A DNA stretch of 64,000 nt, taken from Thermodesulfovibrionales bacterium. GTDB lineage: Bacteria; Nitrospirota; Thermodesulfovibrionia; Thermodesulfovibrionales; SM23-35. This document shows positions 1-64,000 of the stretch, piece after piece. Position numbers and translations under genes: made by a program. The stretch lies in contig JAVHLL010000003.1 of NCBI GenBank assembly GCA_031082155.1, forward strand, positions 16,621-80,620, in the 5' to 3' direction. The notes under the pieces are model-generated. The model was not told where the DNA came from. It did no database searches and saw only the letters and a list, made by a program, of their open reading frames with translations. Position 1 is the first letter of the stretch; the number at the start of each line of letters is the position of its first letter.

Positions 1-87
1 AAAATCTGCTATACTCTATCAATGAGAGAATGAGAATTGCAGAAATTCAGGACAGTAAGTCAAAGACAGAGGAGATGATACGAAAAG

Positions 88-465
88 GTGAGCGGCACTG
101 ATTTTACTGATATCAGACTGAAGCATGTAACCTGGAGAGTCAAACTCGATGACTTTTTTGATGGGAAGCCGGGCATGACCGGGGAAGAGGCAACTTCTCA
201 CAAGGCTTGCGACATGGGTAAATGGCTGTACGCTGAAGGCATGAAGAAATATGGCACAATGCCGGAGATGCAGGAACTCGAAAAAAAACATGTTGAACTC
301 CATGCGACCGTTAAAAATATTATGACTTTGAAACAATCCGCGAATATCTCTGCCGAAAAAGAAGAGAGAGAGAAGTTAGATAAAATCTTGAGGAAGGTCA
401 TGTTCTTGTTGGTTGACATTGAGCAGAAGTTCATTACGCAGCATATCAATGATGAGCTTTCCTGA
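88..465 (+). CDS. CZB (chemoreceptor zinc-binding) domain protein
   Basis: H..K..C-MGKWLY motif plus downstream H, typical of stand-alone CZB domains; GTG start. Confidence 0.7.
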   Translation: MSGTDFTDIRLKHVTWRVKLDDFFDGKPGMTGEEATSHKACDMGKWLYAEGMKKYGTMPEMQELEKKHVELHATVKNIMTLKQSANISAEKEEREKLDKILRKVMFLLVDIEQKFITQHINDELS

Positions 466-474
466 CCTCGCGAT

Positions 475-873
475 TTATCCCCCTGATTGCCAGTCCCTAT
501 AGCGGTTTATCTCATGCTGGATAGTTTTGAGCACAAAGAGAACCACTGCTGCGTCGTCGGTAAACCCCAGCGCCCCCATGAAATCAGGTATGGTATCGAG
601 TGGTGAAAGGAAATAGAGGAGGGCTGCAACTGCGAGCAGTATCGTATGCATCGGGACTTTCGTATAACTGCCCTTATGCCAGTCTTTGAGCAGGCTTATG
701 AGCGTTGAGATGTCGTCTTTAAAGTTCTGTATCAGCGGCTGCTTGTTTCCCGCATATTCCTTTACCGCTGAAAGCATGTGTGAACGCCTTTGCGGGTCTT
801 TTACATATGAATTCGCAAGTTTCAGAAACCTCGCAAATCCCTTCGGTCTTTTCATAGTCCTATTATATCCCAA
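475..873 (-). CDS. YkvA/DUF1232 family membrane protein
   Basis: LLYFLSPLDTIPDFMGALGFTDDAAVV signature of DUF1232. Confidence 0.8.
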   Translation of the reverse strand: MGYNRTMKRPKGFARFLKLANSYVKDPQRRSHMLSAVKEYAGNKQPLIQNFKDDISTLISLLKDWHKGSYTKVPMHTILLAVAALLYFLSPLDTIPDFMGALGFTDDAAVVLFVLKTIQHEINRYRDWQSGG

Positions 874-1035
874 ATGGAAACGGGTACACTATTCAGGGGT
901 TGTTTTTCTATTTGTTCTGGTGAATAATAATTCATAGGTTGAAATAGAGAAATTATGTGTGTCTGCTCCTATCCCTAAACAGAGGCATTTTCAGGGCATA
1001 ACAGGGGATAAAAAACTGTGTGAAAGGAGGAATCG

Positions 1036-1266
1036 ATGAGAGAAATCAATAAAAAGTTGGGGGCAATAGCTGAGAACATAAGTGAACATATTGTAGCGGT
1101 CAAGGGCACGCTGGAACTTGTGGACGCTTCTGTTGACGAGGAGGAACTCCACAGCCTGATCCTGAAAGCAGTGGACCGGATGGATGCCCTCCAGGTATTA
1201 TCGAATGAGATGGTCTCCCTGATGGCGCAGATTCTGGAAAAGATACAGGAGACAAAGTCAAAATAG
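1036..1266 (+). CDS. small helical hypothetical protein
   Basis: 76-aa ORF with GGAGG-type RBS just upstream (aggaggaatcgatg). Confidence 0.5.
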   Translation: MREINKKLGAIAENISEHIVAVKGTLELVDASVDEEELHSLILKAVDRMDALQVLSNEMVSLMAQILEKIQETKSK

Positions 1267-1576
1267 TGGGGAAGGATAGTCTTCTGCGCAGTAGTGATCA
1301 ATGAACCCCCTGTAAATCAATACTCATCACGGTATTCAAACCGGGGAATCCTTTTCCCGTGAGGCTTTTAACCCATACCCAACTTCTCCTTTCCGGCAAA
1401 ATAAAATCTGGAAATATCTGCAAAAAACTTATAGAATAACAGCATATTTTTTAGAAAACGATATACCGCAACAGCCGAATTTATTAGAAGGGGGTGATAC
1501 TGCAACAAAAATTCTTATTTTTTGTAGAGCGATTGAGGGAGCAAAACAGCACTGATAAAAAACAAAGGAGGGAACA

Positions 1577-2368
1577 ATGGTAAGAAAAATCGGTTGTGTC
1601 ATTTTTGCAATTTTATTGATAACGGTCATGGCTGGCTGCCAGAAAGCGGAACAGCCTGCTGAAAAACCTGTAGCTGAGGTAAAACATGAAGTGCATTGGG
1701 GGTATGAAGGAGAAGGTGCGCCTGCCAATTGGGGTAAATTAAAACCTGAATATGCACTGTGCGGTACAGGTAACGCACAGTCTCCTATTAATATCGACAA
1801 GACATACAAGACTGCACTGGATTCCATAGCGTTTTCGTACAAGCAGACACCCTTGAAAATCGTCAATAACGGCCATGCTATTCAGGTGAATTGTGAACCG
1901 GGAAGTTCAGTAATGATAGACGACGCAAAATTTGAACTGCTCCAGTTCCACTTCCATGCGCCGAGCGAGCATACGGTACAAGGCAAATTCTATGATATGG
2001 AAATGCACCTAGTGCATAAGAACCAGAGCGGCGACCTTGCGGTAGTAGGCGTGTTCATGAAGAAAGGACAGCCGAATAAGATCATACAGGTCCTCTGGGA
2101 CAATCTCCCGACAGAAGTGAATAAGGAAAATGTTGTACAGGGAATCTCAGTCGATGCTTCAAGCCTCCTCCCAAAAGACAGGGGTTATGTTCATTATTAT
2201 GGGTCCCTCACCACTCCTCCCTGCAGTGAAGGAGTCAACTGGAGTGTGATAAAAGCTCCGATCGAGGTTTCAGAGGAGCAGATACAGAAATTCAGGACAC
2301 TCATGGGTCTGGACAACAACCGTCCCGTGCTGCCTGTTAATAAAAGATTTGTCCTGGATTCAAAATAA
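1577..2368 (+). CDS. alpha-class carbonic anhydrase, predicted lipoprotein
   Basis: HWGYEGEGAPANWG..., QSPINI, FHFHAPSEH and GSLTTPPCSEGVNW motifs; lipobox MAGC. Confidence 0.93.
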   Translation: MVRKIGCVIFAILLITVMAGCQKAEQPAEKPVAEVKHEVHWGYEGEGAPANWGKLKPEYALCGTGNAQSPINIDKTYKTALDSIAFSYKQTPLKIVNNGHAIQVNCEPGSSVMIDDAKFELLQFHFHAPSEHTVQGKFYDMEMHLVHKNQSGDLAVVGVFMKKGQPNKIIQVLWDNLPTEVNKENVVQGISVDASSLLPKDRGYVHYYGSLTTPPCSEGVNWSVIKAPIEVSEEQIQKFRTLMGLDNNRPVLPVNKRFVLDSK

Positions 2369-2402
2369 GAAGAGCGTCTCTTCAGGGACGCTATAAAGAG
2401 AA

Positions 2403-2435
2403 AAGGGCGGGAAACACTTCCCGCCCTTATTTATT
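2403..2435 (+). terminator. Rho-independent terminator after carbonic anhydrase gene
   Basis: AAGGGCGGGAA-ACAC-TTCCCGCCCTT followed by ATTTATTT. Confidence 0.85.
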
Positions 2436-2482
2436 TCCCTATCCAGGCATACTCTGCATAACGACATAGATAGCAGCGCACA

Positions 2483-2582
2483 TGTCATTCCCGCAAACCG
2501 GTCCCGAACGCTTTCGGGATTCGGGAGGTCAGGAATCCTTCTTTAAAAAAACATGAAAGATTCCGGACAAGCCTGAATGACA
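2483..2582. repeat. MITE-like/intergenic palindromic repeat, about 100 bp
   Basis: Terminal TGTCATTC/GAATGACA inverted repeats, internal tcccgaa-cgc-tttcggga palindrome. Confidence 0.55.
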
Positions 2583-2630
2583 GCTTATACGAGCACAGTA
2601 TAAGAAGAATTTCATAGTGCTTTATATAAT

Positions 2631-3911
2631 TTACTTTTTGTGTGTTGCCCTCATTGTTTGTTCGAGTTCCTTGATATTCCCAAGGTCTTTGACCATCATC
2701 GCCCAGCCATACCAGTAGGCGTAATCGGGGTTGACGTGGAAGAAAGCCTGGTATGCTCTCATCCTATGTTTCATGTACATCTGAAACAGTACCTGGTCTA
2801 TGTACGAAAGCTTATTCGTATCGCCTCCGCCTGTTTGCATGAAGTACAGAAAGTCCGGATATGCAAAAGAGTATTTGTCAGGCTTTTTGATAATCCCGTC
2901 TTTGTAGAGACCTGCAACTATCTCTATTGCTTCGGCAAGGAGCCGGTCTGACTTCTGCATTATGGAGTCGCCCATTGCAAGTTGTTCACGCGCATACTGT
3001 GAGGAATGGCATTGACTACAAATCTTTATCATTTTTTCACGTTCGCTTTTCCATGCCTCCTCGGTAAGTCTAACCATGTCCACCGACTTTACCGCTTCAA
3101 GTCGTGCAGTCGGCTCGCCAGTATGGGGGTTAAGCACTCCGAGGGCTTTCAGGATAGTAATCCTGTCGGTTTTCCATTGAGCATCTTCAGGCAGCGGCAA
3201 TCTTACGCCAAGGAACCCCCATGCCGTTCTGTTCTCATGGCTTCCGTCCTGCATATGACAATCCTGACATTTTGGGGCCGGAGCGTCTGCCGGGAGATTC
3301 CCTGAATCCCTGGCGTGCCATCTCGTTCCGTGTTTTGCACTGCTCCACATCTCCCATTGGGGATGGTCGTACCCCATATGGCATTGCTGACAGGCTCTGG
3401 GATCAAGGGCTTCTTTTTTGGAAAATGTATGCCTGGTATGGCACTCATCACAGGAATTGTTCTGATAGCGATACCCTTTGTCACGTTGTTCCTTTTTCTG
3501 AGCCACGGTCTTGATCCCCATGTTGTGACATCCACCGCACCCTCTTCCCCCTTCCATAAGCTCATCGGGTTCCACATGAGTGATGGGCAATGCGTTCAAC
3601 GATGTCCAGCCGAAATTGTGTTTTCCTTTTGCAAATTCATCAAACTGCTTCTTATGACACTGAGCGCAGAGGGGTTCATCCGGCAGCCCGGCAAGTTTTA
3701 CATTCTGCGGCCCGTTGTGTTTGTCCCCATGACATGTTGAACAGCTTACCCCCTTCTTGCTATGGCTGCTCGCTTCCCAGTCTTTCACCAGTCCCGGTGT
3801 GATACCCCGATGGCAGTTGACGCAGGATTCTGCATCTGCTGATGGTGCATCCAGGAACCCAAGGCAGGAAAAGAGAAGAGAAAAAGATACAAAAATGAGC
3901 AATTTTTTCAT
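2631..3911 (-). CDS. octaheme c-type cytochrome, hydroxylamine oxidoreductase (HAO)-like
   Basis: Signal peptide; eight CxxCH motifs counted in the translation; C-terminal YWYGWAMMVKDL region as in HAO-like proteins. Confidence 0.8.
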   Translation of the reverse strand: MKKLLIFVSFSLLFSCLGFLDAPSADAESCVNCHRGITPGLVKDWEASSHSKKGVSCSTCHGDKHNGPQNVKLAGLPDEPLCAQCHKKQFDEFAKGKHNFGWTSLNALPITHVEPDELMEGGRGCGGCHNMGIKTVAQKKEQRDKGYRYQNNSCDECHTRHTFSKKEALDPRACQQCHMGYDHPQWEMWSSAKHGTRWHARDSGNLPADAPAPKCQDCHMQDGSHENRTAWGFLGVRLPLPEDAQWKTDRITILKALGVLNPHTGEPTARLEAVKSVDMVRLTEEAWKSEREKMIKICSQCHSSQYAREQLAMGDSIMQKSDRLLAEAIEIVAGLYKDGIIKKPDKYSFAYPDFLYFMQTGGGDTNKLSYIDQVLFQMYMKHRMRAYQAFFHVNPDYAYWYGWAMMVKDLGNIKELEQTMRATHKK

Positions 3912-4225
3912 AAGCCCTCCATAATTCTTTAATCTATATGGTTGAATTTTAACATGATATCGCTCTCTTTTGGTAATTAGTCACAGGTCATCCTGGTTTT
4001 CCAGACTTTCCATATATTTCCGATAAAAATCCGGCCCCGGGTTTCCATCCGGAAGCGTTAGGAAGATGAATGGTAAATTCTTTGTCTTTGATAACATCAA
4101 GGGAAAGGGTAATGTGAGGAAACCAATCTTCCGTGGCACTTGACAAAAAAATTATAATTTGATATTTGATAAGAAGAGGGAAGGGGGTTTTCCCTCGCGG
4201 CAAAATTCCAGTAGCAGGAACAAAG

Positions 4226-4528
4226 ATGTTTGATCAGAGAAAACAAGAGCGTTTTGATATTTCCTGCCCGATTGAATATGTGGTAGATTCTTTTCAATCT
4301 GATGTTCTTTGTGAAGGAATTGCAGTTAATATCAGCAACTCCGGCCTGTGTCTCCTTACCTCTCATTCCTTTACTGAAGGACAGGAAATTGCCATAAAGA
4401 GTATTTTCCCGATACCGTTGCCTTCTGAGGCAGCGTCGGTAGTCTGGGTTGAAAAATCTGCTGATTTTTCTGTGAAAACAGGATTGTCTTTTTCACGGGC
4501 GAATCGGCTTGCGAATCCCTTTTGCTAA
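4226..4528 (+). CDS. PilZ domain protein
   Basis: QRKQERFDISCPIEY...NISNSGLCLLT...GQEI pattern. Confidence 0.75.
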   Translation: MFDQRKQERFDISCPIEYVVDSFQSDVLCEGIAVNISNSGLCLLTSHSFTEGQEIAIKSIFPIPLPSEAASVVWVEKSADFSVKTGLSFSRANRLANPFC

Positions 4529-4753
4529 AATAACCTGCAGAAGTTTTGATCGCATGTCCAATATTTTTTTCCCGTAAGTCGCACCTTACGCTTATTTCTG
4601 CAGTTTACTGAGGGAAATAGGTTCCATTTGGGATGAATGGAGAAGCGGTGAGCGCATTTTTGTATTGAGAGATACAAGGATTAGAAGAATAATGGAGTGC
4701 AGGAGAGAAATGATTCTCCCATCACTACGAACAATATGTATGAGAAACGCATA

Positions 4754-6250
4754 ATGAAAGCCCTGCTCATCTATCCAAAATTCCCCGACACTTTCTGGAG
4801 TTTTAAACATGCCCTCAAATTCATCTTGAAAAAGGCAAGCAGTCCGCCTCTCGGCCTGTTGACTGTTGGCGCGATGATTCCTGAAGCATGGGAGAAAAAA
4901 CTGGTCGATATGAACGTGGAAACGCTGAATGACGATCATCTCAGATGGGCTGATATCGTTTTTCTCAGCGCAATGTCTGTGCAGAAGGAATCGGTGAAAG
5001 AAGTGATCGCACGATGCAAGGCCGTTCGCGTAAGGATTGTCGCCGGCGGTCCTCTTTTTACGACCGAAGATGAACTATTCCCGGATGTAGACCATTTAGT
5101 GCTAAATGAGGCTGAAATTACTCTGAAGCGTTTTCTGGAAGATTTCGAACAAGACTGTGCCGGCCATCTTTATACGACTGATCGATGGGCAGACATACGG
5201 ACGACGCCCATACCGCTCTGGAGGCTCATCAACATAAAACGCTACGCTACCATCAATATCCAATATTCACGGGGGTGCCCCTATAACTGTGAATTCTGCG
5301 ACATAACCCTGCTCTGCGGAAGGACGCCGCGCACAAAGGATAAGGATCAGGTCATCAGGGAACTCGAAAGTATTTATGCGCGTGGGTTCAGGGGAGGAGT
5401 GTTCTTTGTTGACGATAATTTTATCGGAAACAAGAAAAAGCTTAAAGAAGAGATTCTCCCTGCTGTTGCCGGATGGATGGAGAGAAAAAAACATCCTTTC
5501 TCCTTCGAAACCCAGGCATCCATCGAACTGTCTGATCACGAAGACCTGATGCAGCTGATGGTGAGGGCGGGATTCGATACTGTCTTTGTGGGCATAGAAA
5601 CCCCGAATGAGCAGAGCCTTGCAGAATGCAGCAAGCTCCAGAACAGGAACCGCGACCTTCTCGGTAGCATAAGGAAAATCCAGCAGGCCGGTCTTGAAGT
5701 ACAGGGGGGATTCATCGTCGGTTTTGACAACGACCCCGTTACGATATTCGATACCCAGATCAGGTTTATCCAGAAGAGTGGGGTTGTGACCGCCATGGTT
5801 GGCCTCCTCAATGCGCTTCCGAGGACGCAGCTCTATAACAGGCTTGAAAAAGAACGGCGGCTGGTGAAAGAAACGTCCGGGGACAATACTGATTTCTCGA
5901 TCAATTTCATCCCGAAGATGAACTATGACATACTGATCGACGGCTACAAGAAAATACTCAGCACCCTGTATTCACCCAGGCATTACTATGAAAGGGTCAG
6001 GACATTCCTGAGGGAATACATCCCCCCGCAGAAAAAAATGTTTCATTTCCGTTTCAACCATCTTGCCGCATTCTTCATGTCTGTTATCGTTCTCGGGATA
6101 ATTGGGAAAGAGAGGTTCCATTATTGGGGACTTCTCTTCTGGACCGTATTCAAACGTCCGCGGCTCTTCCCGCAGGCTGTCACCCTTGCAATCTACGGGT
6201 TTCATTTCCGGAGGATTTTTGAGAAACACCTGCACGGCACAGCCTGTTAA
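4754..6250 (+). CDS. B12-binding domain radical SAM protein with DUF4070-like C-terminus
   Basis: N-terminal MKALLIYPKFPDTFWSF...; radical SAM CPYNCEFC cluster motif; FFVDDNF, GGFIVGFD. Confidence 0.85.
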   Translation: MKALLIYPKFPDTFWSFKHALKFILKKASSPPLGLLTVGAMIPEAWEKKLVDMNVETLNDDHLRWADIVFLSAMSVQKESVKEVIARCKAVRVRIVAGGPLFTTEDELFPDVDHLVLNEAEITLKRFLEDFEQDCAGHLYTTDRWADIRTTPIPLWRLINIKRYATINIQYSRGCPYNCEFCDITLLCGRTPRTKDKDQVIRELESIYARGFRGGVFFVDDNFIGNKKKLKEEILPAVAGWMERKKHPFSFETQASIELSDHEDLMQLMVRAGFDTVFVGIETPNEQSLAECSKLQNRNRDLLGSIRKIQQAGLEVQGGFIVGFDNDPVTIFDTQIRFIQKSGVVTAMVGLLNALPRTQLYNRLEKERRLVKETSGDNTDFSINFIPKMNYDILIDGYKKILSTLYSPRHYYERVRTFLREYIPPQKKMFHFRFNHLAAFFMSVIVLGIIGKERFHYWGLLFWTVFKRPRLFPQAVTLAIYGFHFRRIFEKHLHGTAC

Positions 6251-6395
6251 GGGAATGTGTTCAATATAAAAATAAATTCCCTTTGTGAACGATCGTGCTT
6301 TTCTCTGACTATAATGTTCTCATGAAATTCGGAACTGAAGCATCCGCCATATTTGTCCTTGTCAATCCGCAATTCTCAAGGCTATAATAAACGTT

Positions 6396-8468
6396 ATGCG
6401 TGTTTCCTATGAATGGCTGAGAGAGGTTGTTGCTATTGCTGCGCCGCCTGAAGAAGTTGCCGACAGGCTTACTATGATCGGGTTTGAAGTGGAAGGAACG
6501 GAGCCGGCAGCGGGCGATACTGTCTATGAAGTGAATGTCACTCCGAACAGGCCGGATTGTCTGAGTATCATTGGGCTTGCACGGGAATTGTCTGCGATAT
6601 ATAATGCTCCGCTGAAGGTGCCGGAACACGGAATATCCGGGGAACAACCGGCCTCTGATTTCACCGTCGAGATCGTGAATCCCGACCTCAGCAACCGGTA
6701 TACGGGGCGGGTGATTACCGGAGTCACTATCGGGGAGTCGCCCGAATGGATACGGTCAAGGCTTGAAAAGTGCGGAATACGCTCTATCAACAATGTGGTC
6801 GATATCACCAATTATGTGCTCATGGAATTCGGACATCCGCTCCATGCGTTTGATTCTGATACACTCAGGGACAAAAAGATTGTTGTCGGCACCCCGGATA
6901 CGGTGAAAGGAAGGGGTGCACAGGCAAAGATAAAAACCCTCGACGGCACGGACCGCGGGATACCAGGTGATTCGCTTCTCATCTGGGATGCTCATGACCC
7001 CGTTGCAGTGGCAGGCGTAATGGGTGGCGCGGAGACGGAAGTAAAAGAGAAAACAAAAAATATCTTCCTTGAAAGCGCATATTTCGATCCTCTGTCCATC
7101 AGGAAAACATCAAAGACATTGGGTCTCTCCAGTGAGTCCTCCTACCGGTTTGAGAGGGGGACGGACATAGAATTTCTCGAAAAAGCGCTTGACCGTGCGG
7201 CGTTTCTCATTAGCCGGACCGCAGGCGGTATAGTCCACAAGATTATCGATGTGTATCCAGTAAAATATATTTCCGAACCTTTTGAGGTGAGGTATGCGCG
7301 GATAAACAGGATTCTGGGCACTGATATCTCTTATCCTGATATGCTTGCCATACTGAAGAACCTGCTTGTCCCCACAGAAGACAGGGGCAAAACTTTTGTG
7401 GTTCATGCACCCCCGCACAGGCGTGACCTGAAGGGAGAGAACGATATCGCCGAAGAGGTCGCACGGATATACGGGTTCAATAACATCCTCACCACGGCGC
7501 CGGGAAGCCCCCTCTCTTCCAGGGGAGTGAACCGGAGAACTACGAATCTCAGGAATATCCGCGGAGCGATGAGGAAAGCAGGCTTTTCAGAAGTGGTCAA
7601 TTACAGTTTTATGAATACTGCAAGTCTCGATCTCCTTGGAATATCCGAAGCAGACATGAGGCGGAGAGCGGTCAGCATCTGCAATCCGCTGAGTCAGGAC
7701 CAGGGTTTTTTAAGAACTACACTTGCTCCGTCAATGGTCGCTAACCTTGTCTATAACCTCGACAGAGGCATGGGGGATGTCAGGTTATTCGAAACAGCAC
7801 ATATTTTTTTGTCTGCTGGTGAAACACTTCCGAAGGAGGAGTTGCACCTGGGAGGGATTTTCTACCGGGACAGATCGCCTGCGCTCTGGAGCGAGCAGGC
7901 ACACCCGTTCTATATCGTGAAAGGCGCGCTCGAATCCCTGTTCCAGGAGTTCAAGATAAGGAATATCAGATTTCTTCCAACCGGAGAGCCGTTCCTGCAC
8001 AGAGGGCAGTCGTCAGATATCCATGTTGACGATGCAAGGCTCGGATATCTCGGTGTCCTTGCCCCGGAGGTTGTGGAAACCCTTGATCTCAAAAAACAGA
8101 AACCGGAAATCGTCCTCTTCGAGTTGAACCTTGACGGACTCCTCCCCGCAATCCCTGAGACGATACTGTATCGTGCTGTCCCCAAATATCCGTCTGTTGA
8201 GCGAGACATCGCACTGGTAGTGGATGAAACCCTTCAATCGGGGTCTCTTGAGGAGATCATCAGGTCTTTTCCCACAGACCTTATCGAAGACATTGCCGTC
8301 TTCGATTTTTACAAGGGGAAGAACATTGCCGAAGGAAAGAAAAGCCTTGCCTTTAATATCATCTACCGCTCCGGCGAACGGACACTCACAGTTGAAGAAG
8401 TGGAGCAGCTCCATGCATCCCTCGTCGAATACCTGATCGGAAAGACCGGCGGGGAGTTGAGGAAGTAA
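6396..8468 (+). CDS. pheT: phenylalanine--tRNA ligase beta subunit (short form)
   Basis: VNVTPNRPDCLSIIGLARE, B5 and B3/B4 regions, C-terminal FDX-ACB domain (PKYPSVERDIALVVDE). Confidence 0.93.
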   Translation: MRVSYEWLREVVAIAAPPEEVADRLTMIGFEVEGTEPAAGDTVYEVNVTPNRPDCLSIIGLARELSAIYNAPLKVPEHGISGEQPASDFTVEIVNPDLSNRYTGRVITGVTIGESPEWIRSRLEKCGIRSINNVVDITNYVLMEFGHPLHAFDSDTLRDKKIVVGTPDTVKGRGAQAKIKTLDGTDRGIPGDSLLIWDAHDPVAVAGVMGGAETEVKEKTKNIFLESAYFDPLSIRKTSKTLGLSSESSYRFERGTDIEFLEKALDRAAFLISRTAGGIVHKIIDVYPVKYISEPFEVRYARINRILGTDISYPDMLAILKNLLVPTEDRGKTFVVHAPPHRRDLKGENDIAEEVARIYGFNNILTTAPGSPLSSRGVNRRTTNLRNIRGAMRKAGFSEVVNYSFMNTASLDLLGISEADMRRRAVSICNPLSQDQGFLRTTLAPSMVANLVYNLDRGMGDVRLFETAHIFLSAGETLPKEELHLGGIFYRDRSPALWSEQAHPFYIVKGALESLFQEFKIRNIRFLPTGEPFLHRGQSSDIHVDDARLGYLGVLAPEVVETLDLKKQKPEIVLFELNLDGLLPAIPETILYRAVPKYPSVERDIALVVDETLQSGSLEEIIRSFPTDLIEDIAVFDFYKGKNIAEGKKSLAFNIIYRSGERTLTVEEVEQLHASLVEYLIGKTGGELRK

Positions 8469-8580
8469 AGAGAGTACACCCTGCATCGCAGCTGACACTG
8501 CAAGCATCATACACAAGATGCAATACTATAGTGTTCATCGGGCCTGTCTGAAATAGATATTTCAATCTGCAAGGCACTCA

Positions 8581-8744
8581 GGGATATGACTCGTTTTTCA
8601 AATCGCAATCACGGGTAATCTTGATGAGACCGAAGACGAAGCGGAGGTCTCAGCCTTCCATGTTCTACTCCCATTCAAATCAAGAAAAGGTGTTCACAGA
8701 AACAAAGGCAGTTTATTGCGATTTGAAAAATGAGTCATATCCCG
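8581..8744. repeat. intergenic element with 29-bp near-perfect inverted repeats
   Basis: GGGATATGACTCGTTTTTCAAATCGCAAT (8581-8609) versus reverse complement at 8716-8744, one mismatch. Confidence 0.8.
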
Positions 8745-8763
8745 ATCCCCGTTCTCCCTTTCC

Positions 8764-8808
8764 TTGACATTCCGCGCAGGATATGCATTAATAGAAATGG
8801 TTTCTATT
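8764..8808 (+). promoter_or_regulatory. promoter with overlapping Fur-family operator
   Basis: TTGACA-N17-ATTAAT with extended -10 TGC; palindrome AATAGAAA-TGG-TTTCTATT at 8790-8808. Confidence 0.65.
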
Positions 8809-8825
8809 TACATTTGGGGGATTCA

Positions 8826-9266
8826 ATGCTTCGCGACTTTCAGACGGTTCTGAAAAAATTGCATCTCAAAGTGACCCCGAAGCGGCTTGCCATACTTGAG
8901 ATCCTCAAGAACGAGTCAGTCTACCTGAGCCCCGAGGAAGTATGGAGGAAGCTCAGGAAACAGTTCTCGCGGGTGGGCCTTCCGACAGTTTACCGCAATC
9001 TGGAGGAACTTGCCCAGGGCGATGTCATCTCGAAAGTTACCCACCCGAACCGACAGTTGTATTATTACTTCTGCCTGAATCCTTCCCATCATCACCATTT
9101 TATCTGCCTCTCCTGCAGGACTGTTGAGGATATAGATTTCTGCATGTTTCGTGAACTGGAGAAGAGGGTGAAACAGGAACTGAAGGGCAGGGTTGTCTCC
9201 CATATCCTTCAGGTGAACGGGTTATGCAAAAAATGCCTGAAGAAAGACGGGGAAAGTCATGCATAA
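8826..9266 (+). CDS. zur: Fur/Zur family metalloregulator
   Basis: Fur-family winged helix (TVYRNLEELAQGDVISKV), HHHHFICLSC zinc site; adjacent to zinc ABC transporter genes; start chosen after the operator. Confidence 0.8.
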   Translation: MLRDFQTVLKKLHLKVTPKRLAILEILKNESVYLSPEEVWRKLRKQFSRVGLPTVYRNLEELAQGDVISKVTHPNRQLYYYFCLNPSHHHHFICLSCRTVEDIDFCMFRELEKRVKQELKGRVVSHILQVNGLCKKCLKKDGESHA

Positions 9267-10209
9267 GGCTGCACAGGCGCTTATTCTCTTCCTTTGTATA
9301 GCTCTCGCTTGCCCGGTCATTTCATGCAGGCAGAAAAGTACAGGGGACGGTGCAGGAAAGAAACTTATTGTGGTAGCAAGTCTGTTCCCTCTCTATGATT
9401 TTGCAAGGAATATCGGGAAGGAGAAAGCCGAGGTTATTCTCCTTCTCCCTCCCGGAGTCGAACCGCACAGCTACGAACCTAGCCCGGGAGATGTCCTGAA
9501 GTTGCACGAAGCAGATATTTTCCTCTTCACCGGAGAGGCAATGGAACCGTGGATCGGGGATATCCGGAAGGAGATCCGCGGGGAGAAACCCCTGATTGTT
9601 GATACAGGGAAGGGAATCAGAATGACCGGCGGTCATACAGACCGCGAGGAAGACGACCATGACCACGGAAGGCAGGACCCCCATATCTGGCTCGATTTTT
9701 CGAATGCACAAAAAATGGTCGATACAATTCTTGAAGGTTTTGTACGGGCTGATCCTTCAAACAAAGAATTCTATATGCAGAATTCTGAAGCGTACAAGCA
9801 GCAATTACAGGGGCTGGACAGGAAATATTCCGGTTCCCTGGCGTCCTGCAAAAAACGCATTCTTATTCACGGAGGGCACTTCGCCTTCGGCTATCTCGCG
9901 GGAAGATATAATCTTCAGTACCTCTCGGCGTATCAGGGCTTTGCGCCTAATGCCGAGCCGACCCCGGGGAATCTGATTGAACTCGTAAAAAAACTCAGGG
10001 ACAGTAAGCTACAGTTCGTGTTCTATGAAGAACTCATTGTACCACGGGTGGCGGAGACGATAGCGGAGGAAACCGGTGCAGGCCTTCTCAAGCTCAATGG
10101 CGCCCACAATGTAACAAAAGAAGAACTTGCGCAGGGCGTTACGTTCATTTCCCTCATGGAACAGAACCTCGAAAACCTTAGGAGGGGGCTCGAATGCCAG
10201 GAGAGATAA
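9259..10209 (+). CDS. znuA: zinc ABC transporter substrate-binding protein
   Basis: Signal peptide/lipobox; PGVEPHSYEPSPGDV; acidic His loop HTDREEDDHDHGRQDPHIWLD. Confidence 0.88.
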   Translation: MHKAAQALILFLCIALACPVISCRQKSTGDGAGKKLIVVASLFPLYDFARNIGKEKAEVILLLPPGVEPHSYEPSPGDVLKLHEADIFLFTGEAMEPWIGDIRKEIRGEKPLIVDTGKGIRMTGGHTDREEDDHDHGRQDPHIWLDFSNAQKMVDTILEGFVRADPSNKEFYMQNSEAYKQQLQGLDRKYSGSLASCKKRILIHGGHFAFGYLAGRYNLQYLSAYQGFAPNAEPTPGNLIELVKKLRDSKLQFVFYEELIVPRVAETIAEETGAGLLKLNGAHNVTKEELAQGVTFISLMEQNLENLRRGLECQER

Positions 10210-10949
10210 TCACGGTCCAACACCTGAACTGCAGATACAATTCTGTGGAAGTGTTGAGCGATATCTCTTTTGCAGTACAGTCCGGAGACTACGTCGGATT
10301 TGTAGGCCCAAACGGGTCAGGGAAAACAACCCTTGTCAAGGCAATCCTCAGGCTGATCAGGCAGGAGAGCGGAACAGTATCGCTCTTCGGGAAAGGTCTG
10401 GGACAATTCACCGAGTGGTTCAGGATTGGTTACCTGCCCCAGAAACTTAGTTTCCTGAACCCGAATTTTCCTGCAACGGTAAAAGAAGTCATCTCGCTTG
10501 GACTATTTGCGAAGAAGAAGTTTCCGAAGCGCCTTGAAAAATCAGACCGGATATTGATTGACGAAGCCATGAACCTTATGGATATAACCGATATCAGAGA
10601 TGCCCTGATCGGCGAACTTTCAGGCGGCCAGCAGCAACGGGTGCTTGTTGCGAGGGCAATAGTAAACGGGCCGGAACTCCTGATTCTCGATGAACCTACA
10701 ACCGCTTTTGATCCCGAGGCACGTGAACAGTTCTATCATACCCTTCAGAATTTGAACAGGAACAGACAAGTTACAATTATCCTTGTTACCCACGACAGTG
10801 CGACGATAGGGAAATATGCATCCAAACTCCTCTATCTTGACAAGAAAGTCATCTTCTTCGGCAGTTTCGACGCCTTCTGCACCTCTGAACACATGACGTC
10901 CTATTTCGGTGAATTTGCACAACACCTTATCTGTCACAGGCATGATTGA
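10194..10949 (+). CDS. znuC: zinc/manganese ABC transporter ATPase
   Basis: Walker A GPNGSGKTT, LSGGQQQR, Walker B LLILDEP; overlaps znuA. Confidence 0.9.
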   Translation: MPGEIITVQHLNCRYNSVEVLSDISFAVQSGDYVGFVGPNGSGKTTLVKAILRLIRQESGTVSLFGKGLGQFTEWFRIGYLPQKLSFLNPNFPATVKEVISLGLFAKKKFPKRLEKSDRILIDEAMNLMDITDIRDALIGELSGGQQQRVLVARAIVNGPELLILDEPTTAFDPEAREQFYHTLQNLNRNRQVTIILVTHDSATIGKYASKLLYLDKKVIFFGSFDAFCTSEHMTSYFGEFAQHLICHRHD

Positions 10950-11772
10950 TATGGATATGCTCGGTGCGCTTCAGTATGAATTCATCCGGAGGGCAATCAT
11001 CGCGGGATCGTTCATCGCGCTGGTCTGTTCGCTTCTCGGGGTTCTCCTTGTGCTCAGAAGATACTCGCTTATCGGGGACGGTCTTGCACACGTGACGTTC
11101 GGGAGCGTAGCCCTCGGCCTATTCCTGAAACAGCATCCGCTTTCTGTCGCCATACCGGTCGTAATGGTGAGTTCACTCGGTATCCTGAAGTTGACACAGA
11201 AAGCGAAAATATACGGAGACGCGGCAATCGGCATCGTCTCATCGCTCGGTATCGCGCTGGGGGTTCTCATTGCAAGTTTATCCGGCGGATTCAACATTGA
11301 CCTGTTCAGTTTTCTCTTCGGCAACATCCTCTCCATTACCGATATTGAAGTGTACACGTCCATCGGGCTCTCTGTGGCGGTCCTGTTCATGATCATCTTT
11401 TTCTATAATGAACATCTGTCCGCCACTTTCGATGAAGAGTTCGCGCGGGTTTCCGGGATAGATACGGAAAGGATAAACACGCTCCTGGTTCTCCTGACAG
11501 GAATAACCGTGGTGCTCACCATGAAAGTAGTAGGCATCATGCTTACCTCGTCACTGCTCATACTCCCGGCTGTCACCGCACTCCAGTTTGCACAGGGGTT
11601 CAAGGGCACCATGGTGATATCCTCATGTGTTGCAGTAGTATCAGTCATTACAGGAATTTCTCTTTCCCTACTCCTGAATATTCCTACTGGTGCTACGATT
11701 GTTCTCATGAACTTCATATTCTTTGCCTGTGCCTTTTTATACCGGCATATCTCCCAGAAGGGCCTGCACTAA
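10942..11772 (+). CDS. znuB: zinc/manganese ABC transporter permease
   Basis: ABC-3 family permease, multiple TM helices, GDGLAHVTFGSVALG. Confidence 0.9.
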   Translation: MIDMDMLGALQYEFIRRAIIAGSFIALVCSLLGVLLVLRRYSLIGDGLAHVTFGSVALGLFLKQHPLSVAIPVVMVSSLGILKLTQKAKIYGDAAIGIVSSLGIALGVLIASLSGGFNIDLFSFLFGNILSITDIEVYTSIGLSVAVLFMIIFFYNEHLSATFDEEFARVSGIDTERINTLLVLLTGITVVLTMKVVGIMLTSSLLILPAVTALQFAQGFKGTMVISSCVAVVSVITGISLSLLLNIPTGATIVLMNFIFFACAFLYRHISQKGLH

Positions 11773-11961
11773 CCCTGAACCTGTATTCTGAAAGAACAGC
11801 CATCGTTCATACCATACAGTAATTTTGAAATATCTCGTCATTCCCCGACTTGATCGTGAATTTCCTGTCTTTTCAATAGGTTATGGGTCATCCGGTCAAG
11901 CCGGAGGATTACAAAACACTCCTCTACGAACGACACTCAATAGAATGCTCCTGAAAAACTG

Positions 11962-12060
11962 TTGACTTCAAATCTCCCCTGTGCTAATCTGAAATTAGTT
12001 ATCTGAGCCACGAAGGCTTGAACAATGACCAGCAGGTCAAAAAGCTTTCGGGGCTTTTTT
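11962..12060 (+). ncRNA. candidate short structured RNA or attenuator leader with own promoter and terminator
   Basis: TTGACT-N17-TAATCT extended -10 promoter; hairpins AGCC-acgaa-GGCT, TGACC-agca-GGTCA; AAAGC-tttcggg-GCTTTTTT terminator. Confidence 0.45.
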
Positions 12061-12175
12061 ATTGCCCGGGAAAGGGGAAGCCGTGATGCAAAAACGCTTC
12101 TGATATCAATAAAGCACCCTCGTTGCCCTGCAACTACTGTGGAAGATTTTTAATGAATATATTCAGGAGGGAACT

Positions 12176-13306
12176 GTGAAACAAACAAAAAACAGACCGA
12201 TAAGTTTATTATTCTTTTTTGGCATTTGCCTGTTCTTTATCCTCACAAATAGAGTTTCAGCCTACGACGTGAACGAAAAATTGTCCGTAGAGGGCATGCT
12301 GACCGGAATATATCAGCATGCAGATGTGGGCGGAGAAGGCACAGATGATGCCGGAAGGGGAGCTGCGGGAATGGCTCTCGGGATGAATTTTCATCCGACA
12401 GACAAAGACGAATTCCAGGCAACGCTTAGTTTCGGAGCAGGAAACGGGCTGAATTATCTGGGTCTTTTTTCTCTTTCTCCCTATGCAGGTGACCTTGAGG
12501 ACGACCTTAAGGATATCAACGGAAGGAACAGGGATTACCTGCTCGAAGCTTGGTACAAACATACATTCTTTCTCTCTGAGAATGCAACCCTGGGGATAAT
12601 CGGAGGCATTATCGATTCGACTTCATATATCGATGACAATACCTTTGCTAACTGCGAGCGCAGCCAGTTTATGAATGAGGCCTTTGTGAACCATAGGAAC
12701 GTGAATTTGCCTTCCTATGACCTTGGCGGAGTAATCGAGCTGGATGTTTCAAATTTTACCATACGAGCACTTGCGATGAACTCGAAATTCGAGTCAGGTG
12801 ATGATGAATTCACCAACTATAATTATTACGCAGTCCAGGCAGGATACAAACTCGTTACCGTTTTTGGAGAAGGCAACTACAGGGTATACGGATACACGAC
12901 AAACGACCGTTTTCAATGTCCGGACGAGGTGGAAAAAGGAAGTCTGCAGGGGCTTGGGATATCGGCTGACCAGAAGTTGAGCGAAATCGTGGGTATCTTT
13001 TTAAGGGCCAGCTGGCAGGATGATGAAGCGGTGATTGATCACGACAAAGTCTATTCCGGCGGGATGAACATCAACGGCAAGCTCTGGGGCAGAGAGAATG
13101 ATGAAATTGGTGTTGCCTATGGATTTCTCGACGGAGCATGCGGCTCGGATATCGACCGCACGGTTGCAGCGGAAGCCTATGTGAGAGTGCAAGTCTCTCA
13201 ATTCAGCGATCTTACGCTTGATCTTCAGTATATCGATGATGATCTGAAAATGGATGCGGACCGTGATGGATTTATCTACGGAGTAAGGGCGAATGCGTAT
13301 TTCTGA
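12176..13306 (+). CDS. outer-membrane porin-like (OprB-like) beta-barrel protein
   Basis: Signal peptide, long alternating beta-strand pattern, aromatic C-terminus (NAYF). Confidence 0.6.
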   Translation: MKQTKNRPISLLFFFGICLFFILTNRVSAYDVNEKLSVEGMLTGIYQHADVGGEGTDDAGRGAAGMALGMNFHPTDKDEFQATLSFGAGNGLNYLGLFSLSPYAGDLEDDLKDINGRNRDYLLEAWYKHTFFLSENATLGIIGGIIDSTSYIDDNTFANCERSQFMNEAFVNHRNVNLPSYDLGGVIELDVSNFTIRALAMNSKFESGDDEFTNYNYYAVQAGYKLVTVFGEGNYRVYGYTTNDRFQCPDEVEKGSLQGLGISADQKLSEIVGIFLRASWQDDEAVIDHDKVYSGGMNINGKLWGRENDEIGVAYGFLDGACGSDIDRTVAAEAYVRVQVSQFSDLTLDLQYIDDDLKMDADRDGFIYGVRANAYF

Positions 13307-13357
13307 ACGTACAAAAGAAAATATAGGACAACAATCTAGACTGAGGAGGCAAATACT

Positions 13358-14404
13358 ATGCATATGGCAGATGCGTTACTCTCTCCCGCAGTAGGTGGCG
13401 CACTCTGGGCCGGGACGCTCGGGACCATTATTTTATCTGCAAAGAAACTGACGGCAAAGATGGACGACAAACTTATCCCCCTTATGGGGGTCCTCGGTGC
13501 ATTCATCTTTGCGGGACAGATGATTAATTTCACCATACCCGGAACGGGGTCAAGCGGGCATATCGGAGGCGGAATGCTCCTCGCAATTCTCCTGGGACCC
13601 TATCCCGCATTTCTCGTCATCGCATCTGTTCTCATGATACAGGCCCTTTTCTTCGCCGACGGGGGGCTGCTCGCCCTTGGAGCGAACATCTGGAACCTCG
13701 GGATCTATCCCTGTTTCATCGGGTATCCACTGATTTACCGGGTTCTGGTGGGAAACAACAAATCACCGAAAATAATAACCCTTGCATCGATTCTGAGTGT
13801 GGTCGTCGCTCTCCAGATCGGAGCCCTGTCTGTCGTTCTTGAAACGCAGCTTTCGGGGATTACCGAACTTCCACTCAATACATTCCTCGCACTTATGCAG
13901 CCTATACATTTGGCCATTGGCCTGATTGAAGGGTTTGTCACTGCCGGTATCGTCATCTATGTCCGGTCTCTCAGACCTGATATTGTGGAAGACCTTGAGG
14001 GTGTGAAATCTGTTGCTGCAGGAGGTTCGATAAAGAAGGTGCTCATTGTTATGGCAATACTCGCGGTGATTACCGGCGGAGCATTTTCATGGCTTGCCTC
14101 AACAAATCCGGACGGGCTTGAATGGTCGATTGAAAAAATATACGGGAAACCCGAGGTGCCGGTACAAGAGAATCCGGTAAGTGAAAATCTCTCTAAACTC
14201 CAGGAGAAAACAGCCATTCTCCCTGACTATGCCCTCCCTTCCAGGGGGGGTGAAGAGAATACAGAAAATCCTCCTTCTTCCTGGCCGGCAGTTGACCCGG
14301 GCACCTCGCTATCAGGTATTATAGGAGGCTTGATGGTCCTTGTATTGATAATACTTTTTGGATTCGGGATTAAATTTATGAACAGAAACAAAGCAAAGAT
14401 GTGA
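13358..14404 (+). CDS. ECF nickel/cobalt transporter S component, CbiM/NikM with fused PDGLE (NikN-like) domain
   Basis: MHMADALLSPAVGG N-terminus; TNPDGLEWSIEK motif. Confidence 0.9.
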   Translation: MHMADALLSPAVGGALWAGTLGTIILSAKKLTAKMDDKLIPLMGVLGAFIFAGQMINFTIPGTGSSGHIGGGMLLAILLGPYPAFLVIASVLMIQALFFADGGLLALGANIWNLGIYPCFIGYPLIYRVLVGNNKSPKIITLASILSVVVALQIGALSVVLETQLSGITELPLNTFLALMQPIHLAIGLIEGFVTAGIVIYVRSLRPDIVEDLEGVKSVAAGGSIKKVLIVMAILAVITGGAFSWLASTNPDGLEWSIEKIYGKPEVPVQENPVSENLSKLQEKTAILPDYALPSRGGEENTENPPSSWPAVDPGTSLSGIIGGLMVLVLIILFGFGIKFMNRNKAKM

Positions 14405-15210
14405 AATTCGAATCGGAGTTTTTCAACATAGGGTATCTCGATACCCTTTCATACAGGGATACCTTTGTTCACAGACTTGATCCGAGGATCAAGATAACGG
14501 TATCGTTCATCTTTATCCTCTTTGTGGTCTCTTTCCCTAAATATGAACTCTCAGCGCTCATCCCGTTTTTCCTCTATCCTGTGTTCCTCCTCACCGTGGG
14601 GAATATTCCTTTCAACGCTATTGCGAAGAAGATCCTCTTTGTATCACCCTTTGCGGTATTCATCGGAATGTTCAATCCACTGCTCGATACCAATGTCCTC
14701 CTCGCACCCTTCGGCATACCGGTTACCGGAGGGTGGGTGTCGTTCCTCTCGATTCTTGTGAAATTTATCCTCACGGTAAGCACTGCCCTCCTGCTTATTG
14801 CAATCACCTCGTTCCCGGGAATATGCGAAGCGCTCGAACGGCTGAAATTGCCGAAAGTTTTTGTCCTGCAACTGCTCTTTCTGTACCGGTATCTTTTTGT
14901 GCTCCTTGACGTCGCATTGAGAATGCTGCGGGCACGAGAGGCGCGTTCATTCGGGAAAAAAGGAAAAGAGATAAAGACGTTTATTAAGCTCATCTCGGTC
15001 CTTCTTGTGAGGAGTGTTGAACGGGCAGAGAGAATCTATCAGGCTATGCTCTCCAGGGGATTCAAGGGAGAAATACGGGTACTGAAACGTCATACGCTCA
15101 GGGTACCTGATCTGCTTTTTGGAGTAGGCGCTGTTGCACTCTTTTATTTTTTCAGGAAAGTCGATGTGGTGAATTTCCTCGGAGAAACAGTCAGCGGGTA
15201 TCTCAGATGA
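14401..15210 (+). CDS. cbiQ: ECF transporter T component CbiQ/NikQ
   Basis: Membrane protein with LDPRIKI and RAREARSFG motifs, between NikMN and ATPase genes. Confidence 0.88.
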   Translation: MKFESEFFNIGYLDTLSYRDTFVHRLDPRIKITVSFIFILFVVSFPKYELSALIPFFLYPVFLLTVGNIPFNAIAKKILFVSPFAVFIGMFNPLLDTNVLLAPFGIPVTGGWVSFLSILVKFILTVSTALLLIAITSFPGICEALERLKLPKVFVLQLLFLYRYLFVLLDVALRMLRAREARSFGKKGKEIKTFIKLISVLLVRSVERAERIYQAMLSRGFKGEIRVLKRHTLRVPDLLFGVGAVALFYFFRKVDVVNFLGETVSGYLR

Positions 15211-15947
15211 GCCACCATATTGTAGATTTGATTGATGTCCGGTTCAATTATCCGGATGGAACAGAAGCCCTGAAGGGTATATCGTTCAGGATCCTGCACG
15301 GGGAGTCCGTTGGGATTGCGGGTGCGAATGGGATGGGAAAAACAACCCTTCTCCTGAACCTGAGCGGTCAGCTTATTCCCTCAAAAGGTGAAATATCGAT
15401 CGGAGAGGTAACACTCAGCAAACAGACGAAGCAGGAAATAAGGAAAAAAGTCGGGGTCGTTTTTCAGAGGACTGATGACCAGCTTTTTATGCCCACTGTC
15501 TATGAAGATGTTGCGTTCGGTCCTATCAATCTCGGATTGTCGGAAGAGAAAGTGAAGGAAAGGGTAAGGACAGCGCTCGAGATGGTGAATTGTCTCCATC
15601 TTATGGACAGACCACCGCACAGGCTCTCCGAAGGGCAGAAGAGGTCGGTTGCAATCGCAACAGTTATGGCGATGGACCCCGACATACTTATTATGGATGA
15701 ACCGGCATCGAACCTTGATCCGAAATCGAGAAGACAGCTTATCAATCTCCTCAGGGGCTTCGAACACACGAAAATTATTGCGTCCCATGACCTTGACCTG
15801 ATTCTGAATGTATGCGAACGGTGTATTATTATTAAAGACGGTCAGGTGGCAGCCGATGGTCCTGCCGAGGAAATACTCACAGATCAGAATCTGCTTGAAG
15901 ACAACAGCCTCGAATTGCCGTTGTCAAGACAATACCCACGAACGTAA
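15207..15947 (+). CDS. cbiO: ECF transporter ATPase CbiO/NikO
   Basis: Walker A GANGMGKTT; FQRTDDQLFMPTVYEDVAFGPINLG; LSEGQKRSVAIA. Confidence 0.9.
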   Translation: MSHHIVDLIDVRFNYPDGTEALKGISFRILHGESVGIAGANGMGKTTLLLNLSGQLIPSKGEISIGEVTLSKQTKQEIRKKVGVVFQRTDDQLFMPTVYEDVAFGPINLGLSEEKVKERVRTALEMVNCLHLMDRPPHRLSEGQKRSVAIATVMAMDPDILIMDEPASNLDPKSRRQLINLLRGFEHTKIIASHDLDLILNVCERCIIIKDGQVAADGPAEEILTDQNLLEDNSLELPLSRQYPRT

Positions 15948-15952
15948 CGCGA

Positions 15953-16603
15953 TTATCCCATTTTTTTGACGAATATTGCCTTGGCGATTTCAGGATCGAG
16001 GGCGATAGTTGTCTCATCGATCTGGATAACGAATGAAGGGGTTTTCTGCAGAAGCCTGATTACGCTCCCTGCGGTGATTCCCAACGAATTCAGTTTGCTG
16101 AGTCTTGATGGGTCGGTCTGTACAATGAAGGTGATCCTGCCTTCTGAGCCTACTTCAAAAGCGGAAAGCTTTGTGACCAGGGGTTCGATTTCTACCTTAT
16201 ATTTCTTGCAGCATTCTCCTCTCGGTATGGTTTTGCCATGCGGGCATGTCTGCGGGTGACCGAGAAAGGTGCAGACGCTGTCGGTGAGTTCCTCACTGAG
16301 GATATGTTCCATCTTGCAGGCATCTGCAATAACAGTATCTTCCCGCAGTTCGAAGACATCTGTGAAAAGCCTTTCAGCAAGGCGGAGGCGCCTGATTAAT
16401 GCTTTCGCCTGAACGCGGCCTTTTTCAGAGAACTGGATAGAATCACCGGTGACAACTATAAGGCCTTCTCTCTTGAGAACAGCGATGACTGCATCGATTT
16501 CATCGTCTTCGGAACTCATCCTGAAGCGGTTCAGATCTTTATGACCCTCTTCATTGAGAACCCAGAGGAGTTCTAAGGCTTCATCAATTCTTTCTTTGTC
16601 CAT
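15953..16603 (-). CDS. DtxR/MntR family metalloregulator with FeoA-like C-terminal domain
   Basis: ACKMEHILSEELTDSVCTFLGHPQTCPHGKTIP metal-binding/dimerisation region. Confidence 0.85.
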   Translation of the reverse strand: MDKERIDEALELLWVLNEEGHKDLNRFRMSSEDDEIDAVIAVLKREGLIVVTGDSIQFSEKGRVQAKALIRRLRLAERLFTDVFELREDTVIADACKMEHILSEELTDSVCTFLGHPQTCPHGKTIPRGECCKKYKVEIEPLVTKLSAFEVGSEGRITFIVQTDPSRLSKLNSLGITAGSVIRLLQKTPSFVIQIDETTIALDPEIAKAIFVKKMG

Positions 16604-16609
16604 AAAGGA

Positions 16610-17221
16610 TCACAATGGGAGCTGCACCGACATTACCTTGCAAAAGCTCCTCCGGTGGATCGGACAGGGGCCGAACTCCTGCAGCTTCTGCATGTGTTCT
16701 CTTGTCGAGTAGCCCTTGTGTTTGCTGAAATTGTACTGGGGATAGAGTTTGTGGTAATCGATCATAATCTTGTCCCTTACGCACTTGGCGATAATAGAGG
16801 CGGCTGCAACAGAAGCGCTCACGCTTTCTCCTTTGACCGGAGTGAGCTGGTGGATGGAAACCGAGGGGAGTGACACCGCGTCAATGATAAGGAGGTCGGG
16901 TTGCAGCGAGAGATTTTCGACAGCAAGCTTCATCGCGTATCTTGTTGCCCTCAGAATGTTCAGTCTGTCAATATCGGCATGGTCGACAATGCCGATGCCC
17001 ATATCGACCGCTGTATTTTTTATCTCCGAAAAGAGCGACTCCCTTTCCTTTTCAGGAACCTTCTTGGAGTCCCGGAGACCGTCTATTCTGGTTCCTGTTT
17101 TCAACACAACCGCTGCGGCAACGACAGGACCTGCAAGTGGTCCTCTTCCTGCTTCATCAATACCAGCAATCAGAGGGAACCCCTTTTTCCGGAGGGATTC
17201 GTCATGCTGATAAATATCCAT
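16610..17221 (-). CDS. rnhB: ribonuclease HII
   Basis: AGIDEAGRGPLAGPVVAAAV motif. Confidence 0.95.
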   Translation of the reverse strand: MDIYQHDESLRKKGFPLIAGIDEAGRGPLAGPVVAAAVVLKTGTRIDGLRDSKKVPEKERESLFSEIKNTAVDMGIGIVDHADIDRLNILRATRYAMKLAVENLSLQPDLLIIDAVSLPSVSIHQLTPVKGESVSASVAAASIIAKCVRDKIMIDYHKLYPQYNFSKHKGYSTREHMQKLQEFGPCPIHRRSFCKVMSVQLPL

Positions 17222-17227
17222 AGCGGG

Positions 17228-17599
17228 TTATTCGGATTGTGTTCTCTTTTGTTCGAATACCCTTTCTTTTTCCTTTACCTTTGCCGCCTTGCCTTTCTTC
17301 CCCCTCAGATAATAGAGCTTGGCCCTTCTCACATCGCCCCTCTTCAGGACATCGATTTTATGAATAGAGGGGGAGAAGAGGGGGAAAATCCTTTCGACAC
17401 CAATGCCGAATGATATCTTCCGGACAGTGAACGTCTCACGGGTGCTCCCGCCCCTTTTTGCAATCACAACGCCGTCGAAGGGCTGGATTCTTTCCTTGTC
17501 CCCCTCGATGACTTTCACAGAAACTCTGACTGTATCTCCGACGTTGAATTCCGTCATGTCTTTTCTGTATGCTTCCTCAACAGCCATTACAAGGTTCAT
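17228..17599 (-). CDS. rplS: 50S ribosomal protein L19
   Basis: [33 protein letters not shown]. Confidence 0.95.
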
Positions 17600-18333
17600 G
17601 GTGTTTCCTCCTTTATCTCTTGTATCAATCTCTTGTCTTCATCACTGAGCGTTCTTTTTTCAAGGAGATCCGGTCTTCTCTCCAGCGTCCTGCGAAGCGC
17701 CTCTTTCCTTCTCCATTGCAGGATGTCCTTATGGTTCCCGGAAAGCAGGACCTCCGGTACGCTGAAACCCCTGAAATGCTCAGGTCTTGTATAGTGGGGA
17801 TAATCGAGCATACCCCATGTAAACGATTCTACCTCGGCAGAGTGTTCGTCTCCGAGAGCACCCGGCAAAAGCCTGGTGATGGCATCTATTATAACCAAAG
17901 CAGGCAGTTCGCCGCCAGTAAGTACGTAATCACCGATTGAAAGTTCGTCGTCAACCATCCCTGTCTTTACGCGCTCATCGATGGCTTCATATCTGCCGCA
18001 GAGAAATACGAGACGCCTTGTCTCCTGTGCCATCTCCTCTGCGATGTCCTGCTCGAACCTTCTCCCCGCAGGGCTCAACATGATGACTCTTCTTGCGGAA
18101 TCATCAGGACAGACCGCTTCGATGGCAGTAAAAAACGGCTCAGGTTTCATTACCATGCCTGAACCGCCTCCATAAGGGTAATCATCAACCGTTCTGTGCC
18201 TGTCCGTGGTAAAATCCCGGAGGTTGTGAATCCCGATCTCGATGATTCCTTTCGCGGTCGCTCTCTTCATAATACTTTCACTGAGATACGCATGAAAAAT
18301 ATCAGGGAAAATTGTAATTATGTCGTATCTCAT
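17596..18333 (-). CDS. trmD: tRNA (guanine-N1)-methyltransferase
   Basis: [31 protein letters not shown]. Confidence 0.95.
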
Positions 18334-18388
18334 TGCCGGGTTCCGCGTTCGCAGCCTGACAGCAGCTCAGGGCTTATGGAGAAAATAT

Positions 18389-18434
18389 AAAGGGGTAAAA
18401 GAATTTTTTTATCTTGTTTCTCTTTTACCCCTTT
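18389..18434. terminator. strong hairpin between the KH gene and trmD
   Basis: Perfect 14-bp inverted repeat AAAGGGGTAAAAGA/TCTTTTACCCCTTT. Confidence 0.7.
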
Positions 18435-18521
18435 TTCTTCCTGAATCTAAGTTGTCCGGGGATGTGGATGCACAGAGAACAGATACGTGGGGATCCCCGC
18501 TAAAAAGCACATGATGAATGG

Positions 18522-18755
18522 TTATTCAAGGATTTCAAGCACACAGCGCTTGCCGATTTTAGTTCCTGATGCACTGAGAATCGTCCTCATTGCGCGTGCA
18601 GTCTTTCCCTGTTTTCCGATGACCTTTCCAAGATCGCTTGGTGCTACTCTGAGTTCAAATACAGTGGTTTTTTCGCCCTCTACCTCAGCAACATTCACCT
18701 CTTCAGGCTTGTCTACCAGAGCCTTCGCCATCTTCTCTACCAAGTCTTTCATCAT
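18522..18755 (-). CDS. khpA: KH-domain RNA-binding protein (KhpA/YlqC)
   Basis: [23 protein letters not shown]. Confidence 0.92.
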
Positions 18756-18781
18756 TCCACCTCCATGAGCGTTCCGGCTGC

Positions 18782-19018
18782 CTATAGGCTAGCCCTTTGC
18801 ATTAGCTTTTTAACAATCTCAGTAGGTTGTGCTCCACGCTGCAACCACATTTTAGCCTTTTCCAGGTCGAGGATTATCTCAGAGGGCTCCTTCAGGGGAT
18901 TATATGTCCCCAGTATCTCGATAAAGGGGCCGTCCCTTCGCGCCCTGGAATCAGCCACCACTACTCTGTAGAAAGGTCGTTTATGTGCTCCCAACCGGGT
19001 TAGTCTGATTTTAACCAA
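18782..19018 (-). CDS. rpsP: 30S ribosomal protein S16
   Basis: [30 protein letters not shown]. Confidence 0.97.
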
Positions 19019-19239
19019 TTCATCACCTCCTTAGAGACTAAAATTCTACTATATTTAACTATATAAAGTAAACCCTTGGCAATGAGATAAAAGTGCCGGG
19101 ACACTTACGCAAGAAAGGAAGATTCCCGCCTGGATCGTCACCGTGTTTATACGGAAACCATTCCTCCGGGGGGAAAGACAGGGTATCGGTTCCGGAGGAT
19201 GTTTGATTTTTCGCGAGTTTTTCCGGTATTATCACACAC

Positions 19240-20436
19240 ATGGACAGTAAAAAGTTGTTCGAAGAATCAAACCGTTACCTTATGAATACTTATAGCAGAT
19301 ATCCTCTTGCGCTCCGGAAAGGAAGGGGAATCAGAGTATGGAGTTCCGACGGCAAGGAATATCTCGATTTTGTCGGCGGAGTCGCGGTAAATATCCTCGG
19401 TCACTGCCACCCCAAGGTTGTCGTGGCGCTGCAGAAGCAGGCACAGCGGTTGATCCACGTCTCGAATTATTTCCATATCGAGCCGCAGATCAAGCTTGCG
19501 AAACTTCTTGTTGAACATTCCTTTGCGGACAGGGTCTTCTTCTGTAATTCCGGCGCAGAGGCGATTGAGGCTGCGATAAAGCTTACCCGCAAGTTTGCAA
19601 AAGAAAAAATGAACCCTGCACGGTTTGAGATTCTTACTGCGCTGAACTCATTCCATGGAAGGACACTTGCGGCAGTAACGGCAACCGCACAGGAAAAGTT
19701 CCATAAGGGGTTCGAACCCCTGGTGCCGGGATTCAGATATGTTCCCTTCAATGATATCGATGCACTGAAAGGTGCGGTGACACGGGAGACCTGCGCGGTT
19801 CTGCTTGAGCCGATTCAGGGAGAGGGCGGTGTCAATATCCCGGATGAAAATTATCTGAAAGCTGTCAGGGAACTCTGCAATGAAAACAATCTGCTTCTGA
19901 TCCTCGATGAAGTGCAGACCGGCATGGGCAGAACCGGGAAACTTTTTGCATATGAACACTACGGCATAACTCCGGACATCATGACTGTAGCAAAAGGTCT
20001 TGGCGGGGGTGTACCGATCGGTGCGATGCTTGCAACAGAGAGAGTCTCTGAATCGTTTCAGCCGGGAAATCACGCATCAACTTTCGGCGGGAACCCGCTT
20101 GTCTGCGCTGCGGGAGTCGCAACGCTCGACACAATCCTTGAGGACGGTTTCCTCCTTGACCATTGCAACAGGATGAGCAGTTATTTTATCGAGAGGCTGG
20201 AACACCTTCATGCAGCATTCCCGAACCTTATTCAGGAAGTAAGAGGGAAAGGTCTTCTGATAGGGATGGAACTGACCGGGGAAGGCGGACCGGTTGTGAC
20301 CGCATGCCTGGAAAAAGGAATGCTTATCAATTGTACCGCGGTGAATGTCCTGCGTTTTCTTCCGCCTTTGACTGTTCAGCAGAAGGACATCGACAAGCTG
20401 ATAGAAGTCCTCAATAGAATATTCATGAAAGTATAG
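19240..20436 (+). CDS. argD: acetylornithine aminotransferase
   Basis: Class III aminotransferase; LILDEVQTGMGRTGKLFAYEHYGI. Confidence 0.93.
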   Translation: MDSKKLFEESNRYLMNTYSRYPLALRKGRGIRVWSSDGKEYLDFVGGVAVNILGHCHPKVVVALQKQAQRLIHVSNYFHIEPQIKLAKLLVEHSFADRVFFCNSGAEAIEAAIKLTRKFAKEKMNPARFEILTALNSFHGRTLAAVTATAQEKFHKGFEPLVPGFRYVPFNDIDALKGAVTRETCAVLLEPIQGEGGVNIPDENYLKAVRELCNENNLLLILDEVQTGMGRTGKLFAYEHYGITPDIMTVAKGLGGGVPIGAMLATERVSESFQPGNHASTFGGNPLVCAAGVATLDTILEDGFLLDHCNRMSSYFIERLEHLHAAFPNLIQEVRGKGLLIGMELTGEGGPVVTACLEKGMLINCTAVNVLRFLPPLTVQQKDIDKLIEVLNRIFMKV

Positions 20437-20507
20437 TAATGGTGAGTTAGACTGTTCAAATACTGTATCCTCCATAACTTTCATGAAAATATCAGGGTAG
20501 AGGAGAG

Positions 20508-21419
20508 ATGACGACAAAGAGAGATTTTTTAACGCTCAGGGATATAACGCCACAGGAGATCCATATGCTTCTGCAAAGAGCACAGGATCTGAAAACGGGA
20601 AAGGATGCAACCAAATGCCCGTTGATCGGAAAGAGCATCGGGCTGTTATTTGAAAAAGCATCAACAAGAACACGGGTGTCGCTGGAAGTAGGTATGTATC
20701 AGCTCGGAGCGCAGACTATCTATATGAACCCCAAGGAGATACAGATGGGCAGAGGCGAGACGATCCATGATACGGCAAAGGTCCTGTCCCGGTACCTTGA
20801 TGCGGTTGTTATCAGAACATTCAGTCACGAAACCCTTGAAGAATTCGCCTCCCATGCCACAATTCCTGTGGTGAACGGGCTGAGTGACTTTCATCATCCA
20901 TGCCAGGCGCTCGGCGACCTGCAGACGATAATCGAGAAGAAGGGAAAGCTGAAGGGCATCCGTCTTGCCTATATCGGTGACGGTAATAATGTGGCGAACT
21001 CTCTTATCGAGGCAGCTTCCCTTACCGGGATGAACATCTCCCTCGCGTGCCCGAAAGGATATGATCCCGACCCCGGTGTTCTGAAAAGAGCAAAAGAATC
21101 TTCAGACAGTACGATAGCGGTTGTGCGGGACCCTGTGGAGGCTGTCTTAAAAGCAGATGTCGTATACACCGATGTCTGGGTAAGCATGGGGCAGGAGAAC
21201 GAGGCGGCAAAGAAGCGAAGGAAATTTGAGAATTACCAGATCAACAGCACACTCCTCTCGAATGCCCGGAAAGGCGCGATAGTGCTCCATTGTCTGCCTG
21301 CACACAGGGGAGAAGAAATAACGGACGAGGTTATGGACGGCCCCCGGAGCGCAGTCTTTGATCAGGCGGAGAACCGGCTTCATGCCCAGAAGGCGCTTTT
21401 AGAGTTCCTTCTCGCATAA
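20508..21419 (+). CDS. argF: ornithine carbamoyltransferase
   Basis: EKASTRTRVSLEVG; DFHHPCQALGDLQT; HCLPAHRGEEI. Confidence 0.95.
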   Translation: MTTKRDFLTLRDITPQEIHMLLQRAQDLKTGKDATKCPLIGKSIGLLFEKASTRTRVSLEVGMYQLGAQTIYMNPKEIQMGRGETIHDTAKVLSRYLDAVVIRTFSHETLEEFASHATIPVVNGLSDFHHPCQALGDLQTIIEKKGKLKGIRLAYIGDGNNVANSLIEAASLTGMNISLACPKGYDPDPGVLKRAKESSDSTIAVVRDPVEAVLKADVVYTDVWVSMGQENEAAKKRRKFENYQINSTLLSNARKGAIVLHCLPAHRGEEITDEVMDGPRSAVFDQAENRLHAQKALLEFLLA

Positions 21420-21427
21420 TAAGAAAC

Positions 21428-22264
21428 ATGGTTTCTCATCTTCTTCTCACACTCACTTTTTTTCTGCTCACCTGTACCTCTGCCTTTGCCTTTCACGTCG
21501 AACTCTCCCCCGATATGATAAGTCCCGGCGACCCTTTCGTTGTGAAAGTAACCGGTGTAGATGACCAGCAGGTCCCCACTGCATCACTGACAAAGAAAAC
21601 GTTCCCTTTCAGCAGATACGGCGATGACGGATTTGTGGGAATAGGAGCTGTTGACGTAACAACAAAGCCCGGCACCTATTTTCTGACAGTGAAAGCCGGC
21701 AAGAAGAGAAAGAATATACAACTAACCGTGAAACGTACTGTTTTCAAAACACAGAAATTGAGACTGCCGAAGAAAGTGGTCTCGCTGTGCAGTGAGGATA
21801 AGCAAAGGGTAAGACAGGAGAACAGGCAACTCAAGGAATTATTTTCAAAGATGTCGGAACGGAACTGGGAAGGAGAATTCATCATCCCGCTGCCCAATGA
21901 AATATCTACTGATTTTGGTACCAAAAGGATTTTCAACAGAAAATGGAAGGTAGTTCATAAAGGATTGGACATTCGCGGCCGGGAAGGCGAGGAAATCAGG
22001 GCTGCGAATAGCGGCGTAGTGGTTCTCGCCGAGGAATTATTTTACGGTGGAAACACTGTTATTCTTGATCACGGACAGGGCATCTATACTGTCTATATGC
22101 ATCTGTCTCAATACAATGTGGAGCCTGATGACTCTGTCACGAAAGGTGAGGTTATAGGACTTGTCGGGATGACGGGGCGATCAACCGGCCCTCATCTCCA
22201 TTTCGGAGTGAAAGTAATGAACCTGAATGCAAACCCGGTTTCATTTATGAAGCTTCCTTTGTAG
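21428..22264 (+). CDS. M23 family metallopeptidase
   Basis: Signal peptide; HKGLDIRGREGEEIRAANSGVVV; GRSTGPHLHFGV. Confidence 0.92.
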   Translation: MVSHLLLTLTFFLLTCTSAFAFHVELSPDMISPGDPFVVKVTGVDDQQVPTASLTKKTFPFSRYGDDGFVGIGAVDVTTKPGTYFLTVKAGKKRKNIQLTVKRTVFKTQKLRLPKKVVSLCSEDKQRVRQENRQLKELFSKMSERNWEGEFIIPLPNEISTDFGTKRIFNRKWKVVHKGLDIRGREGEEIRAANSGVVVLAEELFYGGNTVILDHGQGIYTVYMHLSQYNVEPDDSVTKGEVIGLVGMTGRSTGPHLHFGVKVMNLNANPVSFMKLPL

Positions 22265-22279
22265 AATACATTAAGCGTT

Positions 22280-23929
22280 ATGACGGAACATGAAATTCTT
22301 AAAAGCATCTCGTCCCTGCCGGTAAAAATCTACAAACGCATCGGTGTCCTGACGAAAAAAACGGATGTCCAACTGGTCGTGAAATTCGGGGTATTCCTTG
22401 AGGACAGGCCGGGGTCCCTCGCGGACTTTGCGTTGTTGATCGCAGAGAGTAACGGGAATATCAGTTTTTTTCACTATGACCGCTCTCTCCACAGTAACCG
22501 GGTTGTTGCCGAGGTGCAGATATCCTCATGGGATGATCTTGCAGCTCTTGCGCATTCCATGGACCAGCATCGGGCTCTTATTGAAGAAACCCGGGTCATC
22601 AGGGATGATGTCCAGATAACGAGCATCGAGAATATCCTCGAAATAAAAGTGCGGCTCGAGAATAAGCCCGGGACGCTTGCGGCGTTTGCAAATCTCCTCA
22701 AGGCGCACCATGCGAATGTTCTCTATATGCTCTATGACGAAGACATCGACCTCGAATCTGCCAATATTGCAATGGCAACAAAAGACCTCGGAGAGATTGA
22801 CAGCCTCCTCGACGCAGTGAATAAAGCCAACTTTTACTATAGGGTTCTCTACAGGGGGACTGACGAAAAAAAGGTTGAGCATATCATAGGGCTGAAGCTC
22901 GTTGAGAAATTTTTCCTCAAGCTTCGGAAACTGCTTGCCCATGAAGACTTCGATGAACTGCGCTCTATTGTCGACTCCTCACAGGATATGCAGGCTGACC
23001 TCGTCCAGTTCTACGAAGAGGCGGGGAAATACCTTGAATCGGGCGATGTTTTCGAGAAGATCCTCGCCCTTGCATCACAGTCGCGGAGCAGAATAGGGGA
23101 TCGGTTTTCCGCGGTCGAAATGCCGGCTGTGCAGATTAATGAGAACGTCAGGCTTTACAGCTTCCGTCTTCCCACCTCTGAGAACATCTATCTCTTCCAT
23201 CATGACAGGGAGATGACTATGATTGACGCGGGATACGGCGTCTATTACGAAGACATAAAAAAATTGCTGCGGGAAAATTCGATAGAGCCTTCGCAGGTCA
23301 CGCGGATATTCCTTACCCATCCCGACGCAGACCATGCGGGCACGGCAGAATATTTTGCAGACGAGTTCGGCACGCAGGTGTTTCTGCATCCCGGATGCCG
23401 GGGCGTAATCGAGAACGAGAACAGGGCGTACGGACTGACAGGGAGGCTCGCAGACCTTAACAAGTACTACACGCGGCTGATCAACACCTTTACGAAGAGC
23501 AGATTTCACAAGAACATTACCTATTTCCCCCTTTCGGATCTGGGATATTCAGGGGCATTCAAAATCGTATTCTCCTTTGAGGTCGGCAGTCTGAAATTCG
23601 AAGCGCTTGAGAGCCATGGCGGTCACGTCCCCGGACATGTATTCTTTCTGAACAGGGAATACGGTCTCATTTTTACCTCTGATTTTCTCATCAATGTCCA
23701 GAGCCTGTCTCCCGAAGAGCGGAATGTCCTCGGTGTATACAGATATTTATTGACGAACCCGAACAGTGACAGTCAGCTTTTTAAAAAGGAATCGGAAGCG
23801 TTAAAAAAGGTCATCATTGCACTGGATGTCAGTCTCAGGAAAAAGCGCAGATATGTTACAATCTTTCCCGGACATGGAGAATACTACCGGGCGGATCTGT
23901 TGAAGGAGATACAGACAGGGAAAAAATAG
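22280..23929 (+). CDS. tandem ACT domains fused to metallo-beta-lactamase fold hydrolase
   Basis: Two ACT-like repeats (FGVFLEDRPGSLADFALLIAESNGNI; IKVRLENKPGTLAAFANLLKAHHANV); LTHPDADHAGTAEYF; GGHVPGH. Confidence 0.8.
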   Translation: MTEHEILKSISSLPVKIYKRIGVLTKKTDVQLVVKFGVFLEDRPGSLADFALLIAESNGNISFFHYDRSLHSNRVVAEVQISSWDDLAALAHSMDQHRALIEETRVIRDDVQITSIENILEIKVRLENKPGTLAAFANLLKAHHANVLYMLYDEDIDLESANIAMATKDLGEIDSLLDAVNKANFYYRVLYRGTDEKKVEHIIGLKLVEKFFLKLRKLLAHEDFDELRSIVDSSQDMQADLVQFYEEAGKYLESGDVFEKILALASQSRSRIGDRFSAVEMPAVQINENVRLYSFRLPTSENIYLFHHDREMTMIDAGYGVYYEDIKKLLRENSIEPSQVTRIFLTHPDADHAGTAEYFADEFGTQVFLHPGCRGVIENENRAYGLTGRLADLNKYYTRLINTFTKSRFHKNITYFPLSDLGYSGAFKIVFSFEVGSLKFEALESHGGHVPGHVFFLNREYGLIFTSDFLINVQSLSPEERNVLGVYRYLLTNPNSDSQLFKKESEALKKVIIALDVSLRKKRRYVTIFPGHGEYYRADLLKEIQTGKK

Positions 23930-23988
23930 GCTGTGCGTGATGGGAAAGAGTGATGCTATTTTCATACACCATAACCTCTGGAGGAAAA

Positions 23989-24438
23989 ATGCTCAAAGCA
24001 AAAGACATAATGACAGAAAAAGTGATTACGGTGAAAACCGGCGCTACGATGGAGGAGCTTGCCCGGGTGCTTATCGAAAACCATATCAGCGGTGTCCCGG
24101 TTGTTGACGATCAGGGAAAGATGATAGGCGTTGTGACCGAGAACGATCTCATCAGCAAAAACAGCAGACTCCATATCCCGACAGTTTTGAGACTCTTCGA
24201 TGCGTACATCCCGCTTGGAACAGGCAAGATGGAGAGTGCGATCAAAAAGATGACAGCGACTACCGTATATGAGATATGCTCGAAAGACGTGATTACTGTG
24301 GATCAAGAGGCATCACTCGAATATATCGCGACGGTCATGACCGAGAAGAAGATCCATACGCTCCCGGTAACGAGAGAGGGCAAGCTTGTCGGCATCATCG
24401 GCAGGAAGGACCTGATCAGGAGCATGTCCGGACAGTAG
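23989..24438 (+). CDS. CBS-domain pair protein
   Basis: KAKDIMTEKVITVKTGATMEELARVL...SGVPVVDDQGKMIGVVTENDL; second CBS unit. Confidence 0.9.
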   Translation: MLKAKDIMTEKVITVKTGATMEELARVLIENHISGVPVVDDQGKMIGVVTENDLISKNSRLHIPTVLRLFDAYIPLGTGKMESAIKKMTATTVYEICSKDVITVDQEASLEYIATVMTEKKIHTLPVTREGKLVGIIGRKDLIRSMSGQ

Positions 24439-24522
24439 ATTTGCAGGGGCAGAGGAGATTACAAACAAATGTGATATGACGGCAGGTTGACACTGCAGTG
24501 CAATACTGATAGACTGCTGCAA

Positions 24523-24879
24523 ATGAAGAGAAGAATGTATGCCTGTATGCTCGCCTTTTATCTTGCCGGAAATTTTTTCGCAATGCCTTTCTGCTCAGCA
24601 ATAGAAGAAGACCTTTGCGCAAAGGATGGTATTGCCATAAAAAATCTTACCTTGCGAAGCGATCTGTGGTATAGCAGAAATAAGGGCGACTGCACCCTGC
24701 TGAGCCGGCATCAAGTCACCAGAATAAAACCGGAAGAGACTCTGGAGATATTTTCAGACCTTGTCTGTAGAACACCCTATTGCGCTAACTCTCCAACGTA
24801 TTCTTACTACAAATCGCTGGACAAGGATGGCGATTGCACAATCAGAATCCTGCCTGAAGCGAACCTCACAGATATGTGA
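24523..24879 (+). CDS. secreted Cys-containing hypothetical protein
   Basis: Predicted signal peptide; paired cysteines. Confidence 0.45.
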   Translation: MKRRMYACMLAFYLAGNFFAMPFCSAIEEDLCAKDGIAIKNLTLRSDLWYSRNKGDCTLLSRHQVTRIKPEETLEIFSDLVCRTPYCANSPTYSYYKSLDKDGDCTIRILPEANLTDM

Positions 24880-25114
24880 GGCTTTCCCTAAGCATCTTTA
24901 CCCCCTCTCAATAAGAATAAGACATTACGCCATAAGATCATAAGATCAGGAATATACAGAATTGCTCTTTTGCCTGCCACGAAAAGACGTTCTCAATTAA
25001 GGTATATCTTTTTAAGGATGCTTTCCGAAGACTTTTTCCTTTTCATTCGTATAACTCTATACCTGAGTGTAAAATGATTGCAGTTGCACCGAAAAATCCT
25101 TTACAATCAACCAT

Positions 25115-25199
25115 GCGAGAGTGGCGGAACTGGCAGACGCGCTGGACTTAGGATCCAGTGGGTAACTCCGTAGGGGTTCAACTCCCCTCTCTCGCACCA
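25115..25199 (+). tRNA. tRNA-Leu (anticodon TAG)
   Basis: GCGAGAG acceptor pairs with CTCTCGC, loop CTTAGGA, long variable arm, T-arm GGGGTTCAACTCCCC, encoded CCA. Confidence 0.95.
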
Positions 25200-25710
25200 G
25201 AAAAATAATTTAATATCAATTAGATATGGCTTTTTCCCCCTTAAAAAATCTGTAACCAGACCTGACGCATAACTCACTTTGGTTGAAAATAGCAAGGCGA
25301 CTGCTACCGAAGTCATCTTGGCCGTGCCACAGTTATGGAATGGTTGGTTTTGTTAAGCAGTTAATAGATGAGCAAGGGGCAACTGATGTCACAAGAAAAA
25401 ACCTTAAGGGTAAACCGGGGAGAGCTTCAAAATTTGAAACCATGGTAATCACTCCTTCTCTTGTCTTCATAAAAAAAGCGAACCACCTGTCACGGAATAA
25501 TGATCATTAATGCATCGCCCAATAAGACCATCCAGCCGAATCTTTGCAATGCTCACTCAAAGGACAATGTTCAAGGAGATATCTGCATAGATGACTGTAA
25601 TTGTGACAGTTTCATCCCTCTTCTCACTACAATAGTGTAAATCGCAATCAGCAAGAGAAAGCGTATACCCTACCCAGGTAGGCTACAATATTATTTTCTT
25701 TTATGATAGA

Positions 25711-26457
25711 TTGGATTTAGAGGAGTTTATGGTTATGGCAAAAGAAGAGAGAAGTAGTAAGAGAACCCTTGTGCTTCAATCTATCAAGTATTTTTTAACT
25801 CCGTCAATAATAGAAAATACTTATGATGGGGTTGTTACTGATATAAGTAATACAGGGGCATGTCTTTTAACGACATCTCTTCTAAAAGATCGTCAGCGAA
25901 TAATTATTCTGGATAAATCATCTTCATTTGAAAAAGCTGCTATTGTGCGATGGAGTCAAAAATATGATGATATATTTTATAAGGTAGGGTTGGAATTTAT
26001 TGAAGATCAAACTTTTATGAATATCAAGAATAAAAGACGCTATAAAAGACTCAAGATTACAAAACTCAATATGCAAGGCAATATGGCATTCGTTCATCAT
26101 ATAAAAATAGTGGATATAAGTCTCGGAGGATTATTGATAGAGACCGACAAGAAATGGAATATCGGAGAAGAATATATCTTGCATATTAAATACGAGGAAA
26201 AGATATGGCCTATCAAAGGGTATATCGTATGGTCAATATTGAAAGAATGGACAAATGATTATCAAGGCAAAAAAATTCCAATTTATAGTGCAGGGATGAA
26301 ACTTACAAGTCCTTTGGATGAAATACAAGAAGTTCTTAAGTTTATAGAGCTGAGAATTAGAGGAGGCGGAATACATAAGCTTTTTTCTTTTAGCCGCGAT
26401 GAGGATACTACCCAGGAGAAAGATACAAAGCACTTGGAAACCTATACACACACTTAA
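25711..26457 (+). CDS. tandem PilZ domain protein
   Basis: Two PilZ-like units (VVTDISNTGACLLTT; NKRRYKRLKITKL...IVDISLGGLLIET). Confidence 0.75.
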   Translation: MDLEEFMVMAKEERSSKRTLVLQSIKYFLTPSIIENTYDGVVTDISNTGACLLTTSLLKDRQRIIILDKSSSFEKAAIVRWSQKYDDIFYKVGLEFIEDQTFMNIKNKRRYKRLKITKLNMQGNMAFVHHIKIVDISLGGLLIETDKKWNIGEEYILHIKYEEKIWPIKGYIVWSILKEWTNDYQGKKIPIYSAGMKLTSPLDEIQEVLKFIELRIRGGGIHKLFSFSRDEDTTQEKDTKHLETYTHT

Positions 26458-26716
26458 CGCTCCCCTCTTATCAAGACAATCAGGATCCCTAACATTTTTA
26501 TCAGTTGAGAATACTTGAACTCTATAGAAATCGAATAGCGGCCAAAGGGTGCATGTCAAACAGAAACTTATGAGGGCCAGATCTTTATTCATGCAGACAC
26601 CCTGATGCTGCCCTTTGTAACAATTTCCAGTTGTACTCTGTAGCATCATCGGCATGATAGAGGGCCTTTCTGTGACTTATCAACCGTCCGCAAAACATGA
26701 CTAAAAATATGCTTCG

Positions 26717-27457
26717 ATGAATGTGGAATTACTGAGGGATGTTAAAGATGGTTCACAGGCAGATGGTGCACAAGTGGTTCACCTTGCACAAAAACCCTCT
26801 CGCACCACGTTGTCCTCCTGGTTTTCCACAGGGCATGAAACTTCAATAAAGATGACGGAAGCTATACTTAAGAGGCATAATAGGAAGATGAGAAAGAGGA
26901 AAAAGGCAATTGTAGACATTGACAACACCCTATGGCACTTCTGCGACGTTCTCTATGAGCGGCTGAAAAAGATAAATAAAACCATGCCAAATCCGGATTA
27001 CTGGACCGATTGGGATTTCTGGGAGAATTACTGTTCGAAGGAAGAATTTATTTGTGCTATTCAGGACATTCAGTTGAACCAGGACGATGAGAGGCATCTG
27101 CCTTATCCTGAAGCAAAAGACTTCCTGGCGACGCTGAAAGAGTACAACTACTATATTATCATTGCAAGCCATCGTACCCCTGCAAGCAGGGAACAGACGC
27201 ACGGATGGCTTGTAAAACACGGGCTTGTGTTTGATGAAATGCATCTGTCATATGATAAAACCGTTCTCTTTGACCGAAGTTGCGATATTGTCGTCGACGA
27301 CTCTCCTCATGTTTTGGAAAAAGCAGTGGAAAAGGGAATAATGGCGGCAGGCCTGACGTTTCCCTGGAACCGACATTATGCAAATAATGGATATACACTT
27401 CTTGAAAATCTTAATGATATATTAAGTCATATTCTTGTCTATTCAAATAAATTATGA
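26717..27457 (+). CDS. HAD-superfamily phosphatase, 5'-nucleotidase (NT5C)-like
   Basis: IVDIDNTLW motif I; IASHRTPASREQT; VVDDSPHVLEKA. Confidence 0.8.
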   Translation: MNVELLRDVKDGSQADGAQVVHLAQKPSRTTLSSWFSTGHETSIKMTEAILKRHNRKMRKRKKAIVDIDNTLWHFCDVLYERLKKINKTMPNPDYWTDWDFWENYCSKEEFICAIQDIQLNQDDERHLPYPEAKDFLATLKEYNYYIIIASHRTPASREQTHGWLVKHGLVFDEMHLSYDKTVLFDRSCDIVVDDSPHVLEKAVEKGIMAAGLTFPWNRHYANNGYTLLENLNDILSHILVYSNKL

Positions 27458-27469
27458 GGAGATTCAGCC

Positions 27470-27727
27470 ATGAAAGTCGATGTGCTCAGCAAGGAAGAAA
27501 CGTTCAGACTCAGACATTTATCCCTGAATATCCGAGCGGAAGAGGAAGGAAACACGCACCAGCTGAAAGTCGTGATGATCGAGGAATATGACAAGCATCA
27601 CGGCACATATCGGTATGAGATTGAAAGTTTTGAATGGCTCAGCAGTATTCAGGGAATCGACCAGCGGGACATCGAGACGAAGATAGAGGAATATCTTGTC
27701 GATAATGCCGAGGATATTCTTTCCTGA
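27470..27727 (+). CDS. hypothetical protein
   Basis: 85-aa ORF with RBS (gaggagattcagccatg). Confidence 0.5.
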   Translation: MKVDVLSKEETFRLRHLSLNIRAEEEGNTHQLKVVMIEEYDKHHGTYRYEIESFEWLSSIQGIDQRDIETKIEEYLVDNAEDILS

Positions 27728-27854
27728 GATTCCCGGTTTCGCCTCTCTTATATCGAAACGGCGGTGAATCCCGTGGTTGCATTCCTTACCATGTGGTGAG
27801 CTTCCTGTCAGATCGCATATGCCGGTTCCTTTCAATAACAGTATAATAAATAGA

Positions 27855-28073
27855 ATGAGCGATGAATGGAAAGAGATTCTTGTCACCTATGACAGGATTG
27901 AGGCCGAAATAATAAAAGACCTTCTGGAGAGCGGAGGGATCAGTGTGGTACTTCGGTCATCGAAGGTGACCCCGTATCCCGTCAATGTTGGGAAAATGGG
28001 CGAAATAAAAATATTGGTGAAAAGCAGTGACGCAGAGGATGCGCGGGCTGTTATAGAAAACAAGGATACATGA
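27855..28073 (+). CDS. DUF2007-like small protein
   Basis: TYDRIEAEIIKDLLESGGISVVL...GEIKILVKSSDAEDARAVI. Confidence 0.75.
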   Translation: MSDEWKEILVTYDRIEAEIIKDLLESGGISVVLRSSKVTPYPVNVGKMGEIKILVKSSDAEDARAVIENKDT

Positions 28074-28224
28074 GTCCTCCGGTTGTATTGCATTCGAGGC
28101 TGTAACAGGATTCTGCATGAAAAACGGGAAGTCCTTCATAATACGGATATATTTTGTAGCTGACTTGCAAAAAATAGTATCTGCGGTACAATTAAATTAT
28201 ACGGGAAAATAAGAGGAGGGGACG

Positions 28225-28491
28225 ATGTCATCGTTTTATTCGAGCAGGCATGAGCGGACTGACATCAAATGCAGGGTTGAATATATCCTGGATCTTGTAT
28301 CCAATGAGTCATTTGAAGGAATGATCGGTGATATCAGCGAATCAGGGTTTAGTCTTTTCACAGATCAGCAGCTTGAGGTCGGACAGGAGATAACGATCAA
28401 GACTGATCTTTATCTACCTTCGCAGTCGGGTGTTGTACAGTGGGTAAAGCCGGATGAAGAAGGCGGGTATATCGCAGGCCTGCAATTCTGA
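28225..28491 (+). CDS. PilZ domain protein
   Basis: RHERTDIKCRVEYI...IGDISESGFSLFT; RBS aggaggggacgatg. Confidence 0.8.
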   Translation: MSSFYSSRHERTDIKCRVEYILDLVSNESFEGMIGDISESGFSLFTDQQLEVGQEITIKTDLYLPSQSGVVQWVKPDEEGGYIAGLQF

Positions 28492-28494
28492 TAA

Positions 28495-29304
28495 TTAAAT
28501 TCTGTTGTGGAAAAACGTGTTAAGTATATTGTGGCGGGATGCATATTCCTCTATCCCTGTCTGTATCCTCAATCCCTGGTAAATATGCCTGGCTAAGCTG
28601 AACAGGTTGACGGTGTCTTCTTTATTATAGATCTGAAGCAATTCCAGCGCTTCACTGCTGCCCTGCTGTGCATGCTCCCATAGCTTCACTGCATCATAAC
28701 CATCCATGCCCTGCACCGACTCGTCCCGTCTGATCCCAAGGTCTACTTCCAGTTTTTTCAGACCGCCTTTAAACCCTATTTTTCTTGCCCCGAAACAGAT
28801 ATCAAAATGGGGAATATCAAAATGCAGCCCAGGCATTGACCTCAGGAGGAAAGGGATGTCAAATATTGAACCATAGAATGTGATGAGATATTTGTATCCG
28901 GAAAAAGCCTCTGACAGGTATTCCGGAGCGAGGTTCACCCCTCTGACGAAGCAGGTATAGTCAAGTCCGTCATACAGGCCAACCATGGTTACCACGCCGC
29001 CGCTGGAAGGCATGAAGCCGTTCGTCTCAATATCGAGACAGACGGCGTCCCCTTGAAAAATATCAAAGAGCCTCCAGTGTTCTCTTCTTTTCACATTCCG
29101 TGCAAAATACTCTGCATTGGCATTTTCCAGTTCCTGCCGGGCCGATACGAGAAATTCATCGAAGAGATTTTTTTTCTGTACGGGGAGAAAATCTATATCA
29201 GAGGCGTTGATGAAGTCGGTCCATGTGAGGATTCCGGCTTTCCATAGTCTTCGCTCGAATCGCTCGCCGATTCCGTTCAGGATGCTGAAAGTGTTCCGTA
29301 TCAT
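28495..29304 (-). CDS. ribonuclease H-like/YprB-type exonuclease
   Basis: VCLDIETNGF, LITFYGSIFDIPFL, YNKEDTVNLFSL exonuclease-like motifs. Confidence 0.75.
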   Translation of the reverse strand: MIRNTFSILNGIGERFERRLWKAGILTWTDFINASDIDFLPVQKKNLFDEFLVSARQELENANAEYFARNVKRREHWRLFDIFQGDAVCLDIETNGFMPSSGGVVTMVGLYDGLDYTCFVRGVNLAPEYLSEAFSGYKYLITFYGSIFDIPFLLRSMPGLHFDIPHFDICFGARKIGFKGGLKKLEVDLGIRRDESVQGMDGYDAVKLWEHAQQGSSEALELLQIYNKEDTVNLFSLARHIYQGLRIQTGIEEYASRHNILNTFFHNRI

Positions 29305-29437
29305 GATTCATTATGTTTGCATATTCAGGATAAACTCTTCCAGAGAAATCGTAGGAGAAGCATCGAGAATGGATTTTCGGGATAAATTCGCTCACCACAT
29401 CTGGCGTATTACAGGAGCAGAGTGTGAATTATCCCGG

Positions 29438-31084
29438 CTAAGTGGATATCTTCCGGAGTCCTTCGATCGCATTTTTGTGAGAAGGACTGGATTGCAATGC
29501 CTTTTCGAATGCGGATTTCGCCCTGAGAGAGAACCCGAGGCGTAGATAGACATGACCGAGTTCGGCCAGATAATCGGCATTGAATGGTTCGATTCTCAAC
29601 GCCTGATTGAGCATCTTCCCGGCTTCGCTATATCGATCTTCTTTTTCCAGAGCAAGAGCCATATAGTACGAATAGGACGCGACAGTAGCATCGAGGTAGA
29701 GGGCCTGCTCGAACAGTTCTTTTGCACGGTCATATGCGCCGTTCTTGAATTCGGCTTTCCCTTCCCTGAATTTTATTCTCGCCATCTCTGCAGTATTCGT
29801 TTGCAACGGAGAGGGTTTGATCATCAGACCCTGATCATATTGAAACCGTGTCGCAGGGTTTGACAATACCCGGTACACTTCGATGAGATGGGAGAAGATC
29901 ATGTTCAGCTGATTTTTTACGGTGTCGGAAGGAAGATGCAGGTGTTTGTCCGGATGAAACTCCTTGACTGCCTGGTAATAAGCCTTCCTGATCGTATCAA
30001 GCGTGGCCCGTTTCTCGATTCCCAGAAAACTGTAATAGTCGATATCTGCAAGACGCGCGTGCAGATCCCCGACCTTCTCAAAAAAGCGGGTATCTTCCTG
30101 TGGCGGTTCCTGTTCCGTTTCCGCACTCTCTATAATTCCTGTGCATTTCAGGGCATAGAGCGTCCTGAGGGTATCGATTTCATTCCCGGACGCAGATGCA
30201 AGAATGTCCCGAACACGCCGCGTATTGTTTACAAGCAAGAGAATATCCCTATCAGCCGTATCGAGTCCGATTTCCGTCAAAAGGTCCATTGCAGAGGAAG
30301 AATGAATCATGACGTCATTCCCCATGAGCAGAGCTTCGCTCAGGAATTCTCTGCTCCTTATCATTTTGATTCCCCGGAAGGCAAGGTCCACCGCGCTTAG
30401 TTTGAGGCGCACAGAATTTTCCGGAAGTTGCAGGTCTTCAACGAATACGAATCTGCCGTCATCCCAAAAGAAGAGACTTATCACGATCTCCTCAGCCTGG
30501 CGTCTGATTCCGGAGAGGATGTCTTCTTTCCCAAGATACCCGAGTTCGACAGATATGGCGCCAGGACTCTTGTCCGACTTTTTTACCATTTGGAGAATCT
30601 GATAATACTGATCATTTGTTATCATTCCGGTTCTGAGTAGTACTTCAATAAACCGGTCTTCTTCCCTGTTCGATGTCACAGAGGTAATTTCACCGTGTGA
30701 GAGGTAAATCCTTTTGATAGATTTTTCGTGTCGTATATCGAGAAGTCCGGTCATCCTGCTCCGGTGCATATCGATGAGCATGTCGCCAAGCGGGAAATAT
30801 TTCAGGAAACCCGAAATGGTCTTCCTCTCGATTCCACCTCTGATTCGGGAACCTATATTTTCAGCCCATATGATTTTCCCTTCATCATCAATTCTCAGGT
30901 CGTCAATCGTGAAGTGCACTGAGGTTCCCAATGGCACTGGCAGGATGTTCTCGAGAGAAAAACCGATCCCTTTCAGGGAATAATCAATAGTAACCGCCGG
31001 ACAGGAATGATCTGCTGCGGTGAAGCTGAATGCCGATGAATGTTTATAACGCCGGAAGGTTCTCTTCTCTTTATACGAAGACAT
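29438..31084 (-). CDS. PilZ - DUF4388 - J-domain - TPR multidomain protein
   Basis: PilZ RRYKHSSAFSF...YSLKGIGFSL; DUF4388-like GLLDIRHEKSIKRIYLSHGEI; J domain YQAVKEFHPDKHLHL; C-terminal TPRs. Confidence 0.8.
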   Translation of the reverse strand: MSSYKEKRTFRRYKHSSAFSFTAADHSCPAVTIDYSLKGIGFSLENILPVPLGTSVHFTIDDLRIDDEGKIIWAENIGSRIRGGIERKTISGFLKYFPLGDMLIDMHRSRMTGLLDIRHEKSIKRIYLSHGEITSVTSNREEDRFIEVLLRTGMITNDQYYQILQMVKKSDKSPGAISVELGYLGKEDILSGIRRQAEEIVISLFFWDDGRFVFVEDLQLPENSVRLKLSAVDLAFRGIKMIRSREFLSEALLMGNDVMIHSSSAMDLLTEIGLDTADRDILLLVNNTRRVRDILASASGNEIDTLRTLYALKCTGIIESAETEQEPPQEDTRFFEKVGDLHARLADIDYYSFLGIEKRATLDTIRKAYYQAVKEFHPDKHLHLPSDTVKNQLNMIFSHLIEVYRVLSNPATRFQYDQGLMIKPSPLQTNTAEMARIKFREGKAEFKNGAYDRAKELFEQALYLDATVASYSYYMALALEKEDRYSEAGKMLNQALRIEPFNADYLAELGHVYLRLGFSLRAKSAFEKALQSSPSHKNAIEGLRKIST

Positions 31085-31097
31085 ATGTCTTGGCTTC

Positions 31098-31811
31098 TTA
31101 TAGTTCTGAATGAGGGAGGTCTATATTGATGACCGCACCTTTTTCTCCAAGCTGTCCGATCTCTTTCCCGTCGAATACAAGCCTTATTCCTCCCGCATTC
31201 CCTATTTTGAGAGAGAAGCCCTTTATTGCCTGTAATTGCAGAGTCTCGCCGGGTTGCATGAGCAGTTCTCTTGTTTCGGTCTGGTCGATCATCACAAAGA
31301 GCCATGTAGTATCATTCGCATGGATTTCGAGCAGGTGGAATGCCGGCTTCTTCAGTACAGGTGGTGGTGCTTCCTGAACAGGTTGTTGTCCTGAAGGTTC
31401 TTTGACCGGTTCAGCAACAGGGGGCTGGATTTCGGGCGGGTTCGGTTTCTCCGGCGCAGGGGATTGCCACAGCACGACGACAAGCGCGAAAAGGACGATC
31501 AGGGGCAAGAGAATATAAAGAACCCTGGATTTTTTTGGGGGAGTGTGCTGATCCGGTGAAGGCTGCTGCTGATCGGGTTGAGGCTTTCCAAGCCCTTGTG
31601 TATAGGCTTTGAGAGTGGTTTCCGGATCCAGATTGAGAATTCTTGCATATTCACGGATATAGCCTTTTACATATACATCCGCCGGGAGCCTTTCGTAGGC
31701 TCCTTCCTCGATGGCCTTCAAGTAATCATATTTGATTTTCAGGGCATCCGATATTTGTCTAAGCTCCAGGTTTAACTCTTCTCGCCTCTTCCGGAGTGTT
31801 TCCCCTATCAC
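31098..31811 (-). CDS. RodZ-like helix-turn-helix membrane protein (DUF4115)
   Basis: N-terminal LRKRREELNLELRQISDALKIKYDYLKAIEEG; TM; C-terminal DUF4115-like. Confidence 0.85.
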   Translation of the reverse strand: MIGETLRKRREELNLELRQISDALKIKYDYLKAIEEGAYERLPADVYVKGYIREYARILNLDPETTLKAYTQGLGKPQPDQQQPSPDQHTPPKKSRVLYILLPLIVLFALVVVLWQSPAPEKPNPPEIQPPVAEPVKEPSGQQPVQEAPPPVLKKPAFHLLEIHANDTTWLFVMIDQTETRELLMQPGETLQLQAIKGFSLKIGNAGGIRLVFDGKEIGQLGEKGAVINIDLPHSEL

Positions 31812-31913
31812 TCTCGCTCCTTGTTTTTCGAGATTTTGATAATAATACCATACGACTTATAGAAGCGCAACAAAAGGGCGTTCTAAGCCATGCTGTGCTA
31901 TTATACGTAAGGA

Positions 31914-33161
31914 ATGAAACGTGTTGTAGTGACAGGCATTGGCGCAGTCAGTCCGCTTGGGAATACTTTCCAGAGTGCATGGACCGCCGCAAAGGCAGGC
32001 ATATCGGGGATCGGCTCTATCACAAGATTCGATGCGACCCATATGAGATGGAAAATTGCGGGCGAGCTCAAGGGGTTTGATCCCGGCCGGTTTCTTTCCC
32101 CGAAAGAGGTGCGACGGCTTGATCCTTTTGTCCATTATGCGGTAGCGGCAGCAATGATGGCAGCAGAGGATGCTGAACTTTTCGGAAAGGCTGAAAGCCA
32201 TCAGGTAAAGAACTCAGCGGTTGTTCTCGGCTCAAGCAGGGGGGGAATAAGCACCATGGAGCAGGCTGTTATCCTCAGTTATGAGACTGCTTCTGCCCGG
32301 GGGAAACGGAAACGAAGCGTATCCCCGTATCTCATGCCTGCCACTACCACGAGCATGGCATCGTCCTATGTGGCGCAGAAGCTCGGCCTGCAAGGTTCCT
32401 GTCTCGGGATATCGAATGCGTGTGCATCGGGAACGAATGCGATCGGCGAAGCGTTCAGACTTGTCAAACACGGCCTTGAATCTCTCGTCTTCTGTGGAGG
32501 CGCAGAAGCTCCCCTCTGCAGCATATGTATCGAGGGATACGGGTCGGCAGGCGCCTTGTCCGAACGAAACGATTCAACTGCGAGCAGGCCTTTTGACAGA
32601 ACGCGTGACGGGTTTGTCCTCTCAGAAGGAGCGTGCGTACTTGTTCTTGAAGAACACAGCCAGGCTTGCAAAAGAGGTGTCAGGATCTATGGCGAAATCG
32701 TCGGATACGGCAATACTTCAGATGCATTCCATCAGACGATCCCTTCCCCGGAAGGCGAGGCGAGGGCGATACGGAATGCCCTGACTGAAGCAGGCTTGCG
32801 TCCTGGAGACATCGGGTGCATCAATGCGCATGGCACTGCGACAGTCATAGGCGACAGGGTAGAGACAAGGGCGCTGAAAGTTGCGCTCGGAAGCTCGGCA
32901 TATTCGATCCCCGTGACCTCGCTGAAATCGATGACCGGGCATATGCTTGCTTCGTCTGGAGCCTTTGAAGCCGCAATGTCAATCGTGAGCATGAACGAAG
33001 GGGTTATCCTGCCCACTGTGAATCTGGAGGAAAAGGACGCCGAATGTGATCTCGATTATGTAACAGAGTTGCGGGAAAAGACAATAGAGTATGCAGTCTC
33101 AAATTCTTTCGGGTTCGGGGGAGTGAATGCGATCCTCATTTTCAGGGGTGTGAGGTCATAA
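31914..33161 (+). CDS. fabF: beta-ketoacyl-ACP synthase II-like
   Basis: GISNACASGTNAIGEA; NAHGTATVIGD; KSMTGHMLASSGAFEA. Confidence 0.9.
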   Translation: MKRVVVTGIGAVSPLGNTFQSAWTAAKAGISGIGSITRFDATHMRWKIAGELKGFDPGRFLSPKEVRRLDPFVHYAVAAAMMAAEDAELFGKAESHQVKNSAVVLGSSRGGISTMEQAVILSYETASARGKRKRSVSPYLMPATTTSMASSYVAQKLGLQGSCLGISNACASGTNAIGEAFRLVKHGLESLVFCGGAEAPLCSICIEGYGSAGALSERNDSTASRPFDRTRDGFVLSEGACVLVLEEHSQACKRGVRIYGEIVGYGNTSDAFHQTIPSPEGEARAIRNALTEAGLRPGDIGCINAHGTATVIGDRVETRALKVALGSSAYSIPVTSLKSMTGHMLASSGAFEAAMSIVSMNEGVILPTVNLEEKDAECDLDYVTELREKTIEYAVSNSFGFGGVNAILIFRGVRS

Positions 33162-34119
33162 ATTCTTCCTGCGCTTCTTCCTCAGGAGTTTTATCCTCTC
33201 CTCTGTATCTCGGCGAGAAATGCATGACGACAAGGTTCTTGACTCCGGCCGCCCGTGCAATCCTGCCGGTTACCCGCGCAGTGAGGTGGAACCGCTGGAG
33301 TGCTCTGTCCCTGTCTTTCTCCATAAAATATGCTTCACAATAGAGAGTGTCTGAAGAACGGACGAATTCGATAATTTTCCGGATGTTCTCATCCTCCAGG
33401 GAAACATCGGTCACATAGGAGATTTTCTGTCCTTTCGTGATCATGGTGATATGCCTCAGTTGCTCAAGGGTATACCGGGCGCGGGAAATGACGAATTCTG
33501 TTTCTCCCGGCAAATCTTCCCTGACTGCGGTTTTTAATTCGGACAGCCATGGCCCTACAGGGAGCCCCATCTCCTGAAGAGAGACTTTGTTCACATTGAT
33601 GTGGAATTGCTCTTCTACCGAGAATGCGAGGCAGGGGATCTGATGATCCAGTTCTCTTGCTTGTATCGAAATAAGCGGATCTTTCAGGAGAATTCCATGA
33701 AATTCTGACGTGCCGTTCTCTGTTTTCTGAAAGCGGTTTTCGGCATAGAATCCTGAGGACACAATTCTCTTGCCCTGCACCGCGTGAACGTCTATGCGGA
33801 GCGGGTATTCGTGGATAAGGTTCCATGTGTATGCACGGAGCTTCCCTTCCACGCAGTCGCATATATTTGATGGTCCGTATACCCTCAGGGGAATGTCTCT
33901 CCGTAAAAGCGCCCTGAGCAGGGTGTCGAACCCTATGAAATGATCTATGTGGGTATGCGTCACAAATACATCGGTCACCTTTTGCAGATCTCCGGGACTG
34001 AGCCGCACAATACTCCCTATATCGAACAGGAATGCCCTTCTTTCCCGCGCGATACGGACAAATAAGGAGGGGTCTTCAAACGGTTTGTTCACAAGGCGGT
34101 GGATGAGGGCAGATTTCAT
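33142..34119 (-). CDS. ribonuclease Z-like metallo-beta-lactamase
   Basis: FVTHTHIDHFIGFDTLLR; CEAYF; VVMHFSPRY. Confidence 0.85.
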   Translation of the reverse strand: MKSALIHRLVNKPFEDPSLFVRIARERRAFLFDIGSIVRLSPGDLQKVTDVFVTHTHIDHFIGFDTLLRALLRRDIPLRVYGPSNICDCVEGKLRAYTWNLIHEYPLRIDVHAVQGKRIVSSGFYAENRFQKTENGTSEFHGILLKDPLISIQARELDHQIPCLAFSVEEQFHINVNKVSLQEMGLPVGPWLSELKTAVREDLPGETEFVISRARYTLEQLRHITMITKGQKISYVTDVSLEDENIRKIIEFVRSSDTLYCEAYFMEKDRDRALQRFHLTARVTGRIARAAGVKNLVVMHFSPRYRGEDKTPEEEAQEEFMTSHP

Positions 34120-34294
34120 GAGTGATTATATCCCATTGTGATATAATATTAGCAAAATTTACCAGGAAAAAAGCGAAGAGCATAGGGCAAAGAGTAGAGA
34201 GTAAGCAAAAGAGGAAAACCAGAGGGAAACAGCAGGTTTTTCTTTATAACTCTGTGCGCTAAGCTCTTTGTTTATGCTCTGAAGCGGAGGAAAT

Positions 34295-35290
34295 ATGTCA
34301 GAACTTCGAAGAGACCCAATATCCGGCAGATGGGTGATCATCTCTGTGGAAAGGGGGAAAAGGCCTACTGATTTTGTTTCTCCCTCTCAGAGAAAAAGAG
34401 GCGGTTTCTGTCCTTTCTGCCCGGGAAATGAATATACCACACCGAGCGAAATCATTGCATTCAGGCAGTCGGAAACAAAACCGAATACCCCAGGATGGAC
34501 ACTCAGGGTCATGCCGAACAAATTTCCTGCGCTCCAGATTTTCGGAGATCTGAAGAAAACCGGGGTCGGTATGTTCGACAAAATGAACGGCATCGGCGCC
34601 CATGAGGTTATCGTCGAGACGCCGGATCACATGCTTTCTCTTGCGACGATGCCGGGCAAGGCTGTCGAAGACGCCCTTTGGGCTTATTATCAGCGACTCT
34701 CTGACCTTAGAAAAGACCGCCGCATAAAGTATGTGCTGCTCTTCAAGAATGAGGGAGATGCCGCGGGAGCGTCACTCGAACATTCCCACACTCAGTTGAT
34801 TGCGCTGCCGATTGTCCCCAAGCTTGTTCTGGAAGAAACCGATGCATCGAAACGGTACTACGACCTGAAAGAGCGGTGCATTTTCTGCGATGTGATCAAT
34901 CAGGAACTCGAAAGCCGGATAAGGGTGGTCTATGAGAACGACCGCTATGTTGCGATCGCGCCATTCGCCCCGCGGGCGCCGTTCGAGACATGGATCTTAC
35001 CCAAAAAACACGAGCCGGTATTTTCTCCCCCGGACAGCAGTTTTGCGCTCCTGGCGGATATTCTCCAGACCGTCCTGAAACAGATAGACAGGATTCTTGA
35101 TGTCCCCCCGTACAATTTTGTTATTCATACATCACCCTTCGCCGACGAAATCAACGATTATTACCACTGGCATATCGAAATCGTTCCGAAACTCACCAAG
35201 ATCGCAGGGTTTGAATGGGGATCCGGTTTTTATATCAATCCGACTCCTCCCGAGGAATCAGCCAGGTTTATGAGAGAAGCAAAAATATGA
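34295..35290 (+). CDS. galT: galactose-1-phosphate uridylyltransferase
   Basis: ELRRDPISGRWVIIS; SLEHSHTQLIALP; NDYYHWHIEIVPK. Confidence 0.93.
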   Translation: MSELRRDPISGRWVIISVERGKRPTDFVSPSQRKRGGFCPFCPGNEYTTPSEIIAFRQSETKPNTPGWTLRVMPNKFPALQIFGDLKKTGVGMFDKMNGIGAHEVIVETPDHMLSLATMPGKAVEDALWAYYQRLSDLRKDRRIKYVLLFKNEGDAAGASLEHSHTQLIALPIVPKLVLEETDASKRYYDLKERCIFCDVINQELESRIRVVYENDRYVAIAPFAPRAPFETWILPKKHEPVFSPPDSSFALLADILQTVLKQIDRILDVPPYNFVIHTSPFADEINDYYHWHIEIVPKLTKIAGFEWGSGFYINPTPPEESARFMREAKI

Positions 35291-36756
35291 AAATCCTCAT
35301 TGCAACTCCGGAAGCCGTTCCCTACATAAAGACCGGAGGGCTTGCGGATGTGGCAGGGGCGCTCTGCAGGGAATTACGGAGCGTGCGTTGCGAAGTACAT
35401 CTTGTGCTTCCCCTGTACCGGAAAATACGAGAGACTGTTCCGTCTCTTCAGGATACCGGAATTACCATAAAGGTTCCGGTAGGCAGCCGGGTTGTTGAAG
35501 GGCAGATATTCAGCGATGAGCGTTCGAACTATTTCATTGCCTGTGATGATTTTTTCGATAGAGGAGAACCCTACGGTACCCCGGATGGGGACTATGCGGA
35601 CAATGCGTCACGGTTTGTGTTTTTTTCAAGGGGAATTTTCGAGGCATGCAAGGCCCTTGATTTCCGTCCGGACATCATCCACTGCAACGACTGGCAGACA
35701 GGACTTGTTCCCCTCTACCTCAAAATGCTCTACAGTTCAGACGCATTTTTCAGAGATACCTCTACGGTATTCACTCTTCATAATCTGGGATACCAGGGAC
35801 TTTTCCCTGCATCAGAAATGCCGCTCACGAATCTCGGGTGGAAGCTGTTCACCCCTGAAGGGATCGAATTCTACGGGAAGGTCAACTTTCTTAAGGCAGG
35901 AATCCTGGCAGCCGACGTCCTCACCACAGTGAGCGAGACCTATGCAAAGGAAATCCTGAACAGTGAACACGGGTTCGGCCTGGACGGCCTTTTGAGAACC
36001 AGGGAAAGTGACCTTTACGGAATTATTAACGGTATAGATTATGGTGAATGGGACCCCTCGAACGATACGTTCCTCCCCGCCTCCTTTTCCCACGAGAATA
36101 TTTCGGGCAAATCGGTCTGCAAGAAAGAGTTGATGAAGTCCCTCTTCAAAAAGGCGGACAAACAGGACTTAAAGCGCATACCGCTTCTTGGCATGGTAGG
36201 AAGACTCTCCGGGCAGAAGGGGCTTGACCTCGTTCTTCAATCGGTCCCCGAAATATTGTCCTCCGGAGCAAAGCTTGCGGTTCTGGGAAAAGGGGATGAA
36301 AAGTTTCACCGGGGATTCCTCTCGCTCCAGGAACAATACAGAGATAAAGTGTCGGTGACCATAGGGTTTGATGATTCACTTGCACACAGGATATATGCAG
36401 GCGCTGATTTTTTCGTTATGCCTTCCCAATATGAGCCATGCGGACTCGGACAGCTCATGTCACTGCGGTACGGCTGCATCCCAGTTGCACGGAGAACCGG
36501 AGGACTGGCAGATACGATACAGGATTTTGAACCGCTTGCTTCCCGCGGTACGGGGTTTCTTTTTACTGACTATACTCCGGCGGCATTCCTCGACGCTATG
36601 AAAAGGGCGTTCTGTGTATTTACGGACAGCCGAAAGATGAACGGGATGATTAAAGAGGGGATGAAACAGGATTTCTCCTGGAGAAGCTCTGTTGAGCGGT
36701 ACTGCCGGCTTTACGAACAATCGCAGGGGAAGAAGAGACCCCTGAGGATACGTTAG
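35287..36756 (+). CDS. glgA: glycogen synthase
   Basis: PYIKTGGLADVAGALC; NDWQTGLVPLYLK; PSQYEPCGLGQL. Confidence 0.95.
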   Translation: MKILIATPEAVPYIKTGGLADVAGALCRELRSVRCEVHLVLPLYRKIRETVPSLQDTGITIKVPVGSRVVEGQIFSDERSNYFIACDDFFDRGEPYGTPDGDYADNASRFVFFSRGIFEACKALDFRPDIIHCNDWQTGLVPLYLKMLYSSDAFFRDTSTVFTLHNLGYQGLFPASEMPLTNLGWKLFTPEGIEFYGKVNFLKAGILAADVLTTVSETYAKEILNSEHGFGLDGLLRTRESDLYGIINGIDYGEWDPSNDTFLPASFSHENISGKSVCKKELMKSLFKKADKQDLKRIPLLGMVGRLSGQKGLDLVLQSVPEILSSGAKLAVLGKGDEKFHRGFLSLQEQYRDKVSVTIGFDDSLAHRIYAGADFFVMPSQYEPCGLGQLMSLRYGCIPVARRTGGLADTIQDFEPLASRGTGFLFTDYTPAAFLDAMKRAFCVFTDSRKMNGMIKEGMKQDFSWRSSVERYCRLYEQSQGKKRPLRIR

Positions 36757-36761
36757 AGAAT

Positions 36762-39233
36762 ATGGACGCAGCGCAGAGAAAAAAATTCACCGAAGTCATG
36801 TTTGAATATATCCGCGACGGCATCGTAGTGCTTGACCGGGCTTACCGGATTATTGCCGTGAACAGGTCCATTGAGAAATGGATTCCTGTGCCGCATTCGC
36901 AACTTCTGCAAAGCGACTGCAGGAATGTCTTTCATGAAAACAGCTGCATCTGTCCTCACTGTGCCGCTGAAGTTACCTTTGCGTCGGGCGAAGTGAACAT
37001 TGTTTCACAGAAACTCTCGTGTGACGGGAAGGTCTGTTATGCGGAGCTTTCGGCCTATCCTGTCCGGGACGAGAAAGGAGAAGTCCTCGAATGTGTGGTG
37101 GTCATCCAGGACGTCACCGAGCGCATGAGCTGCCACGACGAAATGCTGAGGCTCTACAACGAAGTTACCCAGACCAAGGAATATCTCGAAAGCATTATCG
37201 AACACTCCGCAGATGCTATTGTTGCCTCAGACCTGAACGGGATTATTGTGTCATGGAACAGAGGTGCTGAAAGGATATACGGGTTTACAAAAGAGGAGGC
37301 GCTCGGGAAATTCCTCCCGTTTGTCCCGGAGTTTCTTATTGACCCGGAGTGGGAAAACAACCAGAGGGTCAGGAATGGTGAAGTACTCAGGCGGATCGAG
37401 ACATTACGGAAAAAAAAGGACGGTACGATTATCACGGTCAGCCTTACGCTTTCACCTATCAAGAATGCGGCAAGCGAGGTAATCGGCATCAGCGGTATCT
37501 CACGGGATATCTCTGAAGTGAAAGGTGTTGAAAAAGAGCTTGTGAGAAGGAATCAGGAACTCTCCCGCCTTTTCTTCATAAGCTCGGCCATGAGGGGAAC
37601 TCTCGAACTTGACAGGCTCCTCAAAATGGTGCTCACGGCTGTTACCATGGGTGACGGCCTCGGCTTCAACAGGTCGATCCTTTTCCTCGTGGATGAAAAG
37701 AGGAATGTCCTGAAAGGCGCAATGGGGGTTGGTCCTGCGAGTCATGAAGAGGCATATCATATCTGGGATAGGCTGTTGCTCGAGAGAAAGACGCTCCAGG
37801 ACATTATGCATGACATAGAAGTAGGCCCTTCCAAAAATGATTCCACGTTCGATAAAATCATCCTTTCCATGGAGATACCGCTCAGCGAGGAGACGGTCTT
37901 GACCAGAACAGTGAAGGAGATGAAACAGTTCAATGTCCATGACGTGAAGACCGAGCCTCTCTCCGACCTGGTACTGGCGGAGAAATTGGGGACCCAGGCC
38001 TACGGCGTCGTGCCGTTGATATCACGGGATAAGATCCTCGGCGTCCTCTGGGTGGATAACTATTTTAACCGGAAACCGATCACCGAAGAAGACATGCGGT
38101 TCCTTACCGCTTTTTCAAACCATGTGGCGTCTGCAATCGAGAACGCCCGGCTTTTTGAGCAGGTGATCCTGACCGAACAGGAACTCGAAAATATCTTTGA
38201 GTCCATATCCGATATGGTTATTTTTGTGAGTGATGAGTATGTCGTGAGAAATATCAACAAAGCGGTCTGCAAAAGACTGGGGAAGACCCAGAAGGAAATA
38301 ATCGGCAAGAAATGCTTTGAAGTCCTGCACGGGATACAGGAACCATGGACGGAATGCCCTCACAAGAAAACAATGGAGAGAAGAACGGCATATGTCGAGG
38401 AGGTCGAAGACCCGTACCTCGGAGGGACGTTCATTACATCGAGTTCTCCTATCTTCGATATCAACGGAATTTTTATCGGTACGGTGAATGTCCTCAGCGA
38501 CATAACAGAATTGAGGACTCTCCGGGAACGGGTCATCAGGAGCGAGCGGATGGCGGCCCTTGGGGAGGTCGCGGCACGGGTTGCCCACGAGATCAGAAAT
38601 CCGCTTGTTTCCTTGGGAGGTTTTGCAAGGAGGCTCGAAAAGAAACTTGACGGCAACCTCAAAGAATATGCCGACATCATTGAAAAGGAAGTCAGTAGAC
38701 TCGAAAGCATACTCAGCGAAATCCTGAGTTTTGTCAAGGAGACAAGGATCATCAAAGAGATGATCAATCCACACAAGCTGATGGATGACGTGATCGCACT
38801 CGTGAAACCGGATATCGAAGAGAAGGAGATCAGGCTCGTAAGGGAATCCGGGGAAGCAGCGGAACTCTATGTGGACCCGAACAGGATGAGTGAAGCGCTT
38901 CTTAATATTATGAGAAATGCGATACAGGCAGTTCAGGAAAAAGGGATGATCACCGTGAAAACCTATGCGAACGAGAATGCCTGTATTTTCGAGATAACAG
39001 ATACAGGGGACGGAATTTCTGAAACAGACTTTCCATTCATATTCGACCCATTCTTTACCACGAAGAAATCCGGGACCGGTCTTGGTCTGACCATAACTCA
39101 CCGGATTGTCGAGGAACATAAGGGGAGTATTGTGATTGAGACCAAAACAGGCGCAGGCACAACATTCAGGATATCTGTTCCGTATAGTGAAGAAAATAAA
39201 AATGCTGAGTGGAAGGAGGGACGAGTGATATGA
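36762..39233 (+). CDS. PAS/GAF multi-sensor histidine kinase
   Basis: PAS repeats, GAF region, HisKA ARVAHEIRNPLVSLGGFARRL, HATPase TKKSGTGLGLTI. Confidence 0.92.
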   Translation: MDAAQRKKFTEVMFEYIRDGIVVLDRAYRIIAVNRSIEKWIPVPHSQLLQSDCRNVFHENSCICPHCAAEVTFASGEVNIVSQKLSCDGKVCYAELSAYPVRDEKGEVLECVVVIQDVTERMSCHDEMLRLYNEVTQTKEYLESIIEHSADAIVASDLNGIIVSWNRGAERIYGFTKEEALGKFLPFVPEFLIDPEWENNQRVRNGEVLRRIETLRKKKDGTIITVSLTLSPIKNAASEVIGISGISRDISEVKGVEKELVRRNQELSRLFFISSAMRGTLELDRLLKMVLTAVTMGDGLGFNRSILFLVDEKRNVLKGAMGVGPASHEEAYHIWDRLLLERKTLQDIMHDIEVGPSKNDSTFDKIILSMEIPLSEETVLTRTVKEMKQFNVHDVKTEPLSDLVLAEKLGTQAYGVVPLISRDKILGVLWVDNYFNRKPITEEDMRFLTAFSNHVASAIENARLFEQVILTEQELENIFESISDMVIFVSDEYVVRNINKAVCKRLGKTQKEIIGKKCFEVLHGIQEPWTECPHKKTMERRTAYVEEVEDPYLGGTFITSSSPIFDINGIFIGTVNVLSDITELRTLRERVIRSERMAALGEVAARVAHEIRNPLVSLGGFARRLEKKLDGNLKEYADIIEKEVSRLESILSEILSFVKETRIIKEMINPHKLMDDVIALVKPDIEEKEIRLVRESGEAAELYVDPNRMSEALLNIMRNAIQAVQEKGMITVKTYANENACIFEITDTGDGISETDFPFIFDPFFTTKKSGTGLGLTITHRIVEEHKGSIVIETKTGAGTTFRISVPYSEENKNAEWKEGRVI

Positions 39234-39577
39234 AGATACTGGTTGTTGATGATGATCTCCATATCCAGCGGCTTTACAAAGAGGAGTTTGAAGACGATGG
39301 ATATGAGGTGGTTGTGGCTTCAAATGGCAAGGAAGCGCTTGAGATGTTTGAGAAGGAGAACCCTGATATAGTCACCCTCGATATACTCTTGCCGGACATG
39401 GACGGTATTCATATACTGAGACAGATGAAAGAGAAGAACCCGAAGATACCGGTCATCATGTCGACAGCGTACGACTATAGGGACGATTTCGCTGTGTGGG
39501 CATCAGAGGCCTATATTGTGAAATCATCGGACATGGAAGAGTTGAAAGCGATGATCAAGAACCTCCTGAACAAATAG
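39230..39577 (+). CDS. single-domain response regulator
   Basis: MKILVVDDDLHIQRLYKEEFEDDGYEV... receiver domain; overlaps histidine kinase gene. Confidence 0.93.
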   Translation: MKILVVDDDLHIQRLYKEEFEDDGYEVVVASNGKEALEMFEKENPDIVTLDILLPDMDGIHILRQMKEKNPKIPVIMSTAYDYRDDFAVWASEAYIVKSSDMEELKAMIKNLLNK

Positions 39578-39580
39578 GGT

Positions 39581-41530
39581 ATGTCGCGGAATATCTATCT
39601 CGAGAGCACGCCTTTGCAGGAGGCGCTGTCAGCATGGTTCGGCAGACTCAGGTCGGAAGGTCGGCTTTATCCCCTTGGAGGAGAAAGGATCCCTGTTGCC
39701 GATTCTCTCGGCAGGGTGACTGCTGAAGCAGTAATGGCTGTAATCTCCTCCCCTTTCTATCACTCATCTGCAATGGATGGCTATGCGGTGCGGTTTCATG
39801 ATACCTTCGGTGCATCCGAGCGATCTCCGAAACGGCTGAAAACAGGGGAACAGGCGGTATATGTCGATACCGGAGACCCCTTACCCAACGGCTTCAATGC
39901 AGTCATAATGATCGAGGATGTAAATATCATAAAGGACCAGCACCCGGAGGGAACCGGGGAGCATTCCATAGAGATCATTTCTCCTGTAACGCCCTGGCAA
40001 CATATACGGGTGATCGGAGAAGACATTGTCGCAACCGAACTCATACTCCCCGAGAATCAGCGGATACGTCCTGTAGATCTTGGCGCCATACTTGCCGGCG
40101 GTCATACCGAGGTCACGGTAAGGAAAAGACCCATGGTTGTGATTATCCCCACCGGCACAGAGATCGTCGAACCCGGAACAGCGCTCAGGAAAGGGGACAT
40201 CATAGAATATAACTCGCGGGTGCTCGGAAGCATGGTCACTGAATGGGGCGGAGAATATATAAGATACCGCATTGTTCCTGACGACCTTGAAGCGCTCAAA
40301 GGAGCGATACTCGATGCACATTCCCTGGGTGATGTGATTGTGGTGAATGCCGGTGCATCTGCCGGTTCCGAGGATTACACCGCACGGGCGATACAGGAAC
40401 TCGGGGAAGTGATACTCCATGGCGTTAGCATGAAACCGGGGAAACCGGTAATCCTCGGCCTCGTGAAAGGGAAGCCTGTCCTCGGCATTCCCGGATATCC
40501 CGTATCGGCGTTCCTTACCCTCAGGCTTTTTGCAAGACCCCTTGTGTATTCTCTTCAGGGCCTTGAGATGCCCGGGGCGGAATCGCTCAGGGTACGGTTA
40601 TCAAGACGGGTTGCCTCCCCGCTTGGTCATGAAGAGTTCCTCAGGGTAAAAGTCGGGAAGGTCGGTGATACATTCATTGCGACCCCGGTAAGCCGCGGAG
40701 CAGGGGTACTGATGTCCCTTGTACGGGCTGACGGTATTGCGAGGATCCCTGCGCAGTCAGAAGGCATCGGCGCCGGGACGGAGATAGACATAGAATTATT
40801 GAGATCGGCAAAAGAAATTGAAAACACCATCGTCTGCATCGGGAGTCATGATAACGCGCTTGATCTCCTTGCGAACATAATCAGGAAAAGGTATCCCGCG
40901 CTCTCTCTTTCATCCGCACACGTCGGGTCCATGGGCGGTTTGACAGCGCTTAAACGTGGCGAGGCACACATGGCCGGTACCCATCTTCTCGACGAGGAGA
41001 CAGGTGAATATAATGTTCCTTTCATAAAACGGTTGTTCCCCGATACAAAAGTTGTGCTCATGAATCTCGTCTACCGTGAGCAGGGGCTTCTGGTTCCCAA
41101 AGGCAACCCGAAAAACATACGCGGTTTTGAAGATTTGACGAGAGGCGATATTACCTTTGTAAACAGGCAGCCCGGGGCAGGAACACGCCTTTTGACGGAT
41201 AAATATCTGAAAGACCTGGGGATCAATCAGGCGGATGTCAGGGGTTACGAACGGGAAGAATATACCCATATGGGCGTCGCCTCAGCAGTACTGACCGGAG
41301 TCGCAGATACGGGACTCGCTATCCTCGCTTCTGCCGTAGCCTTAAGCCTCGATTTCATTCCGGTGGCGAAGGAACGATACGATATTGCAATCCCGGACAG
41401 ATTTTTTCAGACCGACATGATCCGAAAACTCATCAGGATCATAAGGGAAGATACGGAATTGAAAGATATGGTCACTGCACTGGGAGGATACGACCTGTCA
41501 GATATGGGGAAAATACTGTACGAAGGGTGA
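39581..41530 (+). CDS. MoeA-like molybdopterin biosynthesis protein fused to periplasmic-binding-like (PBP) domain
   Basis: MoeA SSPFYHSSAMDGYAVR, PGYPVSAF; C-terminal substrate-binding-like region FVNRQPGAGTRLLTDKYL. Confidence 0.9.
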   Translation: MSRNIYLESTPLQEALSAWFGRLRSEGRLYPLGGERIPVADSLGRVTAEAVMAVISSPFYHSSAMDGYAVRFHDTFGASERSPKRLKTGEQAVYVDTGDPLPNGFNAVIMIEDVNIIKDQHPEGTGEHSIEIISPVTPWQHIRVIGEDIVATELILPENQRIRPVDLGAILAGGHTEVTVRKRPMVVIIPTGTEIVEPGTALRKGDIIEYNSRVLGSMVTEWGGEYIRYRIVPDDLEALKGAILDAHSLGDVIVVNAGASAGSEDYTARAIQELGEVILHGVSMKPGKPVILGLVKGKPVLGIPGYPVSAFLTLRLFARPLVYSLQGLEMPGAESLRVRLSRRVASPLGHEEFLRVKVGKVGDTFIATPVSRGAGVLMSLVRADGIARIPAQSEGIGAGTEIDIELLRSAKEIENTIVCIGSHDNALDLLANIIRKRYPALSLSSAHVGSMGGLTALKRGEAHMAGTHLLDEETGEYNVPFIKRLFPDTKVVLMNLVYREQGLLVPKGNPKNIRGFEDLTRGDITFVNRQPGAGTRLLTDKYLKDLGINQADVRGYEREEYTHMGVASAVLTGVADTGLAILASAVALSLDFIPVAKERYDIAIPDRFFQTDMIRKLIRIIREDTELKDMVTALGGYDLSDMGKILYEG

Positions 41531-42682
41531 TTACCCGTCTTGTTCGAAAGTCTGTTCGCCGTCCTTCATTTCCTGGATAAGTCTCTTTGCTCCGATATAT
41601 CTCTTGATATAATACGGTGTGTCAAGACTGTCGATAGTGACTTTCTTGCTCCTGGAGGATGCATGGATGAAGAGATTGTTTCCGAGATAGATCCCGACAT
41701 GGGAAGGGAATGAAGCATAAGTCTTAAAGAATACAAGGTCACCGATAGAAAGTTCACTTTTGTCAACAGGATCGCCCTCGGTGAACTGCTGCCGCGCAGA
41801 CCTCGGAATATTTATCCCGATCAGACTGTAGACTTTCTGGACATACGCAGAACAGTCGATGCCAAACATGCTGTTGCCGCCGAACCGGTAAGGGATATTC
41901 AGGAGTTTTTTGGCAAAAACGATAAGTCTGTCGTGGAGTCCCTGCTCCTGCGGTTCAGGTTCGTTCTGCAGCTCCTGCTGTATATGTACTCCCTGGGAAA
42001 GGATCGTATCATACTGTTTCGGTGTCCGGGGTTCCGGTTCATGTTCGAGGACGATTTTCTGCCCCGGCTTTAAGGAATCAGAATCGAGATCGTTGATTTC
42101 TCTCAGCTCGTCGAGACCGACATCGAACTGTCTCGCGATTTTATACAGACTGTCGCCTTTCCTTACGGTATACGCCTGCGGTTTTGTATGTTTTAGGAGA
42201 AGTCTCTGCCCGATTCGCAGCTTTGATGAATCAAGATCATTGAGTCCCCTGAGTTCAGAAACCGGCACTGAATATTTTCTTGCAATCGCAGATAAGGTAT
42301 CACCCTTGTCGACCATATGATACACGGAAGTATTCTCATCATGCATATCAGGCAGGCTTTCACTGTCCGCATGATCCCGGTCTCTCTTCGTTTCCCGCTT
42401 ATTTTCTGCCCGGTTCATTGCCTTTTTGCTTTTTCTGTGCGCTTTCTGCTCCGACGACGGAATGGTTATTTTCATGCCGGGCATCAGTTTTCTGGGTTTC
42501 AGTTTATTGATCTTTATAATATCCTTTACCCTCACATCGAATTTCTTTGCAAGGGTTTGCGGATTATCCCCTTTTTTGATTGTGTAGGAAAAATCTGCGA
42601 AGCATTGTACTGCGAAGAAGAATGCAAGAATGAAGACAGCGAAAGAAAGAGGTATTTTCCCTGTAGAGAACTCCTTTGTCAC
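41531..42682 (-). CDS. LysM (x3) - NlpC/P60 peptidoglycan endopeptidase
   Basis: Three LysM repeats (YTIKKGDN, YHMVDKGDTL, YTVRKGDSL); FGIDCSAYVQ...HVGIYLGNNLFIHAS. Confidence 0.92.
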   Translation of the reverse strand: MTKEFSTGKIPLSFAVFILAFFFAVQCFADFSYTIKKGDNPQTLAKKFDVRVKDIIKINKLKPRKLMPGMKITIPSSEQKAHRKSKKAMNRAENKRETKRDRDHADSESLPDMHDENTSVYHMVDKGDTLSAIARKYSVPVSELRGLNDLDSSKLRIGQRLLLKHTKPQAYTVRKGDSLYKIARQFDVGLDELREINDLDSDSLKPGQKIVLEHEPEPRTPKQYDTILSQGVHIQQELQNEPEPQEQGLHDRLIVFAKKLLNIPYRFGGNSMFGIDCSAYVQKVYSLIGINIPRSARQQFTEGDPVDKSELSIGDLVFFKTYASFPSHVGIYLGNNLFIHASSRSKKVTIDSLDTPYYIKRYIGAKRLIQEMKDGEQTFEQDG

Positions 42683-43209
42683 GCTGCCTCCTCGCGGATC
42701 ATTTCTTTAAGTGTAGGCAGTTCGGTAAGGTCTTTTAATCCGAAATACTGCAGAAATTCCCTCGTGGTCCCGTAGAGGAAAGGTCTTCCGGGCGCTTCTT
42801 TCCTCCCCATGATTTTGATGAGTCTCTTTTCATAAAGTGTTCTGATGGCACTATCGGCATTGACTCCCCGGATTTGTTCGATTTCAGCCCGTATTATCGG
42901 TTGTTTATACGCGATGATGGCAAGAGTTTCAAGGGAAGGCAGGGAGAGTCTTGATGAGAGGTGGGTAGTTTTGAACTTCTTTATCCATTCACCGTAAGCA
43001 GGGTTCGTTACCATCTGATAGCCGTTTGCGATCTCAACGATCATAAGCCCTGTATCCCGCTCCCTGTATTCCGTTCTCAACTCTTCCATGGCTCTCTTTA
43101 TCTCTGCCTCCGGAATTTCAAGAATGTCTTTTATCGCAGAGATCACGAGCACCTCTCCGGAAAGAAAAAGCAGTGCTTCCAGTACAGATTTTGTATCTCT
43201 GTCTTCCAT
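42679..43209 (-). CDS. scpB: segregation and condensation protein B
   Basis: SVLEALLFLSGEVL; LSLPSLETLAIIAYKQPIIRAEIEQIRGVNAD. Confidence 0.93.
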   Translation of the reverse strand: MEDRDTKSVLEALLFLSGEVLVISAIKDILEIPEAEIKRAMEELRTEYRERDTGLMIVEIANGYQMVTNPAYGEWIKKFKTTHLSSRLSLPSLETLAIIAYKQPIIRAEIEQIRGVNADSAIRTLYEKRLIKIMGRKEAPGRPFLYGTTREFLQYFGLKDLTELPTLKEMIREEAA

Positions 43210-43650
43210 GAATTCCAGCTTAAAATATAACAGAAACGACGGGAAAATTCAATTTAATTGTTCTCTGGCCGAGTTTCCCAGTGTTTTTTTATCTTCCTGT
43301 CTTTTCTTCTTCCTGTTATAGCCTTTTTTGCCTTTTTTTGATGAAACCGGATGGCTCCGGAGTTTCTTGACCGCCTCAATGGGTAACCGTGGTTTCTTTT
43401 TAAGCATTTTTTCAGTACCTGTCTTCATGCGTTCTATTCCGCACTACGATATTGAGAATCGGAAGAGGAGATCTATTATAGAATTTTTCACGCTTCTTTT
43501 GATTTGCATTGCTGCCTTGTCCATTCCAGAAAAAGAGAACGGATGCATTCCGTATGCCGTATCGGAAAATATAGCATTTTTTTATGCGTTTCGACACAGT
43601 TTAAAGGAAACCGGAAGAATATAATTTTCCGGGGAATACTGAAGAAGGGT

Positions 43651-43667
43651 TTGGCATAAAAAATGCT
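43651..43667 (+). promoter_or_regulatory. possible sigma-54 promoter
   Basis: TTGGCATAAAAAATGCT, GG/GC with correct spacing, three deviations from consensus. Confidence 0.3.
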
Positions 43668-43795
43668 TTTTAAATATATCAAATGCTGAAAGAAAAAACT
43701 GGAAATGCATAAAAGACATCGAATATTGAAGCAAAAGCTATATTATTATATACTATAGTTTGGAAGGTAAAAATGGCGCCGGCAGGGAAAAATAA

Positions 43796-43897
43796 GTGAA
43801 GAACAGGGAATTGGTCCAGAGCGTAAGAGTTGGGGGCGAGATGGATCTGCTGAAGTACATCTTCTACACCACCTCTCAATGCGGATATACCGTATGA
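43796..43897 (+). CDS. 33-aa leader ORF overlapping response regulator start (ATGA)
   Basis: GTG start; MKNRELVQSVRVGGEMDLLKYIFYTTSQCGYTV. Confidence 0.3.
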   Translation: MKNRELVQSVRVGGEMDLLKYIFYTTSQCGYTV

Positions 43898-44526
43898 TAC
43901 GTCTGCTCATTGCCGATGACCACGCAATTGTCAGGAGAGGACTGAAACAGATAATCTCCGAGACTTCAGATATGTTCGTTGTGGCAGAGGCGAGCAGCGG
44001 ACTGGAAGCGCTTGACAAATTGGCCGATAACAGTTTTGACGTGGTACTTCTGGATATTTCGATGCCCGGAAAGAGCGGAATGGATGTCCTCAGGCAGTTG
44101 AAAAGGAAGAAACCGAAGATGCCGGTGCTTATGCTAAGTGTCCATCCGGAAGAACAGTATGCAATACGCGCACTCCGCGCCGGCGCTGCGGGGTATCTCA
44201 CCAAGGAGAGCGCCCCTGATGAACTGATCGCAGCGATTCGGAAAATTTCACGGGGAGGGAAATTCGTGAGTTCTTCACTTGCCGAAAAACTGATTTATGA
44301 GATCGAGGGGTATTCTGAAAAGCCCGCACATGAGGTACTTTCGGATCGTGAGTACCAGATTATGTGTATGTTTGCAAAGGGCAAGTTAATCAAAGATATC
44401 GCCTATGAATTATCGCTCAGCATCCAGACTGTAAGCACCTATAAAAACCGCATCCTTGTAAAGCTGAAGATGGGTTCACTTGCGGAAATGGTCCGTTATG
44501 CGCTCACCGAGGGACTGGTAGAATAA
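43894..44526 (+). CDS. NarL/LuxR-type response regulator
   Basis: MIRLLIADDHAIVRRGLKQII; LuxR HTH LSIQTVSTYKNRILVKL. Confidence 0.93.
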   Translation: MIRLLIADDHAIVRRGLKQIISETSDMFVVAEASSGLEALDKLADNSFDVVLLDISMPGKSGMDVLRQLKRKKPKMPVLMLSVHPEEQYAIRALRAGAAGYLTKESAPDELIAAIRKISRGGKFVSSSLAEKLIYEIEGYSEKPAHEVLSDREYQIMCMFAKGKLIKDIAYELSLSIQTVSTYKNRILVKLKMGSLAEMVRYALTEGLVE

Positions 44527-44559
44527 ACTAAGTATTTCCCCCATTCTTTTCCGAAACCC

Positions 44560-44575
44560 GTAGTAAAATTACTAC
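44560..44575. promoter_or_regulatory. palindromic operator candidate (NarL/LuxR-type)
   Basis: GTAGTAA-AA-TTACTAC. Confidence 0.45.
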
Positions 44576-44688
44576 AAAGAAAACAGAGAAAATACTACAC
44601 AAAACCCATATTTTCCCTAATTTTTTTCGATGCCCCCGATTTGTTATCGTAACGTATAGATAAAAATTTTTATTGGGGGGTTGTTTCT

Positions 44689-46110
44689 ATGGAAAAAGGC
44701 TGTACAGGAAAAGTTCTTGTGTTCAGTTCTAACAGCGAATTTGTCGCCTCGCTCTGTCAGATGCTTTCAAAAACAGAATACGCATCTCAGGGATACCATT
44801 CCTGGGACAAGGCTCTCGATGCGTTAAAAGAAAAAATATTTGATGTATTTCTTCTGGGGGCAGTGTTGCCGGACATGGACGGTATTGCGCTCCTCAGGGC
44901 AGCGATGAAGATCGATCCACACCTTACAGGCATCATGATCACGGGAGAGAACGAATTCAGCCTGTCTGTGGAAGCAATGCGGACCGGTGCGTTCGACTAT
45001 ATTAAAAAACCGTTTAAATTTGAGATACTCCTGTCCAAGATATCACGGGGCATCGAAGCGAAACGGATGCGAGAATCATGCGATATGTATCGGACAATTT
45101 TTGAAAACGGGGTCGAAGGGATTTATCTCATGGACGCAGGAGGAAGATATGTCGCAGCGAATGCTGCGCTTGCAGATCTTCTTGGGTATGAATCTCCTGA
45201 TGATCTCATGCGAAATATTACCAACGGTCATCAACAACTGTATGCAGACCCGGCGCATCATGCGGCAATGAACCGGCTGGTTTTGGAGGAAAGACTGATT
45301 TCAGATTTCGAAACCCGTATTTTTCGGAAAGACCGGAGTGTCATATGGGTTTCTGAAAATGTCCGGGCCGTATACGACCGGCACGGGAATCTTCAGTTTT
45401 TCCGTGGTTCGGTAACAAACGTCACGGGGAGAAACCAGGCGTTCCAGGCACTCCGTGAGAACGAAATGCGGTTCCGGTATACTGCAGAGAAAGCAGAGAG
45501 AGATAAAGACGCACTTCATGAAATAATCGATGAGATGTGCCAGTCGTATGCCGATCTCGAAGTATTATTCATGAGTTTTGTCCGTACCATGGTGATGACG
45601 ATTGACGAAAAGAGTCCCTGGCTGAAAGGCCATTCGATCCGCGTAGCGTCTTATGCAACGAAAATCGGGAAAGAAATAGGACTCGAAAACGAAAAGTTAA
45701 AGAAACTCCGGCTCGCAGCGCTTCTCCATGATATTGGAAAAGTATCAAATTGCGATGACCTTCTGAACAAACAGGGGAAGCTTTCGCAGGAGGAGTTCGC
45801 GAGAATAAAGAAAATCCCGGTACAGAGCGCCGGGATACTCAAGAGAGTAAAGCAATTGAATGATGTTATCCCGTTTATCAGGCACCACAACGAAAAAATA
45901 GACGGAAGCGGATATCCCGACGGGCTCAGGGGTGATCAGATACCGTTTATTTCGCGAATACTCCATGTCGCAGATTCATACGATTCCATGACGGCAGACA
46001 GACCTTACCGCAAGGCGCCAGGCAGAGAGTATGCGTTTGATGAACTGAAACGGCACAATAATATCCAGTTTGATGCCCAGGTGACAGAGGCGGCCTTAAA
46101 GGTGCTTTAA
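44689..46110 (+). CDS. receiver - PAS - HD-GYP domain cyclic dinucleotide phosphodiesterase
   Basis: Receiver domain; PAS; LLHDIGK ... RHHNEKIDGSGYPDGL. Confidence 0.92.
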   Translation: MEKGCTGKVLVFSSNSEFVASLCQMLSKTEYASQGYHSWDKALDALKEKIFDVFLLGAVLPDMDGIALLRAAMKIDPHLTGIMITGENEFSLSVEAMRTGAFDYIKKPFKFEILLSKISRGIEAKRMRESCDMYRTIFENGVEGIYLMDAGGRYVAANAALADLLGYESPDDLMRNITNGHQQLYADPAHHAAMNRLVLEERLISDFETRIFRKDRSVIWVSENVRAVYDRHGNLQFFRGSVTNVTGRNQAFQALRENEMRFRYTAEKAERDKDALHEIIDEMCQSYADLEVLFMSFVRTMVMTIDEKSPWLKGHSIRVASYATKIGKEIGLENEKLKKLRLAALLHDIGKVSNCDDLLNKQGKLSQEEFARIKKIPVQSAGILKRVKQLNDVIPFIRHHNEKIDGSGYPDGLRGDQIPFISRILHVADSYDSMTADRPYRKAPGREYAFDELKRHNNIQFDAQVTEAALKVL

Positions 46111-46278
46111 GGGCAGATACAAATTTTTTCTTGCCTAACTCCTGTCCCTTGGGTAACCTGGTGTCTGCGAGTTGTGCCTTTGGTCGACTGTCTCCAGAAA
46201 AATCCGCTCCCCCTTGCTGATCTGGTATAATCAAGAATTACAGAAGGCAGACTGATAAGCATGCGGAGGTAATTCAGC

Positions 46279-47376
46279 ATGAAAAGGCTGGTTGTGAAGA
46301 TCGGCAGCAATATCCTGGCTCACTCTGGGGAAGGCATTGACACAATGAGGATCTCTTCCCTTGCGCAGGATATTCACGTGCTCTATGAGAAAGGGTATGA
46401 GGTTCTTCTTGTTTCCTCCGGAGCGATTGCTGCGGGCATGGTGAAACTCGGACTGAAGGATAAGCCGAAGGACATAAAAGTGAAGCAGGCCGCAGCAGCG
46501 GTCGGCCAGAGCAGTCTTATGTGGGCCTATGAGAAGAGTTTCAGCGAGTATGATATGAAAGTGGCACAGGTACTGCTTACCCGCAATGACCTTTCGGACA
46601 GGAAACGCTATATCAATGCGAAGAACACACTCCTTGCCCTGCTTTCATATAAAATCACCGCGGTGATCAATGAGAATGATACCGTTGCTACCGATGAGAT
46701 AAAATTCGGAGACAATGATTATCTCGCCTCACTGGTTGCCGGTCTTGTCGAAGCCGAGAAACTGGTGATTCTTTCCGATGTGGACGGACTGTATACCGCA
46801 GACCCCAGGCAGAGCGCGGATGCCAGGATCATTGAATATGTCGAGGAGATAACGCCGGAGCTCGAAAGAAAAGCCAGCGGCGCGGGGAGCATCATTGGCA
46901 CAGGAGGCATGTATTCGAAGCTCCTCGCAGCAAAGAGGGCGATGAACTACGGTATTGTTGTGCATATTATGAGCGGCAGAAAGAAAGGATTGTTGTTGTC
47001 CGTTACCGAAGGCAAGCCTGCCGGGACTCTTTTTAAGCCGAAGCAGGAAAAGCTCTCATCCCGAAAAGGATGGATTGCGTACGGCAGTCGGTCCAAGGGG
47101 AATATCATTATAGATGACGGTGCGGTGAAGGCTCTCCTTGAAGGAGGCAAGAGTCTGCTTCCTTCAGGTATTCTTTCCGTGGAGGGGCACTTCGATATCG
47201 GCGACGCAGTCTCCTGCATTGACCTGAGAGGCTTGCGGATTGCGAAAGGTCTGACCAATTACTCGTCGTCAGAAACAGGAAAGATCAAGGGGAAAAAGAC
47301 GACGGAAATCGAAAAACTTCTCGGATATAAATACTCGGACGAGGTTATACACAGGGATAATCTCGTGGTGGTATAG
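46279..47376 (+). CDS. proB: glutamate 5-kinase
   Basis: VVKIGSNILAHSGEGID; VINENDTVATDEIKFGDND; C-terminal PUA. Confidence 0.95.
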   Translation: MKRLVVKIGSNILAHSGEGIDTMRISSLAQDIHVLYEKGYEVLLVSSGAIAAGMVKLGLKDKPKDIKVKQAAAAVGQSSLMWAYEKSFSEYDMKVAQVLLTRNDLSDRKRYINAKNTLLALLSYKITAVINENDTVATDEIKFGDNDYLASLVAGLVEAEKLVILSDVDGLYTADPRQSADARIIEYVEEITPELERKASGAGSIIGTGGMYSKLLAAKRAMNYGIVVHIMSGRKKGLLLSVTEGKPAGTLFKPKQEKLSSRKGWIAYGSRSKGNIIIDDGAVKALLEGGKSLLPSGILSVEGHFDIGDAVSCIDLRGLRIAKGLTNYSSSETGKIKGKKTTEIEKLLGYKYSDEVIHRDNLVVV

Positions 47377-47395
47377 CTCATGTTGTTCCGGTTAT

Positions 47396-47911
47396 TCATT
47401 TTTTCTCCAGATATTTCCGCATCCTGAGGAATAAATCAATACATGCCGTGTCCTGATAATCTCTGTAGGTGAACATAAGGGGCTGATAGGTGTTTTTCTG
47501 ATAAAGAAGCGTCACCTCGGCGTAAATCCCCTTCCCCAGATAGATACGGTGGGAATAATTTTTTGTCGAGGCGAGGACTACTCTGGGGAGGCAGAGATAT
47601 CCAGGGTCAAGATTAATGCTTCTTTTCCCGCCTGCAGAGAGTTTTTCCTCAATGCTGATGGTATGCAATTTTATATCGGCGAGAGCTCCCGGATCGACAG
47701 TATCTCTGAAGAATATGAACTGTCTGAATATCGGCCAGCCAAGCTCGTTTCTGTAATGGGAAGAATAATCCCATCGCACTGACGGGCTGATAAAAAGTAT
47801 TTCCCCGTAACTGTTTTTGAGGAGCGGACTTGCCTGGTCAAATATCTCCGGGCGGGAATAGAGTGTTCCGATAAAAAGCAATACAGGCTCAGGAGGGCGT
47901 ATTTTTCCCAT
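47396..47911 (-). CDS. DUF4416 family protein
   Basis: LFIGTLYSRPEIFD...INLDPGYLCLPRVVLASTKNYSHRIYLGKGIYAEVTLLY. Confidence 0.8.
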   Translation of the reverse strand: MGKIRPPEPVLLFIGTLYSRPEIFDQASPLLKNSYGEILFISPSVRWDYSSHYRNELGWPIFRQFIFFRDTVDPGALADIKLHTISIEEKLSAGGKRSINLDPGYLCLPRVVLASTKNYSHRIYLGKGIYAEVTLLYQKNTYQPLMFTYRDYQDTACIDLFLRMRKYLEKK

Positions 47912-47975
47912 GTAAGATTATACCTCTCTTGTGGTATCGATAAATTATACAGATCAAAGAATACTGAAGTGGGGG

Positions 47976-48509
47976 TTATCCGGGTTCATTCATGAACGCC
48001 CTGATTATCTGCACCACACGGGGAGAATTCCAGTCCGCAGGGCCTATCACTTTCTCTCTCAATATCCCCTTCTTGTCGATAAGGTATGTTTCCGGCACTC
48101 CGGTGAGCCCGAAGTTTCGGGCCGCAGACCCGTCGGGATTCGCATATACCGGAAGGGTATAGCGGTTGTCTCTCAGATAATCCGTTGCTCGGGGCAGGTT
48201 GTCTTTAAACAGCACGGTTACAATCCTGAACGATGTCTCTCCTGACAGGTTCTTCTGCAAGTTTTCAAGAGACGGCATTTCGTCTATGCACGACTCGCAC
48301 CATGTCGCCCAAAAGTTGACAAGGACGATTGAGCCTCTCAGGTCGGAGAGTTTCATAGTTCTGTTCTTCACGTCGATCAGTTCGAAATCAGGAACAGTCT
48401 CGCCGATGGAAACCGTCTCAGGAATATTGTGGTCCGACCGTGTGGCAAAAAAAAGTACGGCAAGAGCCGCCATAAGGATTGAAATAAGCAGTATTGATTT
48501 ATTTTTCAT
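47976..48509 (-). CDS. TlpA/ResA-like thioredoxin-fold protein
   Basis: Signal anchor; GSIVLVNFWATWCESCIDEMPSLENL. Confidence 0.9.
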   Translation of the reverse strand: MKNKSILLISILMAALAVLFFATRSDHNIPETVSIGETVPDFELIDVKNRTMKLSDLRGSIVLVNFWATWCESCIDEMPSLENLQKNLSGETSFRIVTVLFKDNLPRATDYLRDNRYTLPVYANPDGSAARNFGLTGVPETYLIDKKGILREKVIGPADWNSPRVVQIIRAFMNEPG

Positions 48510-48547
48510 GGTGAAAAAATACCTTCCAGAACAAAAGAACGGGAATC

Positions 48548-50980
48548 TCAGACTACCGAGACAGCTTCCTCGGCTTCGATAAATTCAGGCCTGTCACCCT
48601 CGATCACGACATTTATCTTGTGAATGCCCCTGAACCTTCCTTTGAGAATTTCTTCAGAAAGGGTGTCTTCGATGACTTTCTGGACAGCCCTCCTCATCGG
48701 CCGGGCGCCGTATGCGGGTTGATAATAATGCTTGAGTATCCATTCTTTTACCTCTGTCGATACCTCAATAACCAGTTCCTGGTCGAGGAGCATATGATTT
48801 GTCTCTTCCACGAGCAGATCGATAATCGCAAGCAGATGATCCTTATCGAGGGGATGAAATACAACCGTCTCATCGACACGGTTCAGAAATTCAGGGTTGA
48901 AGGTCTTCTTGAGTTCGTTCAGTACGTTGTCTTTAATTTTATCGTGCAGAATATCAGATACATTGAGCTGAAATCCCAACGGTGTGGCTTTCTCGATCAT
49001 CCGTGCGCCGAGGTTAGAAGTCATGATGATGACCGTATTCCTAAAGTCTACCTTTCTCCCGAAATTGTCGGTAAGCACCCCTTCGTCGAGCACCTGAAGC
49101 AGGATGTTGAAGACATCCGGATGGGCTTTTTCGATCTCGTCAAAGAGGACGACGGAATAAGGTTTCTTCCGTATCTTTTCCGTCAGCTGCCCGCCTTCTT
49201 CATATCCGACGTATCCCGGAGGGGCGCCTGTCAAGCGTGAAACATTGAACCGTTCCATATATTCAGACATATCGATCTTTACCAGCGATGTCTCGTCATT
49301 GAACAGGAACCATGCAAGAGCCCGTGCAAGTTCGGTCTTTCCTACACCGGTCGGCCCGAGGAAGAAGAATGAACCGATCGGTTTCTTATTCGATTTAAGT
49401 CCTGCCCGCGACCTTCTGATAGCCCGTGAAACAGCCCTGATCGCTTCATCCTGCCCAACAATTCTCTTGTGCAGGTTTTCCTCCATCATGATAAGCTTCT
49501 CCGATTCTTTCTCCTCGATCTTCGAGAGAGGGATACCGGTCATCTTCGAAACCGTATATTCAATGTCCTCGGCGTTTACGACAGGGACTTCCTTGTTCAG
49601 ATTCTCAAGCCATTGATTGTGGATCTCCTCGTGGAGTCTTTTCAGCCGTTCTTCCTCTATGCGGAGGGAGGAAGCCTTTTCGAGGTCATGGAGCTTGATA
49701 TAGAGATTCTTCTCTTTGGAAAATCTCTTGATATCGGTCTCGATCTCCTTCAGCTCATGCGGAGGTTTATACCGTTTCAGTTTGATCCGCGAACCGGTCT
49801 CATCGATCACATCAATAGCTTTGTCCGGCAGGTATCTGTCGGAGATATATCTGTCCGAAAGCCGGGCGGCAACCTCTATCGCATCTTCATCTATTCTTAC
49901 CTTATGGAAGGATTCATATCTGGTCTTCAGCCCGTGCAATATCATGATGGTATTCTCTATATTCGGCGGCTGGACAGAAACGGGCTGGAACCTCCGTTCG
50001 AGCGCGCCGTCTTTTTCAATATGTTTTCTGTATTCATCCGGTGTGGTCGCGCCGATACACTGGATCTCGCCTCGGGAAAGCGCTGGCTTCAGCATACTCG
50101 ATGCATCGACCGAACCTTCTGCCGCACCTGCGCCGATGAGGGTATGGAGTTCGTCTATAAAAAGGATGATGTTGTCGGATTGTACGATTTCCTTCATCAC
50201 AATCTTGAGCCGCTCTTCGAACTGACCTCTGTATTTTGTCCCTGCAATGAGGGCGCCGAGGTCGAGTGAGATGATGCGCTTGCCGAGGAGGCTTTCGGGG
50301 ATGTTCCCTGACATTATATTCTGGGCAAGGCCTTCAACGATCGCAGTTTTTCCGACACCGGGCTCGCCGATAATGACCGGATTGTTCTTAATCCTCCTGC
50401 CGAGAATCTGGATAAGCCGCTCGATCTCGTCTTCCCTGCAGATTACTGGATCGAGCTTCCCTTCTTTCGCGAGGAGCGTGAGGTCCCTGCCAAACTCATC
50501 AAGGGCTGGTGTCGTGCTCCTCTTGTCTTTCGTCTGGGTGTGTGCCCTGATCGAAAAGTTAATCGTGAGCTGGCGGGCGCCGAGGAGGTTCGCACCGAAA
50601 CTCCGGAGTATCTTTCCCCCGATCCCTTCTTCTTCGCGGACAAGGCCGAGAAAGATATGTTCACTCCCGATATAATTGTGCCCAAGAAGCCGTGCTTCCT
50701 CAACAGCGAGTTCAAGGACTTTTTTCGCACGGGGTGTAAACGGAATATCTCCGAAAGTCATCAGGTTTGTCCCCTGAGGCAGGTTTCTTTCGATCTCCAT
50801 CCGGACCTCGTCCGGGGTGATCCCCATCCTCTTCAGGATGGCCAGCGGGAGGCCGTCTTCTTCTTTCAGAACTGCGAGGAGGAGGTGCTCTGTGCCGAGA
50901 TAATCATTCTGGCGTTTTTCTGCTTCCTCTTTCGCATAGATGATTACTTTTCTCCCACGCTCGGTAAACTTCTCAAACAT
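48548..50980 (-). CDS. clpC: ClpC-type AAA+ ATPase
   Basis: Clp N repeats; [30 protein letters not shown]. Confidence 0.95.
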
Positions 50981-51016
50981 GCTATTTTCCTTATAGTTAG
51001 TTAGTCTCTAATTCAA

Positions 51017-51046
51017 ATGATACTTATTTTTCGGGGTGATTGTCAA
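51017..51046 (-). promoter_or_regulatory. sigma-70-type promoter for clpC
   Basis: TTGACA-N18-TATCAT on minus strand. Confidence 0.45.
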
Positions 51047-51079
51047 CAAACATATTGACATGATTTTATGCGGAATACT

Positions 51080-51108
51080 TTGTAACAGAGAGAGAATAAT
51101 GATAAGAT
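51080..51108 (+). promoter_or_regulatory. candidate sigma-70 promoter for 51.1-53.3 kb operon
   Basis: TTGTAA-N17-TAAGAT. Confidence 0.4.
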
Positions 51109-51144
51109 TACCTTAGCTGCAGACAGGAAAAAATTTGTGCGTGA

Positions 51145-51309
51145 ATGAAAAAGGAACAGCAAACAAAGAAACGAAAAGAAAAGGACAAAAAATTATCTGA
51201 AACCTCTTCAACAGGGGTTCTCAATATCTGTTCGAATGCCTCCTGCCGTCTGAGAAAAGCAGGATGCATGGGTTTCGAGGGATGTCCGGGATATAAGGCA
51301 CGGGCATGA
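51145..51309 (+). CDS. 54-aa Cys-rich small protein (CX4CX6CX5C)
   Basis: MKKEQQTKKRKEKDKKLSETSSTGVLNICSNASCRLRKAGCMGFEGCPGYKARA; stop overlaps start of the next gene (ATGA); below track length cutoff. Confidence 0.6.
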   Translation: MKKEQQTKKRKEKDKKLSETSSTGVLNICSNASCRLRKAGCMGFEGCPGYKARA

Positions 51310-52430
51310 AGAAGCACCTTGTCCTTGTTGGCGGTGGTCATGCCCACCTCGCCGCTCTAATGAAACTGAGGGATTACACCGACAAGGGACACAGGGTAAC
51401 CCTGATTAGCCCTTCAGCCTATCATTATTATTCCGGTATGGGTCCGGGGATGTTGTCCGGGTTCTATGAGCCCGCAGAGATACGGTTCCATATCAGCAAG
51501 ATGGCAGAAGCCCGCGGAGCTTCTTTTATGGCAGACCCGGTCATCAGGATAGACCCCGCGAAGAGGATGCTCATGCTGCAGTCAGGCGCGCGGGTCCGGT
51601 ACGATGTCGTATCTTTCAATATCGGGAGCGGTATCCGGATAGATGACATCGTGCTTTCCGGGCGAAATGTTTTTCCCGTGAAACCTATCGAGAACCTTCT
51701 GAGAGCAAGAGAGTATATTCTGGAAGTGTTCAAAAAAAGAACTGCACACATACTCATCGCCGGTGGCGGACCAGCAGGGCTTGAAATATCGGCGAATGTC
51801 TGGAGACTCATGCATGAGAACGGACTCACCGGGGAGCTTACCGTACTCTGCGGGGGGAGGATGCTGGAACATTTCCCAAACGCGGCACGAACCATAGCAT
51901 TGAAGTCACTCAGGGAACGGGGCATCACAGTCCTCGAAAACGTTTCCCTCCGGTCACTGGAAAACGGCAAAGCAACATTCACTGACGGCAAAACGACTGA
52001 CTGCGACGTTGCGTTTCTCGCTACCGGCACAAAACCGCCGTTCATTTTTCATGAATCCGGTCTCGAAACCGGTCAGGATAAGGGACTGCTGGTGAATGCC
52101 TGTCTCCAGAGTGTCTCATACCCTGAGATATTTGGCGGAGGTGACTGCATCAGTCTCCGGAACCACCCCCTTCCGAAGGTGGGAGTGCATGCGGTAAAGG
52201 AAAGCAGCATCCTGTATCACAACCTTTACGCAATGCTTGAAGGAGGAGAACTGATGAAATACAGACCCCAAAAGAACTACCTGCTGATCTTCAATCTTGG
52301 AAATGGGAGAGGGTTGCTCTGGAGGCAGTCTTTTGTGACAAACGGCAGAGCAGCTTTCTGGCTGAAGAATTATATCGACAGGAAGTTTATGCGGAAATTT
52401 CAGGTTTCGGGTGAACTTGAAGAGAAGTGA
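51306..52430 (+). CDS. FAD-dependent NADH dehydrogenase-like oxidoreductase of the type found fused to SelD
   Basis: VLVGGGHAHLAALMKL...HYYSGMGPGMLSGFYEPAEIRFHI; second dinucleotide fold HILIAGGGPAGLEIS; FGGGDCISL. Confidence 0.8.
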   Translation: MKKHLVLVGGGHAHLAALMKLRDYTDKGHRVTLISPSAYHYYSGMGPGMLSGFYEPAEIRFHISKMAEARGASFMADPVIRIDPAKRMLMLQSGARVRYDVVSFNIGSGIRIDDIVLSGRNVFPVKPIENLLRAREYILEVFKKRTAHILIAGGGPAGLEISANVWRLMHENGLTGELTVLCGGRMLEHFPNAARTIALKSLRERGITVLENVSLRSLENGKATFTDGKTTDCDVAFLATGTKPPFIFHESGLETGQDKGLLVNACLQSVSYPEIFGGGDCISLRNHPLPKVGVHAVKESSILYHNLYAMLEGGELMKYRPQKNYLLIFNLGNGRGLLWRQSFVTNGRAAFWLKNYIDRKFMRKFQVSGELEEK

Positions 52431-52442
52431 GAGGGAATACCT

Positions 52443-53282
52443 GTGGGTATATTGAACTATTTTAAGCCTGTTTCCGTAATGACCGCGGAGGAGGTAAGGG
52501 AATTCCTGAAAAAGAGAAATCCGGGAGAGTACAATCTCGTTGACGTGCGGCAACCCGCTGAATATGAAAAGGAACATATCCCCGGCTCACAGCTCATTCC
52601 CCTCGGAGAACTTCGCGAACGCATCAATGAGATTGATCCATCCAAACCCACGATCGCCTATTGAGCGGCAGGTGTCCGCAGCCGTGCTGCTGCATCGACG
52701 CTGAAAGAAGAGGGGTTTGACAAGGTCTACAGCATGGAAGGGGGCATCCGTGCCTGGGGCGGCCTTCTCGCCGAAGGGGCTCCTGAAGCCGGCATGGCCT
52801 ACTTCCCTGATACCGCCGGACCAAAGGAGATGATCGGCCTCGCATGGATACTTGAAGAAGGCTCACGGAGATTCTATTCAGAACTTGCCGGCATACTGAA
52901 GGATGAAGAGGGAATTGCAATATTCCACGATCTGACCGCTGCTGAAGAACAGCATAAGACATCTCTCATGGATTTATTGCAGGACATCTCAGGAGAAGAA
53001 ACCGCAGAGGATATCCCCGGTTCTCTTGCAGGACCGGATGAAATCGGAGATGTCATGGAGGGCGGGATGCGCGTTAGCCAGGCGCTGCGCTGGACCGAGG
53101 GAAAACCGCTGGAGAGGATACTCGAGTTTGCGATCTCCCTTGAGTCGAATGCGTATGATCTCTACATTAAAATGGGGCGCAGGGTAAGGGATGAAAAATC
53201 AAAAAAAGTGTTTGCCATGCTTGGAGAAGAGGAGAAACGGCATCTCGGAAAACTGGCTTCCCTACTTGAACGGAAGCTATAG
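52443..53282 (+). CDS. rhodanese - rubrerythrin-like (ferritin-like diiron) fusion with in-frame UGA at catalytic Cys; candidate selenoprotein
   Basis: Frame 52443-52661 (…SKPTIAY), TGA 52662-52664, then AAGVRSRAAASTLKEEGFDKVYSMEGGIRAWGG… in the same frame through 53282; C-terminal E…EExxH helical repeats. Confidence 0.8.
52669..52703 (+). promoter_or_regulatory. SECIS-like stem-loop immediately 3' of the in-frame UGA
   Basis: CAG-GT-GTC-C-GCAGC-(CGUGCU)-GCUGC-AUC-GAC-G-CUG; apical loop begins 18 nt after UGA with G at second position. Confidence 0.55.
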
Positions 53283-53364
53283 GAGTCAGAGCTTCAATGC
53301 ACGGGAGAAATATCCGTCATTGAAGGCACATTGCGGTTTATGGTATTTTATATATCTTGATTAA

Positions 53365-53438
53365 TGGGGAGTCGTCCAGAGGCAGGACGGCAGACTCTGG
53401 ATCTGCTTACAGGGGTTCGAATCCTCTCTCCCCAGCCA
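53365..53438 (+). tRNA. tRNA-Gln (anticodon CTG)
   Basis: TGGGGAG/CTCCCCA acceptor, GCAGA-CTCTGGA-TCTGC anticodon arm, GGGGTTCGAATCCTC T-arm, CCA encoded. Confidence 0.93.
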
Positions 53439-53448
53439 AGTAAGTCAG

Positions 53449-53507
53449 AGTGTAGAGTGAAAAGTTATAAATTAAGAGTTGAAGAGGATAACTTTTCACT
53501 CTACACT
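53449..53507. repeat. perfect 20-bp inverted repeat hairpin between tRNA genes
   Basis: AGTGTAGAGTGAAAAGTTAT ... ATAACTTTTCACTCTACACT, 19-nt loop. Confidence 0.8.
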
Positions 53508-53533
53508 TTCAACCTTTTCACTTTTGTCGGATT

Positions 53534-53609
53534 GGTCCCATCGTCTAGAGGCCTAGGACGTGGCCCTCTCAAGGCTAAAACACGGGTTCGAATCCCGTTG
53601 GGACCGCCA
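53534..53609 (+). tRNA. tRNA-Glu (anticodon CTC)
   Basis: GGTCCCA acceptor/TGGGACC, CTCTCAA anticodon loop, CGGGTTCGAATCCCG T-arm, CCA encoded. Confidence 0.93.
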
Positions 53610-53784
53610 ATTAAATCTGCATAGGTCAATTATATTCTTTTCATCAAAGAGTCATTGAAGTTATAGTAACAGTATTAAAAAGCCGCGGTGCATGCAAATT
53701 GCGAGCAATTTTAAGACCTCATGAAACTGTGTGATACTCTAAGATACTTCATAACTGCTTGATTTTAATGAATAAACTTACCAT

Positions 53785-53823
53785 GCGAGAGTGACGGAAC
53801 TGGAAGACGCGCTGGACTTAGGA
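53785..53823 (+). pseudogene. 5'-half tRNA-Leu(TAG) fragment
   Basis: 39 nt matching tRNA-Leu at 25115 with two mismatches, ending just after the anticodon; 3' acceptor strand absent. Confidence 0.75.
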
Positions 53824-53920
53824 CTCGCCGGCAGAACCTTGTGGGTTGAACGCCCTTGGTCAGTCTACTGGGGAATTTTTCCCGGATATACTTCAGGATA
53901 GTATAGCGGGGAGGAGAAAA

Positions 53921-54445
53921 ATGGAGCAGATAAGAGACTACGCACTCTGGATTATTCCGGATGGAGAGACATTCAGAGATTTAAAAAAGCGCATTGATCT
54001 CATCAGCTGTATGTACTCGACACCATCTTTTATCCCCCATATCACGATTCTCGGACGAGTTACTGGTTCTGAGAATACACTTATCTCAAAAGGGATTTGT
54101 CTCAGTAGCATCATTCGGCCATTTCATATTTCCCTGACAACGATTGAATATTCCGATGAATATTTCAGGTGTTTATTCATAAAGTCAGAGAGGAGCAAGG
54201 AACTGATTAATCTGCATAAGAAAACAAAGACGATATTCAACATTAAAAACAGAAAATACTATATGCCACATATGAGTCTGATGTATGGAAATCTGCCTTT
54301 CCATTTAAAAAAGAAAATCATATCGGATATGGGAAAAGGGTACCCGGAACATATTGCAATAAAAAGCATTCATCTGGTTTCGGCATCAGTCGAAACTGAT
54401 CCCACAACATGGCACAACGTAAAGGAATTTCCTCTTGGACACTAA
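53921..54445 (+). CDS. 2H-phosphoesterase superfamily (cyclic phosphodiesterase/2'-5' RNA ligase-like)
   Basis: Two H-x-T/S motifs: PHITIL and PHMSLMYG. Confidence 0.7.
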   Translation: MEQIRDYALWIIPDGETFRDLKKRIDLISCMYSTPSFIPHITILGRVTGSENTLISKGICLSSIIRPFHISLTTIEYSDEYFRCLFIKSERSKELINLHKKTKTIFNIKNRKYYMPHMSLMYGNLPFHLKKKIISDMGKGYPEHIAIKSIHLVSASVETDPTTWHNVKEFPLGH

Positions 54446-55229
54446 TGTTCAGGTCCCCGGAATTCAGGATGTGGTGAATTTTCTCGTCAATCCTCTCTGG
54501 TACCTGTTCCTGGGCATTATACTCCTCATATTTATCAAGAAACACAGGTTCAAGGTTGGGATTCTGCTTTTTCTTTATGCCTACCTTATAAGTATTCCAT
54601 TTACTGGTAATGTCTTTTCCAGAGCATGGAGGATTGATGATTCCCTGAATACTAAGATTACTTATGATGCTGTTATAGTGCTGACGGGATTCAGTCAGTC
54701 AGGTTGGCACTTGGAACGATCAGGTATTCCTTATATAGCAGAAGATTTTTTTGCGGCCAGCAGCTCAACTGATAGGATTCTTGCAGGTATCTATTTCGTA
54801 ACATCAGGACAGGCAAAGAATTTGCTGGTTGGGAACTGGGTTGTCGAGTCATCACAATATGGGGCGACCAGGAAATATGAAGAAGGAAAATTCCTGCTGA
54901 AACTGGCATCAGATATGGGAGTGAAGAACCAGCAGCTCCACATTTATGGAAGAGTAAAAAGGACACTAGATGAGGCGGAAGGGGTGAAGAGATTTGTTGA
55001 AGGGAATCGTATGGAAAAGATCTTACTGGTCACCTCTGAAATCCACATGCGGAGGGCACTGGCGCTCTTTCATAAACAGGAACTGTACCCTCATGCTTTT
55101 TCAGTGAACAGAGTTAATCCTTTAACGGTGAGGTCTTTTGTGCCGGGAGGAGTAGGCATTGAAACAACAAGGGAATGTCTGCACGAGCTTATCGGTTATA
55201 TAGGATATTTCCTCAAGGGGAATCTTTAG
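54435..55229 (+). CDS. DUF218/YdcF (ElyC/SanA)-like membrane protein
   Basis: N-terminal TM helices; YDAVIVLTG; EKILLVTSEIHMRRALALF. Confidence 0.8.
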   Translation: MDTNVQVPGIQDVVNFLVNPLWYLFLGIILLIFIKKHRFKVGILLFLYAYLISIPFTGNVFSRAWRIDDSLNTKITYDAVIVLTGFSQSGWHLERSGIPYIAEDFFAASSSTDRILAGIYFVTSGQAKNLLVGNWVVESSQYGATRKYEEGKFLLKLASDMGVKNQQLHIYGRVKRTLDEAEGVKRFVEGNRMEKILLVTSEIHMRRALALFHKQELYPHAFSVNRVNPLTVRSFVPGGVGIETTRECLHELIGYIGYFLKGNL

Positions 55230-55427
55230 TTACTTCACAACAGTCCGTGTAACCTTTCAATACAAGCAGAACATAGAATATCTCTGGCTCCCTTAGGTTA
55301 TTCAGGAAATAATCTGTTGTCACATTATTTTGTTGAAAAAATTGTGTTAATAGAGTATGTTTTCTTACATTCTTTGGTGAGATAACAAGTTGAAAAAACA
55401 GGCTTCCGGCTACGGGGGAGGATTTTA

Positions 55428-57680
55428 GTGGAAAATCTGCAGACATTGGAAAAGAAATTATTGATTCTTCAGGAAATTTCCAGTGTTATCACTGCAACGA
55501 AGGACATCACAACTCTTGCCTACCTGATGCTTGACCGTGCCATTGAATATACGAATGCCGAAAAAGGCTCTCTGATGCTGAAGAATGAACTGGATGAGCT
55601 TTATATTCTTGCAGCAAGAGGGTTTGATATCCCGTTTATCGAGAACTACAAAGTGAAAGTCGGCGACGATGTCGCTGGGTTTGTTGCTAAAAATCGTTCT
55701 TGTGTCCTTGTCGAAGACATTGAAACTGATCCGAGATTCGAGCGTATCAGAAGGAACCGGTATAAAACAAAATCGTTTATATCCTGTTCCATTATAAGCG
55801 GGGAAAGACTGTACGGGGTCATAAATATTAATGATAAAAAGGATGCCACCCCCTTTACAGAAGATGAGCTTAATCTCCTGAATGTCATTGCCGATCAGGC
55901 TGCGATTGCCTTTGAAAATGCATTCCTGATCAGACAGCTTAGGGCAAAGGCATCGGACCTTGAAGATATCAACAGGAAATTAATAGAAACGGACATAGAT
56001 AAGACCGAGTTTATTACCCGTATTTCTCATGAGTTGCGTTCTCCGCTCAATTCGATCAAAGGAGCAGTCTATTACCTTCTGCAGGCAGAGAAGCTGAAAA
56101 GGGATAAGGCGACAGATTTTTACAACATAATCCTCAACGAAACGACCGGCCTGGTGTCCATTGTTGAGAACCTTATTGATTTTCTGAGGCTTGAAAATGA
56201 AGCTCTGGTTATGGAGAAATCATTAATCAATCTGCCGGATCTGCTGAATGAACTGTCCAGATCCAAGGTACTCAGAATCATGCTGACCCAGAAAGACATT
56301 CAGTTCGATATGGAGATCCAGAGGCCTTTGCACGATATCATAGGTGACAGGAGTAAGGTCACACAAATGTTCATGAATCTGATGGAAGGATTATCTTTCC
56401 ATCTTCAGGGCGGCGACAGAATGAATATTGCAGTAAAGGAAGATGACTATGTCCATGTGACGGTTACCGTGTCCAGAAATATTGCTGAAGAAGTCATAAG
56501 CAATCTCTCAAAGTCCAAGTATTTCTTCTACAAAGAGTGGTCCTTTGACGAGATACGGCTTTATCTTGCAAAAAAAGCTGCGGAGGCCCACGGTTGGATA
56601 TTTGAGACGAAAAATTCTGATGATAATTGCATAGTAAACATTTCCATTCCCAAAAGTGAACAGGATTCACTGGATACCGCTGTTACTTTGACCATGAACA
56701 TGTTTGCCGATTTCATCTCGGAGCTGTTAGGTCTGAATATATGTTCAATTATGCTCAGGGATAATATGACTGCAGATCTGGTAATCAAAGGCTCGAAAGG
56801 ACTGAGCGATGAAATAGTCAGGAGGACGCGAATCAATGTCGGTGAACAGATTGCAGGATGGGTGGCCGCATCAGGTAAGCCACTCCTTATAGGAGACATT
56901 GAAAAAGACTTGCATTTAGACCGAAAGAACATTGCACAGTATAATACAAAGTCCTTGCTTTCACTACCCTTAAAAACCCGTGACAGGGTGATCGGCGTAC
57001 TGAATCTAAATAATAAAAAAACGGCGGAAGTATTCACGAAGAGAGATTTGTATATTGCGCTTATCATGTCAGACAGAATTGCCCATTTTATTGAGGGACT
57101 GCGTGAGGATAAATATGAAGAAGCTGAGATACATCAGACGATATCTTCCCTTGCCGCTCTCCTCGAAGCGGTAAAGAAATATCATAAAAAGGAGAAAATC
57201 CTGTCGGACCTTGTTCTGCAGATAATGGACAGGATGGGAACTGACACAGAGGAAAAGAAAAAGGCTATTTATGTTTCCATGATATACGACCTTGGTCTTA
57301 TGAATCTTGACGAAAGCATTCTGTTAAAGGGGACACTGGGTGATACTGAGATGCAGTCTATAAGGAATCATCCGCATTTGACCGTCGAATTACTGAATTC
57401 CGTCGAGTTTGCTGAAGACGTGAAAAAAGCCATCCTGCACCACCATGAGCGGTATGATGGGGCCGGGTATCCTTCCGGATTGAAGGGTGATGATATACCA
57501 CTCATATCCAGGGTCATCGCTGTGGTTGACTCTTATCGTGCCATGATTTCTGAAAGATCCTATAACAAACAGTATACACATGACGAGGCCCTTCTGAACA
57601 TAAAATCAGATTCAGGAACCCGCTACGATCCTGAAGTAGTCAGCGCTCTCGAGGCAGTTTTCAAAGAATTTCCGCTGTAA
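55428..57680 (+). CDS. GAF - HisKA - degenerate HATPase - GAF - degenerate HD-GYP protein
   Basis: GAF motifs; ISHELRSPLNSIKGAVYYL; SMIYDLGLMNLDESIL in place of HDIGK; HHHERYDGAGYPSGLKGDDIPLISRVIAVVD. Confidence 0.85.
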   Translation: MENLQTLEKKLLILQEISSVITATKDITTLAYLMLDRAIEYTNAEKGSLMLKNELDELYILAARGFDIPFIENYKVKVGDDVAGFVAKNRSCVLVEDIETDPRFERIRRNRYKTKSFISCSIISGERLYGVININDKKDATPFTEDELNLLNVIADQAAIAFENAFLIRQLRAKASDLEDINRKLIETDIDKTEFITRISHELRSPLNSIKGAVYYLLQAEKLKRDKATDFYNIILNETTGLVSIVENLIDFLRLENEALVMEKSLINLPDLLNELSRSKVLRIMLTQKDIQFDMEIQRPLHDIIGDRSKVTQMFMNLMEGLSFHLQGGDRMNIAVKEDDYVHVTVTVSRNIAEEVISNLSKSKYFFYKEWSFDEIRLYLAKKAAEAHGWIFETKNSDDNCIVNISIPKSEQDSLDTAVTLTMNMFADFISELLGLNICSIMLRDNMTADLVIKGSKGLSDEIVRRTRINVGEQIAGWVAASGKPLLIGDIEKDLHLDRKNIAQYNTKSLLSLPLKTRDRVIGVLNLNNKKTAEVFTKRDLYIALIMSDRIAHFIEGLREDKYEEAEIHQTISSLAALLEAVKKYHKKEKILSDLVLQIMDRMGTDTEEKKKAIYVSMIYDLGLMNLDESILLKGTLGDTEMQSIRNHPHLTVELLNSVEFAEDVKKAILHHHERYDGAGYPSGLKGDDIPLISRVIAVVDSYRAMISERSYNKQYTHDEALLNIKSDSGTRYDPEVVSALEAVFKEFPL

Positions 57681-57741
57681 CCCGAGGTCTCTTCTATTCA
57701 CGGGATTGAGTATATACTGGTAAAAGAATTGATGGTCTCAC

Positions 57742-59226
57742 ATGCCTTCACAAAATACTGAGAATACATTCCATGACAGGAAACCGGCTGCCGGACTGAA
57801 GCTGTCGATTTTTACACGGCTCGTCACAGGGTACGTCATCATTTTCATGCTGATTGTGTGTGTTGGTATATATATCAATATGCAATTCAGCGAGCTAAAG
57901 AATGTTATAGGTTCCCTCATAACGGTGAATAACCGCATCTCGTCGTATAACAAGAGAATTATGGATATCCTTCTGACAATCGTAACGTATGAAAAGAAAT
58001 TTATCATACTGAAGGATGAGTCCATATTTGAGCAATTAATGATAGCGAAAGGGGACTTCGAACAATCACTGGAAACACTTGCGACATCTGTTGACGATAA
58101 ACAGCTGCAACTTATCCTGGATGAGATTCGGGGAGCTTATGGTCAGTATGAAGAATTGTTGGATAAAGAGGTCAGGATGCTCAAAACCGGCAAGAGTTAC
58201 CGCCAGCACTGGTATGCCATGGAAAAAGAAAAAGCAGTCAATAAAATAATTGCCGGTTTGAAGGAAATAAGGACCTATAATGAAAACAGCACCGGTGAAA
58301 AATTGATCCGTCTGGAGGAGGCGGATGCCAGAGCATACAGCATATGGCTAATTGCAACCTCACTTGCGACGATAGCAGGAATCATACTCTCTGTCTTTAT
58401 CACAAGAAGCATCACCAGACCGCTGGCCGTTATGAGAAAAAAGATCAGGGAGACAGCAGAGTCCAATTATCAGCGCAACCTGCAGTTGTCGGCTCCCCCT
58501 GAGATAGATGAACTTATACAGGATTTCAATGCCATGTGCTACAGATTGAGAGAAACAGACAGGATAAAATCGGATTTCTTCTCCTTCATGTCACATGAAC
58601 TGAGGACCCCAATTACTTCTGTCAAGGAAGGTGTTATGCTCTTACTTGATGGTGTTGGTGGTGAAATTAACGAGAAACAGAAAAGAATACTGCAAATTAT
58701 CTCCGAAGAGAGCGATCGCCTGATCAGACTGATAAACTCAATCCTCGACCTTTCCAAAATGGAGGCTGGTAAGATGCAATATCATCTTGGAGAAGCCGAT
58801 ATCTCTGCGCTGCTCTCACAGGCGGTCACAGAAATGGAACCTCTGACCAGGGCGAAGAACATCAAGGCAGAAATATCTGTTGAGGATGGGTTACCATATG
58901 TCAGTATGGATGAGGAGAAAATACTCCAGGTATTAAGAAATTTGATAGGAAATGCAATTAAATTCACTCCTGAAGAGGGACACATCACGGTTGCCGTGAA
59001 ACACTCGTACAGAAAATTGGAAGTTTCAATTTCGGATGAGGGGCCGGGTATTCCCGAAGAACATATCCATCACATATTCGACAAGTTCAGGAGTTACGGC
59101 GCAATGAAGGGCTCCGGACTAGGTCTTGCACTTGCCAGAAGCGTTATCAATAATCACGGAGGGATAATTTGGGCAGAAAACAATCAGGGCAAGGGAAGTA
59201 CTTTTACATTTGTGCTGCCTGCCTGA
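57742..59226 (+). CDS. HAMP-containing sensor histidine kinase (GlrK/QseE-like position)
   Basis: Two TM segments with helical sensor, HAMP, MSHELRTPITSVKEG, DEGPGIPEEHI, GSGLGLALARSV. Confidence 0.9.
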   Translation: MPSQNTENTFHDRKPAAGLKLSIFTRLVTGYVIIFMLIVCVGIYINMQFSELKNVIGSLITVNNRISSYNKRIMDILLTIVTYEKKFIILKDESIFEQLMIAKGDFEQSLETLATSVDDKQLQLILDEIRGAYGQYEELLDKEVRMLKTGKSYRQHWYAMEKEKAVNKIIAGLKEIRTYNENSTGEKLIRLEEADARAYSIWLIATSLATIAGIILSVFITRSITRPLAVMRKKIRETAESNYQRNLQLSAPPEIDELIQDFNAMCYRLRETDRIKSDFFSFMSHELRTPITSVKEGVMLLLDGVGGEINEKQKRILQIISEESDRLIRLINSILDLSKMEAGKMQYHLGEADISALLSQAVTEMEPLTRAKNIKAEISVEDGLPYVSMDEEKILQVLRNLIGNAIKFTPEEGHITVAVKHSYRKLEVSISDEGPGIPEEHIHHIFDKFRSYGAMKGSGLGLALARSVINNHGGIIWAENNQGKGSTFTFVLPA

Positions 59227-59627
59227 TATTCGCAGTTCTCTGCAGCTGTGTTTCCTTCAGGGGAACGCTGGATGAAAAGATCATCAAGGATAAGGCGTTG
59301 TCTATGGTCAGGGACGGGGTGCAACTTTTGGAACAGGGTGACTATGAAGCTGCTGCAGACGAAAATATCAGGGCTCTGAAGATGTATCCCAATGTTCCGG
59401 TCGGCGATGAAGCATTGTTCAACATGGGACTTATCCATGCGCACTACAAAAATCCCCGGATAGATTTCAGGAAAGCTCGATCTTTTTTTGAAAGGCTATT
59501 ACGCGACTACCCGGACAGCCGGTTTGCAGAGCAGTCAAGAATATGGATCAATGTTCTTCTTGCTATCGAAAAATCGAAGGAAGTGGATATCAGAATCCAG
59601 GAGATGAAAAGGGATCTCATGAGGTAA
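59169..59627 (+). CDS. QseG-like lipoprotein/TPR protein
   Basis: N-terminal signal with LCSC; TPR-like helices; lies between HK and sigma-54 RR genes as qseG does. Confidence 0.65.
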   Translation: MGRKQSGQGKYFYICAACLIFAVLCSCVSFRGTLDEKIIKDKALSMVRDGVQLLEQGDYEAAADENIRALKMYPNVPVGDEALFNMGLIHAHYKNPRIDFRKARSFFERLLRDYPDSRFAEQSRIWINVLLAIEKSKEVDIRIQEMKRDLMR

Positions 59628-59639
59628 GAAGGGAAAGGC

Positions 59640-60995
59640 GTGAACCGGCAAAGAGTTCTCATTGTAGACGACGATAGAAACCTGCTTGAACTGCTGAGAA
59701 TAAGGCTTGATTCAGCAGGCTATGAGGTTTTTGCGGCACCTGATGAAGAAACAGCCATGACTGCTGTCTGCCGGAATTTTTTTGATCTCTCGATTGTGGA
59801 CCTGAACCTTGTGCATAGCGACGGCATTTCCCTGATGGAGAAACTTCATGCTGTTTACCCCGATATGCCTGTAATAATCCTCACTGCTTACGGAAGCATC
59901 GAGAGCGCTGTTGAGGGCATGAGGAGAGGGGCATTTAATTACCTTACAAAACCCTTTGATCCGAGAGCGCTTATGCTCCAGATTGAGCTTGCACTTGAGA
60001 AAAAGAAGCTTACCCGTGAGATTAAACGACTCAAGGGGCTTCTTTACGAACGGTACGATTTCAAGAATATCGTGGCAAAAAGTGCAGGGATGAGACAGGT
60101 TCTGGAACAGGTCTCACTGGTTGCCCGAACCGAATCCACCATTTTTATTTATGGAGAAAGTGGAACAGGAAAGGAACTGATAGCAAAAGCCATACACCTT
60201 GCAAGCGAACGGAGGGACAACCCGTTTGTTGCTATCAATTGTGCAGCTATCCCCGAGACACTTCTTGAAAGTGAACTGTTTGGTTATGAAAAAGGCGCAT
60301 TCAGTGGTGCATTCAGGGCATCAAAGGGTTTGCTGGTTCAGGCTGACCAGGGTACGATCTTTCTTGATGAAATCGGGGACATGCCTTTATCCATGCAGGT
60401 CAAAATTTTACGTTTTCTGCAGGAGAGACAGTTTTATGCGATTGGCAGCCAGATACCTGCTGAAGTCGATGTCAGGGTGATTGTTGCAACAAATAAGGAT
60501 CTCCAGAAGTTGATAAGGGAAGGAAAGTTTCGCGAAGACCTTTTTTACCGTATACACGTTATCCCGATCCACCTGCCGCCTCTCAGGGAGCGCAAAGAAG
60601 ACATCCCGCTGCTGGCTGAACATTTTCTGAGTAAGTGCAGACAGCAGATGAATAAGGAATTGAAAGGTTTTAGTGCTGATGCCATGCAACAACTTATGCT
60701 TTTTGATTGGCCGGGGAACATAAGGGAACTCGAAAATACGATTGAATATGCAGCAGCAATGGCGAAACACGATATCATTACCGATCACCTGATTTTCCAG
60801 TCAGGACCGAAGGAGACGCTAAAAACTTTCAGGGAGTCGAGAGCTCAATTTGAAGAGAAATATCTTAGTAATCTCCTTCATCTGACAAGAGGCAACGTCA
60901 CCAGGGCAGCGAAGCTGGCAGGAAGATACAGGGCAGACCTGTATAACCTTATCAGGAAATATAATATCGACACTCAAAAATATAAGGATTCATAG
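59640..60995 (+). CDS. sigma-54-dependent response regulator (GlrR/QseF-like)
   Basis: Receiver; AAA+ with GESGTGKELIA and FSGAFRASKG (GAFTGA-loop variant GAFSGA); C-terminal Fis-type HTH. Confidence 0.93.
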   Translation: MNRQRVLIVDDDRNLLELLRIRLDSAGYEVFAAPDEETAMTAVCRNFFDLSIVDLNLVHSDGISLMEKLHAVYPDMPVIILTAYGSIESAVEGMRRGAFNYLTKPFDPRALMLQIELALEKKKLTREIKRLKGLLYERYDFKNIVAKSAGMRQVLEQVSLVARTESTIFIYGESGTGKELIAKAIHLASERRDNPFVAINCAAIPETLLESELFGYEKGAFSGAFRASKGLLVQADQGTIFLDEIGDMPLSMQVKILRFLQERQFYAIGSQIPAEVDVRVIVATNKDLQKLIREGKFREDLFYRIHVIPIHLPPLRERKEDIPLLAEHFLSKCRQQMNKELKGFSADAMQQLMLFDWPGNIRELENTIEYAAAMAKHDIITDHLIFQSGPKETLKTFRESRAQFEEKYLSNLLHLTRGNVTRAAKLAGRYRADLYNLIRKYNIDTQKYKDS

Positions 60996-61067
60996 CATTT
61001 TTTCTCATCGTATCTGGATTGGTTAGGGTTGCCGTTAAGAATAGGTGGGTATATTTGATACACCTAC

Positions 61068-61083
61068 GTATGAAAAACCATAC
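61068..61083. promoter_or_regulatory. candidate enhancer site 1
   Basis: GTATG-AAAAAC-CATAC. Confidence 0.45.
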
Positions 61084-61136
61084 ATGGCGGTTTGTGATGT
61101 TATTCGGTGGTTCATACAAAAAACAACACCAAGTTT

Positions 61137-61152
61137 GTATGTAATATCATAC
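61137..61152. promoter_or_regulatory. candidate enhancer site 2
   Basis: GTATG-TAATAT-CATAC. Confidence 0.45.
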
Positions 61153-61224
61153 GTTTCTTCATATCAATAGTCCCCTTCTGCAATATTTATTTATAAGATA
61201 CAGCCAGTTTCGATTTGCGACTGT

Positions 61225-61241
61225 CTGGTACGTGTTTTGCT
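61225..61241 (+). promoter_or_regulatory. sigma-54 promoter
   Basis: CTGGTACGTGTTTTGCT; GG and GC at canonical -24/-12 spacing, one mismatch to YTGGCACGNNNNTTGCW. Confidence 0.7.
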
Positions 61242-61288
61242 TAATACTACTGTAATATTTAGAATAAAAACAAATAGAAAGAGGATAA

Positions 61289-62947
61289 ATGGTAATACTA
61301 TGGTTGAGAAGATATGATGTTTTCTTTTTATTTATATTCTTATTTTTATGTTTTATACTCGATTTACCGTGCGCTTCGGCGGAACAGACAACACTATCCT
61401 GGTATCCTCCCACAAGCAATGATGACGGTACGCCGATTATCGATCTGACCGGATACAAAATTTACCTGGGGACTGGCTCTCGTACCTATACACAGCAAAT
61501 CGATGCAGGCAATACCACAACTTATTCAGTAACGAACCTGGCAGCAGGCACCACTTACTATTTTGCCATTACTGCTTACAATAGCGCACAAAAGGAGAGC
61601 AAGTACTCTAATGAAATAAGCAGGATGATTCCTTCAGCACAGCAGTATGCTTTGTCTGTAAATGAAAGTGGTACGGGAAGCGGCATAATTATGTCCAACC
61701 CTGCCGGGATCAGTTGTGGTTCCGATTGTAGAGAGGGTTATCCCTGGGGCACAACAGTGACCCTCTCGGCTTTATCGGATGGTGATTCAGCATTTACCGG
61801 CTGGTCAGGAGCCTGTACAGGTCTGGGTGATTGCACCTTGATTATGGACGACGCAAAGGCAGTTACCGGTACGTTCACAAAAAGCGTAAATCAGACTCCC
61901 AATAATGGTTCCAATGATCCACCTTTGGTACCCTCTTCCTTGCATTTACCACGAACAGGACAGACCGAGACTCATGGACCGGGTGATGATGGGGATACTC
62001 GGACCGGGATAGAATGGCCGGATCCCCGGTTTCTTGATAACGGCGACGGCACAATAACTGATTATCTTACCGGGCTTATTTGGCTTAAAGACGGAAGTTG
62101 TTTCGGTAAGAAACAATGGAAAGATGCGTTCAATTCGATAATTGATTTCAATGCAAACCCCTCATTATATCACTGTGCGGAATATTTACAGGCATATGGT
62201 GATTGGCGCATACCGAATATAAAGGAACTCGACAGCCTGATCAACTATGGTGTTCCTAATTCATCCCAATGGTTGAACGAAAACGGTTTCTTTGGTATCC
62301 AGACAGCTCATTACTGGACGGCTACCACGTATCCGGGTAACGATAGTTCTCTGATTCTGGATATGGGTACGGGTGTACAGAAAATTGCACCGATGAAAAA
62401 AGTCAAATTCTTTTTACCAGTTCGGGGAGAAACATCAGTCATGTATTATGAAGTACCGCAAAGTGGGCAAACAGAGAGTCATATGTCCGGTGATGATGGG
62501 GATAAGCGAACCGGGAAGGAATGGCCGGAGCCAAGATTTGTGAACAACGGTGATGGAACAGTGACTGATATGCTTACAGGGTTGATGTGGCTGAAAGACG
62601 GATACTGCCTTGGAAAGAGGAAATGGAAAGATGCGTTGAATGCAGTTATAGATTTTAATGCAAACCCGTCAATTTATAACTGTACAGAATATTCTCAAAT
62701 ATATGATGACTGGCACATGCCCAATGTCAGGGAACTTGAGAGTCTGATTCACTATGGCATTACTGAGTCGTCCGGTTGGCTTGATATCGTAGGATTTATT
62801 AATATTCAACCGGCTTTCTACTGGTCGTCGACTTCAAATTTTACTCACAACAATCTGTCTTTTATCTATGACTTACGCAATAGAGAGAAGTCGCATAAAA
62901 GTCAGAACAGCAAACTATATTTCCTTCCGGTCCGCAGCCTGCAATAA
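61289..62947 (+). CDS. secreted FN3 - glycine-rich repeat - tandem DUF1566 protein
   Basis: Signal peptide; FN3-like TTLSWYPPTSNDDGTP...YKIYLGTGS; GSGIIMSNPAGISCGSDC...GWSGACTG repeat; two DUF1566 units. Confidence 0.8.
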   Translation: MVILWLRRYDVFFLFIFLFLCFILDLPCASAEQTTLSWYPPTSNDDGTPIIDLTGYKIYLGTGSRTYTQQIDAGNTTTYSVTNLAAGTTYYFAITAYNSAQKESKYSNEISRMIPSAQQYALSVNESGTGSGIIMSNPAGISCGSDCREGYPWGTTVTLSALSDGDSAFTGWSGACTGLGDCTLIMDDAKAVTGTFTKSVNQTPNNGSNDPPLVPSSLHLPRTGQTETHGPGDDGDTRTGIEWPDPRFLDNGDGTITDYLTGLIWLKDGSCFGKKQWKDAFNSIIDFNANPSLYHCAEYLQAYGDWRIPNIKELDSLINYGVPNSSQWLNENGFFGIQTAHYWTATTYPGNDSSLILDMGTGVQKIAPMKKVKFFLPVRGETSVMYYEVPQSGQTESHMSGDDGDKRTGKEWPEPRFVNNGDGTVTDMLTGLMWLKDGYCLGKRKWKDALNAVIDFNANPSIYNCTEYSQIYDDWHMPNVRELESLIHYGITESSGWLDIVGFINIQPAFYWSSTSNFTHNNLSFIYDLRNREKSHKSQNSKLYFLPVRSLQ

Positions 62948-62968
62948 AAATCTTACAAAATAACGTCT

Positions 62969-62988
62969 TATGTGATTGAAATCACATA
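62969..62988. promoter_or_regulatory. CRP-family palindromic operator candidate
   Basis: TATGTGATT-GA-AATCACATA, contains TGTGA-N6-TCACA. Confidence 0.5.
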
Positions 62989-63044
62989 CTTGTATGCATA
63001 TTCTGCTTTAAGATATTTTCAGAGCTACAGAAACAGAGTAAGCT

Positions 63045-63061
63045 CTGGCATGATCATTGAC
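63045..63061 (+). promoter_or_regulatory. sigma-54-like promoter candidate
   Basis: CTGGCATGATCATTGAC; correct spacing but -12 GA instead of GC. Confidence 0.35.
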
Positions 63062-63079
63062 AGTAATAGAGGCAGTAAA

Positions 63080-63202
63080 AGGTTTCCGAAAAAGGTAAAC
63101 CCTGGGTAACCAGGGGGCACAAAGCCACGGATCCTGCCTTGCCGGTTTCACTCCTTCAGAAAAGGGAGTGTGAAAGGGGGGAAGGACAGCCGGGTTTCCG
63201 AA
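63080..63202 (+). ncRNA. GEMM-I cyclic dinucleotide riboswitch aptamer
   Basis: AAAGGTAAACC-CTGG-GTAA-CCAG-GG...CACAAAGCCACGG ... GACAGCCGGGTTTCCG core; GNRA-type tetraloop helix. Confidence 0.85.
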
Positions 63203-63223
63203 GAAACAGAGCTTTTCAGAGTC

Positions 63224-63260
63224 AAAAGCCTGTTTCCCTTCAAGGAAACAGGCTTTTTTA
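63224..63260 (+). terminator. intrinsic terminator, riboswitch expression platform
   Basis: AAAAGCCTGTTTCC-CTTCAA-GGAAACAGGCTTTT plus T tract. Confidence 0.9.
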
Positions 63261-63290
63261 TTTGAAAAGAACTAGAACGGAGGGTCTTCC

Positions 63291-64000
63291 ATGCTGCAAT
63301 CCTTCATGCACTTATGGCTGCAAACTGGCAAATGTGCCAGGACATGGGTATTATTTGTTATTTTTTTCAATCTATTCATTTTCATTCTCTCTGTTTTTCC
63401 CGGCACCGGTAATACCGCTCAGACCACGCTTTCGTGGGTTCCTCCCGCAACAAATGAAGACGGTACCCCAATCACCGACCTCTCCGGATATAAAGTCTAT
63501 TACGGCACCTCCACGAAGAGCTATCCCCAAACGCTTACTGTCGGCAATGTAACAACCTGCACTGTGGGGAATCTGGCTGATGGAACAACCTATTACTTCG
63601 CAATCACCGCGGTAAACAGTTCATTAAAAGAGAGTAAATATTCCAATGAGATTAGCAGAGTGATGCCTGCCGCGCCGCATTATGCGCTTTCAATAAGCAG
63701 AAACGGTGCGGGAAACGGTACCGTGACCTCTTCGCCGGCAGGGATCATGTGCGGATCTGACTGCACGGAATCATATATTGGTGGAACTGTTGTCACCCTA
63801 ACGGCATCAGCAGATGGAAACTCAATCTTTAGCGGATGGTCCGGTGCGTGTACAGGGACAGGCGCGTGTGTGGTGACGATGACTTCAGTCAGGACGGTTA
63901 CTGCGTCATTTACCCTGAAATCCTATACAATCACCTCTTCCGCAGGTGCGGGGGGAAGCATATCTCCGTCAGGATCTGTAACAGTGAATCACGGTGCAAG
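63291..64000 (+). CDS. secreted FN3 / glycine-rich repeat protein, 5' part only (runs off window)
   Basis: Open frame from ATG with AGGG RBS; translation MLQSFMHLWLQTGKCARTW...AQTTLSWVPPATNEDGTPITDLSGYKVYYGTSTKSYPQTL; paralogue of 61289-62947; not in ORF track because no stop. Confidence 0.85.
   Translation, partial: MLQSFMHLWLQTGKCARTWVLFVIFFNLFIFILSVFPGTGNTAQTTLSWVPPATNEDGTPITDLSGYKVYYGTSTKSYPQTLTVGNVTTCTVGNLADGTTYYFAITAVNSSLKESKYSNEISRVMPAAPHYALSISRNGAGNGTVTSSPAGIMCGSDCTESYIGGTVVTLTASADGNSIFSGWSGACTGTGACVVTMTSVRTVTASFTLKSYTITSSAGAGGSISPSGSVTVNHGA

Follow-up and report, generated by a model that had tools for sequence, protein, structure and literature searches.

A stand-alone relative of the SelD-fused flavin domain adjoins a probable selenocysteine-containing rhodanese–rubrerythrin gene in a Thermodesulfovibrionales bacterium

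Selenocysteine (Sec) rhodaneses and flavin domains fused to SelD are both already known (PMC13188914, PMC2398784, PMC4561486). The role of the commonest SelD-fused flavin domain has been described as not fully clear (PMC2398784), and the SelD part of the published Ndh–SelD fusions is almost always of the Cys type (PMC4561486). In the literature outside subscription journals, we found no paper joining selenoprotein, rhodanese and rubrerythrin, none naming the family TIGR03169, and none reporting a rhodanese–rubrerythrin Sec protein paired with a flavoprotein.

Such a pair was identified in a 64,000-nt stretch of contig JAVHLL010000003.1 (hereafter the window), which belongs to a 2.65-Mb genome (G000). 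The original prediction, made from the letters alone, described a stand-alone flavoprotein resembling the SelD-fused flavin domain next to a rhodanese gene with an in-frame UGA, and read the two, together with a diiron domain, as a compact selenium/sulfur-handling operon. The features discussed below are as follows (window positions).

51145–51309, + strand: tentative candidate for a Cys-rich small protein of 54 aa, overlapping by ATGA with the start of the flavoprotein gene; genus only
51306–52430, + strand: stand-alone FAD/NAD(P)-binding oxidoreductase in a clade with the Nterm_to_SelD (TIGR03169) group, NDH-2-like fold (profile, tree, fold)
52443–53282, + strand: rhodanese–rubrerythrin fusion with one UGA read through, 279 aa
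52497–52757, + strand: rhodanese domain, residues 19–105 (PF00581, E 1.4e-21)
52662–52664, + strand: UGA (codon 74) in place of the catalytic Cys of the rhodanese (homologue comparison)
52678–52693, + strand: SECIS-like hairpin GCAGC-CGTGCT-GCTGC, 16–31 nt downstream, counted from the UGA's first base (UGA/Cys homologue comparison)
52821–53276, + strand: four-helix diiron (rubrerythrin-like) domain, residues ~127–278 (PF02915, E 1.2e-13; model pLDDT 91)

The flavoprotein and its relationship to known flavoenzymes

The predicted reading frame and its peptide were confirmed as an intact, unfused FAD/NAD oxidoreductase of 374 aa that begins with ATG, and its stop codon is followed after 12 nt by the GTG start of the rhodanese–rubrerythrin gene. 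The profile search for which the original prediction had called returned TIGR03169 "Nterm_to_SelD" as the top NCBIfam match (E 7.1e-82, 275.6 bits, 361 residues), followed by TIGR04369 and then by far weaker matches to reductases. Judged from these scores, the likeness to the SelD-fused flavin domain is far beyond chance, though it falls below the curated cut-off of 310 bits. The entire flavoprotein clade scores ~243–299 bits against TIGR03169, and the next-best scores in four fully scanned genomes lie below it, at 92 bits or less. The gene is conserved, since another genome of the genus carries a copy with 89% identity and orthologues of other genera are 49–61% identical.

In a tree of 41 rows, which included E. 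coli Ndh and NDH-like rows and contained no SQR or FSP1 row, the flavoprotein clade was recovered with support of 100/98. Together with a genuine Ndh–SelD fusion of 752 aa (genome G540; TIGR03169 475 bits, SelD 303 bits) and other TIGR03169-type proteins, it formed one branch (100/99) that left E. coli Ndh and the NDH-like rows outside, and the inner order is less certain because some rows have long branches. The kinship originally predicted is thus upheld by profile and tree, and the placement that was to speak against it, among sulfide:quinone reductases (SQR) or NDH-2 enzymes with no SelD-linked relatives, was not the one obtained.

The flavoprotein carries FAD and NAD(P) motifs and no redox-active Cys pair. 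It holds four cysteines, and kinship with SQR, for which at least two conserved redox cysteines would be expected, is disfavoured because C281 in the FAD-site GGGDC is the sole conserved Cys among 86 clade sequences. The predicted fold (pLDDT 88.5) most closely matches NDH-2 enzymes (TM ~0.9), which are the nearest solved structures by sequence as well, and SQR structures are also among the fold matches.

Similar to the Nterm_to_SelD proteins, the flavoprotein has a full-length profile match, the same fold and a tree branch shared with a true fusion; unlike them, it stands alone, scores below the cut-off, belongs to its own clade with the motif YYSGMGPG instead of YSGMLPG, and never lies near selD in 80 loci. 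With NDH-2 and FSP1/AIFM2 it shares the fold, the FAD and NAD(P) motifs, the lack of a catalytic Cys and the C-terminal helix, but it falls outside the NDH-2 branch and has a conserved rhodanese partner. CoADR-RHD and NAD(P)H-dependent persulfide reductases likewise couple an FAD/NAD reductase to a rhodanese domain, whereas here two separate proteins, another flavoprotein subfamily and an added diiron domain are involved, and no counterpart of the CoADR active-site Cys was seen.

Elsewhere, TIGR03169-like flavoproteins adjoin TIGR04282/TIGR04283 arsenosugar-type glycosyltransferases in two phyla (locus L066 of genome G166, 2147–9740; locus L215, a Burkholderia glumae plasmid, 3638–6092), and ArsS is also encoded near such a flavoprotein in G166. 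A search of every locus recovered the small Cys-rich upstream ORF in this genus alone; its substitutions relative to the sister genome number 1, 3 and 7 at codon positions 1, 2 and 3, so it may perhaps be a real small protein.

The rhodanese–rubrerythrin partner and its UGA codon

Both the rhodanese with UGA at its catalytic position and the diiron domain foreseen in the neighbour were recovered by profile search. The sequence around the UGA reads TIAY-U-AAGVRSRAAA, and the four-helix domain contains candidate diiron ligands in an E, ExxH, E, ExxH pattern (E138, E168–H171, E234, E264–H267) as in rubrerythrins; E138 and H171 are invariant among partner homologues, and E168, E234, E264 and H267 are conserved in at least 90%. 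The protein ends at residue 279 without a C-terminal rubredoxin domain, and it contains no Cys, or second Sec, besides Sec74 that could resolve a selenenyl-sulfide. It resembles the described UxxG rhodanese selenoproteins (forms 2 and 4; PMC13188914) in having Sec at the catalytic position followed by xxG, and differs from them in its fusion to a rubrerythrin-type diiron domain and its pairing with a flavoprotein.

UGA occupies the catalytic position in 41 distinct homologues, against UGC or UGU, thus Cys, in 48. The complete 5-bp hairpin stem (16–20/27–31 nt after the codon) is present in 35/41 UGA versus 4/48 Cys homologues (p 4e-14), GCT encodes the second Ala of RSRAAA, nine codons past the UGA, in 35/41 UGA versus 9/44 Cys genes, and the mean hairpin energy in the SECIS window is −11.2 versus −7.0 kcal/mol; these are raw statistics in which relatedness of the homologues is not accounted for. 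Among eight Sec/Cys row pairs chosen from the tree, the energy contrast was weaker and ran in the expected direction in five. The folding difference is confined to the hairpin window, being absent from two flanking control windows. Folded alone, the hairpin of our window is not significant (z −1.34), and the weight of this SECIS-like element comes solely from the Sec/Cys comparison.

The genome encodes selA, two selB, two Sec-type selD and a tRNA-Sec(UCA). Because the SECIS-like hairpin tracks the UGA genes and this machinery is present, the UGA very probably encodes Sec. The catalytic residue alternates repeatedly between Sec and Cys: on the tree, the Sec-plus-flavoprotein label forces at least seven changes across supported branches, and labels of Sec or Cys by linkage change 17 times in total.

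A second selenium gene set, with selB, is located on contig C35 of this genome (C35:110000–128000, 6600–14016). It also contains a double-cubane reductase with its activase, a Sec-type selD, YedF, a cysteine desulfurase and a tRNA-Sec-like tRNA with a GCA anticodon and U73, which resembles the published selC* tRNA-Cys (PMC7609411). A GCA tRNA of this kind adjoins one of two selB copies in four other genomes (G093, G094, G105 and G106), and such a tRNA may deliver Cys or Sec to unusual codons.

Conservation of the gene pair and distribution of selD

The neighbourhoods of 80 named flavoprotein relatives were surveyed with flanks of up to 6 kb, as the contigs allowed; nine loci were truncated and 71 were not. 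These relatives come mostly from Desulfobacterota (assigned by title or taxon) and Nitrospirota, alongside Acidobacteriota and Aminicenantes records. Conservation of the flavoprotein/rhodanese pair, raised in the original prediction as a check, was strongly positive: a rhodanese–rubrerythrin gene lies beside the flavoprotein in 51 of the 71 untruncated loci, downstream in 43 (gaps typically 16–60 nt) and upstream in eight. Across several bacterial groups, mostly of anaerobes, it is rhodanese–rubrerythrin with which the flavoprotein has a conserved association.

Several observations count against a functional module. The remaining 20 untruncated loci, flanked by 0.9 kb or more on each side, have no adjacent partner; the two genes are unlinked in the Nitrospirota genomes G162–G168; and several genomes carry rhodanese–rubrerythrin without the flavoprotein, 22 of them only in the Cys form. 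Within the order of our window, the flavoprotein is present in 12/15 genomes with the Sec form versus 0/22 with only the Cys form. In Desulfobacterota it often adjoins a Cys-form partner, and about half of all paired partners are Cys rather than Sec proteins. The Desulfobacterota pairs therefore indicate an association with a rhodanese–rubrerythrin lineage, not with Sec as such.

No consistent third neighbour accompanies the pair across loci, and LemA-like, MntP-like and ZIP-like genes (named by eye from sequence) recur in only 5–8 loci. The locus matched no known anti-phage defence model and no phage DNA. In the sister genome G098 (locus L056, 2128–2440), the rhodanese–rubrerythrin gene lacks residues 39–211 and its frame is broken, with the flavoprotein intact; this loss is either a real deletion or an assembly error. 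A c-di-GMP-I riboswitch aptamer (60 bits) was also identified at 63084–63202 of the window.

None of the 80 relatives has selD in the examined flanks, and none is fused to it; the listed SelD copies in the window's order are stand-alone. Six plasmid-borne SelD genes were also fetched, and none proved to be a fusion. In genomes G570 and G456, SelD is encoded in open frames of ~745 aa that have no in-frame stop and are unfused to the flavoprotein; these are possibly NifS–SelD fusions. selD is near-universal in the phyla concerned, passing the cut-off in 150 of the order's 177 genomes (152 at E 1e-25) and in 346/395 genomes of the Desulfobacterota sample. The suggested test of co-occurrence consequently discriminates little: near saturation, selD occurs in 55/56 flavoprotein-positive versus 441/514 other genomes (p 0.005, with genome completeness as a confounder), an excess that completeness bias can explain. 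The only flavoprotein-positive genome without selD, G355, carries a UGA-form rhodanese, and its selD is therefore probably missing from the assembly.

Possible function of the pair

We tentatively favour, at a little short of even confidence, a two-gene redox module in which an NAD(P)H-driven flavoprotein reduces a Sec/Cys rhodanese–diiron enzyme for persulfide and/or peroxide chemistry. This reading builds on the observed family, phylogeny, intactness, adjacency, Sec/Cys interchange, SECIS-like element, Sec machinery and conservation of candidate diiron ligands, from which we infer electron flow, substrates and joint action. NAD(P)H is probably the electron donor of the flavoprotein, which would hand the electrons to its partner either directly or by way of a quinone or small thiol, and the Sec (Cys in other species) of the single-domain rhodanese would serve as a sulfane-sulfur carrier. 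Without any Cys besides Sec74 the partner cannot form an internal selenenyl-sulfide, and it counts against the module that a thiol or the flavoprotein would have to do the resolving; the natural reading would be a rhodanese-typical sulfane-sulfur (Se–S) intermediate resolved from outside, for which the flavoprotein is a plausible reductant, having FAD and NAD(P) motifs though no redox Cys pair. Chemistry with peroxide or O2 is suggested by the diiron domain, and the likely job would be persulfide and/or peroxide reduction in anaerobes living with sulfide. In support, rhodanese-joined FAD reductases of other systems, CoADR-RHD and persulfide reductases, act on persulfides.

Selenium handling, in which the flavoprotein would reduce selenium species to feed a separate SelD as presumed for the Ndh–SelD fusion, is unlikely. 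Grouping with a genuine fusion, the selD excess in flavoprotein-positive genomes and a selenoprotein partner in the source genome are in its favour, but selD is missing from all 80 neighbourhoods, Cys forms make up about half of the partners, the flavoprotein occurs in only ~10% of sampled genomes of two groups in which most have selD, and SelD here is of the Sec type, not the Cys type usual in published fusions. The label "SelD-associated" thus holds for family kinship and finds no support as a functional tie. Likewise, tight linkage, the UGA rhodanese and the diiron domain bear out part of the proposed selenium/sulfur operon, whereas its selenium-handling part is weakly supported, and a redox module for sulfur/peroxide chemistry is the better reading of the pair.

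An ordinary membrane NADH:quinone oxidoreductase of the NDH-2 or FSP1 type, with a neighbour that is no partner, is quite unlikely: its nearest solved structures, C-terminal helix and lack of catalytic cysteines would fit, but full support separates the flavoprotein from NDH-2 and the neighbour is conserved in most untruncated loci. It is still more improbable that an SQR-like or CoA-persulfide-reductase-like enzyme makes or uses persulfide on its own cysteines. The rhodanese partner and the SQR fold matches would suit such an enzyme, against which stand the single conserved Cys at the FAD site and the Ser of YYSGMGPG at approximately the position (judged by eye) where CoA-disulfide reductases have Cys. 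Although the standard code yields two ORFs, a real stop at the UGA, leaving a truncated rhodanese and a separate diiron ORF, is hardly credible given the recurrence of UGA or Cys at this position, the SECIS-like hairpin and the complete Sec machinery.

The sulfur/peroxide pair looks like an undescribed two-part redox module. More specifically, and with greater reserve, the flavoprotein might serve a Sec/Cys-interchangeable rhodanese–diiron enzyme as its dedicated NAD(P)H reductase, the two constituting a previously undescribed system by which anaerobes reduce persulfides/peroxides; if so, this would also suggest a role for the flavin domain in Ndh–SelD fusions. A stand-alone clade with a different conserved partner provides a testable entry point to the function of that domain, and repeated Sec/Cys switching in one gene pair supplies naturally matched comparisons for exploring the reasons that selenium is employed at a site of sulfur transfer.

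Follow-up and report, generated by a model that had tools for sequence, protein, structure and literature searches.

A predicted selenocysteine-containing rhodanese fused to a ferritin-like diiron domain in Nitrospirota and Desulfobacterota

Introduction

In a 64,000-nucleotide stretch of contig JAVHLL010000003.1 from a Thermodesulfovibrionales bacterium (GCA_031082155.1; the whole stretch is hereafter called the window), a plus-strand reading frame at 52443-53282 raises the question of whether its in-frame TGA codon ends a short peptide or is read as selenocysteine (Sec) in a longer protein. As read from the sequence, the frame starts with GTG, contains a single in-frame TGA at 52662-52664, and closes with TAG at 53280-53282. 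The original prediction held that this frame is open except for one TGA at the active-site Cys of a rhodanese, and that automated calling had split the gene in two. Re-reading confirmed the former, and ORF calling with table 11 indeed gave two ORFs, 52443-52664 (73 aa) and 52734-53282 (182 aa). The joined product has 279 aa and about 31 kDa, and its Sec is residue 74 (DPSKPTIAY-U-AAGVRSRAAAS). Rhodaneses with Sec are already a known kind of protein: predictions of them go back to 2005, and PMC13188914 (2026) tabulates five forms.

Results

Homologues carry either TGA or a Cys codon

We searched the order for homologues and found a match in 41 of 179 genomes, 15 of which, including the source genome, contain a TGA inside a full-length homologue; the full-length homologues share 37-61% identity. 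In the column of residue 74, the 30 homologues retrieved from the order carry TGA (15) or TGC/TGT (15) and no other codon. A GTDB scan afforded 80 loci, with titles mainly from Nitrospirota and Desulfobacterota/Deltaproteobacteria, of which 30 have TGA and 50 have Cys. After removal of duplicates, 40 TGA and 58 Cys (TGC/TGT) loci were distinct, and no third codon type was found. The proposed alignment check, on both the order set and the GTDB loci, thus returned Cys or UGA only, and the TGA at 52662-52664 (plus strand), predicted to be read as Sec where the rhodanese loop has its catalytic Cys, shows the pattern of bacterial selenoproteins, an in-frame UGA aligned with the Cys of homologues. 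In a tree of 95 rows the Sec/Cys label switches at least 13 times, with four switches forced by the well-supported branches alone, and in genome G002 a copy with TGA coexists with one that has no stop at all.

A candidate bSECIS hairpin follows the TGA codon

Immediately 3' of the UGA, a candidate bSECIS hairpin lies at 52678-52693 on the plus strand (stem GCAGC/GCTGC, loop CGTGCT), with 52678-52682 pairing with 52689-52693 and a loop G at 52684. It thus occupies nucleotides 14-29 past the UGA (stem 14-18/25-29), and the typical sequence past the UGA in TGA forms is n12-CGCAGC-CGnGCn-GCTGCG. The second position of the apical loop is G in 39 of the 40 TGA loci, so that the arrangement expected of a bSECIS, a hairpin just 3' of the UGA with a G at the start of its apical loop, is present. 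The pairing exceeds what the encoded protein sequence would impose: the TGA loci form on average 5.42 of six stem pairs, as compared with 2.93 +/- 0.17 by synonymous shuffling (maximum 3.55 in 2000 shuffles, which are uncorrected for relatedness, though the loci come from two phyla), and the Cys-form loci form 3.67 against an expected 2.98. Furthermore, codons +5 (CGC) and +6 (AGC) are invariant in all 15 Sec forms of the order, whereas the Cys forms encode the same Arg by AGG, CGA, CGG, AGA and CGC. When identical codons were scored in 278 seven-codon windows, their excess over expectation peaked at +5 to +11 in the Sec forms (observed 0.67, expected 0.24; Cys forms in the same window, 0.35 against 0.24). 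The hairpin region is therefore the strongest synonymous constraint of the gene in its TGA forms, and the Cys forms do not share this conservation.

Individual loci vary on this theme. In L077, pair 15-28 is preserved through a compensatory C-G to T-A change, and L135 and L143 have, by eye, an apparently shifted stem (GAGCC/GGCTC). One locus with a TGT codon (L023) retains the full hairpin, which, judged from its sequence, looks like a SECIS relic left by a Sec-to-Cys change. An Rfam scan around the gene returned tRNAs only.

These observations bear on the simplest alternative, in which a sequencing error or a nonsense mutation has made a pseudogene, the TGA ending a 73 aa peptide and the remainder being a relic. 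The two ORFs from table 11 would fit such a reading, as would the fact that the genomes are mostly metagenome-assembled genomes (MAGs). However, the TGA occurs in 40 distinct loci with the downstream frame and the catalytic residues intact, the codon is never TAA or TAG, and the hairpin is conserved, which leaves this alternative hardly any probability. Since the same single in-frame TGA recurs at the same residue across genomes and loci, its position is not a matter of chance, and since the codon is conserved across independent assemblies, this conservation stands in for a check of the raw reads. Read error, pseudogene and plain termination were thus ruled out by the conservation of the TGA together with that of the hairpin.

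The source genome encodes the Sec machinery

We then investigated whether the organism could decode UGA as Sec. The source genome, an assembly of 2.65 Mb in 56 contigs called 100% complete, was searched for selA, selB, tRNA-Sec and selD, as the original prediction had proposed, and every one was present. The tRNA-Sec with anticodon UCA (73 bits; called tRNA-SeC by ARAGORN) has G73, an 8-bp acceptor and a 5-bp T stem, as read from the sequence; selA (608 bits) and selB (363 bits) share a contig. There are two selD genes, each with a TGA at the usual active-site position of SelD (GUxxKI). UGA recoding is therefore already needed in this organism by two members of a well-known selenoprotein family. 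With the complete set of selA, selB, selC and selD, the homologue column and the conserved bSECIS-type hairpin, the prediction that the UGA specifies Sec in a rhodanese is well supported.

Among the other genomes with a Sec form, selA and selB were found in 12 of 14. The two exceptions, the draft genomes G103 and G170, gave no match to selA or selB and have a tRNA-Sec; we read the missing genes as assembly gaps, the alternative being a real loss. A single gap could remove both genes, because selA and selB often appear to lie close together in this order. The co-occurrence of selA does not discriminate between the two forms, since nearly all Cys-form genomes have selA too, and it is equally common there.

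The source genome also has a second selB paralogue (359 bits; C35:116653-118639, L010 and L002), which adjoins a tRNA-Sec-like gene, called tRNA-Cys by ARAGORN, that has a long variable arm and the anticodon GCA; a Sec-containing selD lies about 2.3 kb away. The pair is similar to the selC*/selB* pairs that Mukai 2017 reported (described in PMC7609411). This raises the alternative that a selC*-type tRNA-Cys decodes the UGA as Cys instead of Sec, the more so as selC* tRNA-Cys genes, some with a UCA anticodon, are reported in Nitrospirae (PMC7609411). However, the GCA anticodon of the tRNA concerned does not read UGA, while the UCA tRNA shows the standard tRNA-Sec features, G73 and 8/5 arms, and selA is present, so that decoding as Cys is scarcely credible. 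Cys insertion at the UGA by selC* was accordingly ruled out on the anticodon of that tRNA.

Taken together, 52443-53282 (plus strand), with its open frame with one TGA, full-length homologues and AlphaFold model, is almost certainly one selenoprotein gene of rhodanese/ferritin-like architecture, as far as sequence can tell.

A rhodanese domain and a ferritin-like domain in one chain

AlphaFold gave a confident two-domain model for the joined protein (pLDDT 91.3, pTM 0.88). The rhodanese domain spans residues 19-105 (52497-52757, plus strand), as indicated by PF00581 (77.3 bits, cut-off 22) and a Foldseek match to solved rhodanese domains. Profile, fold and a six-residue catalytic loop that starts with Sec/Cys (U-A-A-G-V-R) all identify it as a rhodanese, and D34, R36, E40, Y41, U/C74, G77, R79 and S80 are invariant among 70 homologues. 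Residue 74 is the sole Cys/Sec of the window protein, which therefore has no internal disulfide or selenenylsulfide, no internal resolving thiol and no rubredoxin site.

The ferritin-like four-helix domain spans residues 127-278 (52821-53276, plus strand), as indicated by PF02915, the helices of the model, the ligands and PDB profile matches. The PF02915 (Rubrerythrin) match covers residues 226-276 with 52.1 bits (cut-off 23), and the profile matches by sequence in the PDB are 2fzf, 1vjx (TM1526) and symerythrin. The diiron ligands are conserved among the 70 homologues (E138 in 70, E168 in 66, H171 in 70, E234 in 66, E264 in 69 and H267 in 66), and sequence and model together place them in the four-helix bundle as in rubrerythrins, as a predicted metal site. 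In contrast, none of the 70 homologues has a CxxC, and the rubredoxin-like FeCys4 site is absent. The proposed "rubrerythrin-like diiron" module thus has the diiron ligands, and the protein is rubrerythrin-like or ferritin-like, not a rubrerythrin proper. It shares with rubrerythrin (PF02915) the four-helix ferritin-like domain, two ExxH motifs and carboxylate ligands, but has an N-terminal rhodanese in the place of the rubredoxin FeCys4 domain. Separately, in a Cys clade (L032, L035 and L037) several metal ligands are gone (positions E168, E234 and H267), and the sequences suggest that the iron site was lost and the rhodanese kept.

Relation to known proteins

Like the protein described here, Sec-rhodanese forms 1-5 (PMC13188914) combine PF00581 with Sec, and forms 2 and 4 have the motif UxxG, which here is UAAG. 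None of the five is described as a ferritin-like fusion, form 5 being a DsbD-like fusion with two Sec. Form 2 (MBM9537886.1) agrees in motif and may overlap with the present family. In the open literature, we found no selenoprotein with a fusion of rhodanese and rubrerythrin or ferritin-like domains, form 2 being known by its motif only, and neither PMC13188914 nor the other reviews searched mention rubrerythrin. Since the comparison with form 2 extends to the motif only, we make no claim of a first report for the fusion. No NCBIfam model covers it, every match being far under its cut-off.

No PDB chain spanning both domains was found by profile or Foldseek searches, and the best matches cover one half each. 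The nearest solved architectures are the rhodanese-FAD persulfide reductases (3nta, 8a56 and 3icr) and the rhodanese-iron persulfide dioxygenase (5ve3). The latter, BpPRF, likewise joins a rhodanese to a non-haem iron module, but differs from the fusion here as a mononuclear iron enzyme of the metallo-beta-lactamase fold with a Cys rhodanese and another domain order. In the CoADR-rhodanese/NADH-dependent persulfide reductases (3icr, 3nta and 8a56), a rhodanese is paired with an FAD pyridine-nucleotide oxidoreductase, as here, but the FAD module is of another subfamily and in the same chain, there is no diiron domain, and the rhodanese has Cys rather than Sec.

Gene neighbourhood

An FAD/NAD(P) oxidoreductase gene at 51306-52430 (plus strand; Pfam Pyr_redox_2, 93.7 bits) ends 12 nt upstream of the fusion gene and is its probable operon partner. 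The gene resembles Nterm_to_SelD (TIGR03169), with 275.6 bits across the full model, which is below the cut-off of 310 and does not make it a member; CoA-disulfide reductase models scored just 23-41 bits. In 17 loci from two phyla, with Sec and Cys forms alike, a homologue of this gene immediately precedes the fusion gene. A sterol-desaturase/fatty-acid-hydroxylase-like membrane protein is directly upstream in 13 loci (L067, L127 and L135 among them), mostly in Desulfobacterota, and an ABC-F-like ATPase in 10 loci, some being the same genome fetched twice; both names come from reading the sequences by eye. The upstream gene thus differs by clade and there is no universal partner. An 805 aa ORF upstream in L076 was considered as a SelD fusion and ruled out; read by eye, it contains nothing of SelD and is the FAD gene called from too early a start.

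On the other side, the fusion gene is followed by tRNA-Gln and tRNA-Glu. At 53785-53823, a 39-nt copy matches the 5' half of a tRNA-Leu(TAG) gene (25115-25199) with 95% identity; the 3' half is absent and ARAGORN made no call, and by its sequence the copy may be a truncated tRNA relic or an integration scar.

Discussion

On comparative evidence, SelB with Sec-tRNA(Sec), guided by the hairpin after the UGA, inserts Sec at residue 74. As to function, we infer that the protein may carry sulfane sulfur on its Sec, next to a diiron site, and that its role together with the neighbouring FAD oxidoreductase is probably in redox chemistry or the response to oxidative stress; the persulfide/selenide carrier of the original prediction is likewise a hypothesis. 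As a tentative mechanism, to which we give somewhat less than an even chance, Sec74 would take up sulfane sulfur as a selenosulfide (Se-S-). Drawing electrons from thiols or from the neighbouring FAD oxidoreductase, the diiron site would use that reactive sulfur or the selenolate, and the outcome may be redox detoxification in sulfur-rich anaerobes, either by reducing peroxide or O2 or by turning over persulfide. Two findings count against this proposal: the variation of the upstream gene by clade, and the loss of several diiron ligands in one Cys clade.

The FAD gene directly upstream, together with the pairing of FAD oxidoreductase and rhodanese in the solved fusions 3nta, 3icr, 8a56 and 6pfz, would also suit a persulfide/polysulfide reductase relay, in which the FAD protein reduces a Sec-bound persulfide to sulfide, as in CoADR-rhodanese (Npsr), and the ferritin-like domain is structural or an iron store. 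This reading is possible but doubtful, since the FAD gene is TIGR03169-like rather than CoADR-like and the almost invariant diiron ligands make iron chemistry likely.

Fusions with SelD are frequent among TIGR03169 proteins, and the affinity of the upstream FAD protein to this family points in yet another direction: Sec74 may carry selenium as a perselenide or diselenide to SelD, with the Nterm_to_SelD-like FAD oxidoreductase taking part. NADH-dehydrogenase-like fusions of SelD (PMC4561486) speak for such a selenium delivery, as does the in vitro binding of selenium by rhodanese as a perselenide (Ogasawara 2001, cited in PMC11957799). However, the TIGR03169 match stays under its cut-off, the FAD partner is missing at most loci, neither selD adjoins the fusion gene, the diiron domain would have no evident part in delivery, and the Cys forms are no rarer than the Sec forms, all of which makes this reading unlikely.

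Returning to a Sec-rhodanese and a diiron site acting in one chain, we see about an even chance that they represent an unreported selenoprotein family of Nitrospirota and Desulfobacterota, in which Se-assisted sulfane-sulfur chemistry would be coupled to the redox chemistry of non-haem iron, and Sec and Cys would have replaced each other repeatedly in nature. Because gene finders cut such genes in two and drop the catalytic residue, and because the NCBIfam matches stay under their cut-offs, many genomes of anaerobes probably carry wrong annotations for this family. The alternating Sec and Cys versions, along with the genome that holds both, provide a natural test set for what selenium adds to persulfide chemistry. 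If true, the pairing of a Sec-rhodanese with a diiron centre would bring the redox chemistry of iron together with selenium and sulfane sulfur in a single chain.
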